Origin: Phormidium tenue FACHB-886
GTDB lineage: Bacteria > Cyanobacteriota > Cyanobacteriia > Elainellales > Elainellaceae
Length of the DNA: 64,000 nt
NCBI RefSeq assembly: GCF_014764505.1
Contig: NZ_JACXWX010000006.1
Location: 1-64,000 of the forward strand
Direction: 5' to 3'
The notes below the pieces were generated by a model. It did not search any database. It had not been told where the DNA came from and saw only the letters and a program-made list of their open reading frames with translations. Within the stretch, counting starts at the first letter, position 1, and the number at the start of each line of letters is the position of its first letter. This document shows positions 1-64,000 of this stretch, in pieces. The position numbers and the translations under genes are program-made.

Positions 1-45
1 GGTAGCCTCCTGCAAAAATAGCTCTGTGCCAGGTCTATATTCTCT

Positions 46-89
46 AGTGCAGCCTTGAGGAAGTATCTTACTTGCCACAAGGCTGCACT
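46..89. repeat. Long stem-loop of unknown role
   Basis: Arms 46-57 and 78-89 are perfect 12-bp complements (AGTGCAGCCTTG / CAAGGCTGCACT). The 20-nt loop contains a second inner pairing (AAGTA 61-65 with TACTT 69-73), so the whole segment can fold as one long hairpin. No gene is visible to its left inside the window. It may be the end of a gene lying outside the window or part of a small RNA; no T-tract follows on either strand. Confidence 0.5.
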
Positions 90-127
90 TCGGAGTTTAA
101 ACTATATCAATTTTATATTGTGTAAAT

Positions 128-160
128 GAAGGGCATGCTGCGATAAGCAGCATGCCCTTC
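128..160 (-). terminator. Hairpin terminator downstream of apcD
   Basis: A perfect 14-bp stem (128-141 with 147-160) closes a 5-nt loop, 20 nt beyond the apcD stop codon. On the minus strand the sequence that follows is AT-rich but has no strong T-run; on the plus strand GTTTTAG follows. It could therefore work in both directions. The position directly after apcD supports a terminator or mRNA-stabilising hairpin. Confidence 0.6.
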
Positions 161-179
161 GTTTTAGTGTTTGTGAATT

Positions 180-665
180 TTATGACATTGATTGAATGAT
201 GAAATCAAAGTAGGGAGCTGCTTCAGCAGCATCTTCATCGCTTAGTAAAGATAAAGATGCTGCTTTTAGGCAACGGATCGACTCTACCATTCCTGGAACT
301 GGAACACCTAGTGAGTTGTACATTTCGCGAACGCCAATCAAGCCAATTTTTTCGATCGGCTCCTTGTCACCTGCTAGTACACCATAGGTGATTAACCGCA
401 GGTACCAGCCATAGTCTCGCAAACAGAGCGCGCGCTGTTTGTCTCCATAGGCATTGCCACCCGGTGAGATGAAATCTGGACGTTTGCGCCAAAGGCTTTT
501 ACTAGCTTCTTGAACAATTTTCTTTTCGTTGTCAGCCAGCTTGGCAGCAATTCGTACACGTTGCTCCCCTGTTTGTAAAAAAGATTGAATGCTCTTCAGT
601 TCTCCGCTGCTAGGGTAGCGGAGTTCTTCATCAGCATTGAGAATGACTTGACTAATTACACTCAT
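180..665 (-). CDS. apcD: Allophycocyanin-B alpha subunit (ApcD)
   Basis: 161-residue phycobiliprotein alpha chain of the phycobilisome core. ApcD is a terminal emitter that passes excitation energy from the core to chlorophyll in the thylakoid. The phycocyanobilin attachment cysteine is Cys81 in the ALCLRD motif, followed by the [16 protein letters not shown] helix typical of the family. N-terminal [17 protein letters not shown] and the ending [10 protein letters not shown] match ApcD better than ApcA, which has ALCLRD replaced by ATCLRD and a different N-terminus. The length equals that of the family. The gene stands alone, as apcD usually does, away from the apcAB operon, and ends at a strong hairpin. 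No clear Shine-Dalgarno sequence precedes the ATG. ApcA2-type paralogues are the main alternative. Confidence 0.93.
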
Positions 666-813
666 AATATGGAGATGACTATTGCGGTGATTCAGCTATC
701 GGAGGTATTTTAGCGAGTTTAGGGGACGGAAGGAAAGAGATGAGAGAAAGCGAAAAGTGATCAGCATAGGGGGAAGAAGTGGTTTTCCCTATGCTGATGA
801 GAAATAGATCCTG

Positions 814-1353
814 TTATCGCTGGCTAAGATAACGTCCTGCCATTGACATAGCATCCCCAATGTCTACATCACCATCACCATCTGCATCTAAAAAGGAGCT
901 TAGAACAGGATTGGAATTAGTAGATTGTGGTGTGCTATAACTTTGATTCTGGGAACCAGCTTTAAGGAAATTGAGGACGATCGGCACTAAAATTGGCAAC
1001 ATTGCCACAATTGCACTAGCGCTGATACCCGTCCGTTGAGAAATGGCTTGGGCAACCTGTTGTTGCTGAGTTGGTGTAAAAAGTGCTTGCAGCGCTGCCG
1101 TGCTGGGATTTGTGCCTCCGAATTGGTTAACCAGAGTTTCAACGCTCCCCCGTCCGTTTGTTGCGGCTTTTTGCTGGAGTGACGATCGCACGTATCCCCC
1201 TAGCATTGACATAACATCGTTTGTAGCAGCGGGTGGTACTCCTTGACTGCCTGCAGCCTGATTAACCGTATTCAGCATCTGGCTGAGCTGATCAGGATTT
1301 GCCTGTTGATTGGGGTTAGCGATTGCACCCACGATTTGATCAAAAAGTCCCAT
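814..1353 (-). CDS. DUF937-family protein with C-terminal EF-hand-type calcium loop
   Basis: 179 residues. Residues about 1-130 are Gln/Asn/Ala-rich and resemble the DUF937 family (small bacterial proteins of uncertain function) with a hydrophobic helix near 115-131 (AIVAMLPILVPIVLNFLKAG). The C-terminus carries a canonical calcium-loop pattern, DADGDGDVDIGD, near 156-167, as found in single EF-hand and dockerin-like motifs. No signal peptide is seen. The loop suggests calcium-responsive behaviour, but only one loop is present. The gene lies alone between apcD and the BON gene, all on the minus strand with gaps of about 120-150 nt. Function is unknown; the family call rests on overall resemblance. 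Confidence 0.7.
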   Translation of the reverse strand: MGLFDQIVGAIANPNQQANPDQLSQMLNTVNQAAGSQGVPPAATNDVMSMLGGYVRSSLQQKAATNGRGSVETLVNQFGGTNPSTAALQALFTPTQQQQVAQAISQRTGISASAIVAMLPILVPIVLNFLKAGSQNQSYSTPQSTNSNPVLSSFLDADGDGDVDIGDAMSMAGRYLSQR

Positions 1354-1470
1354 ACAAAATCACCTTTTGCTGTTTCAGTTTTTGTTTTTCATCGGCTGAT
1401 ACCAAAAACTGGAGCTTAAGTTCTGTCCTTTAAGCCCCAGTTTGGATTTCGTTACATTCTACAAACCCTA

Positions 1471-1827
1471 TTAGCCAACGGTAACCTGGCTGGTATCTAC
1501 CTCGGTTGCACCATTCACGCCTTTTGCTACTGACACCATTTTGCTCAGGATGTCTTGGCTCGGCACCTTACCTTTTAGGACAACTTTGCTGCTAAGTTGC
1601 GCTACGTACACGGTATCAATATCATCTATTTGTGAGTCGTCGTCGAATGCTTGTGCCACCCGTTTTGCCAAACCACTTTCATCAAATTCGCCATTCAGCC
1701 CCACTTTAGCCGGTGGGATGACCTCTTGAGGAGAAGCTGTCGGATCGGGCGTTGCCGGGGATTCTGCCGCTGAGACCGGAGAAGCTTGCTTTTTAGCGCC
1801 CGGAAATAGTCTAGATAGCCAACCCAT
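1471..1827 (-). CDS. BON-domain protein
   Basis: 118 residues with a Pro/Ala-rich linker (about 15-45) and a C-terminal BON domain (about 50-118). BON domains bind phospholipid or other envelope ligands and are typical of osmotic-stress proteins such as OsmY and Kbp. The pattern seen is a helix, then VYVAQLSSKVVLKGKVPSQ, then a second helix and VNGATEVDTSQVTV, the usual alpha-beta-beta-alpha-beta order. ATG at 1827 is preferred because GGAG lies 6-8 nt before it; an in-frame TTG 12 nt upstream is possible. There is no signal peptide or membrane helix, so the protein is probably cytoplasmic. Confidence 0.8.
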   Translation of the reverse strand: MGWLSRLFPGAKKQASPVSAAESPATPDPTASPQEVIPPAKVGLNGEFDESGLAKRVAQAFDDDSQIDDIDTVYVAQLSSKVVLKGKVPSQDILSKMVSVAKGVNGATEVDTSQVTVG

Positions 1828-2087
1828 ATTTCGCTCCAAATTTCAAAATTTTCGTGCTCTTGCCAGGATTAACGAGTGGACTGGGATAGTTGCCTTAAGC
1901 TTTGAACCTTGAACTTCAATAGAAGCGGCATTAGATTCACAGCCAGGCAACCCCCTCAACTTGCAGTTGAACGGGTTAACAGCCCATCTCCTAAATGCTA
2001 GGAGCGATCGGTTGTAGGCTTATCCCCCAAAGGAAAGAAACTCTCTTTGAATTAGAGTTACCTGGCTGAGTTACAGGTGATGGCTTG

Positions 2088-3047
2088 CTACTGTCGAGGT
2101 TGAGGCGACTGCGGTAGCTGTGGCTGCGTTGGGGAGGGTGATTGGGGTTGTGAGGGCGGTGATGGCGGCTGTGCTGAAGAGCCGTTAGCCTCCACAATGG
2201 CTTCCTTTATTTGAGGCAGGGCTAAAAATGTTCTAGCTCCAGAAACTAGGCGATCGCCCCACAGATTTTGTTGCAAAAATTCTGGATCGCCATAGCGGTT
2301 ATCAATCCGCAAAGCTGCTTCTCCCATTTGCAGCGCTTGCTCTGTATCCCCTTTGGCATAGAGGGCAATTGCAATTGCCAATTGCGGTTCGGCTTGAGTA
2401 TTGTCTAGCTTGAGTGCCTGCTGCCAACGAGCAAGCGCATCATCTGCTTTACCTTGCTCGTATAGTACGAGACCAATGTTGTTGATAGCAGGCCAAAAAG
2501 TCTCGTCGATCGCTACCGCTTTTTCGTATTGAGCGATTGCCTGATCGTATTGCTTTAGCTTGTAGTAGGCATTGCCCAGATCAAACAATGCACCTGGTAC
2601 ATCTGGCTGTAGCTTCAACCCAGACTGAATATAGTCGATCGCCGTCTCGTATTTTTCCTGCTGAAAATAGGCAGAACCTAAAGCGAAGAGCACGCCACCG
2701 TTGGTATTATCCAGCGATTGCGACTTTAGAAGTGCCTGAATACCTGGATCAATTTCACCAACTTCTAGATACAAGCTGCCCAATAGCGCCCATATTTGAG
2801 CGTCGTTAGGCACAAGCTGGGTTGCTAGCTGCGCACGCGACAGCGCCAACTGAAACTGCTGAAACTGAGCGAGCTGTGCAGCTTCTTGCGCTAATACTAG
2901 CCCCTGTTCTTCTAGCTGCCTTTGGTCTAGCTGCAGCACATGGGGAATTAGCGCTTGTGCTTGAATCGGTTGAGCAGTACCCCAAAGACTAGAGACGATC
3001 AGGAGGGAAGCTAGAGAAATTCGCTTGAACACAGCCAAAATTTGCAA
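2088..3047 (-). CDS. Exported tetratricopeptide-repeat protein
   Basis: 319 residues. An N-terminal signal peptide (basic FKR, hydrophobic ISLASLLIVSSLWG, cleavage near PIQAQA) is followed by five or six TPR units (about 65-260), recognisable by repeats such as ALGSAYFQQEKYETAIDYIQ and DLGNAYYKLKQYDQAIAQY. The tail (about 288-319) is Pro/Gln/Ser-rich, like a low-complexity wall-spanning or disordered segment. TPR arrays serve protein-protein contact, so this is likely a periplasmic scaffold. The start is a TTG with GGAGAG 6 nt upstream; an in-frame GTG 15 nt downstream would still give a good signal peptide. No neighbour points to a specific partner. Confidence 0.8.
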   Translation of the reverse strand: MQILAVFKRISLASLLIVSSLWGTAQPIQAQALIPHVLQLDQRQLEEQGLVLAQEAAQLAQFQQFQLALSRAQLATQLVPNDAQIWALLGSLYLEVGEIDPGIQALLKSQSLDNTNGGVLFALGSAYFQQEKYETAIDYIQSGLKLQPDVPGALFDLGNAYYKLKQYDQAIAQYEKAVAIDETFWPAINNIGLVLYEQGKADDALARWQQALKLDNTQAEPQLAIAIALYAKGDTEQALQMGEAALRIDNRYGDPEFLQQNLWGDRLVSGARTFLALPQIKEAIVEANGSSAQPPSPPSQPQSPSPTQPQLPQSPQPRQ

Positions 3048-3200
3048 AAAGGACTCTCCAAAGCTTAGACCATTTGCACCTCATCGTGGCAAAAATCTTC
3101 AGGTCTTACAGATTTTTGTTGGTGTGAAATTTATCTGCAGGAGGCTTTAACTGGGCGTTTTGTCGACTCAAGACATCAGCAAGCTAGTAAAGAACTGCAG

Positions 3201-3980
3201 TTAGCTTGTTGGTGTAATTAATCGTTTAGCTAAGGATAGATCAAAGTAGGTTGCACCACCTGGATCGCCTGCAAGTACCCGAAATGGCAACTCGGGTTCG
3301 CCCAAATGATCAACTACGAAATCTGCCCCACTAAAGTCTTGGTCCTGGGTATAGCCATTAACAGTAATCACGGTCTTGAGTCCTGCTGCCTGAGCGGAGA
3401 GCAACCCGTTATAAGAGTCCTCAAAAGCAAGACAAGCCTCTGGTGGTAGCTGCAAGGCGTTTAACGCATAGTGATAGATATCAGGTGCAGGCTTTTTGGC
3501 GGGAACGATATCGCCTGCAGCAATGACCTCAAACCAGTCAGTCGCTTCTGGTGCGATTGCGCTGGAGAGTAGCGTTGTGACATTTGCAGGTGTGGTGGTG
3601 GTGGCAATTGCCAAGCGCACCCCTTGCTGACGAGCCTCTTTGAGCAGGCGCAGCACACCCGGGCGCAAAGGAATTAGGTTGCTGCTTAAGAGCCGGTTGT
3701 AGTGTTCAGTTTTGGCAGCGTGAAGGCTAGCAATTTGCTCTTTGAGGGTTCCGGGTAGTGAAGGGAGGAGCTGCGTGTCGGGGTAATCTTGCTCTAAAAA
3801 AAATCGAATCCGCTCCTTGCCACCTGTTACCTCTAGAAGTTGACCATAGCGCTCGATTGACCAATCCCAATCCAGCCCTGCTGCTGCAAAAGCTTGATTA
3901 AAAGCTACTCGATGCCCATCCCGTTCGGTGTCGGCAAGTGTTCCATCAACATCAAAAATTAGCGCCTGAAGATCAGCCAT
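3201..3980 (-). CDS. cbbY: HAD-superfamily hydrolase, CbbY type
   Basis: 259 residues from the ATG at 3980. All four HAD motifs are visible: nucleophile motif DVDGTLADTE near the N-terminus, ATTTT in motif II, the motif III lysine in PAKKPAPD, and EDSYNGLLSA in motif IV. The cap begins RDGHRVAFNQAF, the signature of CbbY-like subfamily IA enzymes. CbbY in phototrophs dephosphorylates xylulose-1,5-bisphosphate, an inhibitor made by Rubisco, so this may be a Rubisco-repair phosphatase; the substrate is inferred from family membership. It stands alone; the HAD frame could also begin at a TTG 12 nt upstream. Confidence 0.8.
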   Translation of the reverse strand: MADLQALIFDVDGTLADTERDGHRVAFNQAFAAAGLDWDWSIERYGQLLEVTGGKERIRFFLEQDYPDTQLLPSLPGTLKEQIASLHAAKTEHYNRLLSSNLIPLRPGVLRLLKEARQQGVRLAIATTTTPANVTTLLSSAIAPEATDWFEVIAAGDIVPAKKPAPDIYHYALNALQLPPEACLAFEDSYNGLLSAQAAGLKTVITVNGYTQDQDFSGADFVVDHLGEPELPFRVLAGDPGGATYFDLSLAKRLITPTS

Positions 3981-4138
3981 AAACTCAATCAATGTGGTAC
4001 TATTGTACTAAGTTAACTCCTCAACTCCACAGGGTACCCTGATTTTTTCTTACAGGTTTTTGCACAAATCTTGACCCAGCTGCCCTTTGAAGCGCTGAGT
4101 CTTAGTTGTGCTAACTATTAGAGAGCTAAACGCTTCCT

Positions 4139-4825
4139 CTAGTACCGGCTTTGGAGGGCTGCGATCGTTTGCGATCCGGCAATGCCATCTACAATCAAAC
4201 CATAATCTTGCTGAAACGCGATCACTGCTGCCTCAGTCGCTGAGCCAAAATAACCTGTTGAGGGGCTGCTGAAGTAGCCTGCCCCTTGCAACAAATTTTG
4301 GAGGGATCGTACTGCTTCGCCGCTGTCACCCTGCTGCAGACTCGCCGCCGGACGGATTGGCAAGTAGCCGTCCGTGGGATAGGTGATGGGAAAGGGTTCT
4401 GGATAATAACCATTGATAGGGCAAGGATAGGCGTAGCGATCGTCGCTATAAGCAGTGGTGCTGGGTTGGATGTAGGCATAGCCACCAGAATAGATACTGC
4501 TTTCTGGCAGTAAGTAAGTGGTGGAAGCGCTGCTGTACTGCGTAGAGTAGGACTGATCGCTAAAAGCATAGACGCTAGATGGGTACAATCCATCGTCTTC
4601 ATAAGCTTGAGCAATTGCCCCGTCTGAGAGTCCCAGCCAGGTTATGGAAAATACGCCTAACAGATGCCCTGCTGATAGGCTAGATCGCCAAGCTCGTAAC
4701 CCAGACGGCGAACGCAACGATAACTGTTCTGATAGGACCAGTGACGGTATAGGTATATCAGGGTAAGTCTTCGATTCATCAGCTTCTAAGTCTTGGCTTA
4801 GCAGCAGATAGGCAAGCGTTTCCAT
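4139..4825 (-). CDS. Peptidoglycan-binding-domain protein (paralogue 1 of 3)
   Basis: 228 residues. The N-terminus METLAYLLLSQDLEADESK is shared with the two neighbours. A hydrophobic segment (about 52-72, LSAGHLLGVFSITWLGLSDG) probably exports or anchors the protein. Then comes a Tyr/Ser-rich, low-complexity region (about 75-155) and one C-terminal PG_binding_1 domain (about 162-226) with the typical LQQGDSGEAVRSLQNLLQ, TGYFGSATEAAVIAFQ and VDGIAGSQTIAAL segments. Such domains hold envelope proteins on peptidoglycan. No catalytic domain is present. It begins only 42 nt after the stop of the next gene, so the two are likely cotranscribed. Confidence 0.85.
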   Translation of the reverse strand: METLAYLLLSQDLEADESKTYPDIPIPSLVLSEQLSLRSPSGLRAWRSSLSAGHLLGVFSITWLGLSDGAIAQAYEDDGLYPSSVYAFSDQSYSTQYSSASTTYLLPESSIYSGGYAYIQPSTTAYSDDRYAYPCPINGYYPEPFPITYPTDGYLPIRPAASLQQGDSGEAVRSLQNLLQGAGYFSSPSTGYFGSATEAAVIAFQQDYGLIVDGIAGSQTIAALQSRY

Positions 4826-4867
4826 AGTTTTTTCTTCCCAAGTCCTTTTTCCCAGTTTCCTCTAGCT

Positions 4868-5461
4868 TCAACCTTCCAACGCTGATAGTGTCTCTATCCC
4901 AACAATGCCATCTATAGGCAAACCATAGTCCCGTTGAAACGCCTTGACCCCACTTTCAGTAAGGGTGGCATAAAATCCAGTCGAAGCTGCATCAAAGTAG
5001 CCCGCCGATCGCAGCAAATCTTGGATATATCGTACGGTTTCTCCGGTATCACCCCGTCGCAGGAAAACAGCGCTAGAAGGGCGCACTGGGCGGTAGTCTG
5101 AATCAGGATAGACAGGGGGATAGATGGGCCGGACTGGGTAGACAGGACGGCTGGGCAAAATTGGACGGTAGCCGCTACAGGGATTGGGCAGCACCGTGCA
5201 GGTTCCCGGCTGAACCACAGCACCCTGATCGCCATCCGGTCGAATGCTGACGAACCCACCTGGGTAAGCTCCATAGGTTGTTGCAGATGCAGCGCTTACC
5301 CAGCTAGGTGCGGTGCAAAGCAGACTCAAAAGAGCGATCCCGGTGCGCGAACTTTTCAGCGTTCTCACGCAATCTAACCAGCTTGGCTGCAATCTTACAA
5401 ACTCTTTTGGCTCAGGATCTTCATAATCCTGAGCCAGTTGCAAATAGGCGAATGTTTCCAT
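4868..5461 (-). CDS. Peptidoglycan-binding-domain protein (paralogue 2 of 3)
   Basis: 197 residues, built like its neighbours: shared N-terminal motif (METFAYLQLAQDYEDPEPK), one hydrophobic segment (about 42-62), a Pro/Tyr/Arg-rich linker with repeated RPxYPVRPIYPP units (about 95-130), and one C-terminal PG_binding_1 domain (about 132-195: FLRRGDTGETVRYIQDLL ... FQRDYGLPIDGIVG). No enzyme domain is seen. The shared N-terminal motif in three adjacent genes indicates tandem duplication followed by divergence of linker and repeat number. Likely an extracytoplasmic wall-associated protein; the specific role is unknown. Confidence 0.85.
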   Translation of the reverse strand: METFAYLQLAQDYEDPEPKEFVRLQPSWLDCVRTLKSSRTGIALLSLLCTAPSWVSAASATTYGAYPGGFVSIRPDGDQGAVVQPGTCTVLPNPCSGYRPILPSRPVYPVRPIYPPVYPDSDYRPVRPSSAVFLRRGDTGETVRYIQDLLRSAGYFDAASTGFYATLTESGVKAFQRDYGLPIDGIVGIETLSALEG

Positions 5462-5530
5462 AAAGCTGCTCTCAAAAACCAGAAGAAGCAGAACTTACAC
5501 AAACCCTTTAGTCATGACTCTACCCACACG

Positions 5531-5590
5531 GAATGGCTAAGCTCACCTCCAATGATGGAGTGTGTAAGTCCGGGAGGTGATTTGCCATTC
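5531..5590 (-). terminator. Interrupted hairpin between two peptidoglycan-binding genes
   Basis: Arms GAATGGC (5531-5537) plus TCACCTCC (5543-5550) pair with GGAGGTGA (5573-5580) plus GCCATTC (5584-5590), giving 15 bp with a small internal loop and a 22-nt end loop. It lies in the 169-nt gap between the 353-aa and 197-aa paralogues. It could end the upstream message partly or act as a processing or leader structure. No T-run follows. Confidence 0.45.
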
Positions 5591-5630
5591 TTAAGGGAAC
5601 GACAAATCACCTGCAAATACAGAGTTTAGG

Positions 5631-6692
5631 CTAGACGTACGATGCTGTTTCTGGTCCCCAGATGCCATCGGCGGTGATGCCTAGATCGCGCTGGAAGCGG
5701 GCAACTGCGTCAGAGGTTGCTGAACCATAGACACCGTCGATCGCACCAAAATAGTAGCCCCGGTTGGACAGGTACCGCTGAATCTCGGCTGTACTCGCGC
5801 TGGTACCCAGACCACCATCAGGAAGTACACCTTGGAAGCCGCCATCCCGCAGCGCTGTTAAAGTCGCAGGTCCTGCAACACCATCTACGGTTAAGTAGTT
5901 GTCATACTGGAAGTTTCTAACTTGCTGCTCGGTCAGCGTGGCAAATTCACCCGTGATGCCTACTGGATAGCCATTATCGGTGAGCAGCCGCTGAAGTTCT
6001 TCCACATCTGTACCAGAATCGCCGAAAGACAGCGTACCGTTTGACGGTTGAAGCCCAGGGAAATCTCCTCCAGAGCGGAGAGCAGAGAGGGTTGCCGAAC
6101 CCACTACGCCATCGGCTGACAAGCCGTAGTCAGACTGGAAGTTAATGACGGCTTGTTCAGTTGAAGAGCCAAAGTAGCCTGTGAAAGGACCCGAAAAATA
6201 ACCGTTGTCGCTCAGGAGATATTGAACATCCAATACAGCATCTCCCGAATCGCCAAAATCGATTGCCCCACCGCCGCTGCCCGGAGCGGGGTTAATGGGT
6301 CTAAACTCTAGTTCAGCAAAGGTGGAATCTCCAGCGACGCCATCTGCTGATAGACCAAAGTCAGCCTGGAAGTTGAAAACTTGGTCTTCTGTCTGAGTAC
6401 CGTAGTAACCTGTGACTGGTACAGAATAGCCGTTGTCATTTAGCAGGTTTTGGAGATAGCTGACATCAGAGCCAGTGTCTCCTCGCTGCAAGACGATCGC
6501 CTGCGCCGAGCCTGCCAAGTTCCATACAAACGCCGAGCAAGCCACTCCTAATAGAACAAAAAGGGTCTGGCTTGGTAGCTTCAGCCCGCTCACGGACTTA
6601 AACAGCGCCAGACTATCTTTTAAGAACACAATATCTTTACTTTCAGGATCTTCAAAATCCTGAGCAACCTGGAGATAAGCCAGAGTCTCCAT
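5631..6692 (-). CDS. Protein with four peptidoglycan-binding domains (paralogue 3 of 3)
   Basis: 353 residues: shared N-terminal motif METLAYLQVAQDFEDPESK, a hydrophobic segment (about 40-64, TLFVLLGVACSAFVWNLAGSAQA, resembling a late signal or anchor), then four PG_binding_1 domains (about 67-130, 143-208, 221-285 and 295-353). Each repeats GDSGxxVxxLQxLLxxxGY and FGxxTExxVxxFQxDxGLxxDGVxGxxT. Four tandem copies without a catalytic domain suggest strong wall attachment or a cross-bridging role. It is the largest of three consecutive minus-strand paralogues and probably first in their transcript. Upstream lies the long non-coding region 6693-8133. Confidence 0.88.
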   Translation of the reverse strand: METLAYLQVAQDFEDPESKDIVFLKDSLALFKSVSGLKLPSQTLFVLLGVACSAFVWNLAGSAQAIVLQRGDTGSDVSYLQNLLNDNGYSVPVTGYYGTQTEDQVFNFQADFGLSADGVAGDSTFAELEFRPINPAPGSGGGAIDFGDSGDAVLDVQYLLSDNGYFSGPFTGYFGSSTEQAVINFQSDYGLSADGVVGSATLSALRSGGDFPGLQPSNGTLSFGDSGTDVEELQRLLTDNGYPVGITGEFATLTEQQVRNFQYDNYLTVDGVAGPATLTALRDGGFQGVLPDGGLGTSASTAEIQRYLSNRGYYFGAIDGVYGSATSDAVARFQRDLGITADGIWGPETASYV

Positions 6693-6758
6693 ATACTACT
6701 CTCCTCAAAAACAACAACTACAAAGTCAAACCCCACTGGGTTTGTTCCACTTCAGCAA

Positions 6759-6810
6759 TTCAGCCTTGCTTGAAACTTAGCCTTGCCTGAAATTCAGCCT
6801 TGCTTGAGAC
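6759..6810. repeat. Three near-identical 16-18 nt tandem units
   Basis: Units at 6759-6776 (TTCAGCCTTGCTTGAAAC), 6777-6792 (TTAGCCTTGCCTGAAA) and 6793-6810 (TTCAGCCTTGCTTGAGAC) follow each other directly. They lie about 70 nt upstream of the start of the four-domain peptidoglycan-binding gene, so they may be in its leader or promoter region. Confidence 0.8.
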
Positions 6811-8067
6811 AAGTTTTGCCTGCCGCAAGACCCGAAACAAACCCAATCTCATTGCTCTTCGTCATGCCCGACGCTTGGATCTTACAAACGGTTTTAGTCG
6901 CCTTGATTCTCCAAGATAGTTGTAGGAGTGCATCCCTTTTTGATGATTTGCTTTTTGGTAAGTCAAGCGTTAACTTGATTTCCTAAAAAGCAGAGATTCT
7001 CCTTTATTCAGTTTAAAGGCGCTACTGAACTTTCGGGAATTTTGAAGAAATTTCGTTTAGGAACTTTCTTAAGCGAAACTCCCAAAAGGGACACTAGGCG
7101 CAGTGTAATATCTATTTATTCTACGAATATCATAATTTTATTATTCAAGCAACTTTTTAGATACAAAAATCTGGTTGCTTATGCATTAAAGTTTTTGGCT
7201 AATCCTTGGTTACCTGCAAGTCGATCGCCCGCTTATTGCTTGCTTTTTACAAGCTCAAGCTTGCTTAGAACCGGTCTGCAACTTGCTGTTTGAGCTTTTA
7301 GAATTCAACCTTGTTGGGTTTTTCTACGCTGCCTAATTTAGTTGAAATCTTGCTGAAACTTTCGGTTCTGCTTAATCAATCTTAAAATTCATCTGATGTT
7401 ACAATCGCTACTAATAGCGTACTTAGAATTTTGTCCTGCAGTAGTTTAATAGAGCTAGCGCTGCCGAAAAATCAGGGTTTAGGCGATTTACAGCTAGGCT
7501 ACAGCAGTTGAACCATTGCTCCTAACAATTACGGAACCTTCTAAAAAGTTTGTTGAGCAAGTAGATTGTGCGTTTATTTCTAACAGCCTGTATCTGCCAA
7601 GCTACAGTGGAGTGCAAAAGCGAACATATCCTAGCTAATGCATTGAATCAGTCCATCTTTTGGCAGATGACTCAGGCTTTCAATGAAGCAGCTAGTGATT
7701 TTGATTACCATTCAACCTGCCTCAATCCCAATTAGAAATGCCCGCCGGAAACATAGATTTTGAGTGGAAAGCGCTTGGTAACATCTATTGTCTTTTCAGT
7801 TATCCCTAAAACTGCTTGTGAATTGAGGAGTTCTATTATTAGAATTCTCAGCAATTCACCTCTTCAGGCTCTATTTAGCAACAAAGGTGCAATTGCCTGC
7901 ATCAAATCAGCCGATCGCTACTCCAGCCTCCTTAAATCAACAGAGCAAACGCTACATCACCCGTTAGAATTTTGAAGGATGCTCATTCCACTTCATCCGG
8001 CTGCTTACCTGCACATTTAGGGATATCAGGCGATCGCAGCCCTAAGCTCGATCTTCATCCCACTGTT

Positions 8068-8103
8068 CTATAGCAGCAAGCTACTCTATAGCAGCAAGCT
8101 ACA
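8068..8103. repeat. Perfect 18-bp tandem duplication in the gltX leader
   Basis: TCTATAGCAGCAAGCTAC occurs twice back to back (8068-8085 and 8086-8103), 30 nt before the gltX start codon. It falls where the transcription start or ribosome approach region of gltX would be. Confidence 0.9.
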
Positions 8104-8133
8104 CTCCTTATTCCTTATCTCTATCTCTTCACT

Positions 8134-9579
8134 ATGTCTGTTCGCGTTCGTCTCGCCCCTAGTCCCACTGGAAAGCTCCACATCGGCACTGCCCGGACTG
8201 CTGTCTTCAACTGGTTGTTTGCTCGCCACCACCAGGGTACTTTTGTGCTGCGAATCGAAGATACTGACTTGGAGCGATCAAAAGATGAATACACCCAAAA
8301 CATCCTGGAAGGGCTACAGTGGCTAGGGCTGAATTGGGACGAAGGACCTATCTTCCAGACTCAGCGGATGGATCTGTATCGTCAAAAAATCCAAGAACTG
8401 CTGGACAAGGGTTTAGCGTATTACGCCTACGACACGCCCGAAGAGCTTGATGCGATGCGCGAGGCACAGAGAGCCAGAAATGAAGCGCCCCGCTATGACA
8501 ACCGCCACCGCAACTTAACGTCAGAACAACGCGCTGCCTACGAAGCCGAAGGGCGAAAGCCTGTTGTGCGCTTCAAAATCGAAGACGATCGGGAGATTTC
8601 CTGGACGGATCTGGTGCGTGGCACGGTTACCTGGAAAGGGCGCGACTTGGGTGGCGATATGGTCATTGCCCGTGCGGCAGAGGGCAGCATTGGGCAACCT
8701 CTCTACAACTTTGTAGTGGTGGTAGATGACATCGACATGCAAATTAGCCACATTATCCGAGGGGAAGATCACATCGGCAATACGCCCAAGCAAATTTTGC
8801 TTTATGAAGCTTTAGGTGCAACGCTGCCCCAGTTCGGGCATACACCGCTGATCCTCAACCAAGCAGGGGCAAAACTCTCCAAGCGAGATGGAGTCACCTC
8901 GATTTCTGACTTCCAGCGGATGGGTTATACGGCAGAGGGACTCGCCAACTACATGACGCTGCTGGGCTGGTCGCCGCCAGAAGGGATGACAGAAATTTTC
9001 TCGCTTGAAGAAGCGGCTCAGAAGTTTGGCTTTGAGCGAGTCAACAAAGCTGGAGCCAAGTTTGATTGGGATAAGTTGAACTGGTTGAACAGTCAATATC
9101 TGCATTCGATGCCTGTGGGGCAGCTTACTGACTTGCTGATTCCGTACTGGCAGGCAGCAGGTTACCAGTTTGATGTGAACGATCGCCCCTGGCTAGAGCA
9201 GCTTACGGCACTCTTGGCTCCCAGTTTAGTGCGACTAGAAGATGCGGTGGCAATGAGTCGATATTTGTTTGTGGCAGAGGTTGGCTTCACTGAAGTTGCT
9301 ACAACTCAGCTAAAGCAGGAGAATGTGGCGACTGCGCTCCAAGGCATTGCAGCAGCGCTAGAAGCCGATCCTTCAGTCACCGAGGCAAATGTGCAAGCGG
9401 TGATTCAGGCGGGTGTGAAGGCGGCAAACGTCAAGAAAGGGGTGGTGATGAAATCGCTGCGGGCAGCGTTGACAGGCGATCTGCAGGGGCCTGACCTAGT
9501 ACAGTCTTGGCTGTTGCTGAACCAGCATCAGATGGATCTGCCGCGGCTAAAGCAAGCGTTGGCAATCGCCAACAGCTAA
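8134..9579 (+). CDS. gltX: Glutamyl-tRNA synthetase
   Basis: 481 residues, normal for bacterial GluRS. It charges tRNA-Glu in the cytoplasm; in cyanobacteria Glu-tRNA also feeds 5-aminolevulinate and thus heme, chlorophyll and bilin synthesis. Class I motifs are present: HIG at 16-18 ([12 protein letters not shown]) and KLSKR at 247-251. IEDTDLERS and the [12 protein letters not shown] segment are also typical. In many bacteria lacking GlnRS the same enzyme also makes Glu-tRNA-Gln, later amidated by GatCAB; discrimination cannot be judged here. The ATG is followed at once by the conserved [11 protein letters not shown], which fixes the start. The gene seems monocistronic, preceded by a tandem 18-bp repeat. 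Confidence 0.97.
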
Positions 9580-9831
9580 CCTCCAGATCGCTCGGTAGGT
9601 GCAAATCGCTAGTGCATTGGAACAGTTACCTATTGCTCCCGGTCATCTCAATTACAGCGCTTTGCACTGAGACAAAATCAGATTATTCAAGTGAAAACTG
9701 CTGTAAATTCAGGATTACGAATCGGGTAAAGGGTTTTGGGTGGGCAATGGGTAAAGCTGCTTCTCATCCAAATCTTTGCCAAGGGACTCGAATCTACACC
9801 ACCTGCTGTCATTCACCGCTCACCAACGTCT

Positions 9832-10341
9832 ATGCAAAACGGGTTAAACGTGCGGCTTCAAATATCCAGAAAGTTGTTCAGAGCGTTAATTTTGGGCGTG
9901 TTGGCAGGCGTGGGAATCGGCATTCCAGCAAGCGCCCAGAACCCTACCACTATTTTTGAAAATATCACCCTTAGCCCCGAATTCACGCCTGACCCGACTA
10001 CGCTGCGGGGCATCAGCGGCGGTGAAGTGCTTGCTAGTCAAGCAGCAGAGCGACCTGAGACAACTACAGGACCCTGCAATGGCTTTGTCGATCAGCTGCC
10101 CGATCATACGATCGTCTTAACTCAGTATTTCAACTACTTGAGCCTGCAGGTTCAAAGCACCGACGATACTACGCTGATTATTCGGGGACCAGGTGGCACC
10201 TGGTGCAATGATGATTATGCAGGTAAAAATCCTGGAATTGCAGGACGGTGGCTGTCGGGAACCTATCAGGTATGGGTGGGCTCGTATCAGCAGAGCACCT
10301 ACCATCCCTATGTCATCCGCATCACAGAGTTGCAACCTTAG
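9832..10341 (+). CDS. Exported beta-rich protein of unknown function (PPC-like)
   Basis: 169 residues from ATG 9832. The N-terminus has basic residues (RLQISRKLFR), a hydrophobic stretch (ALILGVLAGVGIGIP) and an ASAQN cleavage site, so the protein is exported. The mature part ends in a beta-sandwich-like domain (about 75-165) with GPCNGFVDQLPDHTIVL, RGPGGTWCNDDYAGKNP and GTYQVWVGSYQ, resembling bacterial pre-peptidase C-terminal (PPC) folds. Two cysteines could form a disulfide. Earlier in-frame starts would add a non-hydrophobic extension before the signal peptide, so 9832 is preferred. Its TAG stop is followed in the same frame by the DUF2141 open frame. Confidence 0.7.
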   Translation: MQNGLNVRLQISRKLFRALILGVLAGVGIGIPASAQNPTTIFENITLSPEFTPDPTTLRGISGGEVLASQAAERPETTTGPCNGFVDQLPDHTIVLTQYFNYLSLQVQSTDDTTLIIRGPGGTWCNDDYAGKNPGIAGRWLSGTYQVWVGSYQQSTYHPYVIRITELQP

Positions 10342-10386
10342 TTGCGGTATGCTACTGTATCTGCTCATTTAGGTAGGACATTTGCC

Positions 10387-10815
10387 GTGAAACGGTTCCA
10401 ACCCCCGACCTCCATCCGATCCGCTGATTCAGTAGCGACAGCAACTTTGACATTGCAGCTTACTGATCTCCGCAATCAACTAGGCGTGATCAATGTGGTG
10501 CTATTTGCCAGTGCTGATGGTTTTCCCAGCGATGTGACCCAGGCATTTCGGGTGGGCAGTTTTCCAGTCACTGATCTCTCCTTGCTGATTTCATTTACCG
10601 ATATGCCATTCGGCAGCTATGCAGCAGCTATCCACCATGACGAGAATCAGGATGGCAAGGTCAATGTGAACACGCTAGGCATTCCCAAAGAGGGGATCGG
10701 TTTCTCCAACAATCCTAAAATTCTGATGGGTGTACCGTCTTTTAAGAAAGCTGCATTTGCTTTCACGCCCGACTGCCAGACGATCGACATCACCATGAAA
10801 TACCTCTTGCGGTAG
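10387..10815 (+). CDS. DUF2141-family protein lacking a signal peptide
   Basis: 142 residues from GTG 10387, with AGG about 9 nt upstream. Core features match DUF2141: LRNQLGVINVVLFAS near the start, then MPFGSYAAAIHHDENQDGKV, LGIPKEGIGFSNNP and the ending ITMKYLL. Members of this family are usually exported, yet no signal peptide can be found here. The frame is open back to the stop codon of the preceding exported protein with no intervening stop, so export could depend on readthrough or on a fusion lost by a nonsense change. The 3' end overlaps the end of the convergent acyltransferase gene by 26 nt. Confidence 0.75.
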   Translation: MKRFQPPTSIRSADSVATATLTLQLTDLRNQLGVINVVLFASADGFPSDVTQAFRVGSFPVTDLSLLISFTDMPFGSYAAAIHHDENQDGKVNVNTLGIPKEGIGFSNNPKILMGVPSFKKAAFAFTPDCQTIDITMKYLLR

Positions 10816-12031
10816 CCTCAGACAATACATCCAAGTTGCGCTGCACGGTTTGGTGCAGTCTCGTTGCCAAAGTACTGACTGTTTTGGATCGGTCGCGGTC
10901 GTACTCTTTAATCCAATCCCGTAAATTGATCGGCTCACCAATCCGCAGGAATGCCTGCCGGAACCCTTTAGGCTTAGGCTGATCGATCTTAAAAACCTCT
11001 CGCTCCAGCCGAATTAGCGTATCTAAAAATCGCTCTGGAGTGGGCTTCTCAGATACATAGCCGTCATAGATCGCATCAAAATTGAGAACGCGCACAGTTG
11101 CTCTAAGCATGACCTGCCAGCCATCGGTGCCGTCTGCTAGCAGCGTATTCTGCCGCAGCTCCAAAGCGTGGCGAATTCGATAGACGCGCTCCCGGTCCGG
11201 TTCGCCCACTGCTGAGCTTAGCCCCAGCTGCTGCTCGCACTGCTGCAGCACCTGCGTTTTGAGGGCAGTAATTCGCTGATTCCAGGTTGAGTGGGCAGAG
11301 ACTGTCAAGCCGTACTCTCGCTCGCAGCTCGCTAGCACCTGTTTTGCTACCTGCCGCAGCCGTTGATAGATATCACCTTGAGGAGCCACGCCGATCGCCT
11401 GCTCCAAAGTTTTCATTGTCTTCTCGATCGCGGCAGACATGTTGCCCCGGTAGCGATATTTCAAACTGATCGGGACAATATAGAAATCCGAAATCGGCTT
11501 GCCCTGCTTTGCCTGCTTTGACAATGCCTGAAGCGCCATCTGGACTGCACCCGCTCGAAACGGCATCACCGTATCGTTTTGAAACGAACAGCCGCCTTCG
11601 GGAAACACGACCAGCTTACAGTCTGGCTGCGTTATGAGCTGGAGCGTTTGGGCAACGCTGGGGCGATCGGCTAGCCCTCGCCGCACTGAGTACGCGCCAA
11701 TTTGCTGATATAGCCAGCCCTGAATGCCTCGGAACCGCTCATGGGCGGCCAAATAATAAAACGGCTTGCCAATCTGGGCAGACAGTAAAAAGAGGACAAT
11801 CTCATCCTCGAAGGCGGAGTGGTTGCACAGCAGTAAGCAGGGCTGCTCTTGCAAAATCTCCAATGGCACCAGCGGCTCGGTGCTGACGATTAGTTCTAGC
11901 CCGTTCTGCCACTTGGCAATCCAGGGAGCCGCCTGCTGCAATAGCCAGACGAGGGGAGGATTCAGCTTAGGCGGGTAGAACAGTTGCGATCGCAACAGCG
12001 CTGACCTGACAATTCGCTGCTTGGAAGCCAT
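10790..12031 (-). CDS. PlsC-type glycerolipid acyltransferase
   Basis: 413 residues. The acyltransferase motif I HX4D is seen as NHSAFEDE (about 69-76), and motif III as VFPEGGCSF (about 141-149), with the AYSVRRG segment between them. These match the PlsC/LPAAT superfamily, which transfers fatty acyl groups to lysophosphatidic acid or related acceptors at the membrane. The protein is longer than classic PlsC (about 240 residues), with a C-terminal extension rich in charged helices ending near 413, as in a second cyanobacterial acyltransferase group. The exact acceptor is not determinable. It runs convergently into the DUF2141 gene, overlapping it by 26 nt. Confidence 0.8.
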   Translation of the reverse strand: MASKQRIVRSALLRSQLFYPPKLNPPLVWLLQQAAPWIAKWQNGLELIVSTEPLVPLEILQEQPCLLLCNHSAFEDEIVLFLLSAQIGKPFYYLAAHERFRGIQGWLYQQIGAYSVRRGLADRPSVAQTLQLITQPDCKLVVFPEGGCSFQNDTVMPFRAGAVQMALQALSKQAKQGKPISDFYIVPISLKYRYRGNMSAAIEKTMKTLEQAIGVAPQGDIYQRLRQVAKQVLASCEREYGLTVSAHSTWNQRITALKTQVLQQCEQQLGLSSAVGEPDRERVYRIRHALELRQNTLLADGTDGWQVMLRATVRVLNFDAIYDGYVSEKPTPERFLDTLIRLEREVFKIDQPKPKGFRQAFLRIGEPINLRDWIKEYDRDRSKTVSTLATRLHQTVQRNLDVLSEATARGISW

Positions 12032-12430
12032 TAGCAGTAGTTCTCTCGCAGGATAGATGACTTAAAGTACTTTTAACACCTTAGAGCGTAAATCCCTATA
12101 TGCTCGAGTTGAATTAGCAAGAACACAGTTAAGTGTCCGCGCATAGAAACAGCCGAAATAGGCGCAGATCCGCAAATAATTGGAAGAATTTTCTGCCTTC
12201 AAAAGCAGCAACGCTATCATGTCAGCGGAAGAGCGTAGCTCCAGAGTTGAGGTTGGATAGATACAACTATTTCTGTCTTTATTGCGCGGGTGGATCGTTC
12301 GTTTGAGTGATGCCGCCCTCTAGCTTCGTCAGTATATTACCAGCAGAACCCTTCTAATCTCTGAATCAAACTCTGAAGAGTGTCACAGTCCGCTTCCAAC
12401 CCCCCAAGGATAAACGAAAGGACAAAACGC
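12032..12430. other. Divergent promoter region, acyltransferase / transaldolase
   Basis: About 400 nt between the acyltransferase start (minus) and the transaldolase start (plus). I see no open frame with domain content. The segment next to the transaldolase contains a ribosome-binding site (GAAAGG, 12415-12420) about 10 nt before its ATG. Promoters for both genes are expected here, but no clear -35/-10 pair stands out. Confidence 0.5.
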
Positions 12431-13612
12431 ATGGCTAAGAATTTGCTGGAACAATTGCGGGATATGACGGTGGTGGTTGCCGACACGGGCGACATTCACG
12501 CGATCGAAAAGTTCACGCCGCGCGATGCCACAACCAATCCTTCGCTGATTACTGCCGCTGCCCAAATGCCGGAGTATCAGGAGATCGTTGATAACACACT
12601 GAAGCACGCCAGAGAAGAAGCAGGCAAAGAAGCCTCAGATCAGGATGTGGCAAACATTGCCTTTAAGCGGCTGGCGGTTGCCTTTGGACTGAAGATTTTA
12701 GAGATTATTCCGGGTCGCGTTTCTACAGAAGTCGATGCTCGCCTGTCGTATGACACAGAAGGCACGGTGGCAATGGCTCGCAGCATCATTGACCAATACA
12801 CAGCGGTAGGGATCTCCCGCGATCGCATCTTGATCAAAATTGCTTCCACCTGGGAAGGGATCAAGGCGGCAGAGATCCTGGAAAAGGAAGGTATCCACTG
12901 CAACTTGACGTTGCTGTTTGGGCTGCATCAGGCGATTGCCTGCGCGGATGCTGGGATCACCCTGATTTCGCCTTTCGTCGGGCGGATTCTAGATTGGCAT
13001 AAGAAGAACACCGGGCGCGACAGCTATCCACCTGCCGAAGATCCAGGTGTGGTTTCGGTCACGCAAATCTACAACTACTACAAAAAGTTTGGCTACAAAA
13101 CGGAGGTAATGGGCGCCAGCTTCCGCAACATTGACGAAATTACAGAGCTGGCGGGCTGCGATCTACTGACGATCTCTCCGGGACTGCTGAAAGAGCTGCA
13201 GTCGTCTGAAGCCGATTTGCCACGCAAACTTGATCCCAGCAAAGCTGCCTCCATGGAGATTGAGAAGATCTCGATCGACAAAGACACCTTCGAGAAGATG
13301 CATTCTGAAGATCCAATGGCATCAGAGAAGCTATCTGAAGGCATCGCCGGATTCACTAAAGCGCTGGAAAACCTGGAAGCACTGCTGATCGGTCGCCTCG
13401 CTAAGATGGGCGACGAAGATGAACTGAGCCATGCGGCTGTAGATATGTTTCATATCTACGATCTAGATGGCGATGGCTTCATCACGCGCGAAGAGTGGCT
13501 GGGTACAGATGCTGTGTTCGATGCGCTCGATAGCAACAAGGATGGCAAAATTTCTCCCGAAGAGATGGGTGCAGGGCTGGGCGCTGTGCTGCATTTGGCA
13601 AAAGCAGCTTAA
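12431..13612 (+). CDS. tal: Transaldolase with C-terminal EF-hand pair
   Basis: 393 residues. Residues about 1-320 form a class I transaldolase, which moves a dihydroxyacetone unit between sugar phosphates in the pentose phosphate pathway. Key motifs are TTNPSL near the start, [12 protein letters not shown], the Schiff-base lysine in [11 protein letters not shown], and NLTLLF. The C-terminus (about 335-385) has two EF-hand loops, [13 protein letters not shown] and [13 protein letters not shown], each with the acidic ligands at the usual positions, so calcium binding is likely. Such fusions are known among cyanobacteria. ATG 12431 is chosen because AAGG lies about 9 nt upstream and [15 protein letters not shown] is the usual N-terminus. 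A strong terminator follows. Confidence 0.95.
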
Positions 13613-13616
13613 TTAG

Positions 13617-13656
13617 AAAAACTTTGCGCGAGCTGCAAAGCTCGCGCAAAGTTTTT
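13617..13656 (+). terminator. Rho-independent terminator of tal
   Basis: A perfect 17-bp stem (13617-13633 with 13640-13656) closes a 6-nt loop and the descending arm ends in TTTTT. It begins only 4 nt after the transaldolase stop codon, so its role as terminator is well supported. Confidence 0.9.
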
Positions 13657-13763
13657 GCCTGATGCAGAAGCGAATTTTTCAAAGTGGAGTCAGGATTACA
13701 GTTTCAGTGATTGCCTCTACTATGCTTTAGGACAGTTGTTTCAACGAGTTTCGATTATTCCTC

Positions 13764-14132
13764 ATGAGTCAAAAAGAGCAAAAAGACCCTAGCTTTCTTG
13801 TAGATCACCAGTCGGTTGCTTCTCTGGTGGGGCAACTGCACGAATACTTCAAGGACTCTTGCTCTCACTATGAGATCGAGCGGAGCCACCTCCTGAGCCA
13901 GCTACATGGCGAGAACGCCGAACAAAAAGAGCAAGAGCTGATGACTCAAGTTCGCAAGGTGGAAACAGAAATTTCGCTGTTTGCAGTTCTTAGCGATGCG
14001 CTGGGTATTGCCGATCGCATTCTCCATACCCGCTCTACTATGAACGAGTTGGGCATGGATAACCCTGTGTATCGGATGCACTACGATGTGCCTGCTAATT
14101 CTGATGTGCCTGTTAATTCTGCAAACAACTAG
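13764..14132 (+). CDS. Small hypothetical protein
   Basis: 122 residues, not recognised. It is hydrophilic and mostly helical (for example EQKEQELMTQVRKVETEISLFAVLSDALGIADRILHT), with several heptad-like stretches that could form a coiled coil. No signal peptide or membrane helix is visible. The C-terminus carries a short internal repeat, VPANSDVPVNSANN. It starts at ATG 13764 after the tal terminator and lies 67 nt upstream of the histidine-phosphatase gene, so the two may be cotranscribed. Function unknown. Confidence 0.6.
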   Translation: MSQKEQKDPSFLVDHQSVASLVGQLHEYFKDSCSHYEIERSHLLSQLHGENAEQKEQELMTQVRKVETEISLFAVLSDALGIADRILHTRSTMNELGMDNPVYRMHYDVPANSDVPVNSANN

Positions 14133-14199
14133 TTAATCCGCTTACTAGATTGATCCGCTCAGAGGTACTACCCCTCTGTGATCTAAAAAGGCACAAATT

Positions 14200-14838
14200 A
14201 TGGGTTTAACCATTCATTTCCTACGACATGGAGAAACGGCGGCCAGTCGTGCGGGTGGCTACTGCGGCGAGCTTGACATCGAATTAACTCCCGTTGGGCG
14301 AGAGATGGCAGATGCCTTTGCTGCTGCTTACAAATCTTTTCCCTGGACTGCCATCTACGCTAGCCCCAAGCAGCGGACTTTTAACACTGCAAAGCCGTTG
14401 AGTGAGGCGATCGGCATGGAGCTGCAGCTCCGCAACGGGCTAAAGGAGATTGCCTACGGCAAATGGGAAGGACTGACCCCCGAAGAAGTGAGCCGCGATT
14501 ACCACGATGACTTTATTCGTTACCTTGCCGATCCGGGCTGGAATGCCCCCACGGGCGGCGAGCGGGCAGTGGATATAGCTCGTCGTAGCACAGCAGTCAT
14601 TGAAGAAATTGAGCAAACTCACGCATCGGGGCATGTGCTGGTGGTGTCTCATAAAGCAACGATTCGGATCATGCTGTGTGATCTACTGGGAATTGATGTG
14701 GGGCGCTACCGCGATCGTCTATCTGTTCCGGTTGCCTCGGTCTGTGTGGTAGAGTTTGGCGCACATGGCCCGCTGCTAGAAAGACTGGGCGATCGATCGC
14801 ACCTGCCAGAGCATCTGCGGAATCTGCCTGGCTCGTAG
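14200..14838 (+). CDS. Histidine phosphatase family (phosphoglycerate-mutase-like)
   Basis: 212 residues of the histidine phosphatase clan. The phosphorylated histidine is in LRHGET (His10), with the second catalytic histidine in VVSHKATIR (near 151) and arginines in ASPKQRTFNTA. This family includes cofactor-dependent phosphoglycerate mutases, CobC-type alpha-ribazole phosphatases and broad-specificity phosphatases. Length and motif GELDIELTPVG fit a small phosphatase rather than a true mutase. Substrate cannot be assigned. The gene ends before a very stable two-way hairpin shared with the convergent glycosyltransferase gene. Confidence 0.85.
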   Translation: MGLTIHFLRHGETAASRAGGYCGELDIELTPVGREMADAFAAAYKSFPWTAIYASPKQRTFNTAKPLSEAIGMELQLRNGLKEIAYGKWEGLTPEEVSRDYHDDFIRYLADPGWNAPTGGERAVDIARRSTAVIEEIEQTHASGHVLVVSHKATIRIMLCDLLGIDVGRYRDRLSVPVASVCVVEFGAHGPLLERLGDRSHLPEHLRNLPGS

Positions 14839-14874
14839 GCTTGAGTATTATGGTGCTACGCGCCTGGATTTAAG

Positions 14875-14921
14875 ATGTTTTATGTAAAAGCCCCGCTACG
14901 CGGGGCTTTTACATAAAACAT
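14875..14921. terminator. Bidirectional terminator, perfect 22-bp hairpin
   Basis: Arms 14875-14896 and 14900-14921 are exact complements over 22 bp with a TAC loop. The inner stem is GC-rich (GCCCCGC) and is flanked by AAAA/TTTT, so each strand ends with a T-run. It lies between the converging ends of the histidine phosphatase (plus) and GT2 (minus) genes, which suits a terminator for both. Confidence 0.9.
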
Positions 14922-14951
14922 GACGTCCTAACACTAGCCTGCTGATGCTAC

Positions 14952-15881
14952 CTAGAATCGCCCAGTTCGTTTGTCGATCATGTCTGCCAGCAGCGCGAAC
15001 ATGGCGATCTGCGTCGAAGCGATCAGAAGAATTAAGGTGCGTTCGGTCAAGTCTTCTCGCACAAACAGGTCTTGGCAGAATGTGAATAAAAATCCCGCAA
15101 AGAAAATGCTCGCTAGCGGCATGAACACTCGCAGCGGTGCAAAATAAACACCCGTGCGTAAGATCAGCTGCACAAACCGTAAAGTGTCACGAATCGGCTT
15201 AATTTTGCTTTTGCCGACTCGCGGATGGTAGTCGATCGGCTCGTAGTGAACCATGTAGTTATTCATCAGCATCGCTACGGTGATGCTGGTGGTGAAGCTG
15301 AATGTGTTGGGTAAGATAGTCAAAAATCGCTCCACGGTACTTTTGCGAAATACCCGCAGACCGCTGTTAAGATCTGGAATTTTTGTCTCGGTGAGCCACT
15401 GAGCAAACCGTACTAAAAACCATTTAGGAATCCGCCGAATTTTGGAGTAGCGAACGTTTTCGCCAATCCGGGCCCCCACCACCATATCTGCCTGCACCGC
15501 CAGCACGACTAGATCTGGAATTCGTTCGTTGGGATACGTTCCATCTGCGTCGGTAATCACAATCAATGGATGCTTGGCATTACGGATGCCCGTCTTTAGC
15601 GCTGCCCCATAGCCCAAATTGCGGCGATGCTCAATCAGCCGGATGCCGCGATGTGTGCGGAGAATCTTGCCTGTGTCATCGCTAGAGCCATCGTTAACGA
15701 CGATAATTTCATACTCGCACCGGGCTGCATTGAGGATGTCTTGTAGTTGCTCTAGCACAGGCAGAATACCCATCTGCTCGTTATAGGCAGGAATAATCAG
15801 CGAGAATGGCGGACAGCTCTCGCCTGTCTCGGTGGAGGCGATCGCCTCGCTTGGCTGATAGATCGTTTTTCCCTCTGACAT
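14952..15881 (-). CDS. GT2-family glycosyltransferase, membrane-anchored
   Basis: 309 residues. The N-terminal GT-A domain (about 25-230) has SLIIPAYNEQ, VVNDGSSDDT, the DXD-type VITDADGTYP and the DLNSGLRVFRK segment of dolichyl/undecaprenyl-phosphate sugar synthases (DPM1/GtrB-like). Two hydrophobic segments near the C-terminus (about 250-272 and 282-302) would anchor it to the membrane. It likely moves a sugar from a nucleotide donor to a polyprenyl phosphate carrier for surface glycans or glycoprotein modification; donor and acceptor are not shown. It is monocistronic and ends at the bidirectional hairpin. Confidence 0.87.
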   Translation of the reverse strand: MSEGKTIYQPSEAIASTETGESCPPFSLIIPAYNEQMGILPVLEQLQDILNAARCEYEIIVVNDGSSDDTGKILRTHRGIRLIEHRRNLGYGAALKTGIRNAKHPLIVITDADGTYPNERIPDLVVLAVQADMVVGARIGENVRYSKIRRIPKWFLVRFAQWLTETKIPDLNSGLRVFRKSTVERFLTILPNTFSFTTSITVAMLMNNYMVHYEPIDYHPRVGKSKIKPIRDTLRFVQLILRTGVYFAPLRVFMPLASIFFAGFLFTFCQDLFVREDLTERTLILLIASTQIAMFALLADMIDKRTGRF

Positions 15882-16243
15882 ATCCTTCTCTCGTTGCGCT
15901 TGTTGCCTTGATGCGGAGTGTAGCAGCCATTGCTAATAACTATGCCTCTGACATTTGCCCATGACCGACTCAGGACAGCTACCCATGCCATGAGGTAGTT
16001 GATCGGGTAATGGTCTAGACCTTGAAACATACCACCCGATCGAGTATAGGAGAAGCAGTGCCTTCTGTTGTGGTTCTCCTGCTGCAGCGGGCATAATCTG
16101 AATTTTTGTAACGGTTTGGCGACTCCCTACTCAGAGGGGGCGATCGCTGAATGGTAAGCTAACAGATGCGCTTAGGCTCAATACTGTTAAGAGAGGCAGC
16201 AGCGCGCTTAAGAAAAGTAGCTTATTTTAACGGCGGAGTTGAA
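15882..16243. other. Divergent intergenic region, GT2 / hemE
   Basis: Holds the leader of hemE and the promoter area of the glycosyltransferase gene. An in-frame upstream extension of hemE (from about 16166) exists but lacks similarity to the enzyme's usual start. No other gene is seen. Confidence 0.45.
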
Positions 16244-17302
16244 ATGATCGGATCACAGCAGCCTTTATTGCTCAGAGCAGCGCATGGTGAAGCGCTCGAT
16301 CGCCCTCCCGTGTGGATGATGCGGCAGGCAGGACGATACATGAAAGCCTACCGCGATCTGCGCGAGAAGTATCCGTCGTTCCGAGAGCGATCGGAAATTC
16401 CGGAAGTGGCGATTGAAGTATCGCTTCAGCCCTGGAGAGCGTTTCAGCCGGATGGTGTGATTCTGTTTTCCGATATTGTCACCCCGCTACCGGGAATGGG
16501 CATCGACATGGACATCGCCGAAGGCAAAGGTCCAATCATCTATTCGCCCATCCGCACGCAGGCGCAGGTGGATGCGATGCGCCCGCTGGAGCCAGCCGAG
16601 TCAGTGCCCTTCATTCAGCCAATTTTGCAGGCGCTGCGGCAAGAAGTGGGCAATCAGTCTACGGTGCTAGGCTTTGTGGGCGCGCCCTGGACGCTGGCAG
16701 CTTATGCCGTAGAAGGTAAAGGCTCCAAGGATTACGCCGTGATCAAGCAAATGGCGTTCTCCGATCCAACGGTGCTGCACCAGCTCCTGACCAAGATCGC
16801 CGACTCGATCGCCACCTACATCTGCTACCAAATCGACTGCGGCGCTCAAGTCGTGCAAATGTTTGACTCTTGGGCGGGTCAGCTCAGCCCGCAGGACTAC
16901 GACACCTTTGCCCTGCCCTATCAGCAGCGCGTCTTCCGTAAAGTCCGGCAAACGCACCCCGATACCCCGCTAATTTTGCTGGTTAGCGGTAGCGCAGGCG
17001 TTCTGGAGCGGATGGGGCAATCTGGCGCAGACATCGTCACCGTCGATTGGACTGTGGATATGGCAGACGCACGGGCGCGACTGGGTTCTCAGATGAAGGT
17101 GCAGGGCAATCTCGATCCGGGTGTCTTGTTTGGCTCCAAAGCGTTTATCCGCGATCGCATCCTCGACACGATCAAAAAAGCAGGCAACCGGGGGCATATC
17201 CTCAATCTAGGGCACGGCGTTCTGCCCAACACGCCCGAAGAAAATGTCGCTTTCTTCTTTGAAACGGCAAAACAAGTCGATCGTCTGGCGGCGGTGGCGT
17301 AA
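16244..17302 (+). CDS. hemE: Uroporphyrinogen decarboxylase
   Basis: 352 residues. It removes four carboxyl groups from uroporphyrinogen III to give coproporphyrinogen III, a common step to heme, chlorophyll and bilins. Signature segments are [17 protein letters not shown] (substrate-binding Arg), [13 protein letters not shown] with its conserved Asp, [26 protein letters not shown] and the C-terminal [10 protein letters not shown] ... [14 protein letters not shown]. The ATG at 16244 is preferred because GGAG lies 5 nt upstream and the product then begins close to the LLRAAHGE segment, as usual; an upstream in-frame start would add 26 unrelated residues. A GC-rich hairpin follows the stop. Confidence 0.97.
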
Positions 17303-17312
17303 TATTTAGTTT

Positions 17313-17335
17313 GAAGGGCGGCTTAGCCGCCCTTC
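17313..17335 (+). terminator. Hairpin after hemE
   Basis: A perfect 10-bp stem, GAAGGGCGGC (17313-17322) with GCCGCCCTTC (17326-17335), closes a TTA loop 11 nt after the hemE stop. The following sequence (TTAAAC) lacks a full T-run, so termination may be partial; the next gene starts only 26 nt later. Confidence 0.6.
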
Positions 17336-17361
17336 TTAAACTGGAGTTTCGTTTTCAGCTC

Positions 17362-18318
17362 ATGTCTCGCATTTTTATCACGGGCGCCAGTGGCTGCATC
17401 GGTCACTACATCGCAGATTTGCTGATCCACCAGACTGAACATGATTTGTTCTTTCTAGTTAGAGATCCAGCGAAGCTGCGATTTAGTGTGAATGCGCGCC
17501 CTGGTGTGACGGTTATTCAGGGCGATATGCGAGACATTGAGCGGCAGGGACGCTTGCTCAAAACCGTAGATGCTGCAATTCTGTTGGCGGCTGCTTGGGG
17601 TGGGGCAGAAGAAACGTTTGACACGAATGTGACTAAAACGATCCGGTTGCTGAATTTGCTCGATCCGGCGCTGTGTCAGCAGGTAATTTATTTCTCCACA
17701 GCAAGTATTCTCGATCGCCATCACCAGCCGCTCAAGGAAGCAGGAACGATCGGCACAGACTATATTCAGTCGAAGTACGAGTGCCATCAGCAGCTAGCAA
17801 AGCTGGCGATCGCCCCCCAGATCACCACGCTGTTTCCAACCTTGGTATTTGGTGGGGATGACCAAAAGCCTTATTCGCATATATCCGCTGGCATCAAGGA
17901 TGTGACTAAGTGGATGAAGCTGATTCGTTTCTTTCGGGCAGAAGGCAGCTTCCATTTTCTGCACGCCCAGGATATTGCTCAGGTGGTAGTCTACCTGATC
18001 GATCATCCCATCCAGCCTGACGAGCCGCATGAGCTGGTGTTGGGCAACCCAGCGCTAACGGCAAATCAAGCCGTTGCAGAAGTTTGTACTTATCTCAACG
18101 AGCGTATTTACTTCCAAATTTCACTCTCGATGCAGCTAGCAGATGTGTTTATCAAGCTGTTTCGGATTCAAATGGCAGAGTGGGATCGCTTTTGCCTCGA
18201 CTATCGCCACTTCACTTATGAGCATCCGATCAGCCCAGAGAGCTTTGGCATGACGAACTACTGCTCGACGATCAGCGATCTGCTGAAGGTGAGCGGCATT
18301 CCCGCAAAGCGCCGCTGA
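17362..18318 (+). CDS. NAD-dependent epimerase/dehydratase family protein
   Basis: 318 residues of the extended short-chain dehydrogenase fold. The glycine motif GASGCIGHYI follows the first beta strand at the N-terminus, and YIQSKYECHQQ carries the catalytic Tyr-x3-Lys pair, with an upstream FSTAS containing the serine. Substrate is unknown; relatives act on nucleotide sugars or flavonoid-type carbonyls. ATG 17362 is chosen since the Rossmann strand begins directly after it; a longer start would read through the hemE terminator hairpin. The 3' end is only 6 nt from the convergent tautomerase gene. Confidence 0.82.
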   Translation: MSRIFITGASGCIGHYIADLLIHQTEHDLFFLVRDPAKLRFSVNARPGVTVIQGDMRDIERQGRLLKTVDAAILLAAAWGGAEETFDTNVTKTIRLLNLLDPALCQQVIYFSTASILDRHHQPLKEAGTIGTDYIQSKYECHQQLAKLAIAPQITTLFPTLVFGGDDQKPYSHISAGIKDVTKWMKLIRFFRAEGSFHFLHAQDIAQVVVYLIDHPIQPDEPHELVLGNPALTANQAVAEVCTYLNERIYFQISLSMQLADVFIKLFRIQMAEWDRFCLDYRHFTYEHPISPESFGMTNYCSTISDLLKVSGIPAKRR

Positions 18319-18324
18319 GCTGCC

Positions 18325-18714
18325 TTAAACCTCTACTTTGTAATTTAACTGGTGTTCATCGCCTGGTAAGCCCCGAAAGCCCCAGTTATGCTGAGGATTC
18401 TCAAAAAATGTCATCTCCAGATCTGCGGGTGGGATGCCAAACTCCTGCTGGAGGCGATCGAACAATAGCCGCATCAGCTGCTTCTTAGCCGCAACGCTGC
18501 GCCCTTCTATGAGGCTAAACTCCAAGATAGTGTAGCGATCGCTGCGTCCGGCTGGATAGAAGAAATCGGCGCGATCGAGCGGAAAGAACCGGTGAAAGCG
18601 CTTGTCTGCTGGATACTGAAAAGCTTCCATGACGCAAACGTGGATTACATCTGAGAGCAGCGGCTTGATGGGGTCGAGATGTTCTCTCAATCCGTAAATC
18701 TTGATTTGTACCAT
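18325..18714 (-). CDS. Tautomerase-family protein
   Basis: 129 residues resembling the tautomerase superfamily (PF14552-type), small beta-alpha-beta proteins in which an N-terminal proline often acts as base. Here the residue after Met is Val, and the usual Pro1 is absent, so catalysis by the classical mechanism is doubtful. Recognisable segments are MVQIKIYGLREHLDP, EGRSVAAKKQLMRLLFDRLQQEFGIPPADLEMTFFE, with the terminal WGFRGLPGDE. Members of this subgroup are widespread in bacteria with few functional data. It is monocistronic and convergent with the epimerase gene. Confidence 0.75.
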   Translation of the reverse strand: MVQIKIYGLREHLDPIKPLLSDVIHVCVMEAFQYPADKRFHRFFPLDRADFFYPAGRSDRYTILEFSLIEGRSVAAKKQLMRLLFDRLQQEFGIPPADLEMTFFENPQHNWGFRGLPGDEHQLNYKVEV

Positions 18715-18911
18715 GACATCTATCTTCCTAAACTTGCCAGCCGTTATTTTATTCCTTTCTTTTACAGCTGAATTCGCTGCCTTGAAGCAACTGAGTGCCA
18801 GACGAAGAAATTCTCAGAGCATTTCAAGGGGTAAATGGTTAGCTTTCTAAAAACTGCTTCAGTCAACGTTTTAAAATCGAGAAGAGCGTTCACGCAGATC
18901 GAGGATAAACG

Positions 18912-19895
18912 ATGGCAGATATCAAAGGTGGCTTTGTCGGCGCAGTAGGCAACACGCCGCTGATTCGGCTGAATAGCTTTAGCGAAGAAACTGGATGCAA
19001 CATCCTCGGCAAAGCAGAATTTCTCAATCCGGGTGGCTCTGTGAAAGACCGGGCAGCGCTATACATTATCCAGGAAGCCGAAGAAAAAGGCTTGCTGAAA
19101 CCAGGCGGCACGGTGGTAGAAGGCACAGCGGGCAATACGGGCATTGGGCTGGCGCATATCTGCAATGCCAAAGGCTACAAATGCCTGATTATCATCCCCG
19201 ATACGCAGTCTCAAGAAAAAATTGACCTGCTGCGGACGTTAGGGGCAGAAGTTCGAACTGTGCCTGCTGTGCCGTACAAAGACCCCAACAACTACGTGCG
19301 GCTGTCGGGTAGGGTGGCTGCCGAGCTGGACAACGCGATCTGGGCAAACCAGTTTGATAATTTGGCAAATCGTCACGCTCATTACGAGACGACGGGTGAG
19401 GAAATCTGGAACCAAACCGAGGGCAAAATAGACGCCTGGGTGGCTGCTACAGGTACCGGTGGAACCTATGCGGGGGTAGCGCTTTGCCTCAAAGAGAAGA
19501 ATCCTGACATCCGCTGCGTTTTGGCAGACCCGATGGGCAGCGCGCTCTATAGCTATGCCAAAACTGGTGAAATCCATATGGAGGGCAGTTCCATTACCGA
19601 GGGTATCGGCAACAGTCGCGTCACGGCCAATATGGAAGGAGTGCCGATCGACGATGCGATTCAAGTCCACGATCCAGAAGCAATTCGAGTCGTGTATCAG
19701 CTTCTCAAAAAAGATGGGCTGTTTATGGGTGGCTCAGTGGGAATTAACGTGGGGGCTGCTGTGGCGCTCGCCAAACAGCTGGGTCCCGGTCATACGATCG
19801 TCACGGTGCTGTGTGACGGTGGCGCTCGCTATCAGTCGCGGTTGTTTAACCCAGAGTGGCTGGCAGCTAAAGGGCTGTCGCCTGAGTCAGAATAA
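18912..19895 (+). CDS. cysK: Cysteine synthase-type PLP enzyme
   Basis: 327 residues of the O-acetylserine sulfhydrylase / beta-family PLP fold. The PLP lysine is in NPGGSVKDRAA, the substrate-binding loop is EGTAGNTGIGLA, and the phosphate cup is TGTGGTYAGVA. The enzyme condenses O-acetylserine with sulfide to make cysteine. The C-terminal VTVLCDGGARYQSRLFNPEWL is typical of a cyanobacterial CysK/CysM group that is somewhat shorter than classic CysM. Exact sulfur donor preference is not visible. The ATG follows GAGGA-like sequence. The ferredoxin-like frame begins only 27 nt after its stop, so the pair is probably cotranscribed. Confidence 0.92.
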   Translation: MADIKGGFVGAVGNTPLIRLNSFSEETGCNILGKAEFLNPGGSVKDRAALYIIQEAEEKGLLKPGGTVVEGTAGNTGIGLAHICNAKGYKCLIIIPDTQSQEKIDLLRTLGAEVRTVPAVPYKDPNNYVRLSGRVAAELDNAIWANQFDNLANRHAHYETTGEEIWNQTEGKIDAWVAATGTGGTYAGVALCLKEKNPDIRCVLADPMGSALYSYAKTGEIHMEGSSITEGIGNSRVTANMEGVPIDDAIQVHDPEAIRVVYQLLKKDGLFMGGSVGINVGAAVALAKQLGPGHTIVTVLCDGGARYQSRLFNPEWLAAKGLSPESE

Positions 19896-19921
19896 GAGGG
19901 TAGCGCTGTAAGGCTTGTCCT

Positions 19922-20194
19922 ACGTCTAGAACTGTTCTGATTTGTCAAAGCAAAGCCTGCCGCAAGGGCGGCGCTGCCAAAGTACTGGCAGCCTTTCGAT
20001 CGCACCCCTTACCCGAAGTTCAAGTCTGCGAAAGCGGCTGTTTGGGGCAGTGTGGCAATGGTCCGATGGTTGTGATCCTGCCGGAGCAAACTTGGTATAA
20101 CCGGGTCAATCCGCAAGAAGTTCCTGCTGTGGTCGATCGACATCTGCAAGGGGGAGAGCCAGTCCAGACAATGCTGTATCCCAAGTTTCACTGA
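19922..20194 (+). CDS. [2Fe-2S] thioredoxin-fold ferredoxin without a standard start codon
   Basis: 90 residues if read from ACG at 19922. The protein has the cysteine layout of thioredoxin-like [2Fe-2S] ferredoxins: LICQSKACRKGGAAKVLAAF at the start, then CESGCLGQCGNGPMVV in the middle and VPAVVDRHLQGGEPVQ before the ending MLYPKFH. Such proteins transfer single electrons. No ATG, GTG or TTG occurs in the frame between the TAG at 19901 and the conserved region. ACG 19922 would give the usual start (M)SRTVLICQ and has AAGG 8 nt upstream, so either a rare ACG start or a start-lost pseudogene (ATG to ACG) is likely. The coding frame is otherwise intact. It follows cysK closely. Confidence 0.8.
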   Translation, partial: TSRTVLICQSKACRKGGAAKVLAAFRSHPLPEVQVCESGCLGQCGNGPMVVILPEQTWYNRVNPQEVPAVVDRHLQGGEPVQTMLYPKFH

Positions 20195-20353
20195 TGGCGT
20201 TTGGTACTGATGACGTTCGGTAGCGGCGCGGATAGGACACCGCATGTGAGCTGTATCCTAGAATGCTTGCGTAACAGACTGTTACTACTTCCAAATAAGA
20301 ACCTTAAGTGGGATCGGGATTTGAGGGTTCCCGTGATACGGTGATCGCATTGC

Positions 20354-20440
20354 GGGGATGAGTGTCGTTTGACGGTTTGGTGTTGGATGCATAGGCGCAG
20401 CCCACCTCCATCATCCCACCCCAACATCAGAGACACTCCC
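20354..20440 (+). promoter_or_regulatory. Possible structured leader before terB
   Basis: Segments that can pair at distance occur here: GAGTGTC near 20360 with GACACTC near 20432, then GTGTTGG near 20379 with CCAACA near 20420. Together they could fold 20354-20440 into one branched hairpin some 50 nt before the terB start. No known riboswitch class is recognised; the pairing is by eye. Confidence 0.3.
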
Positions 20441-20487
20441 CACCATTGGGACTCAAATCACAAAGAGATCGTCTCGGAGATAGCACT

Positions 20488-20967
20488 ATGGTTCAAATCC
20501 CTCCTCCTCCCTCAATTACACCGCGCCAAATGAATTTGCTGCGACTGGTGACTGCCATGGCTTGGGCAGATGGTGATTTGGCGACAGAAGAAGTTGATAT
20601 CATGCTCGATCGCTTCAGCGGTATCTTTACCAAAGACGCAGCGCAACAGCAGCATTTGCGTCAAGAGCTACAAGATTACATGATGCAAAACATCCCGATC
20701 GAAGAAATCGCGCCCAAGCTGCAAGGCGCGGATGAAAAAGAGCTGGTGCTGCGGTTCGGCTATGAAGTGATCGTCTGTAGTTCGCGCACTCCCGAAGAAG
20801 CCAAAATCAATACTGAGGAAGCCGCCGCTTACCAGAAGCTGGTTCAACTGTTGGGATTGCCGCCAGAAACAGTGCAGCGCATCGAATCAGAAGCGCAGGC
20901 AGCCGGCGTGAATAGCGAAAACCTGATCGATCACCTGACCCAAGAGATCGAGAACTTCATGCACTGA
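20488..20967 (+). CDS. TerB-family protein
   Basis: 159 residues, all helical. The segment MNLLRLVTAMAWADGDLATEEVDIMLDRF is the hallmark of the TerB fold (acidic helix pair LAWADG-x-L-x-x-EE), first named for tellurite resistance and often linked to metal or membrane stress. A second half (about 80-155) repeats the helical layout and ends with LTQEIENFMH. No other ter genes are nearby, so a tellurite role is not implied. ATG 20488 has GGAG 9 nt upstream and is preferred over the in-frame TTG at 20446. A hairpin follows the stop. Confidence 0.82.
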   Translation: MVQIPPPPSITPRQMNLLRLVTAMAWADGDLATEEVDIMLDRFSGIFTKDAAQQQHLRQELQDYMMQNIPIEEIAPKLQGADEKELVLRFGYEVIVCSSRTPEEAKINTEEAAAYQKLVQLLGLPPETVQRIESEAQAAGVNSENLIDHLTQEIENFMH

Positions 20968-20975
20968 GAAGCTGA

Positions 20976-20998
20976 AAGGGGGTGACGTACACCCCCTT
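20976..20998. terminator. Hairpin between convergent terB and transketolase-like genes
   Basis: AAGGGGGTG (20976-20984) pairs with CACCCCCTT (20990-20998) around a 5-nt loop. It sits between the stop codons of two convergent genes and can serve both as a terminator, although neither side has a long T-run. Confidence 0.65.
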
Positions 20999-21004
20999 CC
21001 GGCT

Positions 21005-23203
21005 TTATTGAGCTAGTGCGATCGCCCGTTCCGCCAAACGATCTGCTGTGATACCGTTAAATGCCATCAGCTCACCTGCGCTGGCAGTCGTTTCGCCGCG
21101 TTTCCAGGCGATCGTGTCTCGCTTAGCGCTGCTGCGAAGCATGATCGGCTCTAACATGCCGCTGGCTCCTCCCGTCACGCCGATCAGGGCATCTCCCCCA
21201 AATAGGCGATCAAATCCGGCATCGTCCAGGAAGTGGGAATCTGGCGCAGCAGATGTTTCAGCTGCCACATCCGAAGCACGGTAAAGGCGACGGGGGTTGA
21301 CCACCGAAACAATTCGCACTCCCAGCCCTTGCGCTTCTAGCTGGCTGGCAGCTTCGTAAACTGGCATCAGGGTCATATCGCCCACTACGGCAAAGACGAT
21401 CATTTTGCTGCCAGAAGACTCATGAAGGGCGATCGCACCGTCTTGTAAGGACTGCCGCGCCTGCGCCAATGTAGTGCGGATTGGCAGGGGTGACTTACTG
21501 GCAGTAATCACCACGCCCTTGTTGTGGTTCGCTAGTCCCCACTCATAGCAGGCTTGGGTGCTGTTGGCATCAGGCGGGAATAACGGGAAGACATTGCCGT
21601 TTCGCATCATCGCCGCGAAGTATGCCTCGATCTCTGGGCGTTGGTGCGTCCAGCCGTTGCGCCCCTGCTCTAGTGCGCCTGCTGTAAAGAGGCAAATTGT
21701 GGCAGGCGTTTGGCGGCGTAGTTCTGCCATTGCCTGCGTCACGGTTTGCCAAATCGGTAAACCGTTAATCGCAAACGATTCATACGAACACCAGAGGCTG
21801 CGCGATCCCATCAGCGCTAGACCCACTGCCAACCCAGCACAAGCGTCTTCGCTCAGCGGCTCATACACCTGCCCCTGCGGGCTTTGGTTGTAGAGCGGGT
21901 CTTCTGTGGGGTGGATAATCTTTAAACCTTGGTTGATATTGGCAATTCCAGAAGCTTCGTTGCCGTCGGCATTAGTGACCAGGTATTTGGGGTCTTGCTG
22001 TCCTACATACGCTACTAGCCGCCCCATTGCCGTGGTCGAAACTTTAGGATCGCCGCCGACTGCATACTCTTCTAGCGGTAGATCGCCCAACTCTGGCAGC
22101 GGTAGCTCCGTCTCTGTGACGGCAACTTGGCTCGCCGAACCGCCGCCTGCTCGCTCGCAGTTGGTTCGCACTAGCTCCCACACCTCTGGCGGTACGGCGC
22201 GGGCTTTTAAGCCTGCCACAATGTCAGGATTATCTAGCGTGTGATGGGCATACAGGTTGTGCGATTTTGCGCCCCGTGCGTGAACGCCTGCCCCCTTAAG
22301 CTGCTTAATAATGAACACCGTCAGCTTGCCGCCCAAAGCCGATCGCGCTGCCTGATCTACCCCCGTTAGCACTGCTTGAGTAAACGCTAACCGCTGTTCG
22401 GGTGAGAAGATGGTGCTGTCTATATAGGCTCCGGGCTGCTGCTGGTCATCGAAGTCTTTGGCATCGACTAGAATCACTTCCTCAAAGCCGTTGCCTCGCC
22501 AGTAGTCGACCATGCCCTGATTCGACTGAAGCGACACCATGCTGTGATGCTCTTGCGAGTAGCCGTTCCAAACCAGCACGGGCAGGAAGTTGGTCACATT
22601 GGGAAAGGCAGTGTGGAAGTGGATCATGCTGCTCATGGGGTAGGGTTCACCCATCCCACCATCGCCCAACGTGAAGGGAAACAGGGTGTCCCGATGCAGC
22701 CAAGCTGCTGCCATTGCAAAGTGCTGCCCCTGCCCCAAAGGACCTGCCGGAGCCAAAATGCCGGGAATATAGCCAGAGAGGTGTCCTAGTAAGCCGTGCT
22801 TTTCGCGGAAGCGATCGCGCAACTCCTGCACCGTTTTGATGCCCATCGCCTCTAGCGATCGATCCAAAAACATGGCGCTGTAGAATCCGGGCGCATGGTG
22901 CCCCACTTCGGTGAGGATGTTTTTGTGTCCCAGCATGACGAGTGCTGCGTAAGCCTCGGCTTGGCTAGCAAAGCCGCCCGGATGCCCAGATGCTTTGCTG
23001 GCAGTAATCTGCAGCGTCAGGTAGCGCAGGGCATCGGCATAAAGCATCGTTTGGTAAGCAGCGCTTGCATCCTTGGGATTAGCGATCGCCTTGTTGCCCG
23101 GTGCGATTGCGGGTGTTTTGCCATAGGTGTCAAATCCTGGCGGAACTGCGCCAAAATACTGGATGCCTTCGCAAAAAGCAGGAGCGGGAGTAACAGCAGT
23201 CAT
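21005..23203 (-). CDS. Transketolase/phosphoketolase-superfamily ThDP enzyme
   Basis: 732 residues. Thiamine-diphosphate features are seen in order: substrate-side SGHPGGFAS, GHLSGYIPGI and GQGQHFAMAAAW, the metal/pyrophosphate motif GDGGMGEPYPM ... NGYS, and a pyrimidine-domain with a C-terminal MIVFAVVGDMTLMPVYEA segment. The domain order is that of transketolases, but the sequence departs from the housekeeping enzyme (tktA). Some homologues have been labelled transketolase or xylulose-5-phosphate 3-epimerase; I cannot confirm the reaction. ATG 23203 has AGAGG about 11 nt upstream; GTG 23215 is an alternative. It stands alone, minus strand, with its own promoter region upstream. Confidence 0.75.
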   Translation of the reverse strand: MTAVTPAPAFCEGIQYFGAVPPGFDTYGKTPAIAPGNKAIANPKDASAAYQTMLYADALRYLTLQITASKASGHPGGFASQAEAYAALVMLGHKNILTEVGHHAPGFYSAMFLDRSLEAMGIKTVQELRDRFREKHGLLGHLSGYIPGILAPAGPLGQGQHFAMAAAWLHRDTLFPFTLGDGGMGEPYPMSSMIHFHTAFPNVTNFLPVLVWNGYSQEHHSMVSLQSNQGMVDYWRGNGFEEVILVDAKDFDDQQQPGAYIDSTIFSPEQRLAFTQAVLTGVDQAARSALGGKLTVFIIKQLKGAGVHARGAKSHNLYAHHTLDNPDIVAGLKARAVPPEVWELVRTNCERAGGGSASQVAVTETELPLPELGDLPLEEYAVGGDPKVSTTAMGRLVAYVGQQDPKYLVTNADGNEASGIANINQGLKIIHPTEDPLYNQSPQGQVYEPLSEDACAGLAVGLALMGSRSLWCSYESFAINGLPIWQTVTQAMAELRRQTPATICLFTAGALEQGRNGWTHQRPEIEAYFAAMMRNGNVFPLFPPDANSTQACYEWGLANHNKGVVITASKSPLPIRTTLAQARQSLQDGAIALHESSGSKMIVFAVVGDMTLMPVYEAASQLEAQGLGVRIVSVVNPRRLYRASDVAAETSAAPDSHFLDDAGFDRLFGGDALIGVTGGASGMLEPIMLRSSAKRDTIAWKRGETTASAGELMAFNGITADRLAERAIALAQ

Positions 23204-23402
23204 GGGGTCAGACACCTCTTCAAAAAATTCAGTACGGGCAACAAGCGTCTCACATCAAGCTGAGCCTGGGTGAAGGGTACGCAAGCTTAGTGCAGCCAGG
23301 ATTTAATACTCACTTAAGCTTTCATCCTATCGTCAGATGGCACGGATCAAGCAGCGATCGCGCTACTCTATGCCCATGAATTTGTAATGGAACCCTTAGA
23401 TA

Positions 23403-23876
23403 ATGGCAGGCAATTTTGTAATGCGATCGGCAGTAGTTAACGACCGAGCCTTCATTCTGGACTTGGTGCCTCGCTTTGTCGAGCGCACAGCTCCGCGTTG
23501 GCGAACTCTGGAGCAGGTGACAGGGACAATTGCCCAAGATCTGGAGGAAACGCTAGCCGCTCTGCCTGCCGATCGAGCCATCTTTATTGCTGAAGACTGG
23601 CAGGGCAATCGGCTCGGCTTTATATCCCTCGGTACTGTCACGGATTTGTTTACTCAAGAACCCTGCGGCTATATTTCAGATCTGGCTGTAATTGCTGCGG
23701 CAGAAGGACAAGGCGTTGGGCGAGCCTTAATGCACGCAGGTGAAGCTTGGGCACGGCAGCAAGGCTATCGGCTGTTGACGTTGAATGCATTTCCCCAAAA
23801 CGAGCGGGCGCGATCGCTCTACAGACAGCTTGGCTTTGAGGAGGATTTGATTAAATACATTAAGCCACTGCTTTAG
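23403..23876 (+). CDS. GNAT N-acetyltransferase
   Basis: 157 residues with the GNAT fold. The acetyl-CoA pyrophosphate loop is seen as GQGVGRALM (near 99-107), preceded by the central strand CGYISDLAVIAAA and followed by LTLNAFPQNERARSLYRQLGFEE, the motif B region. It probably acetylates an amine of a small molecule or protein; the substrate is not predictable. It is 44 nt upstream of the rhomboid gene and may be cotranscribed with it. Confidence 0.85.
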   Translation: MAGNFVMRSAVVNDRAFILDLVPRFVERTAPRWRTLEQVTGTIAQDLEETLAALPADRAIFIAEDWQGNRLGFISLGTVTDLFTQEPCGYISDLAVIAAAEGQGVGRALMHAGEAWARQQGYRLLTLNAFPQNERARSLYRQLGFEEDLIKYIKPLL

Positions 23877-23921
23877 AATCTTTATAAGTTTTCAACTGCT
23901 TAAGATTTCAGCGATAAATCT

Positions 23922-24542
23922 ATGACTTCAGCCAATGCGGATTTGCTGAACTTTTCTGCTCATGCCAGGGTACTGCTGGGACTAACGGCGATCGTCTGGC
24001 TAGTTCATGCCATCAACATCAACGGTTGGCTCAACAGAGCATTTGGGCTGCGCCCGCGTAATCTTTGGGGACTTGTCGGCATTCTGTTCTGTCCGTTTCT
24101 GCATAGCGGCGCGAGACACCTAACCGGAAACACTTCTTTTTTTCTGCCGCTTGCCTGGTTCATTCTGCTGCAGGGAATCCACATTTTTTATGTAGTCACG
24201 ATCGGCGCGGCGTTATTAGGTGGCTTACTGACGTGGCTATTGGGCGTTAAGAAGGGACCCTATGTAGGTGCAAGCGGTGTGATTAGCGGCTATATGGGGT
24301 TTTTGTTTGTCTATGGCTTAGTGGCAGGGAGTGGAATTGCGCTGCTGCTAGCGATCCTCTCGATGGTGTTTTACGGCAAGTTTATTACAGGGTACACCTA
24401 CGACTACAAAGGCAGAACCGTTGAGGCTGCGTCTAGTTTGCTGCCAATGTCAAATCCCAGAACCGCTTGGGATGGGCATTTGTTCGGCTTTGTAAGTGGT
24501 GTGCTGATCGCGTTGCTGTTAAGCGATATGCGACTCAGCTAA
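23922..24542 (+). CDS. Rhomboid-family intramembrane serine protease
   Basis: 206 residues with five or six hydrophobic segments. The catalytic serine lies in VGASGVISGYMGF (GxSG, near 117-121) and the histidine in WDGHLFGFVSG (near 188). An early HLTGNTSFF segment supplies the conserved Asn. The layout equals that of small bacterial rhomboids, which cut other membrane proteins within the bilayer. No substrate is obvious nearby. It follows the GNAT gene by 45 nt and is followed by a convergent metallophosphoesterase. Confidence 0.85.
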   Translation: MTSANADLLNFSAHARVLLGLTAIVWLVHAININGWLNRAFGLRPRNLWGLVGILFCPFLHSGARHLTGNTSFFLPLAWFILLQGIHIFYVVTIGAALLGGLLTWLLGVKKGPYVGASGVISGYMGFLFVYGLVAGSGIALLLAILSMVFYGKFITGYTYDYKGRTVEAASSLLPMSNPRTAWDGHLFGFVSGVLIALLLSDMRLS

Positions 24543-24605
24543 AGATATCACTTCGGTAGGGTGGGTCTGAGGTCTGTTCATTCGCCAGCCTGCTACCGCT
24601 TTGCT

Positions 24606-25547
24606 CTAAACCCGACTGTTGTTGATTTCTACTCTGGAAGCAGGTTGCTCATACAGCAGGGTCTCTGCCTCAATCTCAAAGTTTGGATTCACCCAAGCCA
24701 GTGAAGCCTTTGTCACAGCACCATCCTGCAGCGTCACCAGCGAGAAGTTGCGGATTTTGCCAATGCGGGTATCGATAATTCGCGGAACGCTGGCAGCATT
24801 AAGGTAAACTGTGCCGTCTTGCGCCTCTACCATCTTGCGGAGCTGCTCTTTGGTATGGCGCAAACTATGGTGCATGTGCCCAAAGGCGACCAGTGGAATA
24901 CTTTTGCCTAAGGTGCGAGTTTGGGCGATCGCCTCAGCAAAATCTGGATCGCCATGGTCACCGCCAATTGGCTTCCAGTCTTTGCCGCAGGGGGCTTCTG
25001 GTTCCTCGCCCAGCCCGGTAGGTCCACAGTGCCCGATGAAAATCACCGTATCGTAGGTGGTTTGCTGCACTGCCTGCATGATTTTGGCTGTAGATTCAGC
25101 GAAGCTGTTCACCCCAAAGCGGGACTGATAGAACTGCTCATGCTTCCACGCCGACCCACCCCAGCTAAACGGACGCGCCCCAACCACGCTTAGCCCCAAA
25201 GCCGGAAAATCCAGCTTACTATAGCCCACATGGGCATCCCCTACCAAATCAAGCTGCTTCTGAACCCCATCTTCAGCAGAAACGACCGAGCGCAGCTTTC
25301 GTCCCCAGTCGGTCGCCGTATACCAAGCATCGTGGTTGCCAAAGATTACGGCTTTTGGCAGGTCAAGGCTGGCGATCGAGCGCACCACCTCGATCGATTC
25401 ATTGCCGAAGTCACCCACCAGCAGCACTAGATCAATGCCCAACTGCTTGAGAGCAAAAGCGTCATCGCTATCCCAGGCATCGTGGACATCTCCCACGACA
25501 GCAACTCGGATTGGAGCAGAGGAGTGAGCAGGTGAGTTATAAGCCAT
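24606..25547 (-). CDS. Calcineurin-like metallophosphoesterase
   Basis: 313 residues from ATG 25547. Metal-binding motifs follow the family order: VVGDVHDAWD, VGDFGNE, FGNHDAWY, then HCGPTG and FGHMHHSL. The form is that of a cyanobacterial/plastid group of single-domain phosphoesterases of unknown substrate. The ATG overlaps the 3' end of the NYN gene by 11 nt (ATG inside its last codons), suggesting translational coupling. A longer start at GTG/ATG 25577 is possible. The pairing of a phosphoesterase with an NYN nuclease-like protein suggests a joint role in nucleic-acid or nucleotide turnover, which is inference. Confidence 0.82.
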   Translation of the reverse strand: MAYNSPAHSSAPIRVAVVGDVHDAWDSDDAFALKQLGIDLVLLVGDFGNESIEVVRSIASLDLPKAVIFGNHDAWYTATDWGRKLRSVVSAEDGVQKQLDLVGDAHVGYSKLDFPALGLSVVGARPFSWGGSAWKHEQFYQSRFGVNSFAESTAKIMQAVQQTTYDTVIFIGHCGPTGLGEEPEAPCGKDWKPIGGDHGDPDFAEAIAQTRTLGKSIPLVAFGHMHHSLRHTKEQLRKMVEAQDGTVYLNAASVPRIIDTRIGKIRNFSLVTLQDGAVTKASLAWVNPNFEIEAETLLYEQPASRVEINNSRV

Positions 25548-26061
25548 CGCTTTTTTCAATGTGTTCTCGGATGTCATTCAGGTCAATATATCGATCTGTG
25601 ACATTCCGTAGCTCGCGCGCAATCATGCCTTCGGTAGAAACCACTGTAATATGGGTACTTTTTGAACGCAGCATTTCGATCGCCCGTTCAAAATCACCGT
25701 CGCCGCTAAAGAGAATGACCCGATCGTACTGATCGACCGTGTTAAACATATCTACGACAATTTCAATATCGAGATTAGCTTTTTGAGAAATTCGTCCCGA
25801 TGAATCATCGTAATATTCCTTCAAGACCTTGGTGCGGACTGTATATCCCAGGCTAATTAAGGCATCTCGGAAGCCACGCTGATCCTGCTGATCTTTCAAG
25901 CCGGTGTACCAGAAAGCATTAATCAGCGTCACATCTGGATCGCTAGTGAAATACTCTAGAACTCTGCGCGGATCAAAGAACCAGCCATTCTTTTGTTGAG
26001 CGTAGAACATATTGTTCCCGTCCACAAAAATAGAAAGACGGTTCATTGAGGAGAAAGACAT
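25537..26061 (-). CDS. labA: LabA/DUF88-type NYN domain protein
   Basis: 174 residues from ATG 26061. It opens with LSIFVDGNNMFYAQQKNGWFF, the NYN/PIN-like acidic motif, and continues NLDIEIVVDMFN, then VILFSGDGDFERAIEM, giving the conserved acidic residues of the nuclease fold. The pattern matches cyanobacterial LabA and LalA proteins; LabA acts in clock-output repression by KaiC in Synechococcus elongatus. LabA versus LalA cannot be settled here. It overlaps the downstream phosphoesterase gene by 11 nt. Confidence 0.8.
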   Translation of the reverse strand: MSFSSMNRLSIFVDGNNMFYAQQKNGWFFDPRRVLEYFTSDPDVTLINAFWYTGLKDQQDQRGFRDALISLGYTVRTKVLKEYYDDSSGRISQKANLDIEIVVDMFNTVDQYDRVILFSGDGDFERAIEMLRSKSTHITVVSTEGMIARELRNVTDRYIDLNDIREHIEKSDGL

Positions 26062-26657
26062 AAACGCTTTAGACCTAGAATTTTTAGCAGGAAGTTCAAT
26101 TAAATGATTCAAGATTGACGATTTACTCCTAAGAAACAATTCGTTGTCACGAACGTTCGGCGGGTGCAGTTCTTGATAGGGTAGAAGTTAAAAATAGTCT
26201 GATTTGCAGATAGCCGAAATTGACAGGGGGATAGCTTTAGAGCCTAGCGAAAAAGCTTAGCGAAACTGTCCCAATAATCTTGCATTCAGCAAAGCCCGCC
26301 TGCCTACTTTAAGATAGACGACCTCTCGATCTCCATAGAGCCTGGGTGATCCCAGCCCGTATACTTTAGCCGATCGTTTGAGCAGTTGATCTGATTTGGG
26401 ACGCGTTAGTTAAGAGCCAGACCCAGGCTTCACCCTCCTGCAAGCGAGCTGTGATAAGACGAATAATGCTTTACATAGAGCCATATTTGACTTCATTTTT
26501 TATAAAAGGGCAGCTAACAGGAAGTGTAGGAAAACACCGATGGCAACGATCGAATAACGAACTTAAGTCGCCCATCCACATAGACGGCTTTTTGAGGTAA
26601 AGATTATAAGATTATAAACTTTCTATAGAAAGGTGCTTCAATTTGACTGCTGCGTCC
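26062..26657. other. 596-nt intergenic region upstream of labA-like gene
   Basis: No open frame with domain content. A pair of exactly complementary 9-mers, AGCCTGGGT near 26338 and ACCCAGGCT near 26423, and a CTGGGTGATCCCAG hairpin near 26341 indicate possible secondary structure. AT-rich segments near 26500-26530 and 26600-26640 are potential promoter areas. Nothing further can be named. Confidence 0.45.
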
Positions 26658-27542
26658 TTAAAGATATGAACACCAATCGCTCCAGCTTCCAGCATAGAGC
26701 TTACCCGTGCGAATTCCTGCCAGCTCAAGCGACAGCAAATTAACGCAAGCCGTGACCCCAGAGCCGCAGTAGACCAATATTTCTTCTGGGGCTGTGGCTG
26801 ATGCCGTTGGAGTTAGGGTTTCCCAACGTATCTGCTGTTGTGCAGGGGAGCGCAAATAGCCCTGCTCATCCGTCACATCCTGCCATGGGTAATTGACCGC
26901 ACCGGGAATGTGACCTGCCACCGGATCGATTGGCTCTCGTTCGCCACGATAGCGTTCTGCCTCACGCGAATCCACAAGCGCTACATGAGGCAACGCTTTG
27001 CGCGACTTGACTGTAGCAATGTCTACAGCCCAGCCGGACTGAACTTGAGGAATGAAGCTACCCGATCGGACAGCAGGCAGGGCTGAGGTAACAGGGTAGC
27101 CAGCCGCCACCCAACCGCTCCAGCCGCCGTCCAGCACTGCCACAGCTTCATGCCCCAGGTAGCGCAATAGCCACCAAGCGCGAGCCGCAAACGATAAGCG
27201 TGAGTCATCGTACACAATCACTCGCGTAGCTGGTGCGCCAGAGCGAACGCCGATCGCCGTCAGCTTTTCCGCCAGAACGGCTGGATCGGGCAAAGGATGT
27301 CGTCCGCCGTGCCGCCCCACCGGACTCGACAAATCTTGGTTTAAATCGAGGTGATATGCGCCCGGAATATGGCTGGCTTCATACTGTTGTCGTCCTAGCT
27401 TTGGGTCTGCTAAAGCAAAGCGGCAGTCCACAGCAACAACCTGTGGATCTTCTAGATGTTGATGTAACCATGCAGCCGAGACTACCCAAGGCAGATCTAA
27501 AGATTGCTCAGCTCCTGCATGAGCTGCTGTTCGATCGTTCAT
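26658..27542 (-). CDS. Thiosulfate/3-mercaptopyruvate sulfurtransferase
   Basis: 294 residues: two rhodanese domains (about 12-140 and 155-290). The C-terminal active domain has the catalytic cysteine in VYCGSGVTACVNLL, matching the CGSGVT(A/S) loop of 3-mercaptopyruvate sulfurtransferases. The N-terminal one (VVAVDCRFALADPKLGRQQY ... DLNQDLSSPVG) is the usual inactive partner. The enzyme transfers sulfane sulfur to cyanide or thiols. ATG 27542 is preferred over a TTG 15 nt upstream. The leader contains a short GCGGC-GTA-GCCGC hairpin (27569-27581). Confidence 0.88.
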   Translation of the reverse strand: MNDRTAAHAGAEQSLDLPWVVSAAWLHQHLEDPQVVAVDCRFALADPKLGRQQYEASHIPGAYHLDLNQDLSSPVGRHGGRHPLPDPAVLAEKLTAIGVRSGAPATRVIVYDDSRLSFAARAWWLLRYLGHEAVAVLDGGWSGWVAAGYPVTSALPAVRSGSFIPQVQSGWAVDIATVKSRKALPHVALVDSREAERYRGEREPIDPVAGHIPGAVNYPWQDVTDEQGYLRSPAQQQIRWETLTPTASATAPEEILVYCGSGVTACVNLLSLELAGIRTGKLYAGSWSDWCSYL

Positions 27543-28064
27543 TGGCTTCTGTTGCAATTTTTGATGTAGCGGCGTAGCCGCAGGAGTAGGGATTCCTCTA
27601 TTGCTCCCACCTTCTTGGGTAGGAGTAGTGCTCAGTGGAAATTATGTAAAATAATTCTACGATAGTTTAATTAGGCGTTGGTGCACCGTCTCAGGATGCT
27701 GCTTGACGGTTAATGGGTTGCGGAGAGGTTACAGCTATGAGTGATAACGAGTGTGATGGTTGGGTCAGTAGTTAAAGGTGCTTCAAAGGGGCTTCACAGT
27801 TTGGATGCCAAAAGATTCCGTAAAACACCTGATCTCCTCTCCTATATCAATTGCTCATAATGGAGTGCTTGCCTGATCAAATGCAGAGAAGTATCGGGAG
27901 CCTTTTGCCTCTACTGAAGTTTAAACAAGGCGACGTTTACAAATCTGTAAAGATCTATAGAAAAACTAGATGAAACCGTTAAGCTTCAATCGTTCGTAAT
28001 AATAGAAAGCTTTTTAATTCGATGCTTTTGAAAATGCTTTTGAAGGTTATAGAGTGAGCAACCC
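27543..28064. other. Divergent intergenic region, sulfurtransferase / HD-GYP regulator
   Basis: About 520 nt without a gene. It contains a GCGGC-GTA-GCCGC hairpin at 27569-27581 and an inverted repeat TTTACA-AATC-TGTAAA at 27936-27951, about 115 nt before the regulator gene. The latter could be an operator, with no known factor to match it. Confidence 0.5.
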
Positions 28065-29042
28065 GTGAACTGTCTCGATTCTGAAAGACCCAAAATCCTT
28101 GTAGTAGATGATCACCCCTCCAGCCGCATGACTGCTGTCGCTATCTTGTCAGTAGAGGGATATGAAGTTTTAGAGGCTGAGAATGGTCAGGCAGCATTAG
28201 ACTGCGTAGCGTTCTCTGACCCCGATTTAATTTTGCTAGACGTCATGATGCCTGGAATGGACGGGTATGAAGTTTGCCGCTGTCTCAAGCAAGACGACCA
28301 GACTCGCCTGACACCCGTTGTTTTTGTGACTGCCCTTAACGATCGCCGCGCTCGGCTGAAGGGTATCGAAGCTGGGGGTGATGATTTTCTATCCAAGCCG
28401 TTTGACCAGCTAGAGCTTTCTGCGCGGGTGAAGTCCCTAATCCGACAAAAGCGGCTAAACGAAGACTTAGACCACGCCAGCAAAGTGTTATTTTCGATCG
28501 CCCGAACAATCGAGCGCCGCGACCCTAATACAGGTGACCACTGCGAGCGGCTCGTAAACCAAAGCAGAGCCTTTGGCGAATATCTGAAGCTCTCCCGCCT
28601 GGAGGTGCGCGACCTGATGTGGGGCAGCTATTTACATGACATCGGCAAAGTCGGCATTCCCGATCACGTACTCTTGAAGACTGGCAAGCTGACGCCGGAA
28701 GAATGGCAAATCATGCAGCAGCACGTCATTATTGGGGAGCAGATTTGCCAACCCCTGCGAACGATGCAAGGCGTACTGCCCATTATCCGCCATCATCACG
28801 AGCGTTGGGATGGTTCTGGCTATCCTGATGGTCTTGCGGGCGAGAATATTCCATTCTTGGCGCGAGTCTTTCAGCTCATCGATATCCACGATGCCCTCAC
28901 CCACGAACGCCCCTACAAACGCGCCTTTACTGCTGAAGAATCGCTTGATCTCATGTTTCAGGAGGTCGATCGCGGCTGGCGTAGCGCAGAGTTGATGCAG
29001 CTCTTTGCGACATTCGTTTGCTCTCAGGCTGCGGCTGCTTAA
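28065..29042 (+). CDS. Response regulator with HD-GYP output domain
   Basis: 325 residues. A receiver domain (about 9-125) carries the acidic pair in VVDDHPSS, the phospho-acceptor Asp in LILLDVMMPGMDGYEV and the lysine in LSKPFDQ. The output (about 140-320) is an HD-GYP phosphodiesterase with SYLHDIGKVGIPD (HD) and HHERWDGSGYPDGLAGE (GYP). The latter hydrolyses cyclic di-GMP, so phosphorylation likely controls second-messenger degradation (RpfG-like). Start codon is GTG (28065). No histidine kinase is adjacent, so the partner lies elsewhere. It precedes glmU by 80 nt. Confidence 0.92.
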   Translation: MNCLDSERPKILVVDDHPSSRMTAVAILSVEGYEVLEAENGQAALDCVAFSDPDLILLDVMMPGMDGYEVCRCLKQDDQTRLTPVVFVTALNDRRARLKGIEAGGDDFLSKPFDQLELSARVKSLIRQKRLNEDLDHASKVLFSIARTIERRDPNTGDHCERLVNQSRAFGEYLKLSRLEVRDLMWGSYLHDIGKVGIPDHVLLKTGKLTPEEWQIMQQHVIIGEQICQPLRTMQGVLPIIRHHHERWDGSGYPDGLAGENIPFLARVFQLIDIHDALTHERPYKRAFTAEESLDLMFQEVDRGWRSAELMQLFATFVCSQAAAA

Positions 29043-29122
29043 ACAATCAATGATGCGTTGCCCTCACCGAAAACCCACCCCACTCCCTGCTATACTCCGT
29101 TGGGAAGAGTGGATGACAAGGC

Positions 29123-30472
29123 ATGTTGGCAGTAGCAATTCTGGCAGCGGGGCGGGGAACCCGGATGAAGTCTCGGTTGCCGAAAGTATTGCATGATTTG
29201 GGCGGGCGATCGCTGTTGGAGCGGGTGCTGGGCTGTACTGCCGGACTGCAGCCTGCGCGTCAGCTGGTGATTGTGGGCTATGAGGGTGAGCGGGTGCGGC
29301 AGTCGTTGACAAATTCGTCTGTGGAATTTGTGGAGCAATCTAAGCAACTGGGTACGGGGCACGCGGTTCAGCAAATTATTCCATCCCTGCAGGGCTTTGA
29401 GGGAGATGTGCTGGTGCTAAATGGAGATGTGCCGCTGCTGCGTCCTCAAACCCTGGAGCTGTTGCTTAAAACTCATCAGGAACACCAAAATGCCGCCACG
29501 ATCTTAACGGCCCAGCTTCCTAACCCAAAGGGCTATGGGCGAGTATTTTGTGATGGGCAGAATATCGTGGCGCGAATTGTAGAAGATCGTGACTGCACCA
29601 GCGCCCAGCGGCAGAATCGCCGGGTCAATGCTGGAATCTACTGCTTTAAGTGGTCTGCCTTGGCGGAAGTGTTGCCTAATCTGCAGGCAAACAACGACCA
29701 GCAAGAATATTACCTGACCGATACGGTGAGTTTACTATCGCCTGTGATGGCGGTGGATGTGGAAGACTATCAGGAGATATTGGGGATTAACGATCGTCAG
29801 CAGCTCTCTACGGCTTATGACATCTTACAAACTCGCCTGAAAGAACACTGGATGCGGGCAGGTGTAACGATTATCGATCCCAACAGCGTCACCCTTGACG
29901 ATACTATCCAGCTTGAGCCAGATGTGGTAATCGAGCCACAAACGCACCTGCGCGGCACAACGTCGATCGCAAGCGGGTGCCGCATTGGGCCAGGAAGCCT
30001 GATCGAAGATAGTGTGATCGGCGCAGACACCACTGTGCTTTACTCGGTAGTGAAAGATAGCACCGTGCAGGCAGGCAACCGTATTGGTCCCTATGCTCAC
30101 TTACGGGGGCAGGTGCAGGTGGGTGAGGGCTGTCGTGTTGGCAACTTTGTGGAGCTGAAAAACTCGAAGCTGGGCGATCGCACCAATGTAGCGCATCTGT
30201 CTTATCTGGGCGACGCGACGGTGGGTAATCGCGTCAATGTGGGCGCCGGTACAATTACTGCTAACTACGACGGCGTTAAGAAGCATCCTACAGTGATTGG
30301 CGATCGTACCAAGACTGGCTCCAATAGCGTTTTGGTTGCGCCGCTGACGGTAGGAGCAGATGTGACGATCGCAGCAGGTTCAACGGTGACAGAAGATGTT
30401 GAAGATGATGCTTTGGTGATTGCTCGCGCTCGGCAGGTAGTGAAGCGAGGCTGGCAGCTGAAACAAAAGTAG
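29123..30472 (+). CDS. glmU: Bifunctional GlmU (GlcNAc-1-P uridyltransferase / GlcN-1-P acetyltransferase)
   Basis: 449 residues. The N-terminal pyrophosphorylase part (about 1-230) begins [21 protein letters not shown] with the consensus sugar-nucleotide loop and has VLNGDVPLL. The C-terminal left-handed beta-helix (about 250-449) shows hexapeptide repeats and the acetyltransferase segment [21 protein letters not shown]. GlmU makes UDP-N-acetylglucosamine for peptidoglycan and glycans. The gene is followed by a perfect 23-bp hairpin; opposite it lies the division gene ftsI, so wall-synthesis genes are grouped. Confidence 0.97.
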
Positions 30473-30480
30473 TCAAGAGT

Positions 30481-30529
30481 CCAAATTGTTGAGGGAGCCG
30501 CGCACTGCGCGGCTCCCTCAACAATTTGG
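30481..30529. terminator. Perfect 23-bp hairpin after glmU
   Basis: Arms 30481-30503 and 30507-30529 are exact complements (23 bp, ACT loop), beginning 8 nt beyond the glmU stop. The next gene is convergent ftsI, so both messages may end here. The stem is GC-rich in the centre (GGGAGCCGCGC) with AT-rich bases at the foot, giving T-rich ends on both strands. Confidence 0.88.
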
Positions 30530-30552
30530 TTCTATCCAAACATCCTTTAGAT

Positions 30553-30570
30553 GTAGCGCTACGCGCCTAC
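30553..30570. repeat. Dispersed palindromic element, GCTACGCGC core (copy at glmU)
   Basis: GTAGCGCTACGCGCCTAC at 30553-30570. Similar copies occur at 36275-36292 (16 of 18 identical) and partially at 14855-14864. All three lie just downstream of a plus-strand gene. Probably a short interspersed palindrome. Confidence 0.6.
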
Positions 30571-30579
30571 GTAAGAAAG

Positions 30580-32604
30580 CTAATCATCAGGAAGCTGGTG
30601 GTCATCGGGTTGGTCGCTCCAATCTTCTGCCTGCGGCTCGTCGGACTCTGACTGGGTATCTGACTGGGTAGGCTCCGGTTGACTCAGCTCCGGTTCTGGC
30701 AGCGCTTCCGGCACACTGGGCTGAATTTGCTCGGTCGTGATTAAGGTTTCTAGCACTGATTTGACGATGGGTGCTGCCACTGTGCCGCCGTAGGCATCCT
30801 CTCCTTGGGGCTCATCGACCACTGCCAGCACTGCATAGCGAGGCGCTTCGACGGGTAGGATCCCCACAAAGCTAGTAATTTTGGCTCCATCAATATAGCC
30901 TCCGGTAGGGCTAGCCTTTTGGGCAGTTCCGGTTTTGCCTGCGATCCGGTAGCCGCTGATTTGTGCCGCTTTGCCGGTTCCGTCCGTTACAACCTGCTCC
31001 ATCATGCCCAAAACCGCTTGGGCAGTTTTTGGAGAAAAGAGCGGCTTGGGCAAAGGAGTTTGGGGCTGCCAGTGCATCTTTCCCTCTGCATCCACTAAGC
31101 CTTTAACGACATGTGGCGTTACCAGCCTGCCGCCGTTGGCAATCATGCTGTGGAGCTGGATCAGCTTCATCGGCGTTAAAGAAAAGCCTTGACCAAAAGC
31201 AGTCGTGGCAGGTTCGATCGCAGTTTTAATAAACTGCTGATAGTTCTTCATCTGACCTGCCGTTTCCGCCGGCAAGTCAATTCCAGTTGGGTCATCTAAG
31301 CCGAGACGCTCCAGCCAGCCATAGTACACCCCTGGATCAAGCTGCTGCATCACATGCACCATGCCCACATTGCTGGAGTATTGCAGCACTTCTGAGATCG
31401 AGATATCTCCTCTGCCGCCTGCTGAATCAGAATCAGAGTTGAAAATCGACCAGCCATCAACTACCAGTTCGCCTTCGTCGTATACCCTGCTATCGGGCTG
31501 AACTGCCCCAGATTCGAGCGCGATTGCCACATTCACCGGTTTAAACGTAGAGCCGGGTTCATAGAGATCTGCAATCACCCAATCTTTCAGGCGCTCTAGA
31601 TTTGCCTCATAGAATTTGTTGGGATCGTAAGATGGCTCTGACACGAGGGAAGCGATCGAGCCATCCTGGACGTTCATCACAATTACTGCACCCCGTTTAG
31701 CGCTGTAGTGCTTCATCATTTTCTTGAGCGCAAACCGGGTTGCCCGCTGCAGGCGGCTATCCAGCGTCAACTGCAGTCGCAAATCGTTCTTTTGCGACTC
31801 TAGAAAGTTGGGCGGCAAGCCGACTGGGATAATAGAGCCATCTCCAGATCGATTGAGCTGCATTCCTTCGATCGGCTGCTGTAGCTCTTTCTCTAGCGAT
31901 GCCTCTAGCCCTGCTTGCCCTTGACGATCGAGGTTTACATAGCCCACGATGTTGGCGAACAGATCCTGCTGCGGATAAAGGCGCTGCTGGTGAGGTTCTA
32001 GATCTAACCCATCTTTTGCCAAGCGCTCGATCCGGCTCGCCAAATCCTCTGGGATTGATTCTTGCACCCGGATGCCGCTATCTGCCGAGTTAAACTGCTG
32101 CTGCAGTGTTTCTACCGGCTGATTCAGCATGGGTGCTAACAGGGCTGCCAGCTCTTCCTTAGTTTCTTTGAACATGTAGGGATGGGCATACAGCGTATAC
32201 ACCGGGCGATCGATCGCCAAGACATCGCCATTGCGATCGATGATAGGGCGGCGGGGTGTGACTGGGTTAAACAAGACACGATGCTGTGCTTCTGCTCGTT
32301 CGCGCAGCATTGGCGCTTGAATGATTTGAATCCGCGCGAGGTTCAACACAAGTCCCAGGATCCCCACCAGCAAAACTCCCCACACCATCGCCAAGCGAGA
32401 CTTTGGGGCGCGATCGAGAGCAGGGCGGGCAAGTGGAGCCAAGCGGCGACGGTGTGAAGCAGCCAGATGGGGCGAGCGTTCAGCAGGCGGACGCGCTGTA
32501 AATCCTTGAGGCTGTGAGGAGGATGGCGATCGTCGGGTCGATCGGCGTGTCGTGCGGGAACGACGGGGGCGAGGAGAGCGGAAGGAGGGAAAAGAGAGAG
32601 CCAT
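30580..32604 (-). CDS. ftsI: Division-specific penicillin-binding protein (FtsI / PBP3)
   Basis: 674 residues from ATG 32604. A long Arg/Ser-rich cytoplasmic N-terminus (about 1-70) precedes one membrane helix (about 75-96, LAMVWGVLLVGILGLVLNLARI). The dimerisation region begins RRPIIDRNGDVLAIDRP. The transpeptidase domain has SxxK in EPGSTFKPV (about 350), SxN in YSSNVG (about 410) and KTGT in AGKTGTAQK (about 570). FtsI cross-links septal peptidoglycan. The C-terminal tail (about 630-674) is acidic, Pro/Gln/Asp-rich. A small FtsL-like gene lies immediately upstream, the usual bacterial order. Confidence 0.94.
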   Translation of the reverse strand: MALSFPSFRSPRPRRSRTTRRSTRRSPSSSQPQGFTARPPAERSPHLAASHRRRLAPLARPALDRAPKSRLAMVWGVLLVGILGLVLNLARIQIIQAPMLRERAEAQHRVLFNPVTPRRPIIDRNGDVLAIDRPVYTLYAHPYMFKETKEELAALLAPMLNQPVETLQQQFNSADSGIRVQESIPEDLASRIERLAKDGLDLEPHQQRLYPQQDLFANIVGYVNLDRQGQAGLEASLEKELQQPIEGMQLNRSGDGSIIPVGLPPNFLESQKNDLRLQLTLDSRLQRATRFALKKMMKHYSAKRGAVIVMNVQDGSIASLVSEPSYDPNKFYEANLERLKDWVIADLYEPGSTFKPVNVAIALESGAVQPDSRVYDEGELVVDGWSIFNSDSDSAGGRGDISISEVLQYSSNVGMVHVMQQLDPGVYYGWLERLGLDDPTGIDLPAETAGQMKNYQQFIKTAIEPATTAFGQGFSLTPMKLIQLHSMIANGGRLVTPHVVKGLVDAEGKMHWQPQTPLPKPLFSPKTAQAVLGMMEQVVTDGTGKAAQISGYRIAGKTGTAQKASPTGGYIDGAKITSFVGILPVEAPRYAVLAVVDEPQGEDAYGGTVAAPIVKSVLETLITTEQIQPSVPEALPEPELSQPEPTQSDTQSESDEPQAEDWSDQPDDHQLPDD

Positions 32605-32672
32605 CGCCAGCAAGAGAAATAAGGAACGAAAGATAAAAGCTGAATGTTGACAGACCTATTAGCCTAGTTAGC

Positions 32673-33260
32673 TTAGTAGCCTAGAGGTCTTGCAGGGATC
32701 GGCTGAGGCGGTGGCAGGTTGATTTCGGGCTCTACAGGAGGACGTTGGGGAGCGGGGGTCAGGAAAATAGTATTGCCAGGTTCGGGCAGGACAAGCCCCA
32801 CAGCGGGTACTTCTGCCTGTTCTGCCATTTGATTTTTGATAACTTCGTTGGCTGCCATCAGCTGTCGCTCTTGTTTTTGTAGGGCTTCCAGGCGATTGAA
32901 GGCTTGCCCCCAGCGCTGCTGAGTGTAGACTGTCCAGCCGTAAACCACCAAAAGACCCACGACCAGCCCAAAGGTCAACACGGATGAGGTGCGCTGCAGC
33001 AACACTAACGCCTTGAGCCAGGGCAGCGGCGCCTGCGGACGAGGAAGGGCTTGAACAACGTCAGCTTGGGAAGGCGTAGGCTGGGAAATTTTGCCAGAAC
33101 GCAACGGAATCGGTCGCGATTCAGCATGCAGAGGCCGTTCTCTTCTTCTAACAGCCCGGTGGGCAGGTGCTGAGGTAGCCTCTTGTTCTTCTTTTATATG
33201 CCCTCTCAGCGGATCTTGAATTGGTCGCCGCTGTAGGCGCGAATTTTTTACTGCTGCCAT
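32673..33260 (-). CDS. Candidate FtsL-like division protein
   Basis: 195 residues: a long basic N-terminal region (about 1-85), one membrane helix (about 92-112, SVLTFGLVVGLLVVYGWTVYT), then a coiled-coil-like segment (RLEALQKQERQLMAANEVIKNQM, about 122-146) and a Pro-rich tail. Size, topology and position directly before ftsI match FtsL, which forms a coiled coil with FtsB and helps activate FtsWI. Sequence identity to known FtsL proteins is not recognisable, as is normal for this fast-evolving family. ATG 33260 has GAGGAG 6 nt upstream. Gap to ftsI is 68 nt. Role is inferred from topology and context. Confidence 0.6.
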   Translation of the reverse strand: MAAVKNSRLQRRPIQDPLRGHIKEEQEATSAPAHRAVRRRERPLHAESRPIPLRSGKISQPTPSQADVVQALPRPQAPLPWLKALVLLQRTSSVLTFGLVVGLLVVYGWTVYTQQRWGQAFNRLEALQKQERQLMAANEVIKNQMAEQAEVPAVGLVLPEPGNTIFLTPAPQRPPVEPEINLPPPQPIPARPLGY

Positions 33261-33527
33261 ACTGCTCTCCTCGCTGCCACACTCTCAGTTACGCTGCTTA
33301 CTACACTCACTCAACGGCTGACTTACATGAAACGGTTCATCCATATTGATGTCCCCAACCGTTCTACACGCTCAACTCTATACCGTCAACAGTTCCCACA
33401 GTATAAGGCGACTTGTTTCATCGGGCACCTATTACAAAAAATCTCTTTGATGAGAGTGAGCGATCGCTTTTTAACAGTGACAATGAGGATGGAGACTGTC
33501 TCTTAACTATTTCTCTTATCATTTCTC

Positions 33528-34679
33528 ATGTTGATCACTGCTCCTTCGCTTGATGCTGTTTTGGGTCGCGCTTTGTCCGGAGAGGATATTTCAGAGCTAG
33601 AAGGCGTGCTGCTGCTGCAACAGACCGATGCAGGCGCAATTGCTGCAATTCGTGACACAGCCGATCGCCTCCGGCAGCAGCAGGCAGGCGATCCAGTCAC
33701 TTATGTCATTAATCGCAATATTAATTTCACTAATATCTGCGAGCAGCACTGTAGCTTTTGTGCGTTTCGGCGGGATGCGGACGAAGCAGGAGCCTACTGG
33801 CTAGATGAAGCGGTAATTCTGGAGAAAGCCGCTGATGCGGTGCAGCGGGGCGCTACAGAAATTTGTATGCAGGGAGGCTTAAACTTAGAAGCTAAACTGG
33901 ATGGTCGATCGTTGCCGTTCTATGTTGGGCTGGTGCGATTGCTGAAGCAAGCTTTTCCGCAACTCCACTTGCACGCCTTTTCGCCGCAGGAGGTGCAGTT
34001 TATAGCCAGAGAAGATGGGCTGAGCTACGCCGAGGTAATTTTGGCGCTGCAGGAGGCAGGCGTGGGCTCGATGCCGGGGACTGCCGCTGAGGTTTTGGAG
34101 GATAGCATCCGGCGGATAATTTGCCCGGAGAAAATTGACTCGTCTACCTGGCTAGAAGTGGTTGGCACAGTACACCGTTTGGGAATGCCCAGCACCAGCA
34201 CAATGATGTCTGGACACATCGAAACGCCCGAACAGCAGATGCGGCACTTGGGACAGCTGCGATCGCTCCAGCAAGCCTCGCTACAAGCTGGGTACACCGG
34301 GTTCACAGAATTTATCTTGCTGCCCTTTGTGGGGCAAGAAGCGCCGAAACCCCTGCGGCGGCGGGTGGGACGAGATCAGCCAGTGCTGGCAGATGCACTG
34401 CTGTTGATGGCAGTGGCACGCATCTTTCTAGGCAATTGGATTGCGAACCACCAGCCTAGCTGGGTGAAACTGGGATTGGCAGGCGCAACTGAAGCTTTAA
34501 CCTGGGGCTGCAACGACTTAGGCGGCACGCTAATGGAGGAACACATTACCACCATGGCAGGGGCGATCGGCGGAACCTGTATGGAAGTGGAGACGTTGCA
34601 GGCAGCGATTGCGTCGCTGGGGCGAGTGGCAGTGCAGCGGGATACGCTATACGGTCCCGTCTTAGGGGTGGAGCAATGA
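33528..34679 (+). CDS. cofH: FO synthase subunit 2 (CofH), radical SAM
   Basis: 383 residues. The radical SAM cluster motif CxxxCxxC is seen in [12 protein letters not shown], and the CofH/MqnC-like features are [33 protein letters not shown] and [14 protein letters not shown]. CofH adds a hydroxybenzyl unit from tyrosine to the ribityl-pyrimidine during assembly of the deazaflavin 8-HDF (FO), the light-harvesting cofactor of cyanobacterial DNA photolyases. No cofG is in the window. The TGA stop overlaps the ATG of the next gene (ATGA), implying translational coupling. Confidence 0.92.
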
Positions 34680-36241
34680 ATTCATCTCGCGACCCCCTAG
34701 CCGGTCGGCAAGCTCAACTTGAGCAATTTGCCGTCACAGCTGCTCAAATGAGTCAAATTGAGCAACGAGTTTTTGATGCTGGAATGCCTGTCGCAGCCCT
34801 GATGGAAAAAGTAGCAGGGTTAATTGTCCAACAGGTTCGATCGCGCTATTCTCTCAAACCGGGCGATCGGGTTGGGGTTCTCGTGGGACCCGGGCACAAC
34901 GGGGGCGATGCACTAGTCGTAGCGCGAGAACTCCACTTAAGCGGCTGTTTAGTTCAGCTCTTCCAGCCCTTCTCCAAACTCAAAGATCTGACTGCTAGCC
35001 ATGCTCAGTATGCGGCAAGTTTGGGCATTCCTACTGTGCAACAGATCGAAGCACTGCAATCCTGCGATTTGCTGATAGATGGGCTGTTTGGCTATGGGCT
35101 AACGCGATCGCTGGAAGGCGAAGTGGCTGAGGTAGTGAATCAGCTCAATCAGGGAACAGTGCCGATCGTCAGCATTGATCTTCCTTCCGGGCTGCATACC
35201 GATACTGGAGCTGCTTTGGGAACTGCGATTCGGGCTACTCATACGCTCTGTCTGGGCTTGTGGAAGCTAGCGTTTCTGCAGGAGCAGGCGCTGGCGTTCA
35301 TTGGCAGCGCTGAGCTGATTGACTTTGGGTTGCCGCTTGCCGATGTGCAGGCAGTGTTGGGAACGCCTGCAGTTCACCGTATTACCGCCGCCAGCGCGAT
35401 CGCCGCTCTGCCTCTACCCCGCCCTGCTTCTACGCACAAATATAAGCAAGGGCATCTGCTGCTGGTTTGTGGTTCGCGGCAGTACATGGGAGCGGCAATC
35501 TTAGCTGCCAGTGCTGCCCGGGCTAGCGGCGTGGGGATGCTGTCGGTTGCTGTTCCCCAAGCCCTCCAACCGCTTCTGATTAGCCAGCTTCCCGATGCGC
35601 TTGTGGTGGGTTGCCCCGAAACTGAAGCTGGCGCGATCGCTCATCTCCCAGACACAGTGACGCTGCAAAAATATCAGGCGATTGCCTGTGGCTGTGGACT
35701 CACTCTTGATGCTCAAGCGGTCGTGCAACAGCTACTTGCGAGCGATCGCCCCCTGTTGCTGGATGCAGACGGGTTGAACATTTTGGCAGAACAAAACGCC
35801 ACAGCAACCCTAGCTCAGCGGCAGGCTCCCACGGTGCTGACCCCCCACTTCGGCGAGTTTAAACGGCTATTCCCCGCGCTTTCTAGCTCAGACGATCCTC
35901 TTGCAGCCGTGCAGCAAGCCGCTCACCAAAGTGGGGCGATCGTGCTGCTAAAGGGAGCACGCACGGCGATCGCTTCTCCTCAGGGAAAACTCTGGCTCAA
36001 TCCTGATAGCACTCCAGCACTAGCACGGGGCGGCAGCGGTGATATTTTGACCGGGTTGACGGGAGGGCTGTTGGCTCAGGGTATCAGTTGGGGAACGGCA
36101 ATTGAGGCGGTGGTGCAAAGCGCCGCTTGGTGGCACTCGCAGGCAGGAATGATGGCAGCCCAAGAGCGTACCGAACTAGGCGTTGATGCGGCAACTCTTA
36201 GCCATTATTTGATCCCAGCACTGCGGCAGCGCTTGAGCTAG
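34676..36241 (+). CDS. nnr: Bifunctional NAD(P)H-hydrate epimerase/dehydratase
   Basis: 521 residues. The N-terminal YjeF-N epimerase domain (about 15-225) has [21 protein letters not shown] and the [13 protein letters not shown] segment. The C-terminal ribokinase-like dehydratase (about 235-518) has [27 protein letters not shown]-type TPHFGEF and [15 protein letters not shown], where the GD pair is catalytic. The enzyme repairs hydrated NADH/NADPH formed by side reactions. It begins within the stop of cofH (4-nt overlap), which suggests coupling but no shared pathway. The 3' end is followed by a dispersed palindrome. Confidence 0.94.
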
Positions 36242-36274
36242 TGGAGTGCTTCGATGCAACGCTTATCTGCAGTT

Positions 36275-36292
36275 ATAGCGCTACGCGCTTAC
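36275..36292. repeat. Dispersed palindromic element, GCTACGCGC core (copy at nnr)
   Basis: ATAGCGCTACGCGCTTAC at 36275-36292, 16 of 18 identical to 30553-30570. It is followed by ATAAAAAC, which resembles the flank of the 14875-14921 hairpin (TTTTACATAAAAC). It lies 34 nt downstream of the nnr stop. Confidence 0.6.
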
Positions 36293-36396
36293 ATAAAAAC
36301 AATTTTGATTTAAGCACATAGTGTCATATCTGCAGTAATGCTGTGTGTCAAGCATTCATCCTGCATTACCAGCGTTGGCATATTCTTTAAACAAGC

Positions 36397-36627
36397 TTAC
36401 TGTGGTGCTGCAACATTCGCTTCAGCGATCGCGCTATCGGCGGCTGCCCGCAGTTTCACTTCGTATGTAAAATCGTTGGCACGCTTCTGAAACGTAATGA
36501 GGGAGGGTTTCGCTAATCCGTATAGCCCAAAAGAAGAGATCCGTTCAACGGAATTAACGGTTAGATAACTAACAATTGGGACGGTGAGCAACATCAGAAT
36601 CAAATTGCTCTTAAGCCAAACCTCCAT
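36397..36627 (-). CDS. Small membrane protein of unknown function
   Basis: 76 residues from ATG 36627, which has a very good Shine-Dalgarno (GGAGG, 6 nt upstream). One membrane helix occupies about 7-25 (NLILMLLTVPIVSYLTVNS), followed by SVERISSFGLYGLAKPS and a hydrophilic tail ending with an Ala-rich stretch. It is not recognised. An in-frame start at 36651 lacks this ribosome site. It lies alone between the nnr 3' end and the MFS gene. Confidence 0.6.
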   Translation of the reverse strand: MEVWLKSNLILMLLTVPIVSYLTVNSVERISSFGLYGLAKPSLITFQKRANDFTYEVKLRAAADSAIAEANVAAPQ

Positions 36628-36834
36628 GAGAATCCTCCAGACGAAGAGCACTGGTGATTGTTTTTAATTCCAAGCGCGATCAGGCACTTAACCTAAATAA
36701 ATAGCAGGGAATAAACTAGCCCTCTTGAAAATTCTACAGCAATTCTCAAATTAATAAATCACAGTCGCTTAATTAGAAACTAAGCTGTGAGCCATTTTCA
36801 ATAGAAGTAATCGTGATTGAGTGTAAAAATGAAT

Positions 36835-36871
36835 GCCCCCGAAAGAATCTAATGTGGAGACTTTCGGGGGC
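36835..36871 (-). terminator. Terminator of the MFS transporter gene
   Basis: GCCCCCGAAAG (36835-36845) pairs with CTTTCGGGGGC (36861-36871), an 11-bp perfect stem with a 15-nt loop. Read on the minus strand, the arm is followed by CATTCATTTTTACACTC, giving a T-run. It lies 93 nt beyond the transporter stop. Confidence 0.75.
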
Positions 36872-36963
36872 GAGAGAACGACCAGCTTTGATAGACTCAA
36901 ACTTGGACTCAGCAAACTTGGACGCACCAATGCCAGAAGCCGTACGTTTTCTTGAGCTTGCGT

Positions 36964-38220
36964 TTATCCAAGCCGGGGTGAAGCAGTAATGTTGGCACTT
37001 CGTTTGAGCGTAAAGACTGCGATTACAATGCCTACCATCGCCAGCGCAGCAGTGATATAGAAGAACGCAGTAAAGCTGCCCAATACATCTCTAACCCGCC
37101 CTGCTGTTAAAGTTCCTAATAGCGCACCCATCCCAAATGCAGTGAAGACAATCCCATAGTTTTTGGCATAGTCGATGGGGCGAAATAGAATCAACGTGGA
37201 AATGGGCGCAATTGCCAACCACCCACCCAACGAGAAGGCAATCAAACAGAACGCAACTAAGTATGAAAGAACATTGCCCTCGCGGACATTAAGCATCAAA
37301 ATTGAAGCAATAATCACCAGCACATAGCAGGCAATTGCCGCATTTCGAGGCGTTAGACGATCGGCAACCCACCCAAAAAACGGACGACCTAAGCCATTGA
37401 ATATGGCAAACAATGACACTGTCCAAGCAGCAGTAACGGCATCGAGCTGAACGATTTCTTGGGCAACCGGGCTAGCAATACCGATCGCTGCTAATCCTAC
37501 AAAAGTGCCAATAATGAAGCAAACCCACAGCCCATAGAATGCTTGTGTTTGCAGCAGGGGCAGGCGATCGGCAGCTGACATGCCGTGAAGATGCTGCTGG
37601 GCTGCTTGTCCCTGGGGCTGCCAACCTGCGGGCGGGAACTTTAGCAGTAGGGCAATTGCCAGCATAATCAGCGTAAAGGCAATGCCCAGTGTTGCTAAAG
37701 TAGGCTGCCAGCCGTTGATTCCATTGGCTGCAATTAGGTTGCGGGCAAGGGGAGCCGTGACCAACGGTGACAGCCCAAACCCGATTACAGTCATGCCAAC
37801 GGCAATTCCTCGTTTGTCTGGAAACCATCTGGCAGCAACAGCAAGTGGAACACCATAGGTAATGCCGACACCCGTTCCGGCAATGATGCCGTAGGTAATT
37901 ACCAGCAGCGGAATACTGTTCGCAAAACCCGAAGCCGTGTAGCCAATGCCCATGATCACTGCGCCAACGGCGGTTACCACTCTAGGACCAAATCTCTCGA
38001 TATAAAAGCCCGTAATCGGCATCAGTATTGAGAACACCACAAGCAGCGTGGTGAAGGGAAGGAGGCTTTCAGTTGCCCCCACGTTGAGCGACTTTTCGAT
38101 CGGTTTAACAAAAATACTCCAAGAATAGGCGGTTCCCAGACAAAGCAAAACTACGATTCCCAGCGGGATGAATAGCCATCGTCCTCGCTCGGCAGGCATG
38201 CCAAATAGTTTGGTATCCAT
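36964..38220 (-). CDS. MFS transporter, OFA (oxalate/formate antiporter) type
   Basis: 418 residues with about 12 hydrophobic segments. The opening WLFIPLGIVVLLCLGTAYSWSIFVKPIE and the loop AARWFPDKRGIAVGMTVIGFG (motif A-like) are those of the OFA subfamily of the major facilitator superfamily, which exchanges small carboxylates such as oxalate and formate or lactate. The substrate in cyanobacteria is not known. It is monocistronic on the minus strand and divergent from the aldolase gene; a long hairpin stands between them. Confidence 0.85.
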   Translation of the reverse strand: MDTKLFGMPAERGRWLFIPLGIVVLLCLGTAYSWSIFVKPIEKSLNVGATESLLPFTTLLVVFSILMPITGFYIERFGPRVVTAVGAVIMGIGYTASGFANSIPLLVITYGIIAGTGVGITYGVPLAVAARWFPDKRGIAVGMTVIGFGLSPLVTAPLARNLIAANGINGWQPTLATLGIAFTLIMLAIALLLKFPPAGWQPQGQAAQQHLHGMSAADRLPLLQTQAFYGLWVCFIIGTFVGLAAIGIASPVAQEIVQLDAVTAAWTVSLFAIFNGLGRPFFGWVADRLTPRNAAIACYVLVIIASILMLNVREGNVLSYLVAFCLIAFSLGGWLAIAPISTLILFRPIDYAKNYGIVFTAFGMGALLGTLTAGRVRDVLGSFTAFFYITAALAMVGIVIAVFTLKRSANITASPRLG

Positions 38221-38442
38221 AGACTCCTTACTGCGCTCTAGAGTTGGGCGCTATAGGTGTGAAAAGGGGTAGGTGCGCTCTAGACAATTACAGCTACAAA
38301 AACGCTGACGGTCGAAGAGATAAAGGTTCGAAGTCAGCTATTGAATTGAATCTATGGTAGATGAAATTGCTAGAGATTTAGATCTATATATAAAACGAAG
38401 TAAGAATTGTTTTTGTAAAAAAATTTACATCTGCTGCTCATT

Positions 38443-38478
38443 CAAGAGAGAAGTTCAACACCTTGAACTTCTCTCTTG
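38443..38478. promoter_or_regulatory. Perfect 16-bp hairpin in a divergent promoter region
   Basis: Arms 38443-38458 and 38463-38478 are exact complements over 16 bp with a CACC loop. It stands 90 nt before the aldolase start and well upstream of the MFS gene start. A terminator is not expected here, so it may be an operator or an attenuator in the aldolase leader; it could also be a dispersed palindrome. Confidence 0.6.
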
Positions 38479-38494
38479 TTCTGAACTGTAAAAC

Positions 38495-38520
38495 AGCCCT
38501 ATCAAGCGTGAGGTAGGGCT
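38495..38520 (+). promoter_or_regulatory. Small hairpin in the aldolase leader
   Basis: AGCCCTA (38495-38501) pairs with TAGGGCT (38514-38520) around a 12-nt loop, 47 nt before the aldolase ATG. It stands beside the larger hairpin; together they might form alternate structures of a leader. No known class matches. Confidence 0.4.
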
Positions 38521-38567
38521 CATCCACGATATGGTTTTGGTATGAGCTGCACAGAGATAAACCCATC

Positions 38568-39464
38568 ATGCTGAGTTCGACACAAGAGCTGCTGGAAACC
38601 GCACGGCGCAACGTTTATGCCATTGGGGCATTTAATGTCTACAACCTGGAGGGCGTTAAAGCAGTTGTGAATGCGGCTGAAGCAAGCAACAGTCCAGCAA
38701 TGCTGCAGCTTCACCCTAGCGCCTTGAAGTATGGCAAGCTGCCGCTGGTAGCCCTGTGCTTGGAAGCTGCCAAAGCGGCTGCAGTTCCCGTTGCAGTTCA
38801 TTTAGACCACAGCACTGCAACAGGTGATATTCAGTTAGCGCTGAAGGCGGGAGTGCGCTCGATCATGGCAGATGGTTCACCCCTGCCCTACGAGCAGAAC
38901 CTAACCTTTACGCGCGATATGACGGCGCTTTCACACCGTCACGGTGCGGTTGTAGAAGCTGAAATCGGCAGGATTAGCGGCACCGAAGACGGACTGACGA
39001 TCGCTGAAAAAGAAGCCAAGATGACAGATCCTGACCAAGCGCTGTCGTTTGTGCATCAGACGCGGGTTGATGCGCTTGCCGTCACAATCGGCAATGTTCA
39101 TGGTGAATATAAGCAGCCGCCTCGGCTTGATTTTGCGCGTTTGGAGCGAATTCGACAGTTGATTGATATTCCACTGGTGCTGCACGGGGCATCGGGCTTG
39201 CCTGCGGCTATGATCAGCCAGTCGATTCAGCTCGGCGTCTGTAAATTCAACGTCAATACAGAAGTGCGGCAAGCCTATATGCAGGCGATCGAGGCAGAAG
39301 TTTGCGGCAATTCTAGAGATCTGCTGGAGGTCATGGAGAAGGCGATCGCGGCAATGCAGGCGATCATCCTGGAAAAATTGCATCTATTTGGTTCGGTGGG
39401 AAAAGCCCATCTGCACGAAACCCCTTACGCCACACGGCTGGCAGCTTGGCAAGGTGAGGGCTAG
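38568..39464 (+). CDS. Class II (metal-dependent) aldolase, tagatose/fructose-bisphosphate type
   Basis: 298 residues of the class II aldolase superfamily. Zinc and substrate motifs are HLDHSTA (His pair), the GNVHGEYK loop and LHGASGLP. The sequence resembles KbaY/GatY tagatose-bisphosphate aldolases and ketose-bisphosphate aldolases of non-glycolytic type more than the cyanobacterial FbaA. The reaction is thus cleavage of a ketose bisphosphate to dihydroxyacetone phosphate plus an aldehyde; the sugar is not defined. It stands 347 nt from a divergent MFS carrier, a link that could point to uptake and use of a carboxylate or sugar derivative, but this is inference. Confidence 0.85.
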   Translation: MLSSTQELLETARRNVYAIGAFNVYNLEGVKAVVNAAEASNSPAMLQLHPSALKYGKLPLVALCLEAAKAAAVPVAVHLDHSTATGDIQLALKAGVRSIMADGSPLPYEQNLTFTRDMTALSHRHGAVVEAEIGRISGTEDGLTIAEKEAKMTDPDQALSFVHQTRVDALAVTIGNVHGEYKQPPRLDFARLERIRQLIDIPLVLHGASGLPAAMISQSIQLGVCKFNVNTEVRQAYMQAIEAEVCGNSRDLLEVMEKAIAAMQAIILEKLHLFGSVGKAHLHETPYATRLAAWQGEG

Positions 39465-39497
39465 CCCTCCAGCACTCCCTACAAAAATCTTCCTCAA

Positions 39498-41456
39498 TTA
39501 CTGAGCGGCTGTGGGAGGAGATTGGGGCTGCTCTGGAGGCTGCTCTGTCGGTTCGATTCGGGCGAGATCACTGGATGCTTTTTGTTGCCCTTGAGCATTC
39601 CCCTGCTTTGCGTAGAGATCGATCGCCTGCTGATAATCTGCGATTGCGTTTTGAATACTGCCCAGTTGGGCATAGACAGCGCCGCGAGCGTGGAGAGGTT
39701 CAGCATAGTCAGGCTTTGCCGCGATTGCGGCATCAAAGTCAGGCAGAGCTTCTTGATATTGCTTCAAGGAGAAACGAACATAGCCTCGGTAGTAATAAGC
39801 AGTGGCGATTCCGAAATAGCCCTGCCCAGGCGCGCCCCAGTTCTGGTTTTGGTTGATCGCTTCAGTGTAATCTTGAACGGCTGCATCGTATTGACCCGTG
39901 TAGTAGTTTGCCAGCCCACGTCGGTAATAGGGCTGGGAAGCATTGGGTCTGAGGGCGATCGCCTCTGTGAAAGCAGTAACGGCTCCCTGGTAGTCTCCGT
40001 TGTAAAACTTTTCAAGACCCTGGTTTTCCCATTCTGCGGCAGTCGGTTGCTCCGGCGGTTGTTCCGGCGGCTGTTCCGGCGGTTGTTCTGCAGGAGGTTC
40101 TTCCACTGCAGGAGGAGTGCTGTCAACAGGCGGAGAGTTTTCAGACTGAGGGGGCAAACTGGCAGGAGTTTCAGAGGAGACAGGCTCCGGTAAACGGGTG
40201 AGATACCCAAGCGCTAACAGCAATGCACCTACGATCGGAATTCCAATCAGCGCGAGTGTCTTGGTTTTTTTGGTTGGTGCAGTGGGTGTTGCAGCCGCGT
40301 AGACAGCTTGTGGTGCAGTGGAGTGAGGTTCGGTAGGGGTACGCGTTGGGGAAGCTACTGCTTTTGTGGCTTGCTGCTGATCGACCAGCGCCTCAACGAT
40401 CGGCTTGCTGATCTCGTTAACCTCTGCATCTGACAAATCAAGCTCCTGCTGCAAGAGCTGGAGTTCTGTGAGGGTTTGCTGACTAAACGGGTAGGCGCCC
40501 TGCTGCACATAGCGGATCAAGATTTGGCGATAGTCCTCTTGCGTCTGCCGGATTTTGTTTTTCTCATCTTCAAGAATTGCAGTAGTTTCTATCTCAGAAA
40601 GCTGAAGTTCCTGCGCCAGCTTCTTGAGCTGGTATTCTTCTACCGGGGTCAACACGCGATCTGCTAAAAAGGCTCGCACCCGATCGCGGTATTGCTTCAG
40701 CGCTCCTTCTTGCTCTAAAGCTTTCTGTACCTCACATTGGATTTCGACTTGTTCAGCAACAGGCTGTTTAGTAGGTTGGGTGGTTGGCGCTGCAAACTGA
40801 TCGAGGCGAGCGTTCAGCGTTTGTCTCCGTTTGAGGACGGGTTTCAAATGTTCGGGGATGATGACTTGCTCTGCTTGAGAAAGGGAGACGGGCTGCAGTC
40901 TGCGGGTTTGTGCTGCTGTGGGAGATTGCGAGAGAATGGTTGTTGGAATGACCAATTGGATGGCGTTGCAGCCAAAGCGGTAGGCTTCCTCAATCGATCG
41001 AGCATAGCCCAAGGCGCGATAAAAGCCAGTAGCAAAGGCGATCGCCGCATCATCCCGAATTGCTTGGCTCATACCCACCACATAGTTGATGTGCTGGCAA
41101 ATGGCGGCTGCCTGCACCTCAGAATAGCAGGCGTTGAGCAACACACATTCCACTTTGCTACTAAATAGCTCAAACAGCGAAGAGAGGGCGCTTGTGCTAA
41201 CCAATCGCTCTCGCCCTGCCGCACTCTCCAACACCAAGCCCTGCTGTCCGGTGCCATGCCCGCAAAAATGCACAATTTGCGGATCGCAATCGAGCAGCAG
41301 CTCTTGCAAATCTTCCGGACGCACAGCAGAGCCAACCCTAACCTCCAGATCGTCTCGATTTTTCGCTCGTTTGACCACTCCTTCTAAATCCCGAATCTCT
41401 TGATCGAGGGCAAGGTCACGTTTGGGGTTGGATGCCAGAATCAAAATCCTTTTCAT
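39498..41456 (-). CDS. CHAT-domain membrane protein with TPR C-terminus
   Basis: 652 residues. A caspase-like CHAT domain (about 1-175) has the dyad His67 (HFCGHG) and Cys110 (LLNACYS). A middle part (about 240-360) has two repeats of a helical module (YRDRVRAFLADRVLTPVEEY and YRQILIRYVQQGAYPFS, each with a following LxxLxxxLxLSxxE). A membrane helix (about 399-419) precedes a Pro-rich PPEQ repeat (about 450-471) and three or four TPR units (about 472-630). This is an N-in, C-out protein joining a predicted cytosolic protease to an extracytoplasmic interaction module. Target unknown. It is convergent with the aldolase gene, 34 nt apart. Confidence 0.85.
   Translation of the reverse strand: MKRILILASNPKRDLALDQEIRDLEGVVKRAKNRDDLEVRVGSAVRPEDLQELLLDCDPQIVHFCGHGTGQQGLVLESAAGRERLVSTSALSSLFELFSSKVECVLLNACYSEVQAAAICQHINYVVGMSQAIRDDAAIAFATGFYRALGYARSIEEAYRFGCNAIQLVIPTTILSQSPTAAQTRRLQPVSLSQAEQVIIPEHLKPVLKRRQTLNARLDQFAAPTTQPTKQPVAEQVEIQCEVQKALEQEGALKQYRDRVRAFLADRVLTPVEEYQLKKLAQELQLSEIETTAILEDEKNKIRQTQEDYRQILIRYVQQGAYPFSQQTLTELQLLQQELDLSDAEVNEISKPIVEALVDQQQATKAVASPTRTPTEPHSTAPQAVYAAATPTAPTKKTKTLALIGIPIVGALLLALGYLTRLPEPVSSETPASLPPQSENSPPVDSTPPAVEEPPAEQPPEQPPEQPPEQPTAAEWENQGLEKFYNGDYQGAVTAFTEAIALRPNASQPYYRRGLANYYTGQYDAAVQDYTEAINQNQNWGAPGQGYFGIATAYYYRGYVRFSLKQYQEALPDFDAAIAAKPDYAEPLHARGAVYAQLGSIQNAIADYQQAIDLYAKQGNAQGQQKASSDLARIEPTEQPPEQPQSPPTAAQ
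40050..40092 (-). repeat. Coding 12-nt minisatellite (EQPP repeats)
   Basis: Within the CHAT-TPR gene, the 12-nt unit that encodes Glu-Gln-Pro-Pro repeats about four times (for example GGTTGTTCCGGC on the plus strand). It forms the flexible Pro-rich spacer after the membrane helix and may vary in copy number. Confidence 0.75.
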
Positions 41457-41764
41457 GGGGGCAGATGCAGATAGAGTGACTTAACCTGATAAAACCTGAT
41501 GTTGGCTTTGCTTCTGCACGGCTGCAGAAACCTACTGGGGCAGACGTTCCATAGAGAAAATCGGCAGAGAAAATCGGCATGAATCACTCATGCCTTACTT
41601 TCTATTGTCAGAGATTTGCAGCAGCAGGATAGTACCCGCACTGGTTATCTACAGCGTGGGGGATTGCCCAAATCACGCACAAGTGCAGGCAAACTACGTT
41701 TGCCCTACAGCGGTACAACTTCTCTGACGAAATTGCCTGAGAAACTGACTAGGCTGAAATATCC
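41457..41764. other. Intergenic region upstream of the CHAT-TPR gene
   Basis: About 308 nt between menF (minus, ends 41765) and the CHAT-TPR gene (minus, starts 41456). No gene, clear hairpin or repeat is evident; the promoter of the CHAT-TPR gene should lie here. Confidence 0.4.
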
Positions 41765-43192
41765 CTAAACTAACGTCTGCAGCAGCGCTTGTAGCTTTAG
41801 CCGCACTTCTGCCATCTCCTTCATCGGATCAGACCCCGCCACAATGCCTGCACCAGCGTAAAGCCGTGCTTGGTTGCCTTCTAGCAGCGCCGATCGAATC
41901 CCCACCACAAATTCAGCGTTGCCTGTTGCATCTACCCAGCCAAGGGGTGCAGCATACAGCGATCGCCCAAACTGCTCCGACTGGTGAATCTGTTCGCAAG
42001 CAATTGCTTTAGGCATTCCGGCAACAGCAGGCGTGGGATGCAGCGCTGCCAAAATTTCTAGGGGATGGCGATCGGTTGGGAAAGCTGCTTGAATTGGTGT
42101 GTGCAAATGCTGAATGTTGGAGAGCTGCCGTAGCGTTGGAGCTGCCGCATATTGAGGCGCTAGTCCAAAGTCAGTTAATGTCTCAGCAATGAAATCTAGT
42201 ACGACGCGATGCTCGCGCTGTTCTTTATCGTTGTCAAGCAGCTGCTGAGCCAGTTTTTTATCTTCGGCTGCGGTTCTGCCTCGCTGCGCCGAGCCTGCCA
42301 GCGCATCGGTGATTAACCTTTGCCCCTGTAAACTGAGCAGCCGCTCTGGGCTCGCCCCAATAAAACTTTGCCCTTTGCCGTTGCCGATCGAAAACACGTA
42401 GCAGTCAGGATAGCGCTGTCGCAGATGGTGCAATGACCGCTCAGGCTGAAACGGCAACCGTGAGATCACATCAATGGCGTGGGCTAAAACAACTTTATTG
42501 AATTGCTTCTGCTGAATTTGACGAAGCGCTGCTGAAACGGCACTAGGAAAAGAATAGGTGTCAATAATTTTCCATTGCTTGAATAAATCGGGAATAGGGT
42601 AAGGAAATGACAGTATATCGGAGCGGATCGATCGAACGCGTTTAATCTGCCGCTCAGCTGTTTTGGTGAGTGCTTCTAAATTAGAGGTTGCATCTACCTT
42701 TAAATTGATTGAAATGAAACTGCGATTGTGATTACGAATAATCTGTAGCTTGGGCAGAACTACAGTAGCAGGAGAGAACTGCGATCGAGAATCAGTATTT
42801 TCGTCAAAGAAGGTGAAACTACAGAAAAAGCGCGGTGCTGTCTCTGGAGTACTAATCGTACTGCTAACGATCAGCTGATTGAGACTGGTTTGAATAAACT
42901 TTTGCGATTCAATAAATCGCTGAGAACCGCTGATGTTGCAGCAGAGTGTGGCATCGATCGCCGCCACTGACCAACCCTGTTCGCGCTTCTCTGCATAAAA
43001 ATGTAGCTGGTTTGGCTGACCGCATTGCTGCAACACGCTAAGAGGATCAACCGCTTCGAGTTGCAGAGTAATATTGGCGATCTTAATCTCTTGATCGGCA
43101 ATCGATTTGCGCTGGCAAAAGTCAAGGAATTGATATAACTGTTTACAATCTTGCGAGGAGTTGAGCTGAACGCCAGGAGATTGACAGAGCAT
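41765..43192 (-). CDS. menF: Isochorismate synthase
   Basis: 475 residues of the chorismate-utilising fold. The catalytic regions are FNKVVLAHAIDV (lysine), GASPERLLSL, ALAGSAQRG, HPTPAVAGMPKAIA and YAAPLGWVDATGNAEFVVGIRSAL followed by RLYAGAGIVAGSDP. It converts chorismate to isochorismate, the first step to the naphthoquinone ring; in cyanobacteria this leads to phylloquinone, the cofactor of photosystem I. ATG 43192 is chosen over a TTG 9 nt upstream. It is divergent from menA, a later step of the same pathway, across a shared 385-nt promoter region. Confidence 0.93.
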   Translation of the reverse strand: MLCQSPGVQLNSSQDCKQLYQFLDFCQRKSIADQEIKIANITLQLEAVDPLSVLQQCGQPNQLHFYAEKREQGWSVAAIDATLCCNISGSQRFIESQKFIQTSLNQLIVSSTISTPETAPRFFCSFTFFDENTDSRSQFSPATVVLPKLQIIRNHNRSFISINLKVDATSNLEALTKTAERQIKRVRSIRSDILSFPYPIPDLFKQWKIIDTYSFPSAVSAALRQIQQKQFNKVVLAHAIDVISRLPFQPERSLHHLRQRYPDCYVFSIGNGKGQSFIGASPERLLSLQGQRLITDALAGSAQRGRTAAEDKKLAQQLLDNDKEQREHRVVLDFIAETLTDFGLAPQYAAAPTLRQLSNIQHLHTPIQAAFPTDRHPLEILAALHPTPAVAGMPKAIACEQIHQSEQFGRSLYAAPLGWVDATGNAEFVVGIRSALLEGNQARLYAGAGIVAGSDPMKEMAEVRLKLQALLQTLV

Positions 43193-43577
43193 TGAGGGCA
43201 AAAATGTCCTTAGATAAAGCGTTTTTCTAAATCATAGATTCACTACAAGTAGCACATTCACTGAGCCATAAGCGAGAAACATCAGGGCAAACGAGTACTG
43301 CTGCTTCAACGCATAGCTTCTTTCCGTTGCAAAAACTTAACAGATCATTGCGCTGCTTGCTTTTCCCGCTCGGAAGGTCTCGTCTGCCCCGTATAATGAG
43401 GGCTGAGATTCTTGAGTTGTAATACTTGTCCTTAGGGGGTTGCATCCTGTGCTGTAATCAATTCTGTTGATGAGCCGCCTCTGCGCTTCATCGGCAGCGC
43501 TTCATGGATAAAGCCAAGAATGACCAGGCTAAAGATGCTATCCCTGACGGCTTTGGGAAATGTTTTAAGGAAACCCA
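43193..43577. promoter_or_regulatory. Shared divergent promoter region of menF and menA
   Basis: A consensus -10 hexamer, TATAAT, stands at 43392-43397 on the plus strand, about 180 nt before menA; no good -35 lies at standard distance. The region is otherwise without open frames. Common control of both pathway genes is plausible from the arrangement. Confidence 0.4.
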
Positions 43578-44510
43578 ATGACGATTAATTCAGTTAATTA
43601 TCCTAGCCCTGCTTTTAATTCCTCTCTTGAACCCCCTGCAAAACGCAAGCTTTGGCTGGCAGCCATTAAGCCACCGATGTATAGCGTTGCAATCATGCCA
43701 ATCGTCTTGGGAACGGCAATCGCCTATGCCGAGACTCAAACAATCCACTGGACGATTTTTTCCACCTTTCTAGTTTCTGCAATCCTGATCCTGGCATGGG
43801 AAAATTTGCACAACGATCTATTCGACTCAGAAACTGGAGTTGATCGCAACAAACACCATTCTGTAGTCAACTTGACTGGCAATAAATCGCTGATATTTTG
43901 GTTGGGAAGCGCTTGCTTGGCATCAGGCATTACCGGCATCCTGGCGATCGCCTTATGGCAGCACGACCCAACAATTTTAGGGTTAATTCTGCTTTGCTGC
44001 GCCTTGGGCTATGCCTACCAAGCGCCACCCTTTCGGTTAGGATATCAAGGCTTGGGCGAAATTCTTTGCTTCTTTAGCTTTGGGCCTCTGGCGGTTGCGG
44101 CAGCGTACTATAGCCAAACTCAAGCCTGGTCTATCACAGCGCTGATCGTTTCAATCATTTTAGGTATCAGCACTAGCTTGATTTTGTTTTGCTCCCACTT
44201 CCATCAGTCAGAAGATGATCTGGCAGCAGGCAAGCGATCGCCGATCGTCCGGCTGGGCACGCTGCGAGGTGCACAGCTTCTGCCGTGGCTATGCGGCAGC
44301 CTGTTTGCGCTGACGGTGCTGGGCGTGGTGCTGCACCTGTTTCCGGTTTGGACCCTGCTGATCTTTGGTAGTTTGCCGCCTGCAGTCAAGCTCTGTCGGC
44401 ATGTGTTGGAAAACCATGACAAACCAGAGAAGGTGAGCAACTGCAAATTTATTGCGGTTTCACTGCATTTTTGGAGCGGGCTACTGTTGAGTCTGGGGTT
44501 TCTCCTGTAG
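43578..44510 (+). CDS. menA: 2-carboxy-1,4-naphthoquinone phytyltransferase
   Basis: 310 residues, UbiA prenyltransferase fold with about eight to nine membrane helices. The first Asp-rich motif is NDLFDSETGVD (about 85-95), the second DDLAAGKRSP (about 215), with QAPPFRLGYQGLGE between. MenA attaches the phytyl or prenyl tail to the naphthoate in the membrane, giving demethylphylloquinone. It is paired head-to-head with menF. An 18-bp tandem duplication begins at the base after its TAG stop. Confidence 0.93.
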   Translation: MTINSVNYPSPAFNSSLEPPAKRKLWLAAIKPPMYSVAIMPIVLGTAIAYAETQTIHWTIFSTFLVSAILILAWENLHNDLFDSETGVDRNKHHSVVNLTGNKSLIFWLGSACLASGITGILAIALWQHDPTILGLILLCCALGYAYQAPPFRLGYQGLGEILCFFSFGPLAVAAAYYSQTQAWSITALIVSIILGISTSLILFCSHFHQSEDDLAAGKRSPIVRLGTLRGAQLLPWLCGSLFALTVLGVVLHLFPVWTLLIFGSLPPAVKLCRHVLENHDKPEKVSNCKFIAVSLHFWSGLLLSLGFLL

Positions 44511-44511
44511 A

Positions 44512-44547
44512 TCACGGTCTAGCTTGTGCTCACGGTCTAGCTTGTGC
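44512..44547. repeat. Perfect 18-bp tandem duplication after menA
   Basis: TCACGGTCTAGCTTGTGC occurs twice in a row (44512-44529, 44530-44547), starting one base after the menA stop codon. It resembles short tandem repeats found behind other genes in this window. Confidence 0.9.
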
Positions 44548-44611
44548 TCAAGTGGGGTGAGACAACTCCCTCGCCCCTGCTGTTCTTTTAGCTTTTTAGC
44601 TTCTTTTGGTG

Positions 44612-44950
44612 ATGGCTCGAATCAAACTCGTTAATCAGTACGACGATCGCTTCACGCTGGCACCCGAAGCCAAACAAACCCTGTTTGAGCTTTTGACCAG
44701 CGAAATCTTTTTGACGCAAATTTGCCGCCAGTCAGGCTGCACTAGCATAGAGTTCACCGAGCTTCTATTTCAGCCTGTTCCCTATACGCCCAGCGCCACC
44801 AAGGGAATGCCTGTGGAGCTTGAACAATATCACGATTCGCCCGATCACGTCATTGTCAACGTGCCGCCCAATTTCATGTTTCAGGCGAAGATCTTTCAGC
44901 CCAGCCGCCTTTGTGCGATCTACCGCAAAACTTCCAACCCATTGTCTTGA
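44612..44950 (+). CDS. Hypothetical protein
   Basis: 112 residues, not recognised. It begins MARIKLVNQYDDRFTLAPEAKQTLFELLTSEIF and is mixed alpha/beta without membrane helix or signal peptide. The segment SPDHVIVNVPPNFMFQAKIFQPSRL suggests a small soluble fold. ATG 44612 is preceded in frame by GTG and TTG codons; no clear ribosome site helps choose. The TGA-TAG-type end lies 4 nt before the next gene's ATG, so the two are probably translated together. Confidence 0.5.
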   Translation: MARIKLVNQYDDRFTLAPEAKQTLFELLTSEIFLTQICRQSGCTSIEFTELLFQPVPYTPSATKGMPVELEQYHDSPDHVIVNVPPNFMFQAKIFQPSRLCAIYRKTSNPLS

Positions 44951-44954
44951 AGCT

Positions 44955-45473
44955 ATGACCGCTTTAGCTGACCTCGCTTTCTTTCCCTATCTCACCGAAG
45001 ATGGGCAGCTCATCGATCGCTTTGACGGTAAAACCGGAGCATATGCCATCTTTGACCAACATAAAACGTTACAGTATATCGGCTATTCACGGGATGTCTC
45101 TCTTAGCCTGAAGCAGCACCTAGTCCGGCAGCCGCAGCGCTGCTACTGGGTCAAAGTAGAAACGATCGATCGTCCCAATCGCACAGCGCTAGAAGCTTTG
45201 CGCGACGGCTGGATCGCCGAGAACGGTGCTGTGCCAGCAGGCAATGGGGCAGAGTCGGCAGGCTGGAATCAGGCGATCGATGCCAAAGCCAGAATGACGC
45301 CTGCAGAACAAAGCGCCTATGCAGACAGCGATGATTTGGGCAGAATCAAAACGTTGAAGAAGGCAGCGCGACGAGTCGAGGAAGAAGTCGTGGCAGCGCT
45401 GGAGGCACGAGGCGCAAAGCTAGCAGTCCGCTTTGATCCGAAGCAGAAAGAGAAGGGGCTGCTGGATCTGTAA
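44955..45473 (+). CDS. GIY-YIG-like nuclease-superfamily protein
   Basis: 172 residues from ATG 44955. The N-terminal part has GAYAIFDQHKTLQYIGYSRDVSLSLKQHLV, which corresponds to the GIY...YIG core, then RTALEALRDGWIAENG, where the conserved Glu-like helix would sit. Relatives are small cyanobacterial and plastid proteins, some of which may have lost catalysis. The C-terminus is Lys/Arg/Glu-rich helix (RIKTLKKAARRVEEEVVAALEARG). An upstream extension in frame is only overlap with the preceding gene. It lies 4 nt after the previous stop. Confidence 0.7.
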   Translation: MTALADLAFFPYLTEDGQLIDRFDGKTGAYAIFDQHKTLQYIGYSRDVSLSLKQHLVRQPQRCYWVKVETIDRPNRTALEALRDGWIAENGAVPAGNGAESAGWNQAIDAKARMTPAEQSAYADSDDLGRIKTLKKAARRVEEEVVAALEARGAKLAVRFDPKQKEKGLLDL

Positions 45474-45789
45474 GAGGGAGCACGGCAGAAGGCAAAGTTC
45501 GTTTAAAGGTTCGTTTAGAGAATGTCTAAAAAGCTGCTTTTCAGATGTTCTCTAAATTGTCTGATTGCTTGCGAGCGCTAATGGAAATTAGATCGCAATC
45601 GCATAACTTGCAGAATTTACGCAGAGTATAAGGCGTGCAAGACCAACAAATTTCCATTCCAACTGCAGGAAATTTAGCACGGAGTGGCAGAGGTTAGGCT
45701 TGTAGAAAGCTACAGGGCTTCATTTGTTCCTACGTTTTAGAAATTCCTGCAAAACCGCTCGTCCCCCTTGTTCATTCTCCTCTGGCGTT
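45474..45789. other. Intergenic region before the kinase-like gene
   Basis: About 316 nt. Its beginning holds an imperfect inverted repeat (45515-45555) that may end the upstream gene. No gene. The promoter for the kinase-like gene is expected here. Confidence 0.45.
45515..45555 (+). terminator. Imperfect inverted repeat after the GIY-YIG gene
   Basis: Arms 45515-45534 and 45536-45555 match in 17 of 20 positions as inverted copies, with the outer 8 bp perfect (TTAGAGAA / TTCTCTAA). It stands 42 nt beyond the stop and could end transcription, although the T-run is internal. Confidence 0.45.
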
Positions 45790-47694
45790 ATGGCATTTAC
45801 CCTTTTAGGCAATCGCTACCAAGTGTTGCAGACTTTGGGCTCTGGCGGGTTTGGGACTACCTACCTTGCAGAAGATCTCCAGATGCCATCGCGTCGCAAG
45901 TGTGTGATCAAGCAACTCAAGCCGATCGCCAACAACCCCCAGATTTATCAGCTGGTGCAGGAGCGGTTTCAGCGAGAAGCTGCCACTTTAGAACTATTGG
46001 GTGACGAGAGCAACCAAATCCCAAAGCTCTATGCCTACTTCTCAGAAGGCGATCACTTCTATCTAATTCAGGAGTGGATCGAGGGGATGACGCTGCATGA
46101 GAAAGCACGGACACAAGGTACTGTGCCAGAAGCTGAAGTACAGCAGATTTTGACGCAGATTTTGCCCGTCCTGTCCTATGTTCATAGCAAGCGCATCGTT
46201 CACCGCGCTATCAAACTCGACAATATCATCTTGCGGCAGCGGGACGGCAAACCCGTACTGATTGACTTCGGTGCAGTTCGGGAAACAATGGGTACGGTGA
46301 TCAGCTCACAGGGCGGCTCGGTTAGCTCGATCGTCATTGGCACACCCGGATTTATGCCTTCAGAGCAGGCAGCAGGTAGACCGTTATACTCCAGCGATCT
46401 CTATAGCTTAGGGCTAACGATGATTTACCTGCTGACTGGCAAGTTTCCCCATGAGCTAGAGCTAGATCCAGCAACCGGGGAAGTAGTTTGGCGCAAATAC
46501 GCTCCTCAGGCTAGCGCTGAGTTTGCCAGCGTTTTGGAAAAAGCGATCCAGTATCATCCACGCGATCGCTACCACACGGCAGATGCCTTGCTGACGGCAA
46601 TAGAAACAAAACCTACGCCGCCGATTGCCGATCCCAGTGCGCCAACAGAAGTAGGCAGTGTGCCGCCCACCATTATTTCTTCATCGCCATCCTCTCCTGC
46701 TGCAACGCCACCTTCTGACCCCAATCGGCTCATTTCCTACCAGCCACCTGTCTCTAATCCGTCCGCAACACCGCCCTACCCGCCGGTCCAAGCCGTTAAT
46801 CCAACGATACAGTACCAACCGCCTGCTTCTAATCCGCCTGCTGTCACGCCTCTAATTAACCAGCCTGGTAGCCAACCCGGTTCGGGGCAACCCGCTGATC
46901 CTTGGGCGGATCAGTCTGGCGGTGGCAACAGCTCGCCCAATCAGCTGGGGTATCCTCTGCCGCCAGAACTCGATCGCTGGAACTGGGGTGCAGCTTTGTT
47001 GCCCGGACTGTGGAGCATTAATAACCGTGTCTGGATCGGGTTGATCGCCTGGAGCAGCATTCTCACCTGTGGGATTAGCTGGATTGTGATTGCAGTCCTG
47101 CTGGGTGCAAAGGGCAACCAGTGGGCATGGCGGAGCCGCTCGTGGCGCAGCGTTGAGGCATTCAAGGCAAATCAACGGGCTTGGACAACCGCAGGCAGTG
47201 TAGTTTGGGGAATTTATGCTGCACTTATAGCGTTATTTGTGGTGGTGGGCAGCCTTGATAGCCCTCCTACGGCTACAAATGGCAACGGGCAAGAACAATC
47301 CACCAATGTATTTGGCTCTCCTGAACCACTCAGCGAACCTACTGCTTCGATCGATGGTACTTGGCAGCTAAATTGGGTCGTGGGCGGAAACAGCCACGAA
47401 GGGACGCTGACTATGCAGGGCAATCAAGGGCAATTGCAGGTGATAGTCACAGAGCTGTCCGATAGCAGCGCGAATGATGCAGATGAAGTTCAGCAAACAA
47501 TGCGCCTCTGGTCATCTCCGCGTGGCTTAATTCTGCTGGGCTACAATCCAATCGATCTTGAAACTAATACCACCAGCCCCACCTACTCGCCAGATAACCT
47601 TTTATTTGAGCCTCAATCGAACGGCTCTTACAAGGTGACTGTCTGTGATGACAACAAAAACTGTGCAGATGTCACTGCCACCCCACCGGGCTGA
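45790..47694 (+). CDS. Ser/Thr kinase-like membrane protein with altered catalytic loop
   Basis: 634 residues from ATG 45790. The kinase-like domain (about 8-272) keeps the Gly loop (GSGGFGTTYLAED), VAIK-type lysine (CVIKQLKP), DFG (LIDFGAVRE) and the activation segment GTPGFMPSEQ. The catalytic loop, normally HRDIKPEN, reads VHRAIKLDNII, so the catalytic Asp is Ala (codon GCT at 46207-46209) and Pro is Leu. It may be a pseudokinase. A Pro-rich stretch (about 275-400) leads to three hydrophobic segments (about 405-490) and a C-terminal beta-rich domain (about 535-634, IDGTWQLNWVVGG...), likely outside the cytoplasm. Three 17-nt repeats follow its stop. Confidence 0.85.
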   Translation: MAFTLLGNRYQVLQTLGSGGFGTTYLAEDLQMPSRRKCVIKQLKPIANNPQIYQLVQERFQREAATLELLGDESNQIPKLYAYFSEGDHFYLIQEWIEGMTLHEKARTQGTVPEAEVQQILTQILPVLSYVHSKRIVHRAIKLDNIILRQRDGKPVLIDFGAVRETMGTVISSQGGSVSSIVIGTPGFMPSEQAAGRPLYSSDLYSLGLTMIYLLTGKFPHELELDPATGEVVWRKYAPQASAEFASVLEKAIQYHPRDRYHTADALLTAIETKPTPPIADPSAPTEVGSVPPTIISSSPSSPAATPPSDPNRLISYQPPVSNPSATPPYPPVQAVNPTIQYQPPASNPPAVTPLINQPGSQPGSGQPADPWADQSGGGNSSPNQLGYPLPPELDRWNWGAALLPGLWSINNRVWIGLIAWSSILTCGISWIVIAVLLGAKGNQWAWRSRSWRSVEAFKANQRAWTTAGSVVWGIYAALIALFVVVGSLDSPPTATNGNGQEQSTNVFGSPEPLSEPTASIDGTWQLNWVVGGNSHEGTLTMQGNQGQLQVIVTELSDSSANDADEVQQTMRLWSSPRGLILLGYNPIDLETNTTSPTYSPDNLLFEPQSNGSYKVTVCDDNKNCADVTATPPG

Positions 47695-47698
47695 TCAA

Positions 47699-47749
47699 TT
47701 AGCTTAACTTTTGGATTAGCTCAGCTTTTGGATTGGCTTAGCTTTTGAA
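47699..47749. repeat. Three 17-nt tandem repeats after the kinase-like gene
   Basis: Units at 47699-47715 (TTAGCTTAACTTTTGGA), 47716-47732 (TTAGCTCAGCTTTTGGA) and 47733-47749 (TTGGCTTAGCTTTTGAA) follow directly on each other, starting 4 nt after the stop codon of the kinase-like gene. Confidence 0.85.
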
Positions 47750-47784
47750 ATTGACAGCTTTGTCGTGACAGGTTGCCGCAACCT

Positions 47785-48174
47785 TTATGACAGAGATTGA
47801 ATATAAGCCCTCCAGCCGCCAAACTGAGTGATCTCCTGCTGGTTCTCGCACAGAATTGGCTCACCCAACACGCCCAGCACTTCCTCGCCATCGTCAAGCT
47901 GCACTTTGCCAATGCAAAGTCCGGGTGGCTCGTTCAACAATATCTGCGCCAGCCCTGCAGCCGGAACCGCCCAAACCTCTAAAGCGATCGCTGCCCCTCC
48001 ATCTGTCACGCGCAGCATCGCTGGATGGACATCCTGGATCGACCAGAGGCGGTATGCTGCCACAGTTGCTGCTTCTTTTATAAAAGTTGCCCCAACATTA
48101 AGCAGATTAGGATTTAGGGCTAAGCCGCGCATTAGCGTGCCATTAACGGCAAGTTGGACTGTTTCGGTGTTCAT
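47785..48174 (-). CDS. AtzF C-terminal-domain-like protein
   Basis: 129 residues resembling the C-terminal domain of allophanate hydrolase AtzF: opening VQLAVNGTLMRGLALNPNL, central RLWSIQDVHPAMLRVTDGGAAIALEVWAVP, then IGKVQLDDGEEVLGVLGEPIL and the ending EITQFGGWRAYIQ. In true AtzF this domain handles N-carboxyurea beside an amidase part; here the amidase part is absent, so it is a stand-alone version of unknown action. No urea-degradation gene is nearby. It lies downstream of ado, in the same direction and about 100 nt away. Confidence 0.75.
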   Translation of the reverse strand: MNTETVQLAVNGTLMRGLALNPNLLNVGATFIKEAATVAAYRLWSIQDVHPAMLRVTDGGAAIALEVWAVPAAGLAQILLNEPPGLCIGKVQLDDGEEVLGVLGEPILCENQQEITQFGGWRAYIQSLS

Positions 48175-48228
48175 CTACTCTCCTCACCCCGCTCAAATTG
48201 CACCATTATGGCGCTATACAAAGCAAAA

Positions 48229-48251
48229 GCGGGAGGCTTGTTGCCTCCCGC
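48229..48251 (-). terminator. Terminator of the ado gene
   Basis: GCGGGAGGC (48229-48237) and GCCTCCCGC (48243-48251) form a perfect 9-bp stem around a 5-nt loop. On the minus strand the arm is followed by TTTTGCTTTG, typical of a rho-independent terminator, 23 nt after the ado stop. Confidence 0.85.
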
Positions 48252-48274
48252 CTCAAATTACGATCCTTCTACGC

Positions 48275-48967
48275 TTAAGCTGCCAGCCCGTAAGCCGACA
48301 TCCGCATGATGTCTCGTGTCGTAAAGCCAATGTTGCTCAGGGCTTCGCCGTAGCTGATCATGAAATCCTCGACTAGCGCTTCTTTTTCCATGCCTAGCAC
48401 GTTGGCATCGTCTGCTACCTGGTTCAGCATCCGCCAAACGATCGGCAAATTCTGTTTATTTGCTTCTTCTAGCTCAGCCTTAGATGCCTCAAAGTTTGCC
48501 TTGAGCCACTCTTCACCAAAGTTGAGGTGCATGTACTCATCCTTAACCACGCCTTCGGTGATCTTGCGGGCAAAGGCATCTGCCACAGGAATGTAAATGT
48601 TGTAAGCGGCGATCGCAAAGCACTCAATAATCAAAGACTGGATCAGCAGGCAGGTGACTAAATTGCCCTCTGCAGCCGCCTTTTGAAAATTGCCGTGCAG
48701 GTCTGCGAAAAACTTCTGAGCAAACTCCATGTCTGGCGTAACAGTAAGATTTTTGCCACATGCCTGAAACCCTTTCTTGTGGCGATTCTCCATCTTAGCG
48801 AGGCTGAGAAGCTGATCTTTCTCGCTAGGGATCAGTTCAGCTAGGCGCTGATAGTTGTCAAATGCTTCCTGCTCACCTTCAATGACGATCGCATTGATCC
48901 GGCTGTAGGCATCTTTGTACGTCTCGCTATGAAAATCAATGTCTTGACTGATTTCAAGCTGCTGCAT
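48275..48967 (-). CDS. ado: Aldehyde-deformylating oxygenase
   Basis: 230 residues. All di-iron ligands expected from the family are present in place: Glu32, Glu60, His63, Glu115, Glu144 and His147 ([32 protein letters not shown]). The enzyme converts fatty aldehydes to alkanes or alkenes plus formate, using O2 and reductant (ferredoxin), in the cytoplasm. ATG 48967 is preferred because the longer frame (to 49057) lacks family similarity. The gene for acyl-ACP reductase (aar), usually next to ado, is not found on either side; neighbours are an AtzF-like gene and an ABC permease. Confidence 0.95.
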
Positions 48968-49181
48968 CTCCGTCGTCTCCTGGTTTAGATGTGCCGATTT
49001 CCCATCGACGAAAGTATATGGGCTTAGAATCACAGAATCTAAACCCCTACCGTACACCCTACTGGGTTAAGGCAGTCCTTTACAAGACACGGCTGCAAAG
49101 ATGCCCAATTCCAGTAGATTGTCCAGTAGAGTGGTCTGAGCTATAGCCTAGCTCATATGAGCAGTTTAGGAAGGCTGATTT

Positions 49182-49982
49182 GTGGTGAAATTGAATTCTA
49201 TGAGGGCAACAGTGCGGATGTGGGGGCTGTTGCTGCTGCTGCTACTGGGCGTGGGAATTGTGCTGCTGCCGTTGGCGATTGTGCTTCTCACTTCTCTAGC
49301 TCCTTCTGGCTGGAACTGGCAAAACTATCAGACAGTGTGGCAGCGTGGCGGCTTTTTGCTGGCTTTTTTTAATTCAGCGCTGGTGGCGATCGCCGTGACT
49401 GCCCTGCAGCTTTTAAGTTCGGCGCTGGCAGGTTATGCCTTAGCGCGGCTGCACTTTCGCGGACGACAAACGGTGTTGCTGCTGGTGTTGGCGACGTTGG
49501 TGATTCCTTTTCAAATTTTGGTGATTCCCGTGTTCCTGGTGCTGAAGTGGGGGCATTTGATCAACACCTACGGAGCGCTGATTCTGCCAACTGCGGCAAA
49601 TGGTTTTGGGATTTTCCTGATGCGACAGGCGTTTCGCTCGATTCCCGCTGAGCTAGAAGAAGCAGCGGCGATCGATGGCGCAACTCCGCTACAAACGCTG
49701 CGGCTGATTCTGCTGCCCTTGGTGCGCCCAGCTTTGGTAACACTGTTTCTCTTTACTTTTGTGGGCGAATGGAATGATTTATTTAAGCCGCTTGTGTTCA
49801 CCACGCGTCCGGAGCTGCGGACAGTACAGCTTGCCCTTGCCGAGTTTCAGGAGCAGTTCACGAACGATTGGTCGCTGCTGATGGCGGCAGTGGTGATTGC
49901 GACTGTGCCCGTAGTACTGCTGTTTTTGCTTGCTCAACAGCAATTTATTCGAGGGATTGCTGCAACTGGTATCAAAACTTAA
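49182..49982 (+). CDS. Sugar ABC-transporter permease, MalG type, without partners
   Basis: 266 residues with six hydrophobic segments. The conserved cytoplasmic loop is EAAAIDGATPLQTLRLILLPLVRPA, the EAA motif that contacts the ATPase. Form and length match MalG/GgtD-type permeases of carbohydrate (CUT1) transporters. No partner permease, binding protein or ATPase gene is nearby, so partners lie elsewhere. The start is GTG 49182 (or GTG 49185) with AGGAAGG 7 nt upstream. The gene is divergent from ado. Confidence 0.85.
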   Translation: MVKLNSMRATVRMWGLLLLLLLGVGIVLLPLAIVLLTSLAPSGWNWQNYQTVWQRGGFLLAFFNSALVAIAVTALQLLSSALAGYALARLHFRGRQTVLLLVLATLVIPFQILVIPVFLVLKWGHLINTYGALILPTAANGFGIFLMRQAFRSIPAELEEAAAIDGATPLQTLRLILLPLVRPALVTLFLFTFVGEWNDLFKPLVFTTRPELRTVQLALAEFQEQFTNDWSLLMAAVVIATVPVVLLFLLAQQQFIRGIAATGIKT

Positions 49983-50300
49983 CAAAAATGGCAAATATTC
50001 TCTCTTGTTTATAAAGAAATGTATCTGTCTGCTAAGTCTCTCTAGCAAACAGCAGCCAAACTGCCCAGAGTTGGTTAATTTAGAGTTAGAAATGAGCTAC
50101 TAGTCCCCCTAAGTTTTTGTCCTTGAGTTTATGCCTGGCAGCTCTGCTGCACCGGAGGCTTTTCGTCCGGGAGCAGATGCCATTGGGGTTCTTGCATCTT
50201 CATCTCAGGGAGTGCTCTTTTTGAGCGGAAGTCTCTTCGCTCAGCTGTGCTGTTTCTATTTTTTCACATCATCATTCCTTCACTGGCTAGCAAAACCGAA
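49983..50300. other. Intergenic region before a small ORF
   Basis: About 318 nt between the permease stop and ATG 50301. No domain-bearing frame; one short frame reads through it from 50247 but without coding features. Nothing else is seen. Confidence 0.4.
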
Positions 50301-50501
50301 ATGACAACTCCCAATGAGCTTACTCAATGTCTCAACCTGGCAAGAGCGCTCGATCTAATTACTTCTAGTCGCACGGTAGGTGGTGTTTTATATGTCTACA
50401 ATGCAACTGGGTACGCAATATCGTGGGAAAGTTTTGCAGCAGAGTATCCCTTAGAGCGACTGCAAGCTATGGTGAACCGCCGCACTTTAAGGCAAGCCTA
50501 A
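50301..50501 (+). CDS. Small hypothetical protein
   Basis: 66 residues from ATG 50301 (MTTPNELTQCLNLARALDLITSSRTV...). Not recognised. It is soluble, with a possible helix-strand layout, and ends in AMVNRRTLRQA. A longer start at 50247 would add a hydrophobic stretch (FLFFHIIIPSLAS) that could be a signal, but ATG 50301 is simpler. No neighbouring gene clarifies the role. Confidence 0.5.
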   Translation: MTTPNELTQCLNLARALDLITSSRTVGGVLYVYNATGYAISWESFAAEYPLERLQAMVNRRTLRQA

Positions 50502-50696
50502 AAGGCGGACCCAGCTAAATCAGTGAGTAGGTGTGCAATTTTAGAGTGGCGTTTCTGTCACCGAGTGTCAGGCATTTTTGCCGTCCTGTTGTTTTGTCGA
50601 TCGGTACAATAGGAATATTCGGTAGATTCTGTCGATCAACTGCTTCATTCTGGCTGTTTACTGTCACTGGCTGTTTATTCCTTCGTTTCGATTGCC

Positions 50697-50813
50697 ATGA
50701 ACGCATCAGCCTTGACTGATCCGCTCAATCCTTGGAGTTTATGGGTTCCCCTCTTGCTCCTGCTGTTGATCGGGCTGGCGGCAGTTTATTTTGTCCGAGT
50801 GAGTAGCCGATAG
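50697..50813 (+). CDS. 38-residue single-helix membrane peptide
   Basis: ATG 50697 to TAG 50811-50813. The peptide has a short polar N-terminus (MNASALTDPLNPWSLW), one strong membrane helix (VPLLLLLLIGLAAVYFV) and a basic end (RVSSR), fitting an N-out, C-in single-span peptide. Size and layout resemble small subunits of photosynthetic complexes, but it matches none I recognise. It ends 30 nt before the scpA ATG, so cotranscription is likely. No obvious ribosome site precedes it. Confidence 0.55.
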   Translation: MNASALTDPLNPWSLWVPLLLLLLIGLAAVYFVRVSSR

Positions 50814-50843
50814 GTCTTGCCTCCCGATAGTGAAACGGCTTGT

Positions 50844-51710
50844 ATGACGCTTTCTCTCGCTCAAAACGCGATCGCCCTTCTGATTGACCTTGCCGAGCGG
50901 GGTGAGATCGACCCGTGGGATGTCAAGGTGATCGAGGTGATCGATCGCTTTCTCAGCAAGCTCCAGCCAGAAGCCCGTCCAGAAGTTGGTCTAGAAGCCG
51001 GGCGTGCCCCCTATGAAGCAGATTTATCACAATCTGGACAGGCGTTTCTCTATGCCTCGATGCTGCTGCTGCTAAAAGCAGACAGTTTGGCGCGGCTAGA
51101 AGCCCCAGAGAACCCCCCAGAGGAAGCCCTGCTGGAGCCAGAAGAATTTGGGGTTGCCTCGTTGCCGCCCAACCTAGAACGCCGGATTCGTCGCCGGGCT
51201 ACGGCTGCCCCTGTCCAAAACCGGCGGGTGACGCTGCAAGAGCTGATTGCTCAGCTTAATTTGATGTCGGCAGCAATGGCAGACCCCAAGCCACGGCGTG
51301 TCCTGTTGAAGCGCCCCCGTCCCCAGTCGCAGCGTCAGGCGATGAAGGCGATCGCCCAGCTTGCTCACCAAGAAAACCTTTCAGAGGTGGCGGCTGCCCT
51401 AGAGCAATTTTTGCTGGAGCATTGGGATGCGCTGGAGCAAGAAGGCGACTGGCTTGATTTTGAAATTTTGCTGCAGATGTGGGCAGACGCTGAAAACGGT
51501 GTTGTGCCTTCGTCTCCCCAGGCAGATTCGCCAATTTTGCCGAGTATTCACGATCGGGTTGGAGTATTTTGGGCGCTGCTGTTCTTGTCGGCACAGTCTA
51601 AAGTGGAGCTAAATCAGGAGGAGTTCTATCAAGATTTGCAAGTCCGTAGCCTCACAGAACGGTCCGGAGTGCCACTAATGACCCCAGAAGACTTAGCGCT
51701 GCTGGATTAG
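50844..51710 (+). CDS. scpA: Segregation and condensation protein A
   Basis: 288 residues. The N-terminal part AQNAIALLIDLAERGEIDPWDVKVIEVIDRFL is the conserved kleisin N-domain of ScpA, followed by FLYASMLLLLKADSLAR. The C-terminal winged-helix region has ELNQEEFYQDLQVR. ScpA links SMC heads and ScpB to make the chromosome-condensing complex. ATG 50844 is preferred to a TTG 27 nt upstream. The last codons and stop are part of a short direct repeat that continues past the gene. scpB is not in the window. Confidence 0.9.
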   Translation: MTLSLAQNAIALLIDLAERGEIDPWDVKVIEVIDRFLSKLQPEARPEVGLEAGRAPYEADLSQSGQAFLYASMLLLLKADSLARLEAPENPPEEALLEPEEFGVASLPPNLERRIRRRATAAPVQNRRVTLQELIAQLNLMSAAMADPKPRRVLLKRPRPQSQRQAMKAIAQLAHQENLSEVAAALEQFLLEHWDALEQEGDWLDFEILLQMWADAENGVVPSSPQADSPILPSIHDRVGVFWALLFLSAQSKVELNQEEFYQDLQVRSLTERSGVPLMTPEDLALLD

Positions 51711-51740
51711 TTTGGCGCTGCTGGATTAATGCTGGATTAA
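51696..51740. repeat. Direct repeats spanning the scpA stop codon
   Basis: GCGCTGCTGGATTA at 51696-51709 recurs at 51715-51728 and a shorter GCTGGATTAAT follows at 51731-51741. The first copy contains the end of scpA and its TAG, so the gene's tail is copied just downstream, a mark of local slippage. Confidence 0.8.
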
Positions 51741-52166
51741 TACAGTTAAAGCTGCGAATAGGGCGACTGGCTTACGAACATTTGTTGATAAATTTAATAT
51801 GAAACTTCATAAATCGTAGATTTGGTCGAGTCAGATGGCAGACTTAGAGCGATTGATTTTACCGATCGGCTCTGTTTAAAGCTGCATCTCTCCTGACTTT
51901 TCTCCGTGTAGATTCTGCAAAATTGCTAGACTGACCCTGGAAAAGGCTGGAGAGTGTGAAAAACTGGAAAGATGTTTGATCACCCTGTACGGATAACGGT
52001 TGTGCGGGGATGTCCTAGTTTTTTTGAAGAGGCGAAGTCTGCTTCACTAAAAACGAAAACTTCAGATGCAGCCGTTTTGAGTTAATTGATTTTCTGAGAG
52101 GGTGCAACGCCTCTTCCGAGAATCACCAGTCCACACAGATAGCCCACAAACGAGGGATAGAAGTCT
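51711..52166. other. Intergenic region before a nucleotidyltransferase gene
   Basis: About 456 nt. Starts with the repeats beyond scpA. No domain-bearing frame is seen. A ribosome site (GAGGGA) precedes the nucleotidyltransferase ATG by about 10 nt. Confidence 0.45.
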
Positions 52167-53333
52167 ATGAAAGCCATGATTCTGGCAGCGGGTAAGGGGA
52201 CTCGTGTTCGCCCCATCACTTATACCACCCCCAAACCCATGATTCAGATTTTGCAGAAGCCAGTCATGGAGTTTCTGCTGGAACTCCTGAAGCAGCATGG
52301 CTTCACGGAAATCATGGTCAATGTCAGTCACTTGGCACATGAAATTGAGAACTATTTCCGTGATGGTCAACGGTTTGGAGTGCAGATTGCCTATTCGTTT
52401 GAAGGCAGCATTGTAGACGGTGAGCTGGTGGGCAATGCGCTCGGCTCAGCGGGAGGAATGCGGCGGATTCAGGATTTTTCGCCGTTCTTTGATGATACGT
52501 TTATCGTACTGTGCGGCGATGCGCTAATTGATCTAGATTTAACGGAGGCAGTCCGGCAGCACCGGGAGAAGGGATCGATTGCTACGATCATCACCAAATC
52601 TGTGCCGCGTGATGAAGTTTCTAGCTACGGGATTGTAGTCACTGATGAGGACGGTCGTATCAAGGCGTTTCAGGAAAAGCCCAAAGTAGAAGAAGCCCTT
52701 AGCACCAATATCAGTACGGGCATTTATATCTTCGAGCCAGAGATATTCAACTATATTCCTTCAGGAGTAGAGTATGACATTGGCGGTCAGCTTTTCCCGA
52801 AGCTTGTCGAGATCGGTGCGCCTTTCTATGCCATTCCCATGGATTTTGAATGGGTTGACATTGGCAAAGTCCCAGACTACTGGCAGGCGATCCGCGATGT
52901 GCTGCGCGGCAAGGTAAAAAATGTGCAGATTCCTGGACGTGAAGTGGCTCCGGGCATCTATACCGGGCTCAATGTGGCGGTCAATTGGGATAAGGTTCAC
53001 ATTGAAGGACCTGTTTACATCGGTGCAATGACCCGCATTGAAGACGGTGCGACAATCATTGGACCTTCCATGATCGGTCCTAGCTGCCACATTTGCAGCA
53101 ATGCCACGGTGGATAACAGCGTCATTTTTGAATATTCCCGATTAGGGGCAGGTGTCCGTTTGGTCGATAAGCTGGTCTATGGTCGCTACTGCGTTGATAA
53201 GACGGGCGCATCGATCGATGTGCAGGCGGCAGCGCTTGATTGGCTAATTACTGACACGCGCCAAACAGTTGTGGCATCCCCGCCTGATGAGCAGCGGGTG
53301 ATTGCAGAACTGCTAAACGCCAACGGCAAATAG
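52167..53333 (+). CDS. Sugar-phosphate nucleotidyltransferase (NDP-sugar pyrophosphorylase)
   Basis: 388 residues. The N-terminal part (about 1-240) has the consensus AGKGTRVRPITYTTPKPMIQI, the IVLCGDALIDLDL metal site and FQEKP. The C-terminal part (about 265-340) has left-handed beta-helix hexapeptides (YIGAMTRIEDGATIIGPSMIGPSC). This is the layout of mannose-1-phosphate guanylyltransferases and glucose-1-phosphate nucleotidyltransferases; substrate choice cannot be read from the sequence. The role is supply of activated sugars for surface or storage glycans. Monocistronic on the plus strand. Confidence 0.88.
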   Translation: MKAMILAAGKGTRVRPITYTTPKPMIQILQKPVMEFLLELLKQHGFTEIMVNVSHLAHEIENYFRDGQRFGVQIAYSFEGSIVDGELVGNALGSAGGMRRIQDFSPFFDDTFIVLCGDALIDLDLTEAVRQHREKGSIATIITKSVPRDEVSSYGIVVTDEDGRIKAFQEKPKVEEALSTNISTGIYIFEPEIFNYIPSGVEYDIGGQLFPKLVEIGAPFYAIPMDFEWVDIGKVPDYWQAIRDVLRGKVKNVQIPGREVAPGIYTGLNVAVNWDKVHIEGPVYIGAMTRIEDGATIIGPSMIGPSCHICSNATVDNSVIFEYSRLGAGVRLVDKLVYGRYCVDKTGASIDVQAAALDWLITDTRQTVVASPPDEQRVIAELLNANGK

Positions 53334-53401
53334 CCTTATCCGGGTTAACACCTTTCTGGAGGAGTGGGGGTTTCACTTGCCGCTCCTCCTAAAGGCAAGA
53401 T

Positions 53402-54160
53402 TTAGGCGGAGTCATCTTCCCCTAGCTGGCTCACTAACCAGCTCACGGCTGCCTCAACCGTTGAGACCTGCGCTGCTGCTGGCAAGGGTGGACGCTGCAC
53501 CATAACGATGGGAATGTCTAGCTCTCGGGCAGCGATGATCTTGGCGTAGGTGGCACTGCCGCCGCTGTTTTTGCTGACGATCGCCCCGATTTGATGGTTT
53601 AACAGCAGCGATCGCTCCTCTTCTAAGGCAAAGGGTCCTCGCTCAAGCAGCAGCAATCCCGGAGGTACGGCAGCCTCAGGCGCAGGGGGATCGATCATCC
53701 GCATCAGAAACCAAAGGCTTTTAAGGTGGGCAAAGGCGGCTAGCTCTTGCCGACCGATCGTCAGAAAAACGCGTTGGGCTAGGCTGGGGAGTACGGCTGC
53801 TGCCGCGGCATGGCTTTCGACTTCGATCCAGCGATCGTCTGGGGTTTTCTGCCATGGAGGACGGTTCAGGATCAGATGCGGAATGTTTGCTGCTGCTGCT
53901 GCCGCCGCCGCATTCCAGGAGATTTGCGCGGCAAAGGGATGAGTGGCATCCACCATCAGATTAACGGAGCGATCGCGCAGGTAATCTGCTAATCCTTCGG
54001 CTCCACCAAAGCCACCAACTCGGACTGGGCCGATCGGCGCAATGGGCTTTTCGGTGCGACCAGCCAACGAAGTAACTACTTCAACACCAGCGATCTGAGT
54101 GGCTTTTGCTGCCAAAGCTGCAGCATCACCTGTTCCCCCCAGGATGAGAACTCGCTTCAT
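53402..54160 (-). CDS. cobK: Precorrin-6A / cobalt-precorrin-6A reductase
   Basis: 252 residues. The nucleotide-binding start is RVLILGGTGDAAALA, followed by the CobK segments TSLAGRTEKP, VRVGGFGGAEGLADYL, VDATHPFAAQIS and the substrate loop AIVSKNSGGSATYAKI. The enzyme reduces precorrin-6A (or the cobalt form) in cobalamin ring assembly. It overlaps the cobN gene by 4 nt (ATGA), so the two are translationally coupled. Whether the route is cobalt-early or cobalt-late is not decided by this gene. Confidence 0.93.
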   Translation of the reverse strand: MKRVLILGGTGDAAALAAKATQIAGVEVVTSLAGRTEKPIAPIGPVRVGGFGGAEGLADYLRDRSVNLMVDATHPFAAQISWNAAAAAAAANIPHLILNRPPWQKTPDDRWIEVESHAAAAAVLPSLAQRVFLTIGRQELAAFAHLKSLWFLMRMIDPPAPEAAVPPGLLLLERGPFALEEERSLLLNHQIGAIVSKNSGGSATYAKIIAARELDIPIVMVQRPPLPAAAQVSTVEAAVSWLVSQLGEDDSA

Positions 54161-57100
54161 AGGATTTGATCTGGCGGACGATGCGACTGGCTTTCGATTA
54201 CCCCTTCTGCTTCTAGAACCAAGCTTCGCAGATTTTCTAATGTTTCAGGGGCAGCATGTTGCCAAAGTCCACGCTGCTCCGCTTCTAGCAGCCGTTCTGC
54301 CATGTCTCGCAGTGCCCAAGGGTTGCTCTGCTCAATAAAAGCCTGAACGGCTGGATCGAATAAATAAGCGTCTGCAATGCCTTGATACATGAAATCCTGC
54401 ACACAGTGCGTCGTCGCATCGTAGGCAAACAAGAAATCTACCGTTGCTGCCAGCTCAAATGCACCTTTGTAGCCGTGTCGCATTGCGCCAGCGATCCATT
54501 TAGGGTTAACCACTCTGGAGCGGTAGACCCGTGTAATTTCCTCGCTGAGCTGGCGCACTTTGGGTTGCTCTGGGCGAGAGTTGTCGCCGAAGTAGGTGTG
54601 GGGCTGTTTGCCAGAGATCGATCGCACCGCTGCGGTTAAGCCACCTTGAAACTGGTAATAATCGTCAGAATCTAGCAGATCATGCTCTCGATTGTCCTGG
54701 TTTTGCAAGACAATTTGCAGGCTTTGCAACCGCTGCTGAAATGCTTCTGGGGCAGATTTGCCCTCGGCTTTGCGGCTGTAGGCATAGGCGCTCCAGTTAA
54801 TGTAAGCCTGTGCCAGATCAGCTTCATCTGTCCAGTTTTGCGAGTCGATCAACCCTTGCAGACCTGCTCCATAGGCGCTCGGTTTAGAGCCAAAAATGCG
54901 GTAGAGCGATCGCGCCTCGGCTTGCTCGGGCGTCAGCCCTTGGGCTTGCCAAACGGACTGCTCCTGCTTGACCTGTGCTGCTAGGGGATTTTCATCGGCA
55001 GATTCTTCTAATTGGGCGACGGCTGTCACGGCGCTGTCAAACAAATCAATGAGGTTGGGAAATGCATCCCGAAAGAACCCGGAGATCCGTAGTGTCACAT
55101 CGACTCGGGGACGACCCAAAATAGAAAGCGGCAGAATCTCAAAATCAACGACGCGCCGAGAAACGCCATCCCAAACGGGCTTGGCTCCCAGCAAAGCTAG
55201 CGCTTCTGCAATATCGTCTCCACCCGTTCGCATGGTGGAAGTGCCCCAAACCGACAAGCCCAGCGTCTTGGGATATTCGCCGTTTTCCTGCGTGTATCGT
55301 TCAACGAGTGCTTCAGCCGCTCTCCGTCCAATATCCCAAGCGGTTTCAGTCGGGATCGCTCGAATATCTACCGAGTAGAAATTGCGTCCTGTGGGCAGCA
55401 CTTCTGGTCTACCCCGGGTGGGCGCACCCGATGCCCCACTGGGTACATAGCTGCCATCCAGACCACGTAGTAATTGAACAATCTCTTGATTGGTTTGCTG
55501 CAGAGCTGGCAGAAGCCGATCGCGAATCCAAACCAGCTCACGCTGGGTCGCTACGCCGATCGCTGGAAATTCTTGCTGCTCGATCAACTGAGTAACTAAC
55601 TCGGCGGCATTTTCCTCGATCGCTTCCACAACATCGCCAGCAATGCGACAGTGATTCAGTTTGGGATAGGCTGCCAGTTCAACTGGATCGCTCAAGGTGA
55701 CCGTGAGTGGGTCTATCTCAAGCTGCCAATCTTGAGCAAGGGCACGGGTTAGTCCCGACCGGTTCGGGCTGGGGTTGCGGGCGATCGCGACGATTAGATC
55801 GCGAAGCTGGTTGCCTTGGGGACAGTGCCCCAGGATGTGTAAGCCATCTCGAATTTGAGCTTCTTTTAGCTCACAGAGATAGCCATCAGCGGTTTTGAGA
55901 AAGCTTGCTAGCGTAGTGTCATCCAGCGGCACTTCGCCGATCCCTAAATCCTGGTGGAGATTGGCTGTGCTGATTAACTTGGTGAGGCGATCGCGGAGCA
56001 GGGGCAGGCGAACTGGATCTAGGGTTTGTGCTTCGTAATATTCGTCAATCAATCCTTCTAGCTGGTGCAGATTGCCGTATAGCTCTGCACGAGTCATGGG
56101 AGGCGTGAGATGGTCGAGGATTACGGCTTGAGCGCGGCGTTTTGCCTGCGATCCTTCTCCCGGATCATTCACAATAAACGGGTAGAGGTGCGGCATTGCC
56201 CCCAGAACAGCTTCGGGATAGCAATTCTCTGACAGGGCAACACTTTTGCCGGGCAGCCATTCTAAGTTGCCATGCTTGCCAACATGGACGATCGCCTGTG
56301 CGCCAAACTGCGATCGTACCCAATGATAGAACGCCATATAAGCATGGGGAGGCTCTAAATCAGGTGCATGGTAGTTAAGAGCAGGATCTCGATCGTATCC
56401 CCGCGCTGGCTGTATTCCTACGAAAACATTACCCAATTGTATTCCAGCAATTGGAAATGCCAAAGTTTCCTCTGGAACTCCCCAACGTTTCTGGATGCCA
56501 GATTGTACTGCGATCGGCAATTGATTGAAATAGGTGCGGTAGTCTTCTAAAGACAGCGACTGCCGAGTATTTCGTAGCATCCACCCTTCCGGATCGTTGG
56601 TGGTTCCAGCAGTAAGCCGCTGGATTAGCTCTAGATCGGTTGCGGGAATATCCTGCACCTGGTAGCCTGCTAGCTGCAGTGCCTTCAGGATCTCGATGCA
56701 GCTCGTCGGCGTGTCTAAACCAACCCCATTGGCTAGCCGCCCATCTCGCGAGGGGTAGTTTGCCAAAATGAGGGCGATTTTTCGATCGACCGGGGCAGTT
56801 TGGCGCAGCTTCACCCAGTTTGCCGCTAGCTCTGCCACAAATTCTATGCGATCGGCAGCAGGTTGATAAACGACCACATCGGTTTGAAGCTGAGAATTTT
56901 GAGTCTGCACTGCTTTGAATGAAACAGCTCTGGTGATGATTCTGCCGTCTACCTCAGGCAGCGCCACGTTCATCGCCATATCTTTGGGCGTGAGTCCTTG
57001 AAAGCTGGATTCCCATTGGGCTTGAGTACCACCGCTAAAGATCGCCTGCAAGACTGGGACGTTGAGTTTTTCCCAGAGTTCGACTTGGGGTGACTCGGTT

Positions 57101-57891
57101 TGCAGACTGGCGAGCGAAAAACTTGTGGTGTTAATTAAAACTTCGATACCGCGATCGCAATATTTCAGTAATTCCGTTTGGACATCCGGCTCTCGCAGCG
57201 AAGATACAAAAATTGGTACAGGCGTGAGATTTCTTTGCGTTAAGGCCTGACATAGCGCCTCGATCGCGGCTGTATTTCCAGATAGATAGTGAGCGCGGTA
57301 AAACAGAATCCCTACGCCAGCCTGATTTGGGGAAATGAATGCTTCTTTATAAATTCCCACGCGCGGTATAGGCTGCGGTAGCTCATACGGATAAGGCTGC
57401 TCCAGGAACTGCGTAGAAACGAACTTTAGCAAATTGCTGTAGTTTTCCACGCCGCCTTCAATGAAATATTGCCAGACCTGATTCACCGCTGCCAGAGAAG
57501 CCGTTGAGTGGCTGGTTAAGTTGGGGTCAGGTCGTTCGTCTCCGGGCAAAATGATCAGCGTTGCACCTGTCCGTTCTGCGGTTTCTTCGACGATTTCTAA
57601 GCCGTAGCTCCAGTATGATCGTCCCCCAATTACCCGCACAATGATGACCTGCGCTTGGCTCAACACCTCTTCTGCATAAGTATCGATCGTCAACTGCTGC
57701 TGGAGCTGCAGCAAGTTCACCACCCGCAGCGCTGGAAACTCTTCTGGAAGCTGAGCGGTAGCTGCCGCCAAGGTTTGAATGTCGGTATCGGCAGCTGTAA
57801 TCAAGACGATCGGCGCAGGCTGCTGTTCGACAAAAATAACACCCTCTGCGGCTGGGTTCCAACCGCCGGGTAGCGCTGCAAGACGGTGCAT
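54157..57891 (-). CDS. cobN: Cobaltochelatase subunit CobN
   Basis: 1244 residues, the size of the large cobalt/magnesium chelatase subunit family. Features include the long N-terminal domain with ILANYPSRDGRLANGVGLDTP, the substrate region IVHVGKHGNLEWLPGKSVALSENC, WGTSTMRTGGDDIAEALALLGAKPVWD and the C-terminal GAMRHGYKGAFELAATVDFLFAYDATT. CobN inserts cobalt into hydrogenobyrinic diamide together with AAA partners. It is coupled to cobK (4-nt overlap). The related ChlH for chlorophyll is similar, but the Pfam-like core and the cobK context favour CobN. ATG 57891 gives the usual length. No cobalamin riboswitch is visible in the 5' region. Confidence 0.92.
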   Translation of the reverse strand: MHRLAALPGGWNPAAEGVIFVEQQPAPIVLITAADTDIQTLAAATAQLPEEFPALRVVNLLQLQQQLTIDTYAEEVLSQAQVIIVRVIGGRSYWSYGLEIVEETAERTGATLIILPGDERPDPNLTSHSTASLAAVNQVWQYFIEGGVENYSNLLKFVSTQFLEQPYPYELPQPIPRVGIYKEAFISPNQAGVGILFYRAHYLSGNTAAIEALCQALTQRNLTPVPIFVSSLREPDVQTELLKYCDRGIEVLINTTSFSLASLQTESPQVELWEKLNVPVLQAIFSGGTQAQWESSFQGLTPKDMAMNVALPEVDGRIITRAVSFKAVQTQNSQLQTDVVVYQPAADRIEFVAELAANWVKLRQTAPVDRKIALILANYPSRDGRLANGVGLDTPTSCIEILKALQLAGYQVQDIPATDLELIQRLTAGTTNDPEGWMLRNTRQSLSLEDYRTYFNQLPIAVQSGIQKRWGVPEETLAFPIAGIQLGNVFVGIQPARGYDRDPALNYHAPDLEPPHAYMAFYHWVRSQFGAQAIVHVGKHGNLEWLPGKSVALSENCYPEAVLGAMPHLYPFIVNDPGEGSQAKRRAQAVILDHLTPPMTRAELYGNLHQLEGLIDEYYEAQTLDPVRLPLLRDRLTKLISTANLHQDLGIGEVPLDDTTLASFLKTADGYLCELKEAQIRDGLHILGHCPQGNQLRDLIVAIARNPSPNRSGLTRALAQDWQLEIDPLTVTLSDPVELAAYPKLNHCRIAGDVVEAIEENAAELVTQLIEQQEFPAIGVATQRELVWIRDRLLPALQQTNQEIVQLLRGLDGSYVPSGASGAPTRGRPEVLPTGRNFYSVDIRAIPTETAWDIGRRAAEALVERYTQENGEYPKTLGLSVWGTSTMRTGGDDIAEALALLGAKPVWDGVSRRVVDFEILPLSILGRPRVDVTLRISGFFRDAFPNLIDLFDSAVTAVAQLEESADENPLAAQVKQEQSVWQAQGLTPEQAEARSLYRIFGSKPSAYGAGLQGLIDSQNWTDEADLAQAYINWSAYAYSRKAEGKSAPEAFQQRLQSLQIVLQNQDNREHDLLDSDDYYQFQGGLTAAVRSISGKQPHTYFGDNSRPEQPKVRQLSEEITRVYRSRVVNPKWIAGAMRHGYKGAFELAATVDFLFAYDATTHCVQDFMYQGIADAYLFDPAVQAFIEQSNPWALRDMAERLLEAEQRGLWQHAAPETLENLRSLVLEAEGVIESQSHRPPDQIL

Positions 57892-58013
57892 AGGCGGAGA
57901 TTGGCAATGAGTAGTGCTAACTGTAAACGGCTAACCGTAGTGCCAAAAGGCTTTTCTATCTTACAGGTAGGACGATCGTTTGTCTCAAGACGCTAGATTT
58001 GATACCGGATCGA

Positions 58014-58066
58014 TTAACGTGCTTGTGGGAGGGTGGACGTAGTTCGCCCTCCCACAAGCACGTTAA
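58014..58066 (-). terminator. Perfect 20-bp hairpin after the DUF928 gene
   Basis: Arms 58014-58033 and 58047-58066 are exact complements over 20 bp with a 13-nt loop. It begins 22 nt beyond the DUF928 stop on the minus strand and lies before the cobN promoter area, so it likely ends the four-gene cassette transcript. Confidence 0.8.
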
Positions 58067-58088
58067 CTGTTTAGCACTACCAACGAAT

Positions 58089-58841
58089 TTATGGTACAAA
58101 CGGCTGGTTTGCCACATCTTCTAGCGCCACCGATTGCAGCAAACTCTCCCAAGCAGCCGCGATCGTTGCATCACTTGGGTTTTCCTGCTTCAGCTCTGCA
58201 AGCGTAGTCAGGGCATCAAACCAGATACCGTTTTGAGCATAGAGATTGGCTTTATTGAATCCGGTTGCTTGCTCAATTTGAGCGCTGAGAGCGGAATCGG
58301 GCGTGACTCGCTGAATACCACCCACTGTGAACACAGAGCTATCTGCACCGCAATTAACAGTAAACGCCCAACGGTACAGCCTGTTGGGTTCTAGGGCGAT
58401 CGTTTCGGGTAGCGCAATCCCAACGATCCCTGTCTCTTCAGTTTGGGCATCTGCTAGCGTCGTTTGGTAGATGTAGCGATTGCGATCGTCTAGCAGCACA
58501 AACTCAGCAGGATGCTCGACATTCAGCACATAAGGCACATAAAACCACAGCGTTGGCTGTGCCGCAGTTGTGAGCCCTAACACAGAATTATTGCTGGAGG
58601 GCACAAGGGCAGTCAGCGGCTGCGGCACAGAAGGACAATTGCCCGTCCGGCTGGCACCGCCGCGCTGCCGTCCACCGGGTGCATCGACGTTAGGCAGTGC
58701 CGTTGGCTCAAATTTGATATAGCTAGCACCACCCCGTTGCCGTGTGCCCGGCGCGTCTTGGGCTGGGGTTGGAGCAGCGATCGCCACAAACGTCAGGGCG
58801 ATCGCAGTAGTTAAAGAAATGGTTAGAGAAAAGGGTTTCAT
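58089..58841 (-). CDS. DUF928-family exported protein
   Basis: 250 residues. Signal peptide (KPFSLTISLTTAIALTFVAIAAP, cleavage near TPAQ), then a short duplicated motif (DAPGTRQRGGAS and DAPGGRQRGGAS), then the DUF928 domain (about 75-250) with CPSVPQPLTALVPSSNNS, LTTAAQPTLWFYVPYVL, AEFVLLDDRNRYIYQTTL and NRLYRWAFTVNC. The domain is nearly restricted to cyanobacteria and has no known action. It is the last gene of the cassette, 46 nt after the CHAT-CHASE2 gene, and is followed by a strong hairpin. Confidence 0.85.
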   Translation of the reverse strand: MKPFSLTISLTTAIALTFVAIAAPTPAQDAPGTRQRGGASYIKFEPTALPNVDAPGGRQRGGASRTGNCPSVPQPLTALVPSSNNSVLGLTTAAQPTLWFYVPYVLNVEHPAEFVLLDDRNRYIYQTTLADAQTEETGIVGIALPETIALEPNRLYRWAFTVNCGADSSVFTVGGIQRVTPDSALSAQIEQATGFNKANLYAQNGIWFDALTTLAELKQENPSDATIAAAWESLLQSVALEDVANQPFVP

Positions 58842-58887
58842 AACTTTACTATTTACAGGCTAATTTACAGGCTATTTATAAGTGGGC

Positions 58888-61377
58888 TCAGGGATGGGGG
58901 AAGCGAACCGAGCTATGTGTCCAAACAGCCGCGGCAGCAGCCAGGAACAGCCCTGCCAATGCTGGAATTAGCGGAATCCAGCCAGATTGCATCAACGCCA
59001 ACCAGCAGATACCGTACAGCAGGCTACTCAAGCAGGCAATAGCCACGCCCAAGCGCAGAGGCGATCGCCAGATCTCCACCAGCAGCGCCCCTGCTAGCGT
59101 CCAGCCGCCAATCCAAATTGCCTCTTGCCACGGCGACCAAACCCACAGCAGCGCCCGTTCATCCAGCACAGCGCTCAGCAGTTGGCTAATCATGTGAGCA
59201 TGGGCAACCACACCGGGCATCTGAGAGTCGATCGGCGTCACCCAGAGATCGTTCGGGTCGTCCGTTCTGCCGATCAGCACAACTCGATTTTTAACAGCGC
59301 TGGGATTAAGGCGACCAGACAGCACTTCAGTCAGCGGAATTTGAGTAGCGATGCTAGGGGTGGCGCGGTAGTTCAACAGCAGCTGGTAGCCTTTCGCATC
59401 TGCAGGCTGGTAGCCGCCGGTGCGCGCCTGCAAGCGAGGCAGCCCCGTTTGCCCAAACTGTAGACGGCTATCTGGGCTACCCCTGAGAGAAATGCCTTCA
59501 GCCTGCAGGTATTGCACCACTAACCGCAGATTAAACGACTGCTGCGCTGTGCAGGGCGCATCTGCATCAATTAGGTCAGTGGTCATTGCCAGCAAATGTC
59601 GCCGCAGTATATCGCCGCTGTCGGTTGAGAAATCGCTAAAGCCAACCCGATCGCCTACTGCATCTGGCGGTGGGGCAACGCTGTCGTTGCCCAAAAAGCG
59701 AGCTTTGCAAACCGATACCAAGAGTGGATTTTGGCGGAATTGCTGAGACATTTCTGGGGCTGCCGCAAAATCGCGATACAGATCCAGCCCGATCGCTCTG
59801 GGCTGATATTGATTCAACTGCGTCAAAAGCTGGTTGAGATAGCGATCGGACAAAGACACTCGCCCGCTTGGGGTGTCTTGCCCATATTGAGCGCGTTCTG
59901 CTTGGTTCAGCGTCACGATCAAAATCCGTGGATCGCCTGATTCAGCCGGACGGACGCTCATCAGATGGTCAAAGGCTTGTAGTTCAGCAGACTGCAGCCA
60001 TCCAGCATAGCGCCCACCCATAACCGCCGCCGTGACTAAGACACTCGCCGCCAACACCCGCCTCACTTGCCGCAGCCGCAGCCGCCGACGTGCAGGACCG
60101 ATCGCAGGCAATCCTGCAGCTGCTGGCACTTGCTGCCGCTCTGTCCCCAGCAAACTCGCCCAAGTTGGCGGCATCTCTGCCGGATTCTGGCAAATTATCG
60201 GCAGCCAAGTAGCACAAGGAAACTGATCTTCCAATCCCTGTAGCTGCTCGCGCGCCTGCCGCACCGCTTGATACAATGGCTCCCCCGCCGAAAAAGCCGC
60301 CAAAAATGCCTTCAGAAAGGCTTGAGCCACCCGATCAGGCACTGGCTCTCGCATCACAATTATCTGCGGGATCTGCAAATCTGCCAGATTGCGTGCCAGC
60401 CCCAACCCATCACAAGAGTTGAAGATTGCTAGCTTTAACCCCCGCTCCACCGCTTTCCGCAGCCCGTAGCGCAATTGGCTAATGGTGAGGCTGTCAGTCG
60501 CGTTGATGAAAAGCTGCCCGGTTTCGGCAGGCAAAGAGGATAGCGGTGCAGAAGGAGGAAGATCTTGCAGGTCTTCTGTGGCGCTGGGCGGGTCATTCGT
60601 CAACCACTGTCGATTTCCCACTGCCGCACTCCCGCACTCGCCGCTCGAACTATGTCCCGCAAAAAATAAAATATCCCAAGGCTGTGCCCAGAGCTGCTCA
60701 GTTAGCTGCTGACGGGCCGGTTCAACTAGAAAGAAAACCTCAGCGTTGGGGAGCTGCTCGAGCAGACGGCGATCGGCTTGCACATCGATGCCCTGACTGT
60801 TCCCCAAGAGCGCCAGAATTTTCAGCTTGGTTTTTTGGGGGGGTGGCGTCGGGATGTGTTCGTAGGTGGGCAGGCTGAGGGCAACTTCAGAGTAGGTATA
60901 GCGATCGCCTAGCTCCCAAGAATGCCAAGGCAAGCGCTGCACCAGCGAGTCATCAGTTTGCAGAATGAGACGAATTGCCTCGGTGGGTGAAAGCTGCTCC
61001 AGCCACTTCTCGCGGATGGCGCGGAAGGGTTCGGAGCGCAGCCAGCGGTTGAAGCGATCGTTGAGGGCAAGCGCTGCACTTTGGCAATCGCTGATGACTG
61101 AAACATTAGTAACTTGAGTGACGGGAGCTTCCAGTCGGGTGCGGTTTCCCAATTTGCGGTAGGTGGATTGCCAGTGGCGGTAATATTGCAGCAGTTCGGG
61201 GGCAGGGGGTAGTTTGCCGCTGACTTCGGCAACTGGACGGTAAACGAATCCTTGAGATACATCCTGGGGCGCAGAAGAACTTTGCTCCTCGCCGATCTGG
61301 AGCGTCACGGGAAAGCCGTTTGCCACACTGCCTTCACCAAATTTCAGAACGACTAGCTTACCCACCGCTGTTCTCAC
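58888..61377 (-). CDS. CHAT-CHASE2 transmembrane protein
   Basis: 829 residues. The cytosolic N-terminus (about 1-440) ends in a CHAT caspase-like domain with His242 (FFAGHSSSGE) and Cys322 (FNSCDGLG). A membrane helix (about 441-460) leads to a CHASE2 sensor (about 462-740; ADAFDHLM-type start LQAFDHLMSVRP, RAIGLDLYRDF, NRVVLIGRTDDPNDLW), followed by three helices (about 753-768, 776-796, 800-819). CHASE2 sits outside the cytoplasm and usually drives kinases or cyclases; here it is joined to a protease-like part. Start is GTG 61377. It lies 88 nt downstream of DUF1822 and 46 nt upstream of DUF928. Confidence 0.88.
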   Translation of the reverse strand: MRTAVGKLVVLKFGEGSVANGFPVTLQIGEEQSSSAPQDVSQGFVYRPVAEVSGKLPPAPELLQYYRHWQSTYRKLGNRTRLEAPVTQVTNVSVISDCQSAALALNDRFNRWLRSEPFRAIREKWLEQLSPTEAIRLILQTDDSLVQRLPWHSWELGDRYTYSEVALSLPTYEHIPTPPPQKTKLKILALLGNSQGIDVQADRRLLEQLPNAEVFFLVEPARQQLTEQLWAQPWDILFFAGHSSSGECGSAAVGNRQWLTNDPPSATEDLQDLPPSAPLSSLPAETGQLFINATDSLTISQLRYGLRKAVERGLKLAIFNSCDGLGLARNLADLQIPQIIVMREPVPDRVAQAFLKAFLAAFSAGEPLYQAVRQAREQLQGLEDQFPCATWLPIICQNPAEMPPTWASLLGTERQQVPAAAGLPAIGPARRRLRLRQVRRVLAASVLVTAAVMGGRYAGWLQSAELQAFDHLMSVRPAESGDPRILIVTLNQAERAQYGQDTPSGRVSLSDRYLNQLLTQLNQYQPRAIGLDLYRDFAAAPEMSQQFRQNPLLVSVCKARFLGNDSVAPPPDAVGDRVGFSDFSTDSGDILRRHLLAMTTDLIDADAPCTAQQSFNLRLVVQYLQAEGISLRGSPDSRLQFGQTGLPRLQARTGGYQPADAKGYQLLLNYRATPSIATQIPLTEVLSGRLNPSAVKNRVVLIGRTDDPNDLWVTPIDSQMPGVVAHAHMISQLLSAVLDERALLWVWSPWQEAIWIGGWTLAGALLVEIWRSPLRLGVAIACLSSLLYGICWLALMQSGWIPLIPALAGLFLAAAAAVWTHSSVRFPHP

Positions 61378-61465
61378 TCAGATGAACACGACTCTTAAAG
61401 AATGGCTTGGGGTCGGACATTGAAGCACCGACGACCCACGATCGAGAACAAACCCAAAGAAGCGA

Positions 61466-62413
61466 CTAAATCACAAATTGTTCCACGACACAGGCATCGC
61501 CAATTGCCACCTGCACCACAAACTGTTCGCCCGGTACCCCGCTGAACTGAAGCTGAATATAGTTGTCCGCTCCACGCGATTCAGCCTCCAAAAAAGGATT
61601 GCCTGCACCATCCAGCACCGTCAGGCGCAGATTGGCAGGCAGATAAGCTTGCTGGGTGGGATGCACCTGCAGGCAGATATGCGTCGGCTGGGAAGGCTGC
61701 ATCGATGGCTCTAGCCCAACAATGAGCGCCACAGGATTGGGCAAGCGAATTGCCAGATCGATTAGCTTGGCACGACGAATGGTGTTCTCAGGTGAAGCAG
61801 TCCCAACCCCCCGAAAGCCATAAGCAAATTCAGCCGGCTGCAGCAGCGATTCAACGCTCTGCCAGCCTGCTTCTACCTGGTTCTGCAACCACTGGCGCAG
61901 GTGGGTCACCAGCCCGCTACCCTGCGCGATCGCCGCTGGATGCAGCTGCCGAGCTAACTGCTCTAGCAGTGCTTCAGGCGACTGGAGCTGGCTAAGCGAC
62001 AGCGTTTCAGCGGCTTGCTCAGCAAAGCCCAACAAATTAGCTTCTCTGGTAGTTTCGTCGATCGCCACAACCACATAGCCGATCCGGTCTTGCCACACTT
62101 CTGGCGGCACTATGCAGTCGGAACCCGCAAGAACCGGACGACACTCTAGCCTGCCAGCACCCGTCACTTCTAGATCCGCCACATCTGCACAGAGCTGCAT
62201 CACCGGGTTCCAGCTATCACTTGCCCTCAGATCTGTGGCAATGCCCATCATCTGGAGATAATCATTCACCACGGCAACAGCGATCGTATTCAGCCGAACT
62301 TGGGCAGCTTTTTGAGGGGTAGGCTGCAGACGAGCAAAGCGATCGGCGGCTTGCAGCGTGACCTGGGTAATTGGCAGAGGCAGAGCGTGGGTGTTAGGGT
62401 TATTGCGGGTCAT
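61466..62413 (-). CDS. DUF1822-family protein
   Basis: 315 residues. The family pattern is clear: a helical N-part LPLPITQVTLQAADRFARLQPTPQKAAQVRLNTIAVAVVNDYLQMMGI, WNPVMQLCADVADLEVTGAGRLECRP, then VPPEVWQDRIGYVVVAIDE ... EANLLGFAE and a C-terminal beta-rich part (QVHPTQQAYLPANLRLTVLDGAGNPFLEAESRGADNYIQLQF). Function is unknown and the family is nearly confined to cyanobacteria. It has no membrane helix. It lies between the sigma-like and CHAT-CHASE2 genes, in one direction with gaps of 95 and 88 nt. Confidence 0.88.
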   Translation of the reverse strand: MTRNNPNTHALPLPITQVTLQAADRFARLQPTPQKAAQVRLNTIAVAVVNDYLQMMGIATDLRASDSWNPVMQLCADVADLEVTGAGRLECRPVLAGSDCIVPPEVWQDRIGYVVVAIDETTREANLLGFAEQAAETLSLSQLQSPEALLEQLARQLHPAAIAQGSGLVTHLRQWLQNQVEAGWQSVESLLQPAEFAYGFRGVGTASPENTIRRAKLIDLAIRLPNPVALIVGLEPSMQPSQPTHICLQVHPTQQAYLPANLRLTVLDGAGNPFLEAESRGADNYIQLQFSGVPGEQFVVQVAIGDACVVEQFVI

Positions 62414-62508
62414 AACGGGTCAATCCTTGTTTAGTCTGGTTTGAGCGACTGCTGAATTTGGCGTGGACGCTGCCTAAAATGCCGCTGACAAACTCAAACC
62501 CTATCGCT

Positions 62509-63210
62509 TTATAAATATCCCTCCGATTCACCAAATTTACGCAAGCGCGGCAAACATTGTCGTTGATAGAAGCTGCTGAGCGTGGAAACCGACAGCCCCA
62601 GCTCGGCTGAAAGCTGCTTCCAGCCTGTTTCGGGCGGCAGCCGCCGCAAAATCAAAAGCTGGCAAGTGACCTGCGGATGTCCTTCAATGTGAATTTTGCT
62701 CAGCTCGCCGGTGGGATCTGCTTCTGCCCAAGTCTTCACGTCTTGCAAAATTGGCGGTACGTCTGGTTCTGCGGCTAGTGTATCGATCGGGTCAACCACT
62801 TCACCCACATCACCCGATCGAGAACTGCGTGCCAATCCACTTGCCCGCGTTGCCTGTTGCTTTTGGGCATCAATATAAAAATCTTGTAGCCGTCGCCGCA
62901 GGTAAGAATTGAGCCAGGTGGAAACGCTGCTGCGATCGGGATTGTAGCGATCGCCCGTGGTCGCTTCGCAGACATTTTGGCAGAAATAGACCCAGGTTTG
63001 CTGAAGTGCATCCTGGTAGTAAGGGGTGCTGTCTCGCCATAGCTTACCCGCGCAGAACCGAATCACTTTTGTGAGGTTGCGCTGCCGCGCCGGACTCCCC
63101 GGCGGATGGCTACAGGCTTCCTTGACTAATTGCCGTAGTTCATCTTCACTCATGTCAGCCCATTCAAGATGCAACGCTGAATCATCCTGTAAGAACCCTG
63201 ATTGTCCCAT
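62509..63210 (-). CDS. Sigma-70-like (ECF-like) transcription factor
   Basis: 233 residues from ATG 63210. Residues about 55-110 hold a region-2-like helix set (YYQDALQQTWVYFCQN ... YNPDRSSVSTWLNSYLRRRLQDF), and 180-230 a region-4-like helix-turn-helix (WKQLSAELGLSVSTLSSFYQRQCLPRLRKF). It lacks regions 1 and 3 and resembles small sigma-like proteins beside DUF1822 in cyanobacteria. Such factors could drive the cassette that follows. A longer frame (from 63339) overlaps the end of the upstream GNAT gene and is less likely. Confidence 0.8.
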   Translation of the reverse strand: MGQSGFLQDDSALHLEWADMSEDELRQLVKEACSHPPGSPARQRNLTKVIRFCAGKLWRDSTPYYQDALQQTWVYFCQNVCEATTGDRYNPDRSSVSTWLNSYLRRRLQDFYIDAQKQQATRASGLARSSRSGDVGEVVDPIDTLAAEPDVPPILQDVKTWAEADPTGELSKIHIEGHPQVTCQLLILRRLPPETGWKQLSAELGLSVSTLSSFYQRQCLPRLRKFGESEGYL

Positions 63211-63298
63211 GTTATTGATCGTAGTTATTTTTGTAAAAATGCGAAAAGATGGGACGCAGTGAATCTGCCCCATCTGGCGTTCGGCACTGCTCTCGCGC

Positions 63299-64000
63299 TT
63301 ATACTTCCTGGCAGAGTTTGGCGTAGGATAGACTCGCATGTTTTCGGTAGAACCCAGCCGACTGATAAAGGCTCTGTGCCTGATTGGGGTTCTCTGTATC
63401 CACGCCGAGCCGTGCTGTATCCATGCCTGCTGCCTTGAGCTTGTGCATTGCCGTTAGCAGCATTGCCCGTGCCAGCCCCAGTCGGCGAAAGCCGCGCCGT
63501 GTTCCCAAAATGTGGATGCCGCCTTCTTTGCAACCGCGCTGCTGGTTGTCTTCGTGGTTGATCTGGCAGAAGCAAAAAGCCGCAATCTGCCCATTCGGTG
63601 CGATCGCCACCAAATCCAGCTCTGGCTGGTAGGTGGGCTGGGCAAGCCAGTAGGAATGCTCTTCGATGTTGATAGGATGAAAATTCCAGTGATCAATAAA
63701 GGATTCATTGTACGCCTCCACCCAAGCGGCTGCATCAGCAACGCCGCGCTGGTGTGCTAGCGTAAAGGCTGCGGGAAACTGCGGTTCTGGAATGGGTTCG
63801 CTCAACGATCGCAGCATTTGTAAGAAGCAGCGCTCATACTGATAACCGCACTGCTCATAAAGCTGAATTCGATCGCGCTGATAGTCCCGGCAGCCCAACG
63901 ACAATTTAGCAACCGTTCCCCGCTCTTGGGCAATTGCCTGCACCCGCACTTCTCCCCAGGCAATTAGGTCAAACTCAAGGCTGCGGTTGCGGTAGCTTGG
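63299..64000 (-). CDS. Double-GNAT acetyltransferase (partial, runs off the window)
   Basis: At least 233 residues; the frame stays open to the window edge (64000) without a start, so the gene is cut. The visible part has the end of one GNAT domain (YQRDRIQLYEQCGYQYERCF) and a full second one (about 60-210 of the visible part) with EGGIHILGTRRGFRRLGLARAMLLTAMHKL (acetyl-CoA loop) and DTENPNQAQSLYQSAGF. Two tandem GNAT domains are seen in mycothiol synthase-like and other enzymes. Substrate is not known. A GTG at 63949 is an internal in-frame codon only. It lies 88 nt upstream of the sigma-like gene. Confidence 0.8.
   Translation of the reverse strand, partial: PSYRNRSLEFDLIAWGEVRVQAIAQERGTVAKLSLGCRDYQRDRIQLYEQCGYQYERCFLQMLRSLSEPIPEPQFPAAFTLAHQRGVADAAAWVEAYNESFIDHWNFHPINIEEHSYWLAQPTYQPELDLVAIAPNGQIAAFCFCQINHEDNQQRGCKEGGIHILGTRRGFRRLGLARAMLLTAMHKLKAAGMDTARLGVDTENPNQAQSLYQSAGFYRKHASLSYAKLCQEV

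Follow-up and report, generated by a model that had tools for sequence, protein, structure and literature searches.

Identity and setting of the gene

Why would an otherwise intact bacterial gene carry ACG at the place of its start codon? The question is raised by a ferredoxin-like frame in a 64,000-nucleotide stretch of the Phormidium tenue FACHB-886 genome (contig NZ_JACXWX010000006.1, positions 1 to 64,000), hereafter the window. An earlier note, made from these letters, had offered two answers, namely a rare ACG start or a fresh loss of the start codon. The gene, its location and the absence of a canonical start codon (ATG, GTG or TTG) are real in the sequence as given (Table 1).

Table 1. 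Features surrounding the start of the ferredoxin frame
Feature	Coordinates	Strand	Basis
cysK-type cysteine synthase A, upstream neighbour	18912..19895	+	NCBIfam NF007989, 554.9 bits vs cut-off 387
In-frame TAG closing the ferredoxin frame upstream	19901..19903	+	sequence
AAGG, weak Shine-Dalgarno-like 4-mer	19910..19913	+	8 nt before ACG
ACG at start-codon place	19922..19924	+	sequence and locus comparison
Thioredoxin-like [2Fe-2S] ferredoxin frame, 90 residues	19922..20194	+	PF01257; PDB matches 1f37, 7t2r_B, 7q4v_B

The frame is intact, as the earlier note had described: 90 codons (19922-20191) run without an internal stop to TGA at 20192-20194, and a score of 30.5 bits against a cut-off of 24.8 places the product in the PF01257 family. 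A PDB search matched the [2Fe-2S] ferredoxin 1f37, which we take to be that of Aquifex aeolicus, and hydrogenase B subunits in their N-terminal portions. Four cysteines are present (Cys8, Cys13, Cys40 and Cys44), presumably the cluster ligands; the last three align with cysteines of 1f37, and Cys8 aligns with a cysteine of the hydrogenase subunits 7t2r_B and 7q4v_B. The protein shares with 1f37 and other PF01257 ferredoxins a common sequence family, a GCxxxC motif and a conserved stretch around WY, V-P-V and HL. However, its first two cysteines are at a distance of only five residues; the hydrogenase subunits share this spacing, which we take to be wider in 1f37. A canonical start is missing as well. 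The protein is predicted to be a thioredoxin-like [2Fe-2S] ferredoxin of the cyanobacterial cysK-linked type. The 8.93-Mb genome holds, besides the window's own PF01257-type copy, one that is 48% identical and belongs to another clade, and two weaker matches.

The gene does follow cysK, which begins with ATG, but the gap is 26 nt and not the 27 nt given earlier, with the cysK stop TAA at 19893-19895. A fusion with cysK or a frameshift from it was considered and rejected: cysK lies in another frame and is closed by its own TAA, and the TAG at 19901 shuts the ferredoxin frame upstream. Neither a promoter-like site nor a plus-strand terminator-like site was predicted in 18600-20600. A search for structured RNA at the ferredoxin start gave a fold z-score of +1.1 and no Rfam match at the gathering threshold. 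In the predicted fold, an 11-pair stem joins the end of cysK to the ferredoxin start (19884-19943), but this fold is no better than those of shuffled sequences (z +1.1). Among the matches listed by a literature search on ferredoxin and cysK, none concerned this gene.

The start region

Between the TAG at 19901 and Cys8, the codons read CGC TGT AAG GCT TGT CCT ACG TCT AGA ACT GTT CTG ATT. The earlier claim that the frame contains no ATG, GTG or TTG applies from this stop through codon 40 inclusive. It fails further inside, where TTG 20042, ATG 20066, GTG 20072, GTG 20129 and ATG 20171 are in frame, all five after Cys8 and Cys13. The AAGG lies 8 nt upstream of the ACG, as had been reported, which makes the ACG the best-placed near-cognate codon. 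By itself, this placement is weak evidence. A Shine-Dalgarno 4-mer of the tested set occurs at a spacing of 5-11 nt before 9.4% of random positions, and before 51 of 194 ATG, 13 of 53 GTG and 6 of 74 TTG starts as modelled.

Perhaps the protein starts elsewhere. AAG 19910, CTG 19937 and ATT 19940 are the remaining near-cognates between the stop and Cys8, and TTG 20042 is the first in-frame canonical codon. However, AAG 19910 overlaps the Shine-Dalgarno sequence, and a 50-residue protein begun at TTG 20042 would lose Cys8 and Cys13. CTG and ATT stand only two codons and one codon before Cys8, whereas each of the 92 other best-match loci described below has a canonical codon no later than -6. 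We therefore regard a start at any of these four codons as very improbable.

Comparison with related loci

The comparison set comprised 102 related loci, which are the best matches of searches limited by number or by score and not all relatives. Anchoring on the conserved Cys-Gln retained 98 and dropped L004, L034, L039 and L094; removal of five duplicates then left 93 distinct loci. Only the window's copy lacks a canonical codon upstream of the fold among these 93, and the two dropped loci L034 and L039, which stand outside this count, also have canonical codons. This start-less state appears to exceed what chance would produce. Earlier, the ACG had been said to lie exactly where the family starts, and this holds only roughly: a canonical codon occupies its exact position in 4 of the 92 others (TTG in L010, which also has an earlier GTG; ATG in L019 and L024; GTG in L020), and 48 of the 92 have canonical codons only at least 15 codons before Cys8.

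Removing 17 rows that fall in another tree clade, together with L003 and L093, which are not in the tree, leaves an orthologue set of 74 loci. The cysK neighbourhood, whose comparison in relatives had been suggested, recurs only in part among these best matches. In 49 of the 74, the locus includes an upstream cysK match on the same strand; in nine, the window's copy among them, this match is no more than 60 nt from the codon that aligns with the ACG. Apart from the window's copy, all of the 74 have a canonical codon before the fold.

The nearest relative in the comparison, L005, comes from a genome of a different genus (G009), is 74% identical and has no cysK match in its locus. Its leader reads AGGG, 8 nt, TTG, where that of the window reads AAGG, 8 nt, ACG, and 11 of the 15 nucleotides before the two codons are identical. 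Agreement of at least 11 of 15 is reached at 6 of 39,742 plus-strand positions in 39.8 kb of G009, the L005 site counted, and at nine positions on both strands. When the leaders are instead aligned on the next conserved codon, AGA, flank agreement drops to 3 of 15, which would fit the gain or loss of one codon. Because its Shine-Dalgarno sequence and 8-nt spacer resemble those before the TTG of L005, the ACG probably marks the place of a former start codon, a reading that is supported but not proved. Two points count against deriving a start loss from this register, in that a MAFFT alignment of five leaders places its gaps differently and does not reproduce it, and L005 may start instead at a second TTG at -17, giving 101 aa. 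Moreover, a Shine-Dalgarno sequence kept in place is equally expected of an ACG start that is used.

Selection and distribution

Between the window and L005, dN is 0.166 and dS is 2.4 (saturated), and changes at codon positions 1, 2 and 3 number 17, 10 and 48 over 88 codons. Terminal branches measure 0.22 for the window and 0.19 for L005 in a tree built from few columns. As read from these substitutions, the values show long-term purifying selection on the ferredoxin. The dN/dS and branch lengths relative to L005 thus give no sign of a long relaxed period and point to constraint for much of the branch, and a loss late on the branch would leave no trace in either. Signs of a pseudogene, such as further disabling changes or relaxed selection, did not appear: the frame is intact and the branch does not clearly exceed that of L005 in length. 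An equally intact gene would be expected if the loss were very recent.

We also searched 36 genomes of the family, in which the window's own genome is the sole member of its genus. A match at E 1e-24 or better occurs in 22 of the 36, of which those in G007, G024 and G027 fall in the other clade; some orthologs score just under this threshold and several family genomes are incomplete. That an ortholog was not detected at this threshold in every family genome would speak for start loss, and it is a possibility that the gene is dispensable in the family. The ACG could also be old and conserved within the genus.

Other start-less frames in the genome

If the ACG were an error of the consensus, the true codon would be a canonical one such as ATG, in an ordinary gene. 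A single wrong base would account for everything, the same picture would be expected, the assembly is a draft of 255 contigs, and the anomaly is confined to this genome among the best-match loci. However, a scan for start loss in 291 kb of contig C212 and 500 kb of C1 (791 kb, score threshold 12) yielded 644 coding-like frames and no other convincing case, and random errors should rarely fall on a start codon. We hold such an error to be doubtful, though it deserves serious weight.

Five of the 644 frames lack an early canonical start, and the ferredoxin, which scores 16.8, is the only convincing case among them by inspection, with no homology test applied. Of the remaining four, two could begin at a plausible ATG that lies 20 or 29 codons into the modelled frame, and two are weak (12.1 and 15.2). 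A looser count gave 32 of 639 frames; in many of these a canonical codon occurs after 12 to 20 codons. Within the window, a weakly coding-like frame of 143 codons on the minus strand (28632-29063; score 15.2) has no early canonical start and may be spurious or a gene remnant. The initiation factor IF3 paralogue described below lies outside the scanned stretches, so at least one further start-less frame exists in this genome.

Two broader explanations were rejected. Widespread use of ACG starts is not borne out by five frames in 644. An initiator tRNA reading ACG was not found either: a pattern for the initiator arm, which sees only similar tRNAs, had a single match, and its anticodon is CAT.

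Possible initiation at ACG

Known bacterial start codons keep a central U (PMC4611024). In an IF3 survey of initiator tRNAs with changed anticodons, codon positions 1 and 2 accepted nothing but Watson-Crick pairs (PMC10158994). This rule is apparently not absolute, since fMet initiation at UUG, with its first-base mismatch, gave 55.8% full-length product in the same study, and the text of that study does not mention ACG. Because of the central-U rule (PMC4611024) and this limit at the first two positions (PMC10158994), ACG would be expected to initiate very weakly. Among 61,358 reconstructed AUG ancestors, the switches listed outside GUG and UUG were two to CUG and one to AUU (PMC5622118), although that survey uses annotated starts, among which ACG would scarcely figure. 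No natural bacterial ACG start was named among the matches listed for literature on bacterial ACG and cyanobacterial non-canonical starts.

It is also conceivable that the ACG is a functional start giving low translation, tolerated or selected, and held low by IF3 discrimination. The Shine-Dalgarno spacing and leader resemble those of L005, and everything else is intact and under selection. Furthermore, weak starts are retained in Staphylococcus aureus, where the AUU of cvfC1 and the AUA of ccpN are conserved and citZ has AUA in the NCTC 8325 lineage; the three tested weak starts reach about 10% of AUG activity in poor medium, and ccpN up to 30% in rich medium (PMC13009471). However, all of these codons retain the central U, which ACG lacks, and those that are conserved stand behind extended Shine-Dalgarno sequences, unlike AAGG. 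Each of the 92 other best-match loci has a canonical codon, and none shares ACG as its sole start. Behind a 4-nt Shine-Dalgarno sequence, ACG would be expected to initiate less well than these AUU and AUA starts. Like the ferredoxin ACG, the citZ AUA of NCTC 8325 derivatives is a weak start in one lineage of an otherwise ordinary gene, but it keeps the AU and has about 10% activity in poor medium (PMC13009471). On balance, a functional ACG start seems unlikely to us.

In chloroplasts, ACG-to-AUG editing of mRNA has been described, and in Chlamydomonas plastids the replacement of the petA start by ACG or other codons is reported to affect cytochrome f levels significantly (PMC9845219). An ACG in the place of AUG is common to the edited plastid codons and to the ferredoxin, and C-to-U editing as in plant plastids might by analogy restore its start. 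The genome gave no match to the DYW deaminase or PPR_2 profiles; control genomes likewise gave none. We know of no bacterial precedent for C-to-U editing of a start codon, and we give this idea almost no credence.

An apparently conserved non-canonical start in an IF3 paralogue

Starts of the infC type (AUU, AUC or AUA, controlled by IF3) are likewise non-canonical codons behind a normally spaced Shine-Dalgarno sequence. The ferredoxin ACG differs from them: it has no central U, its Shine-Dalgarno sequence is AAGG only and neither strong nor extended, and it is unshared, with no start-less copy among the 92 other best-match loci, which do not include congeners.

The same genome provides a contrasting case. 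A search for IF3 found three homologues, one of which is a divergent paralogue (C183:33019-33492; L148:1465-1968 and L164) with no canonical codon between the upstream stop and a conserved KQLINRQI motif, and with a Shine-Dalgarno sequence followed by ATT ATC. Its relatives are L153-L163 and L166-L195; 39 of the 42 loci could be parsed, and removal of five duplicates left 34, among which L186-L188 are near-copies. Canonical codons are absent between the upstream stop and the motif in 24 of the 34 (the other ten have TTG or GTG upstream) and absent within 12 codons of the motif in 29. ATC or ATT stands 4 to 10 codons before the motif in 31, mostly behind GAGG or AGGA, with L185 (ATA), L189 and L190 as exceptions; GAGG, often GAGGA, is the Shine-Dalgarno sequence in most parsed loci. 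Of 145 genomes taken as a sample of the class, 37 contain the paralogue at E 1e-60 or better.

From these alignments, the divergent paralogue apparently starts at a conserved AUU or AUC behind a Shine-Dalgarno sequence, which suggests that cyanobacteria have an accessory IF3 under self-control of the infC type. Nothing on this start appeared among the literature matches listed. It is conserved across many loci of the class, whereas the ferredoxin ACG has no such conservation.

Besides the standard IF3 on C223, the genome carries a second IF3 gene that is full-length and begins with ATG (L147:1192-1731, minus strand; C46:40185-40661). Two strong full-length IF3 matches occur in only one other of the 36 family genomes, G011. 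The second gene could be contamination or a real duplication.

Interpretation and implications

The comparison supports ACG as the place of a former start codon, and of the two answers in the earlier note we lean to start loss over a rare ACG start because the change is seen in one genome only, ACG breaks the central-U rule (PMC4611024) and the Shine-Dalgarno sequence has 4 nt. We give an even chance to a recent start-codon loss in an ordinary gene of this one genome, after which ACG would allow no more than trace initiation. A canonical start, probably ATG through one T-to-C change, would have been replaced by ACG in this lineage, with the Shine-Dalgarno sequence, spacer, 90 codons and cluster cysteines left intact. 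Because the rest of the gene is intact, the change is probably young compared with the gene's own history. Ribosomes might still load at AAGG, and any protein would begin with fMet at ACG at a trace rate. The outcome would be a start-loss or strongly hypomorphic allele whose protein is very weakly made or absent. That the ACG is true in the DNA, the direction and recency of the change and the low translation are all points that we infer.

It is tempting to speculate that the genus instead maintains ACG as a true start for deliberately low, IF3-sensitive ferredoxin synthesis; the genome encodes three IF3 homologues, of which one apparently uses a conserved AUU or AUC start itself. We judge this scenario quite improbable.

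The IF3 paralogue offers a practical test, in that real non-canonical starts should be conserved and have good Shine-Dalgarno sequences, and with the same methods the ferredoxin does not look like such a start. Proof that the ACG is used would contradict the central-U rule, since bacteria would then have a natural start codon with another base at its centre, and it would indicate a class of genes that annotation overlooks. As a start-loss allele, the ferredoxin gene would represent an ordinary step of gene decay, of use chiefly as a clean start mutation with all other signals in place.
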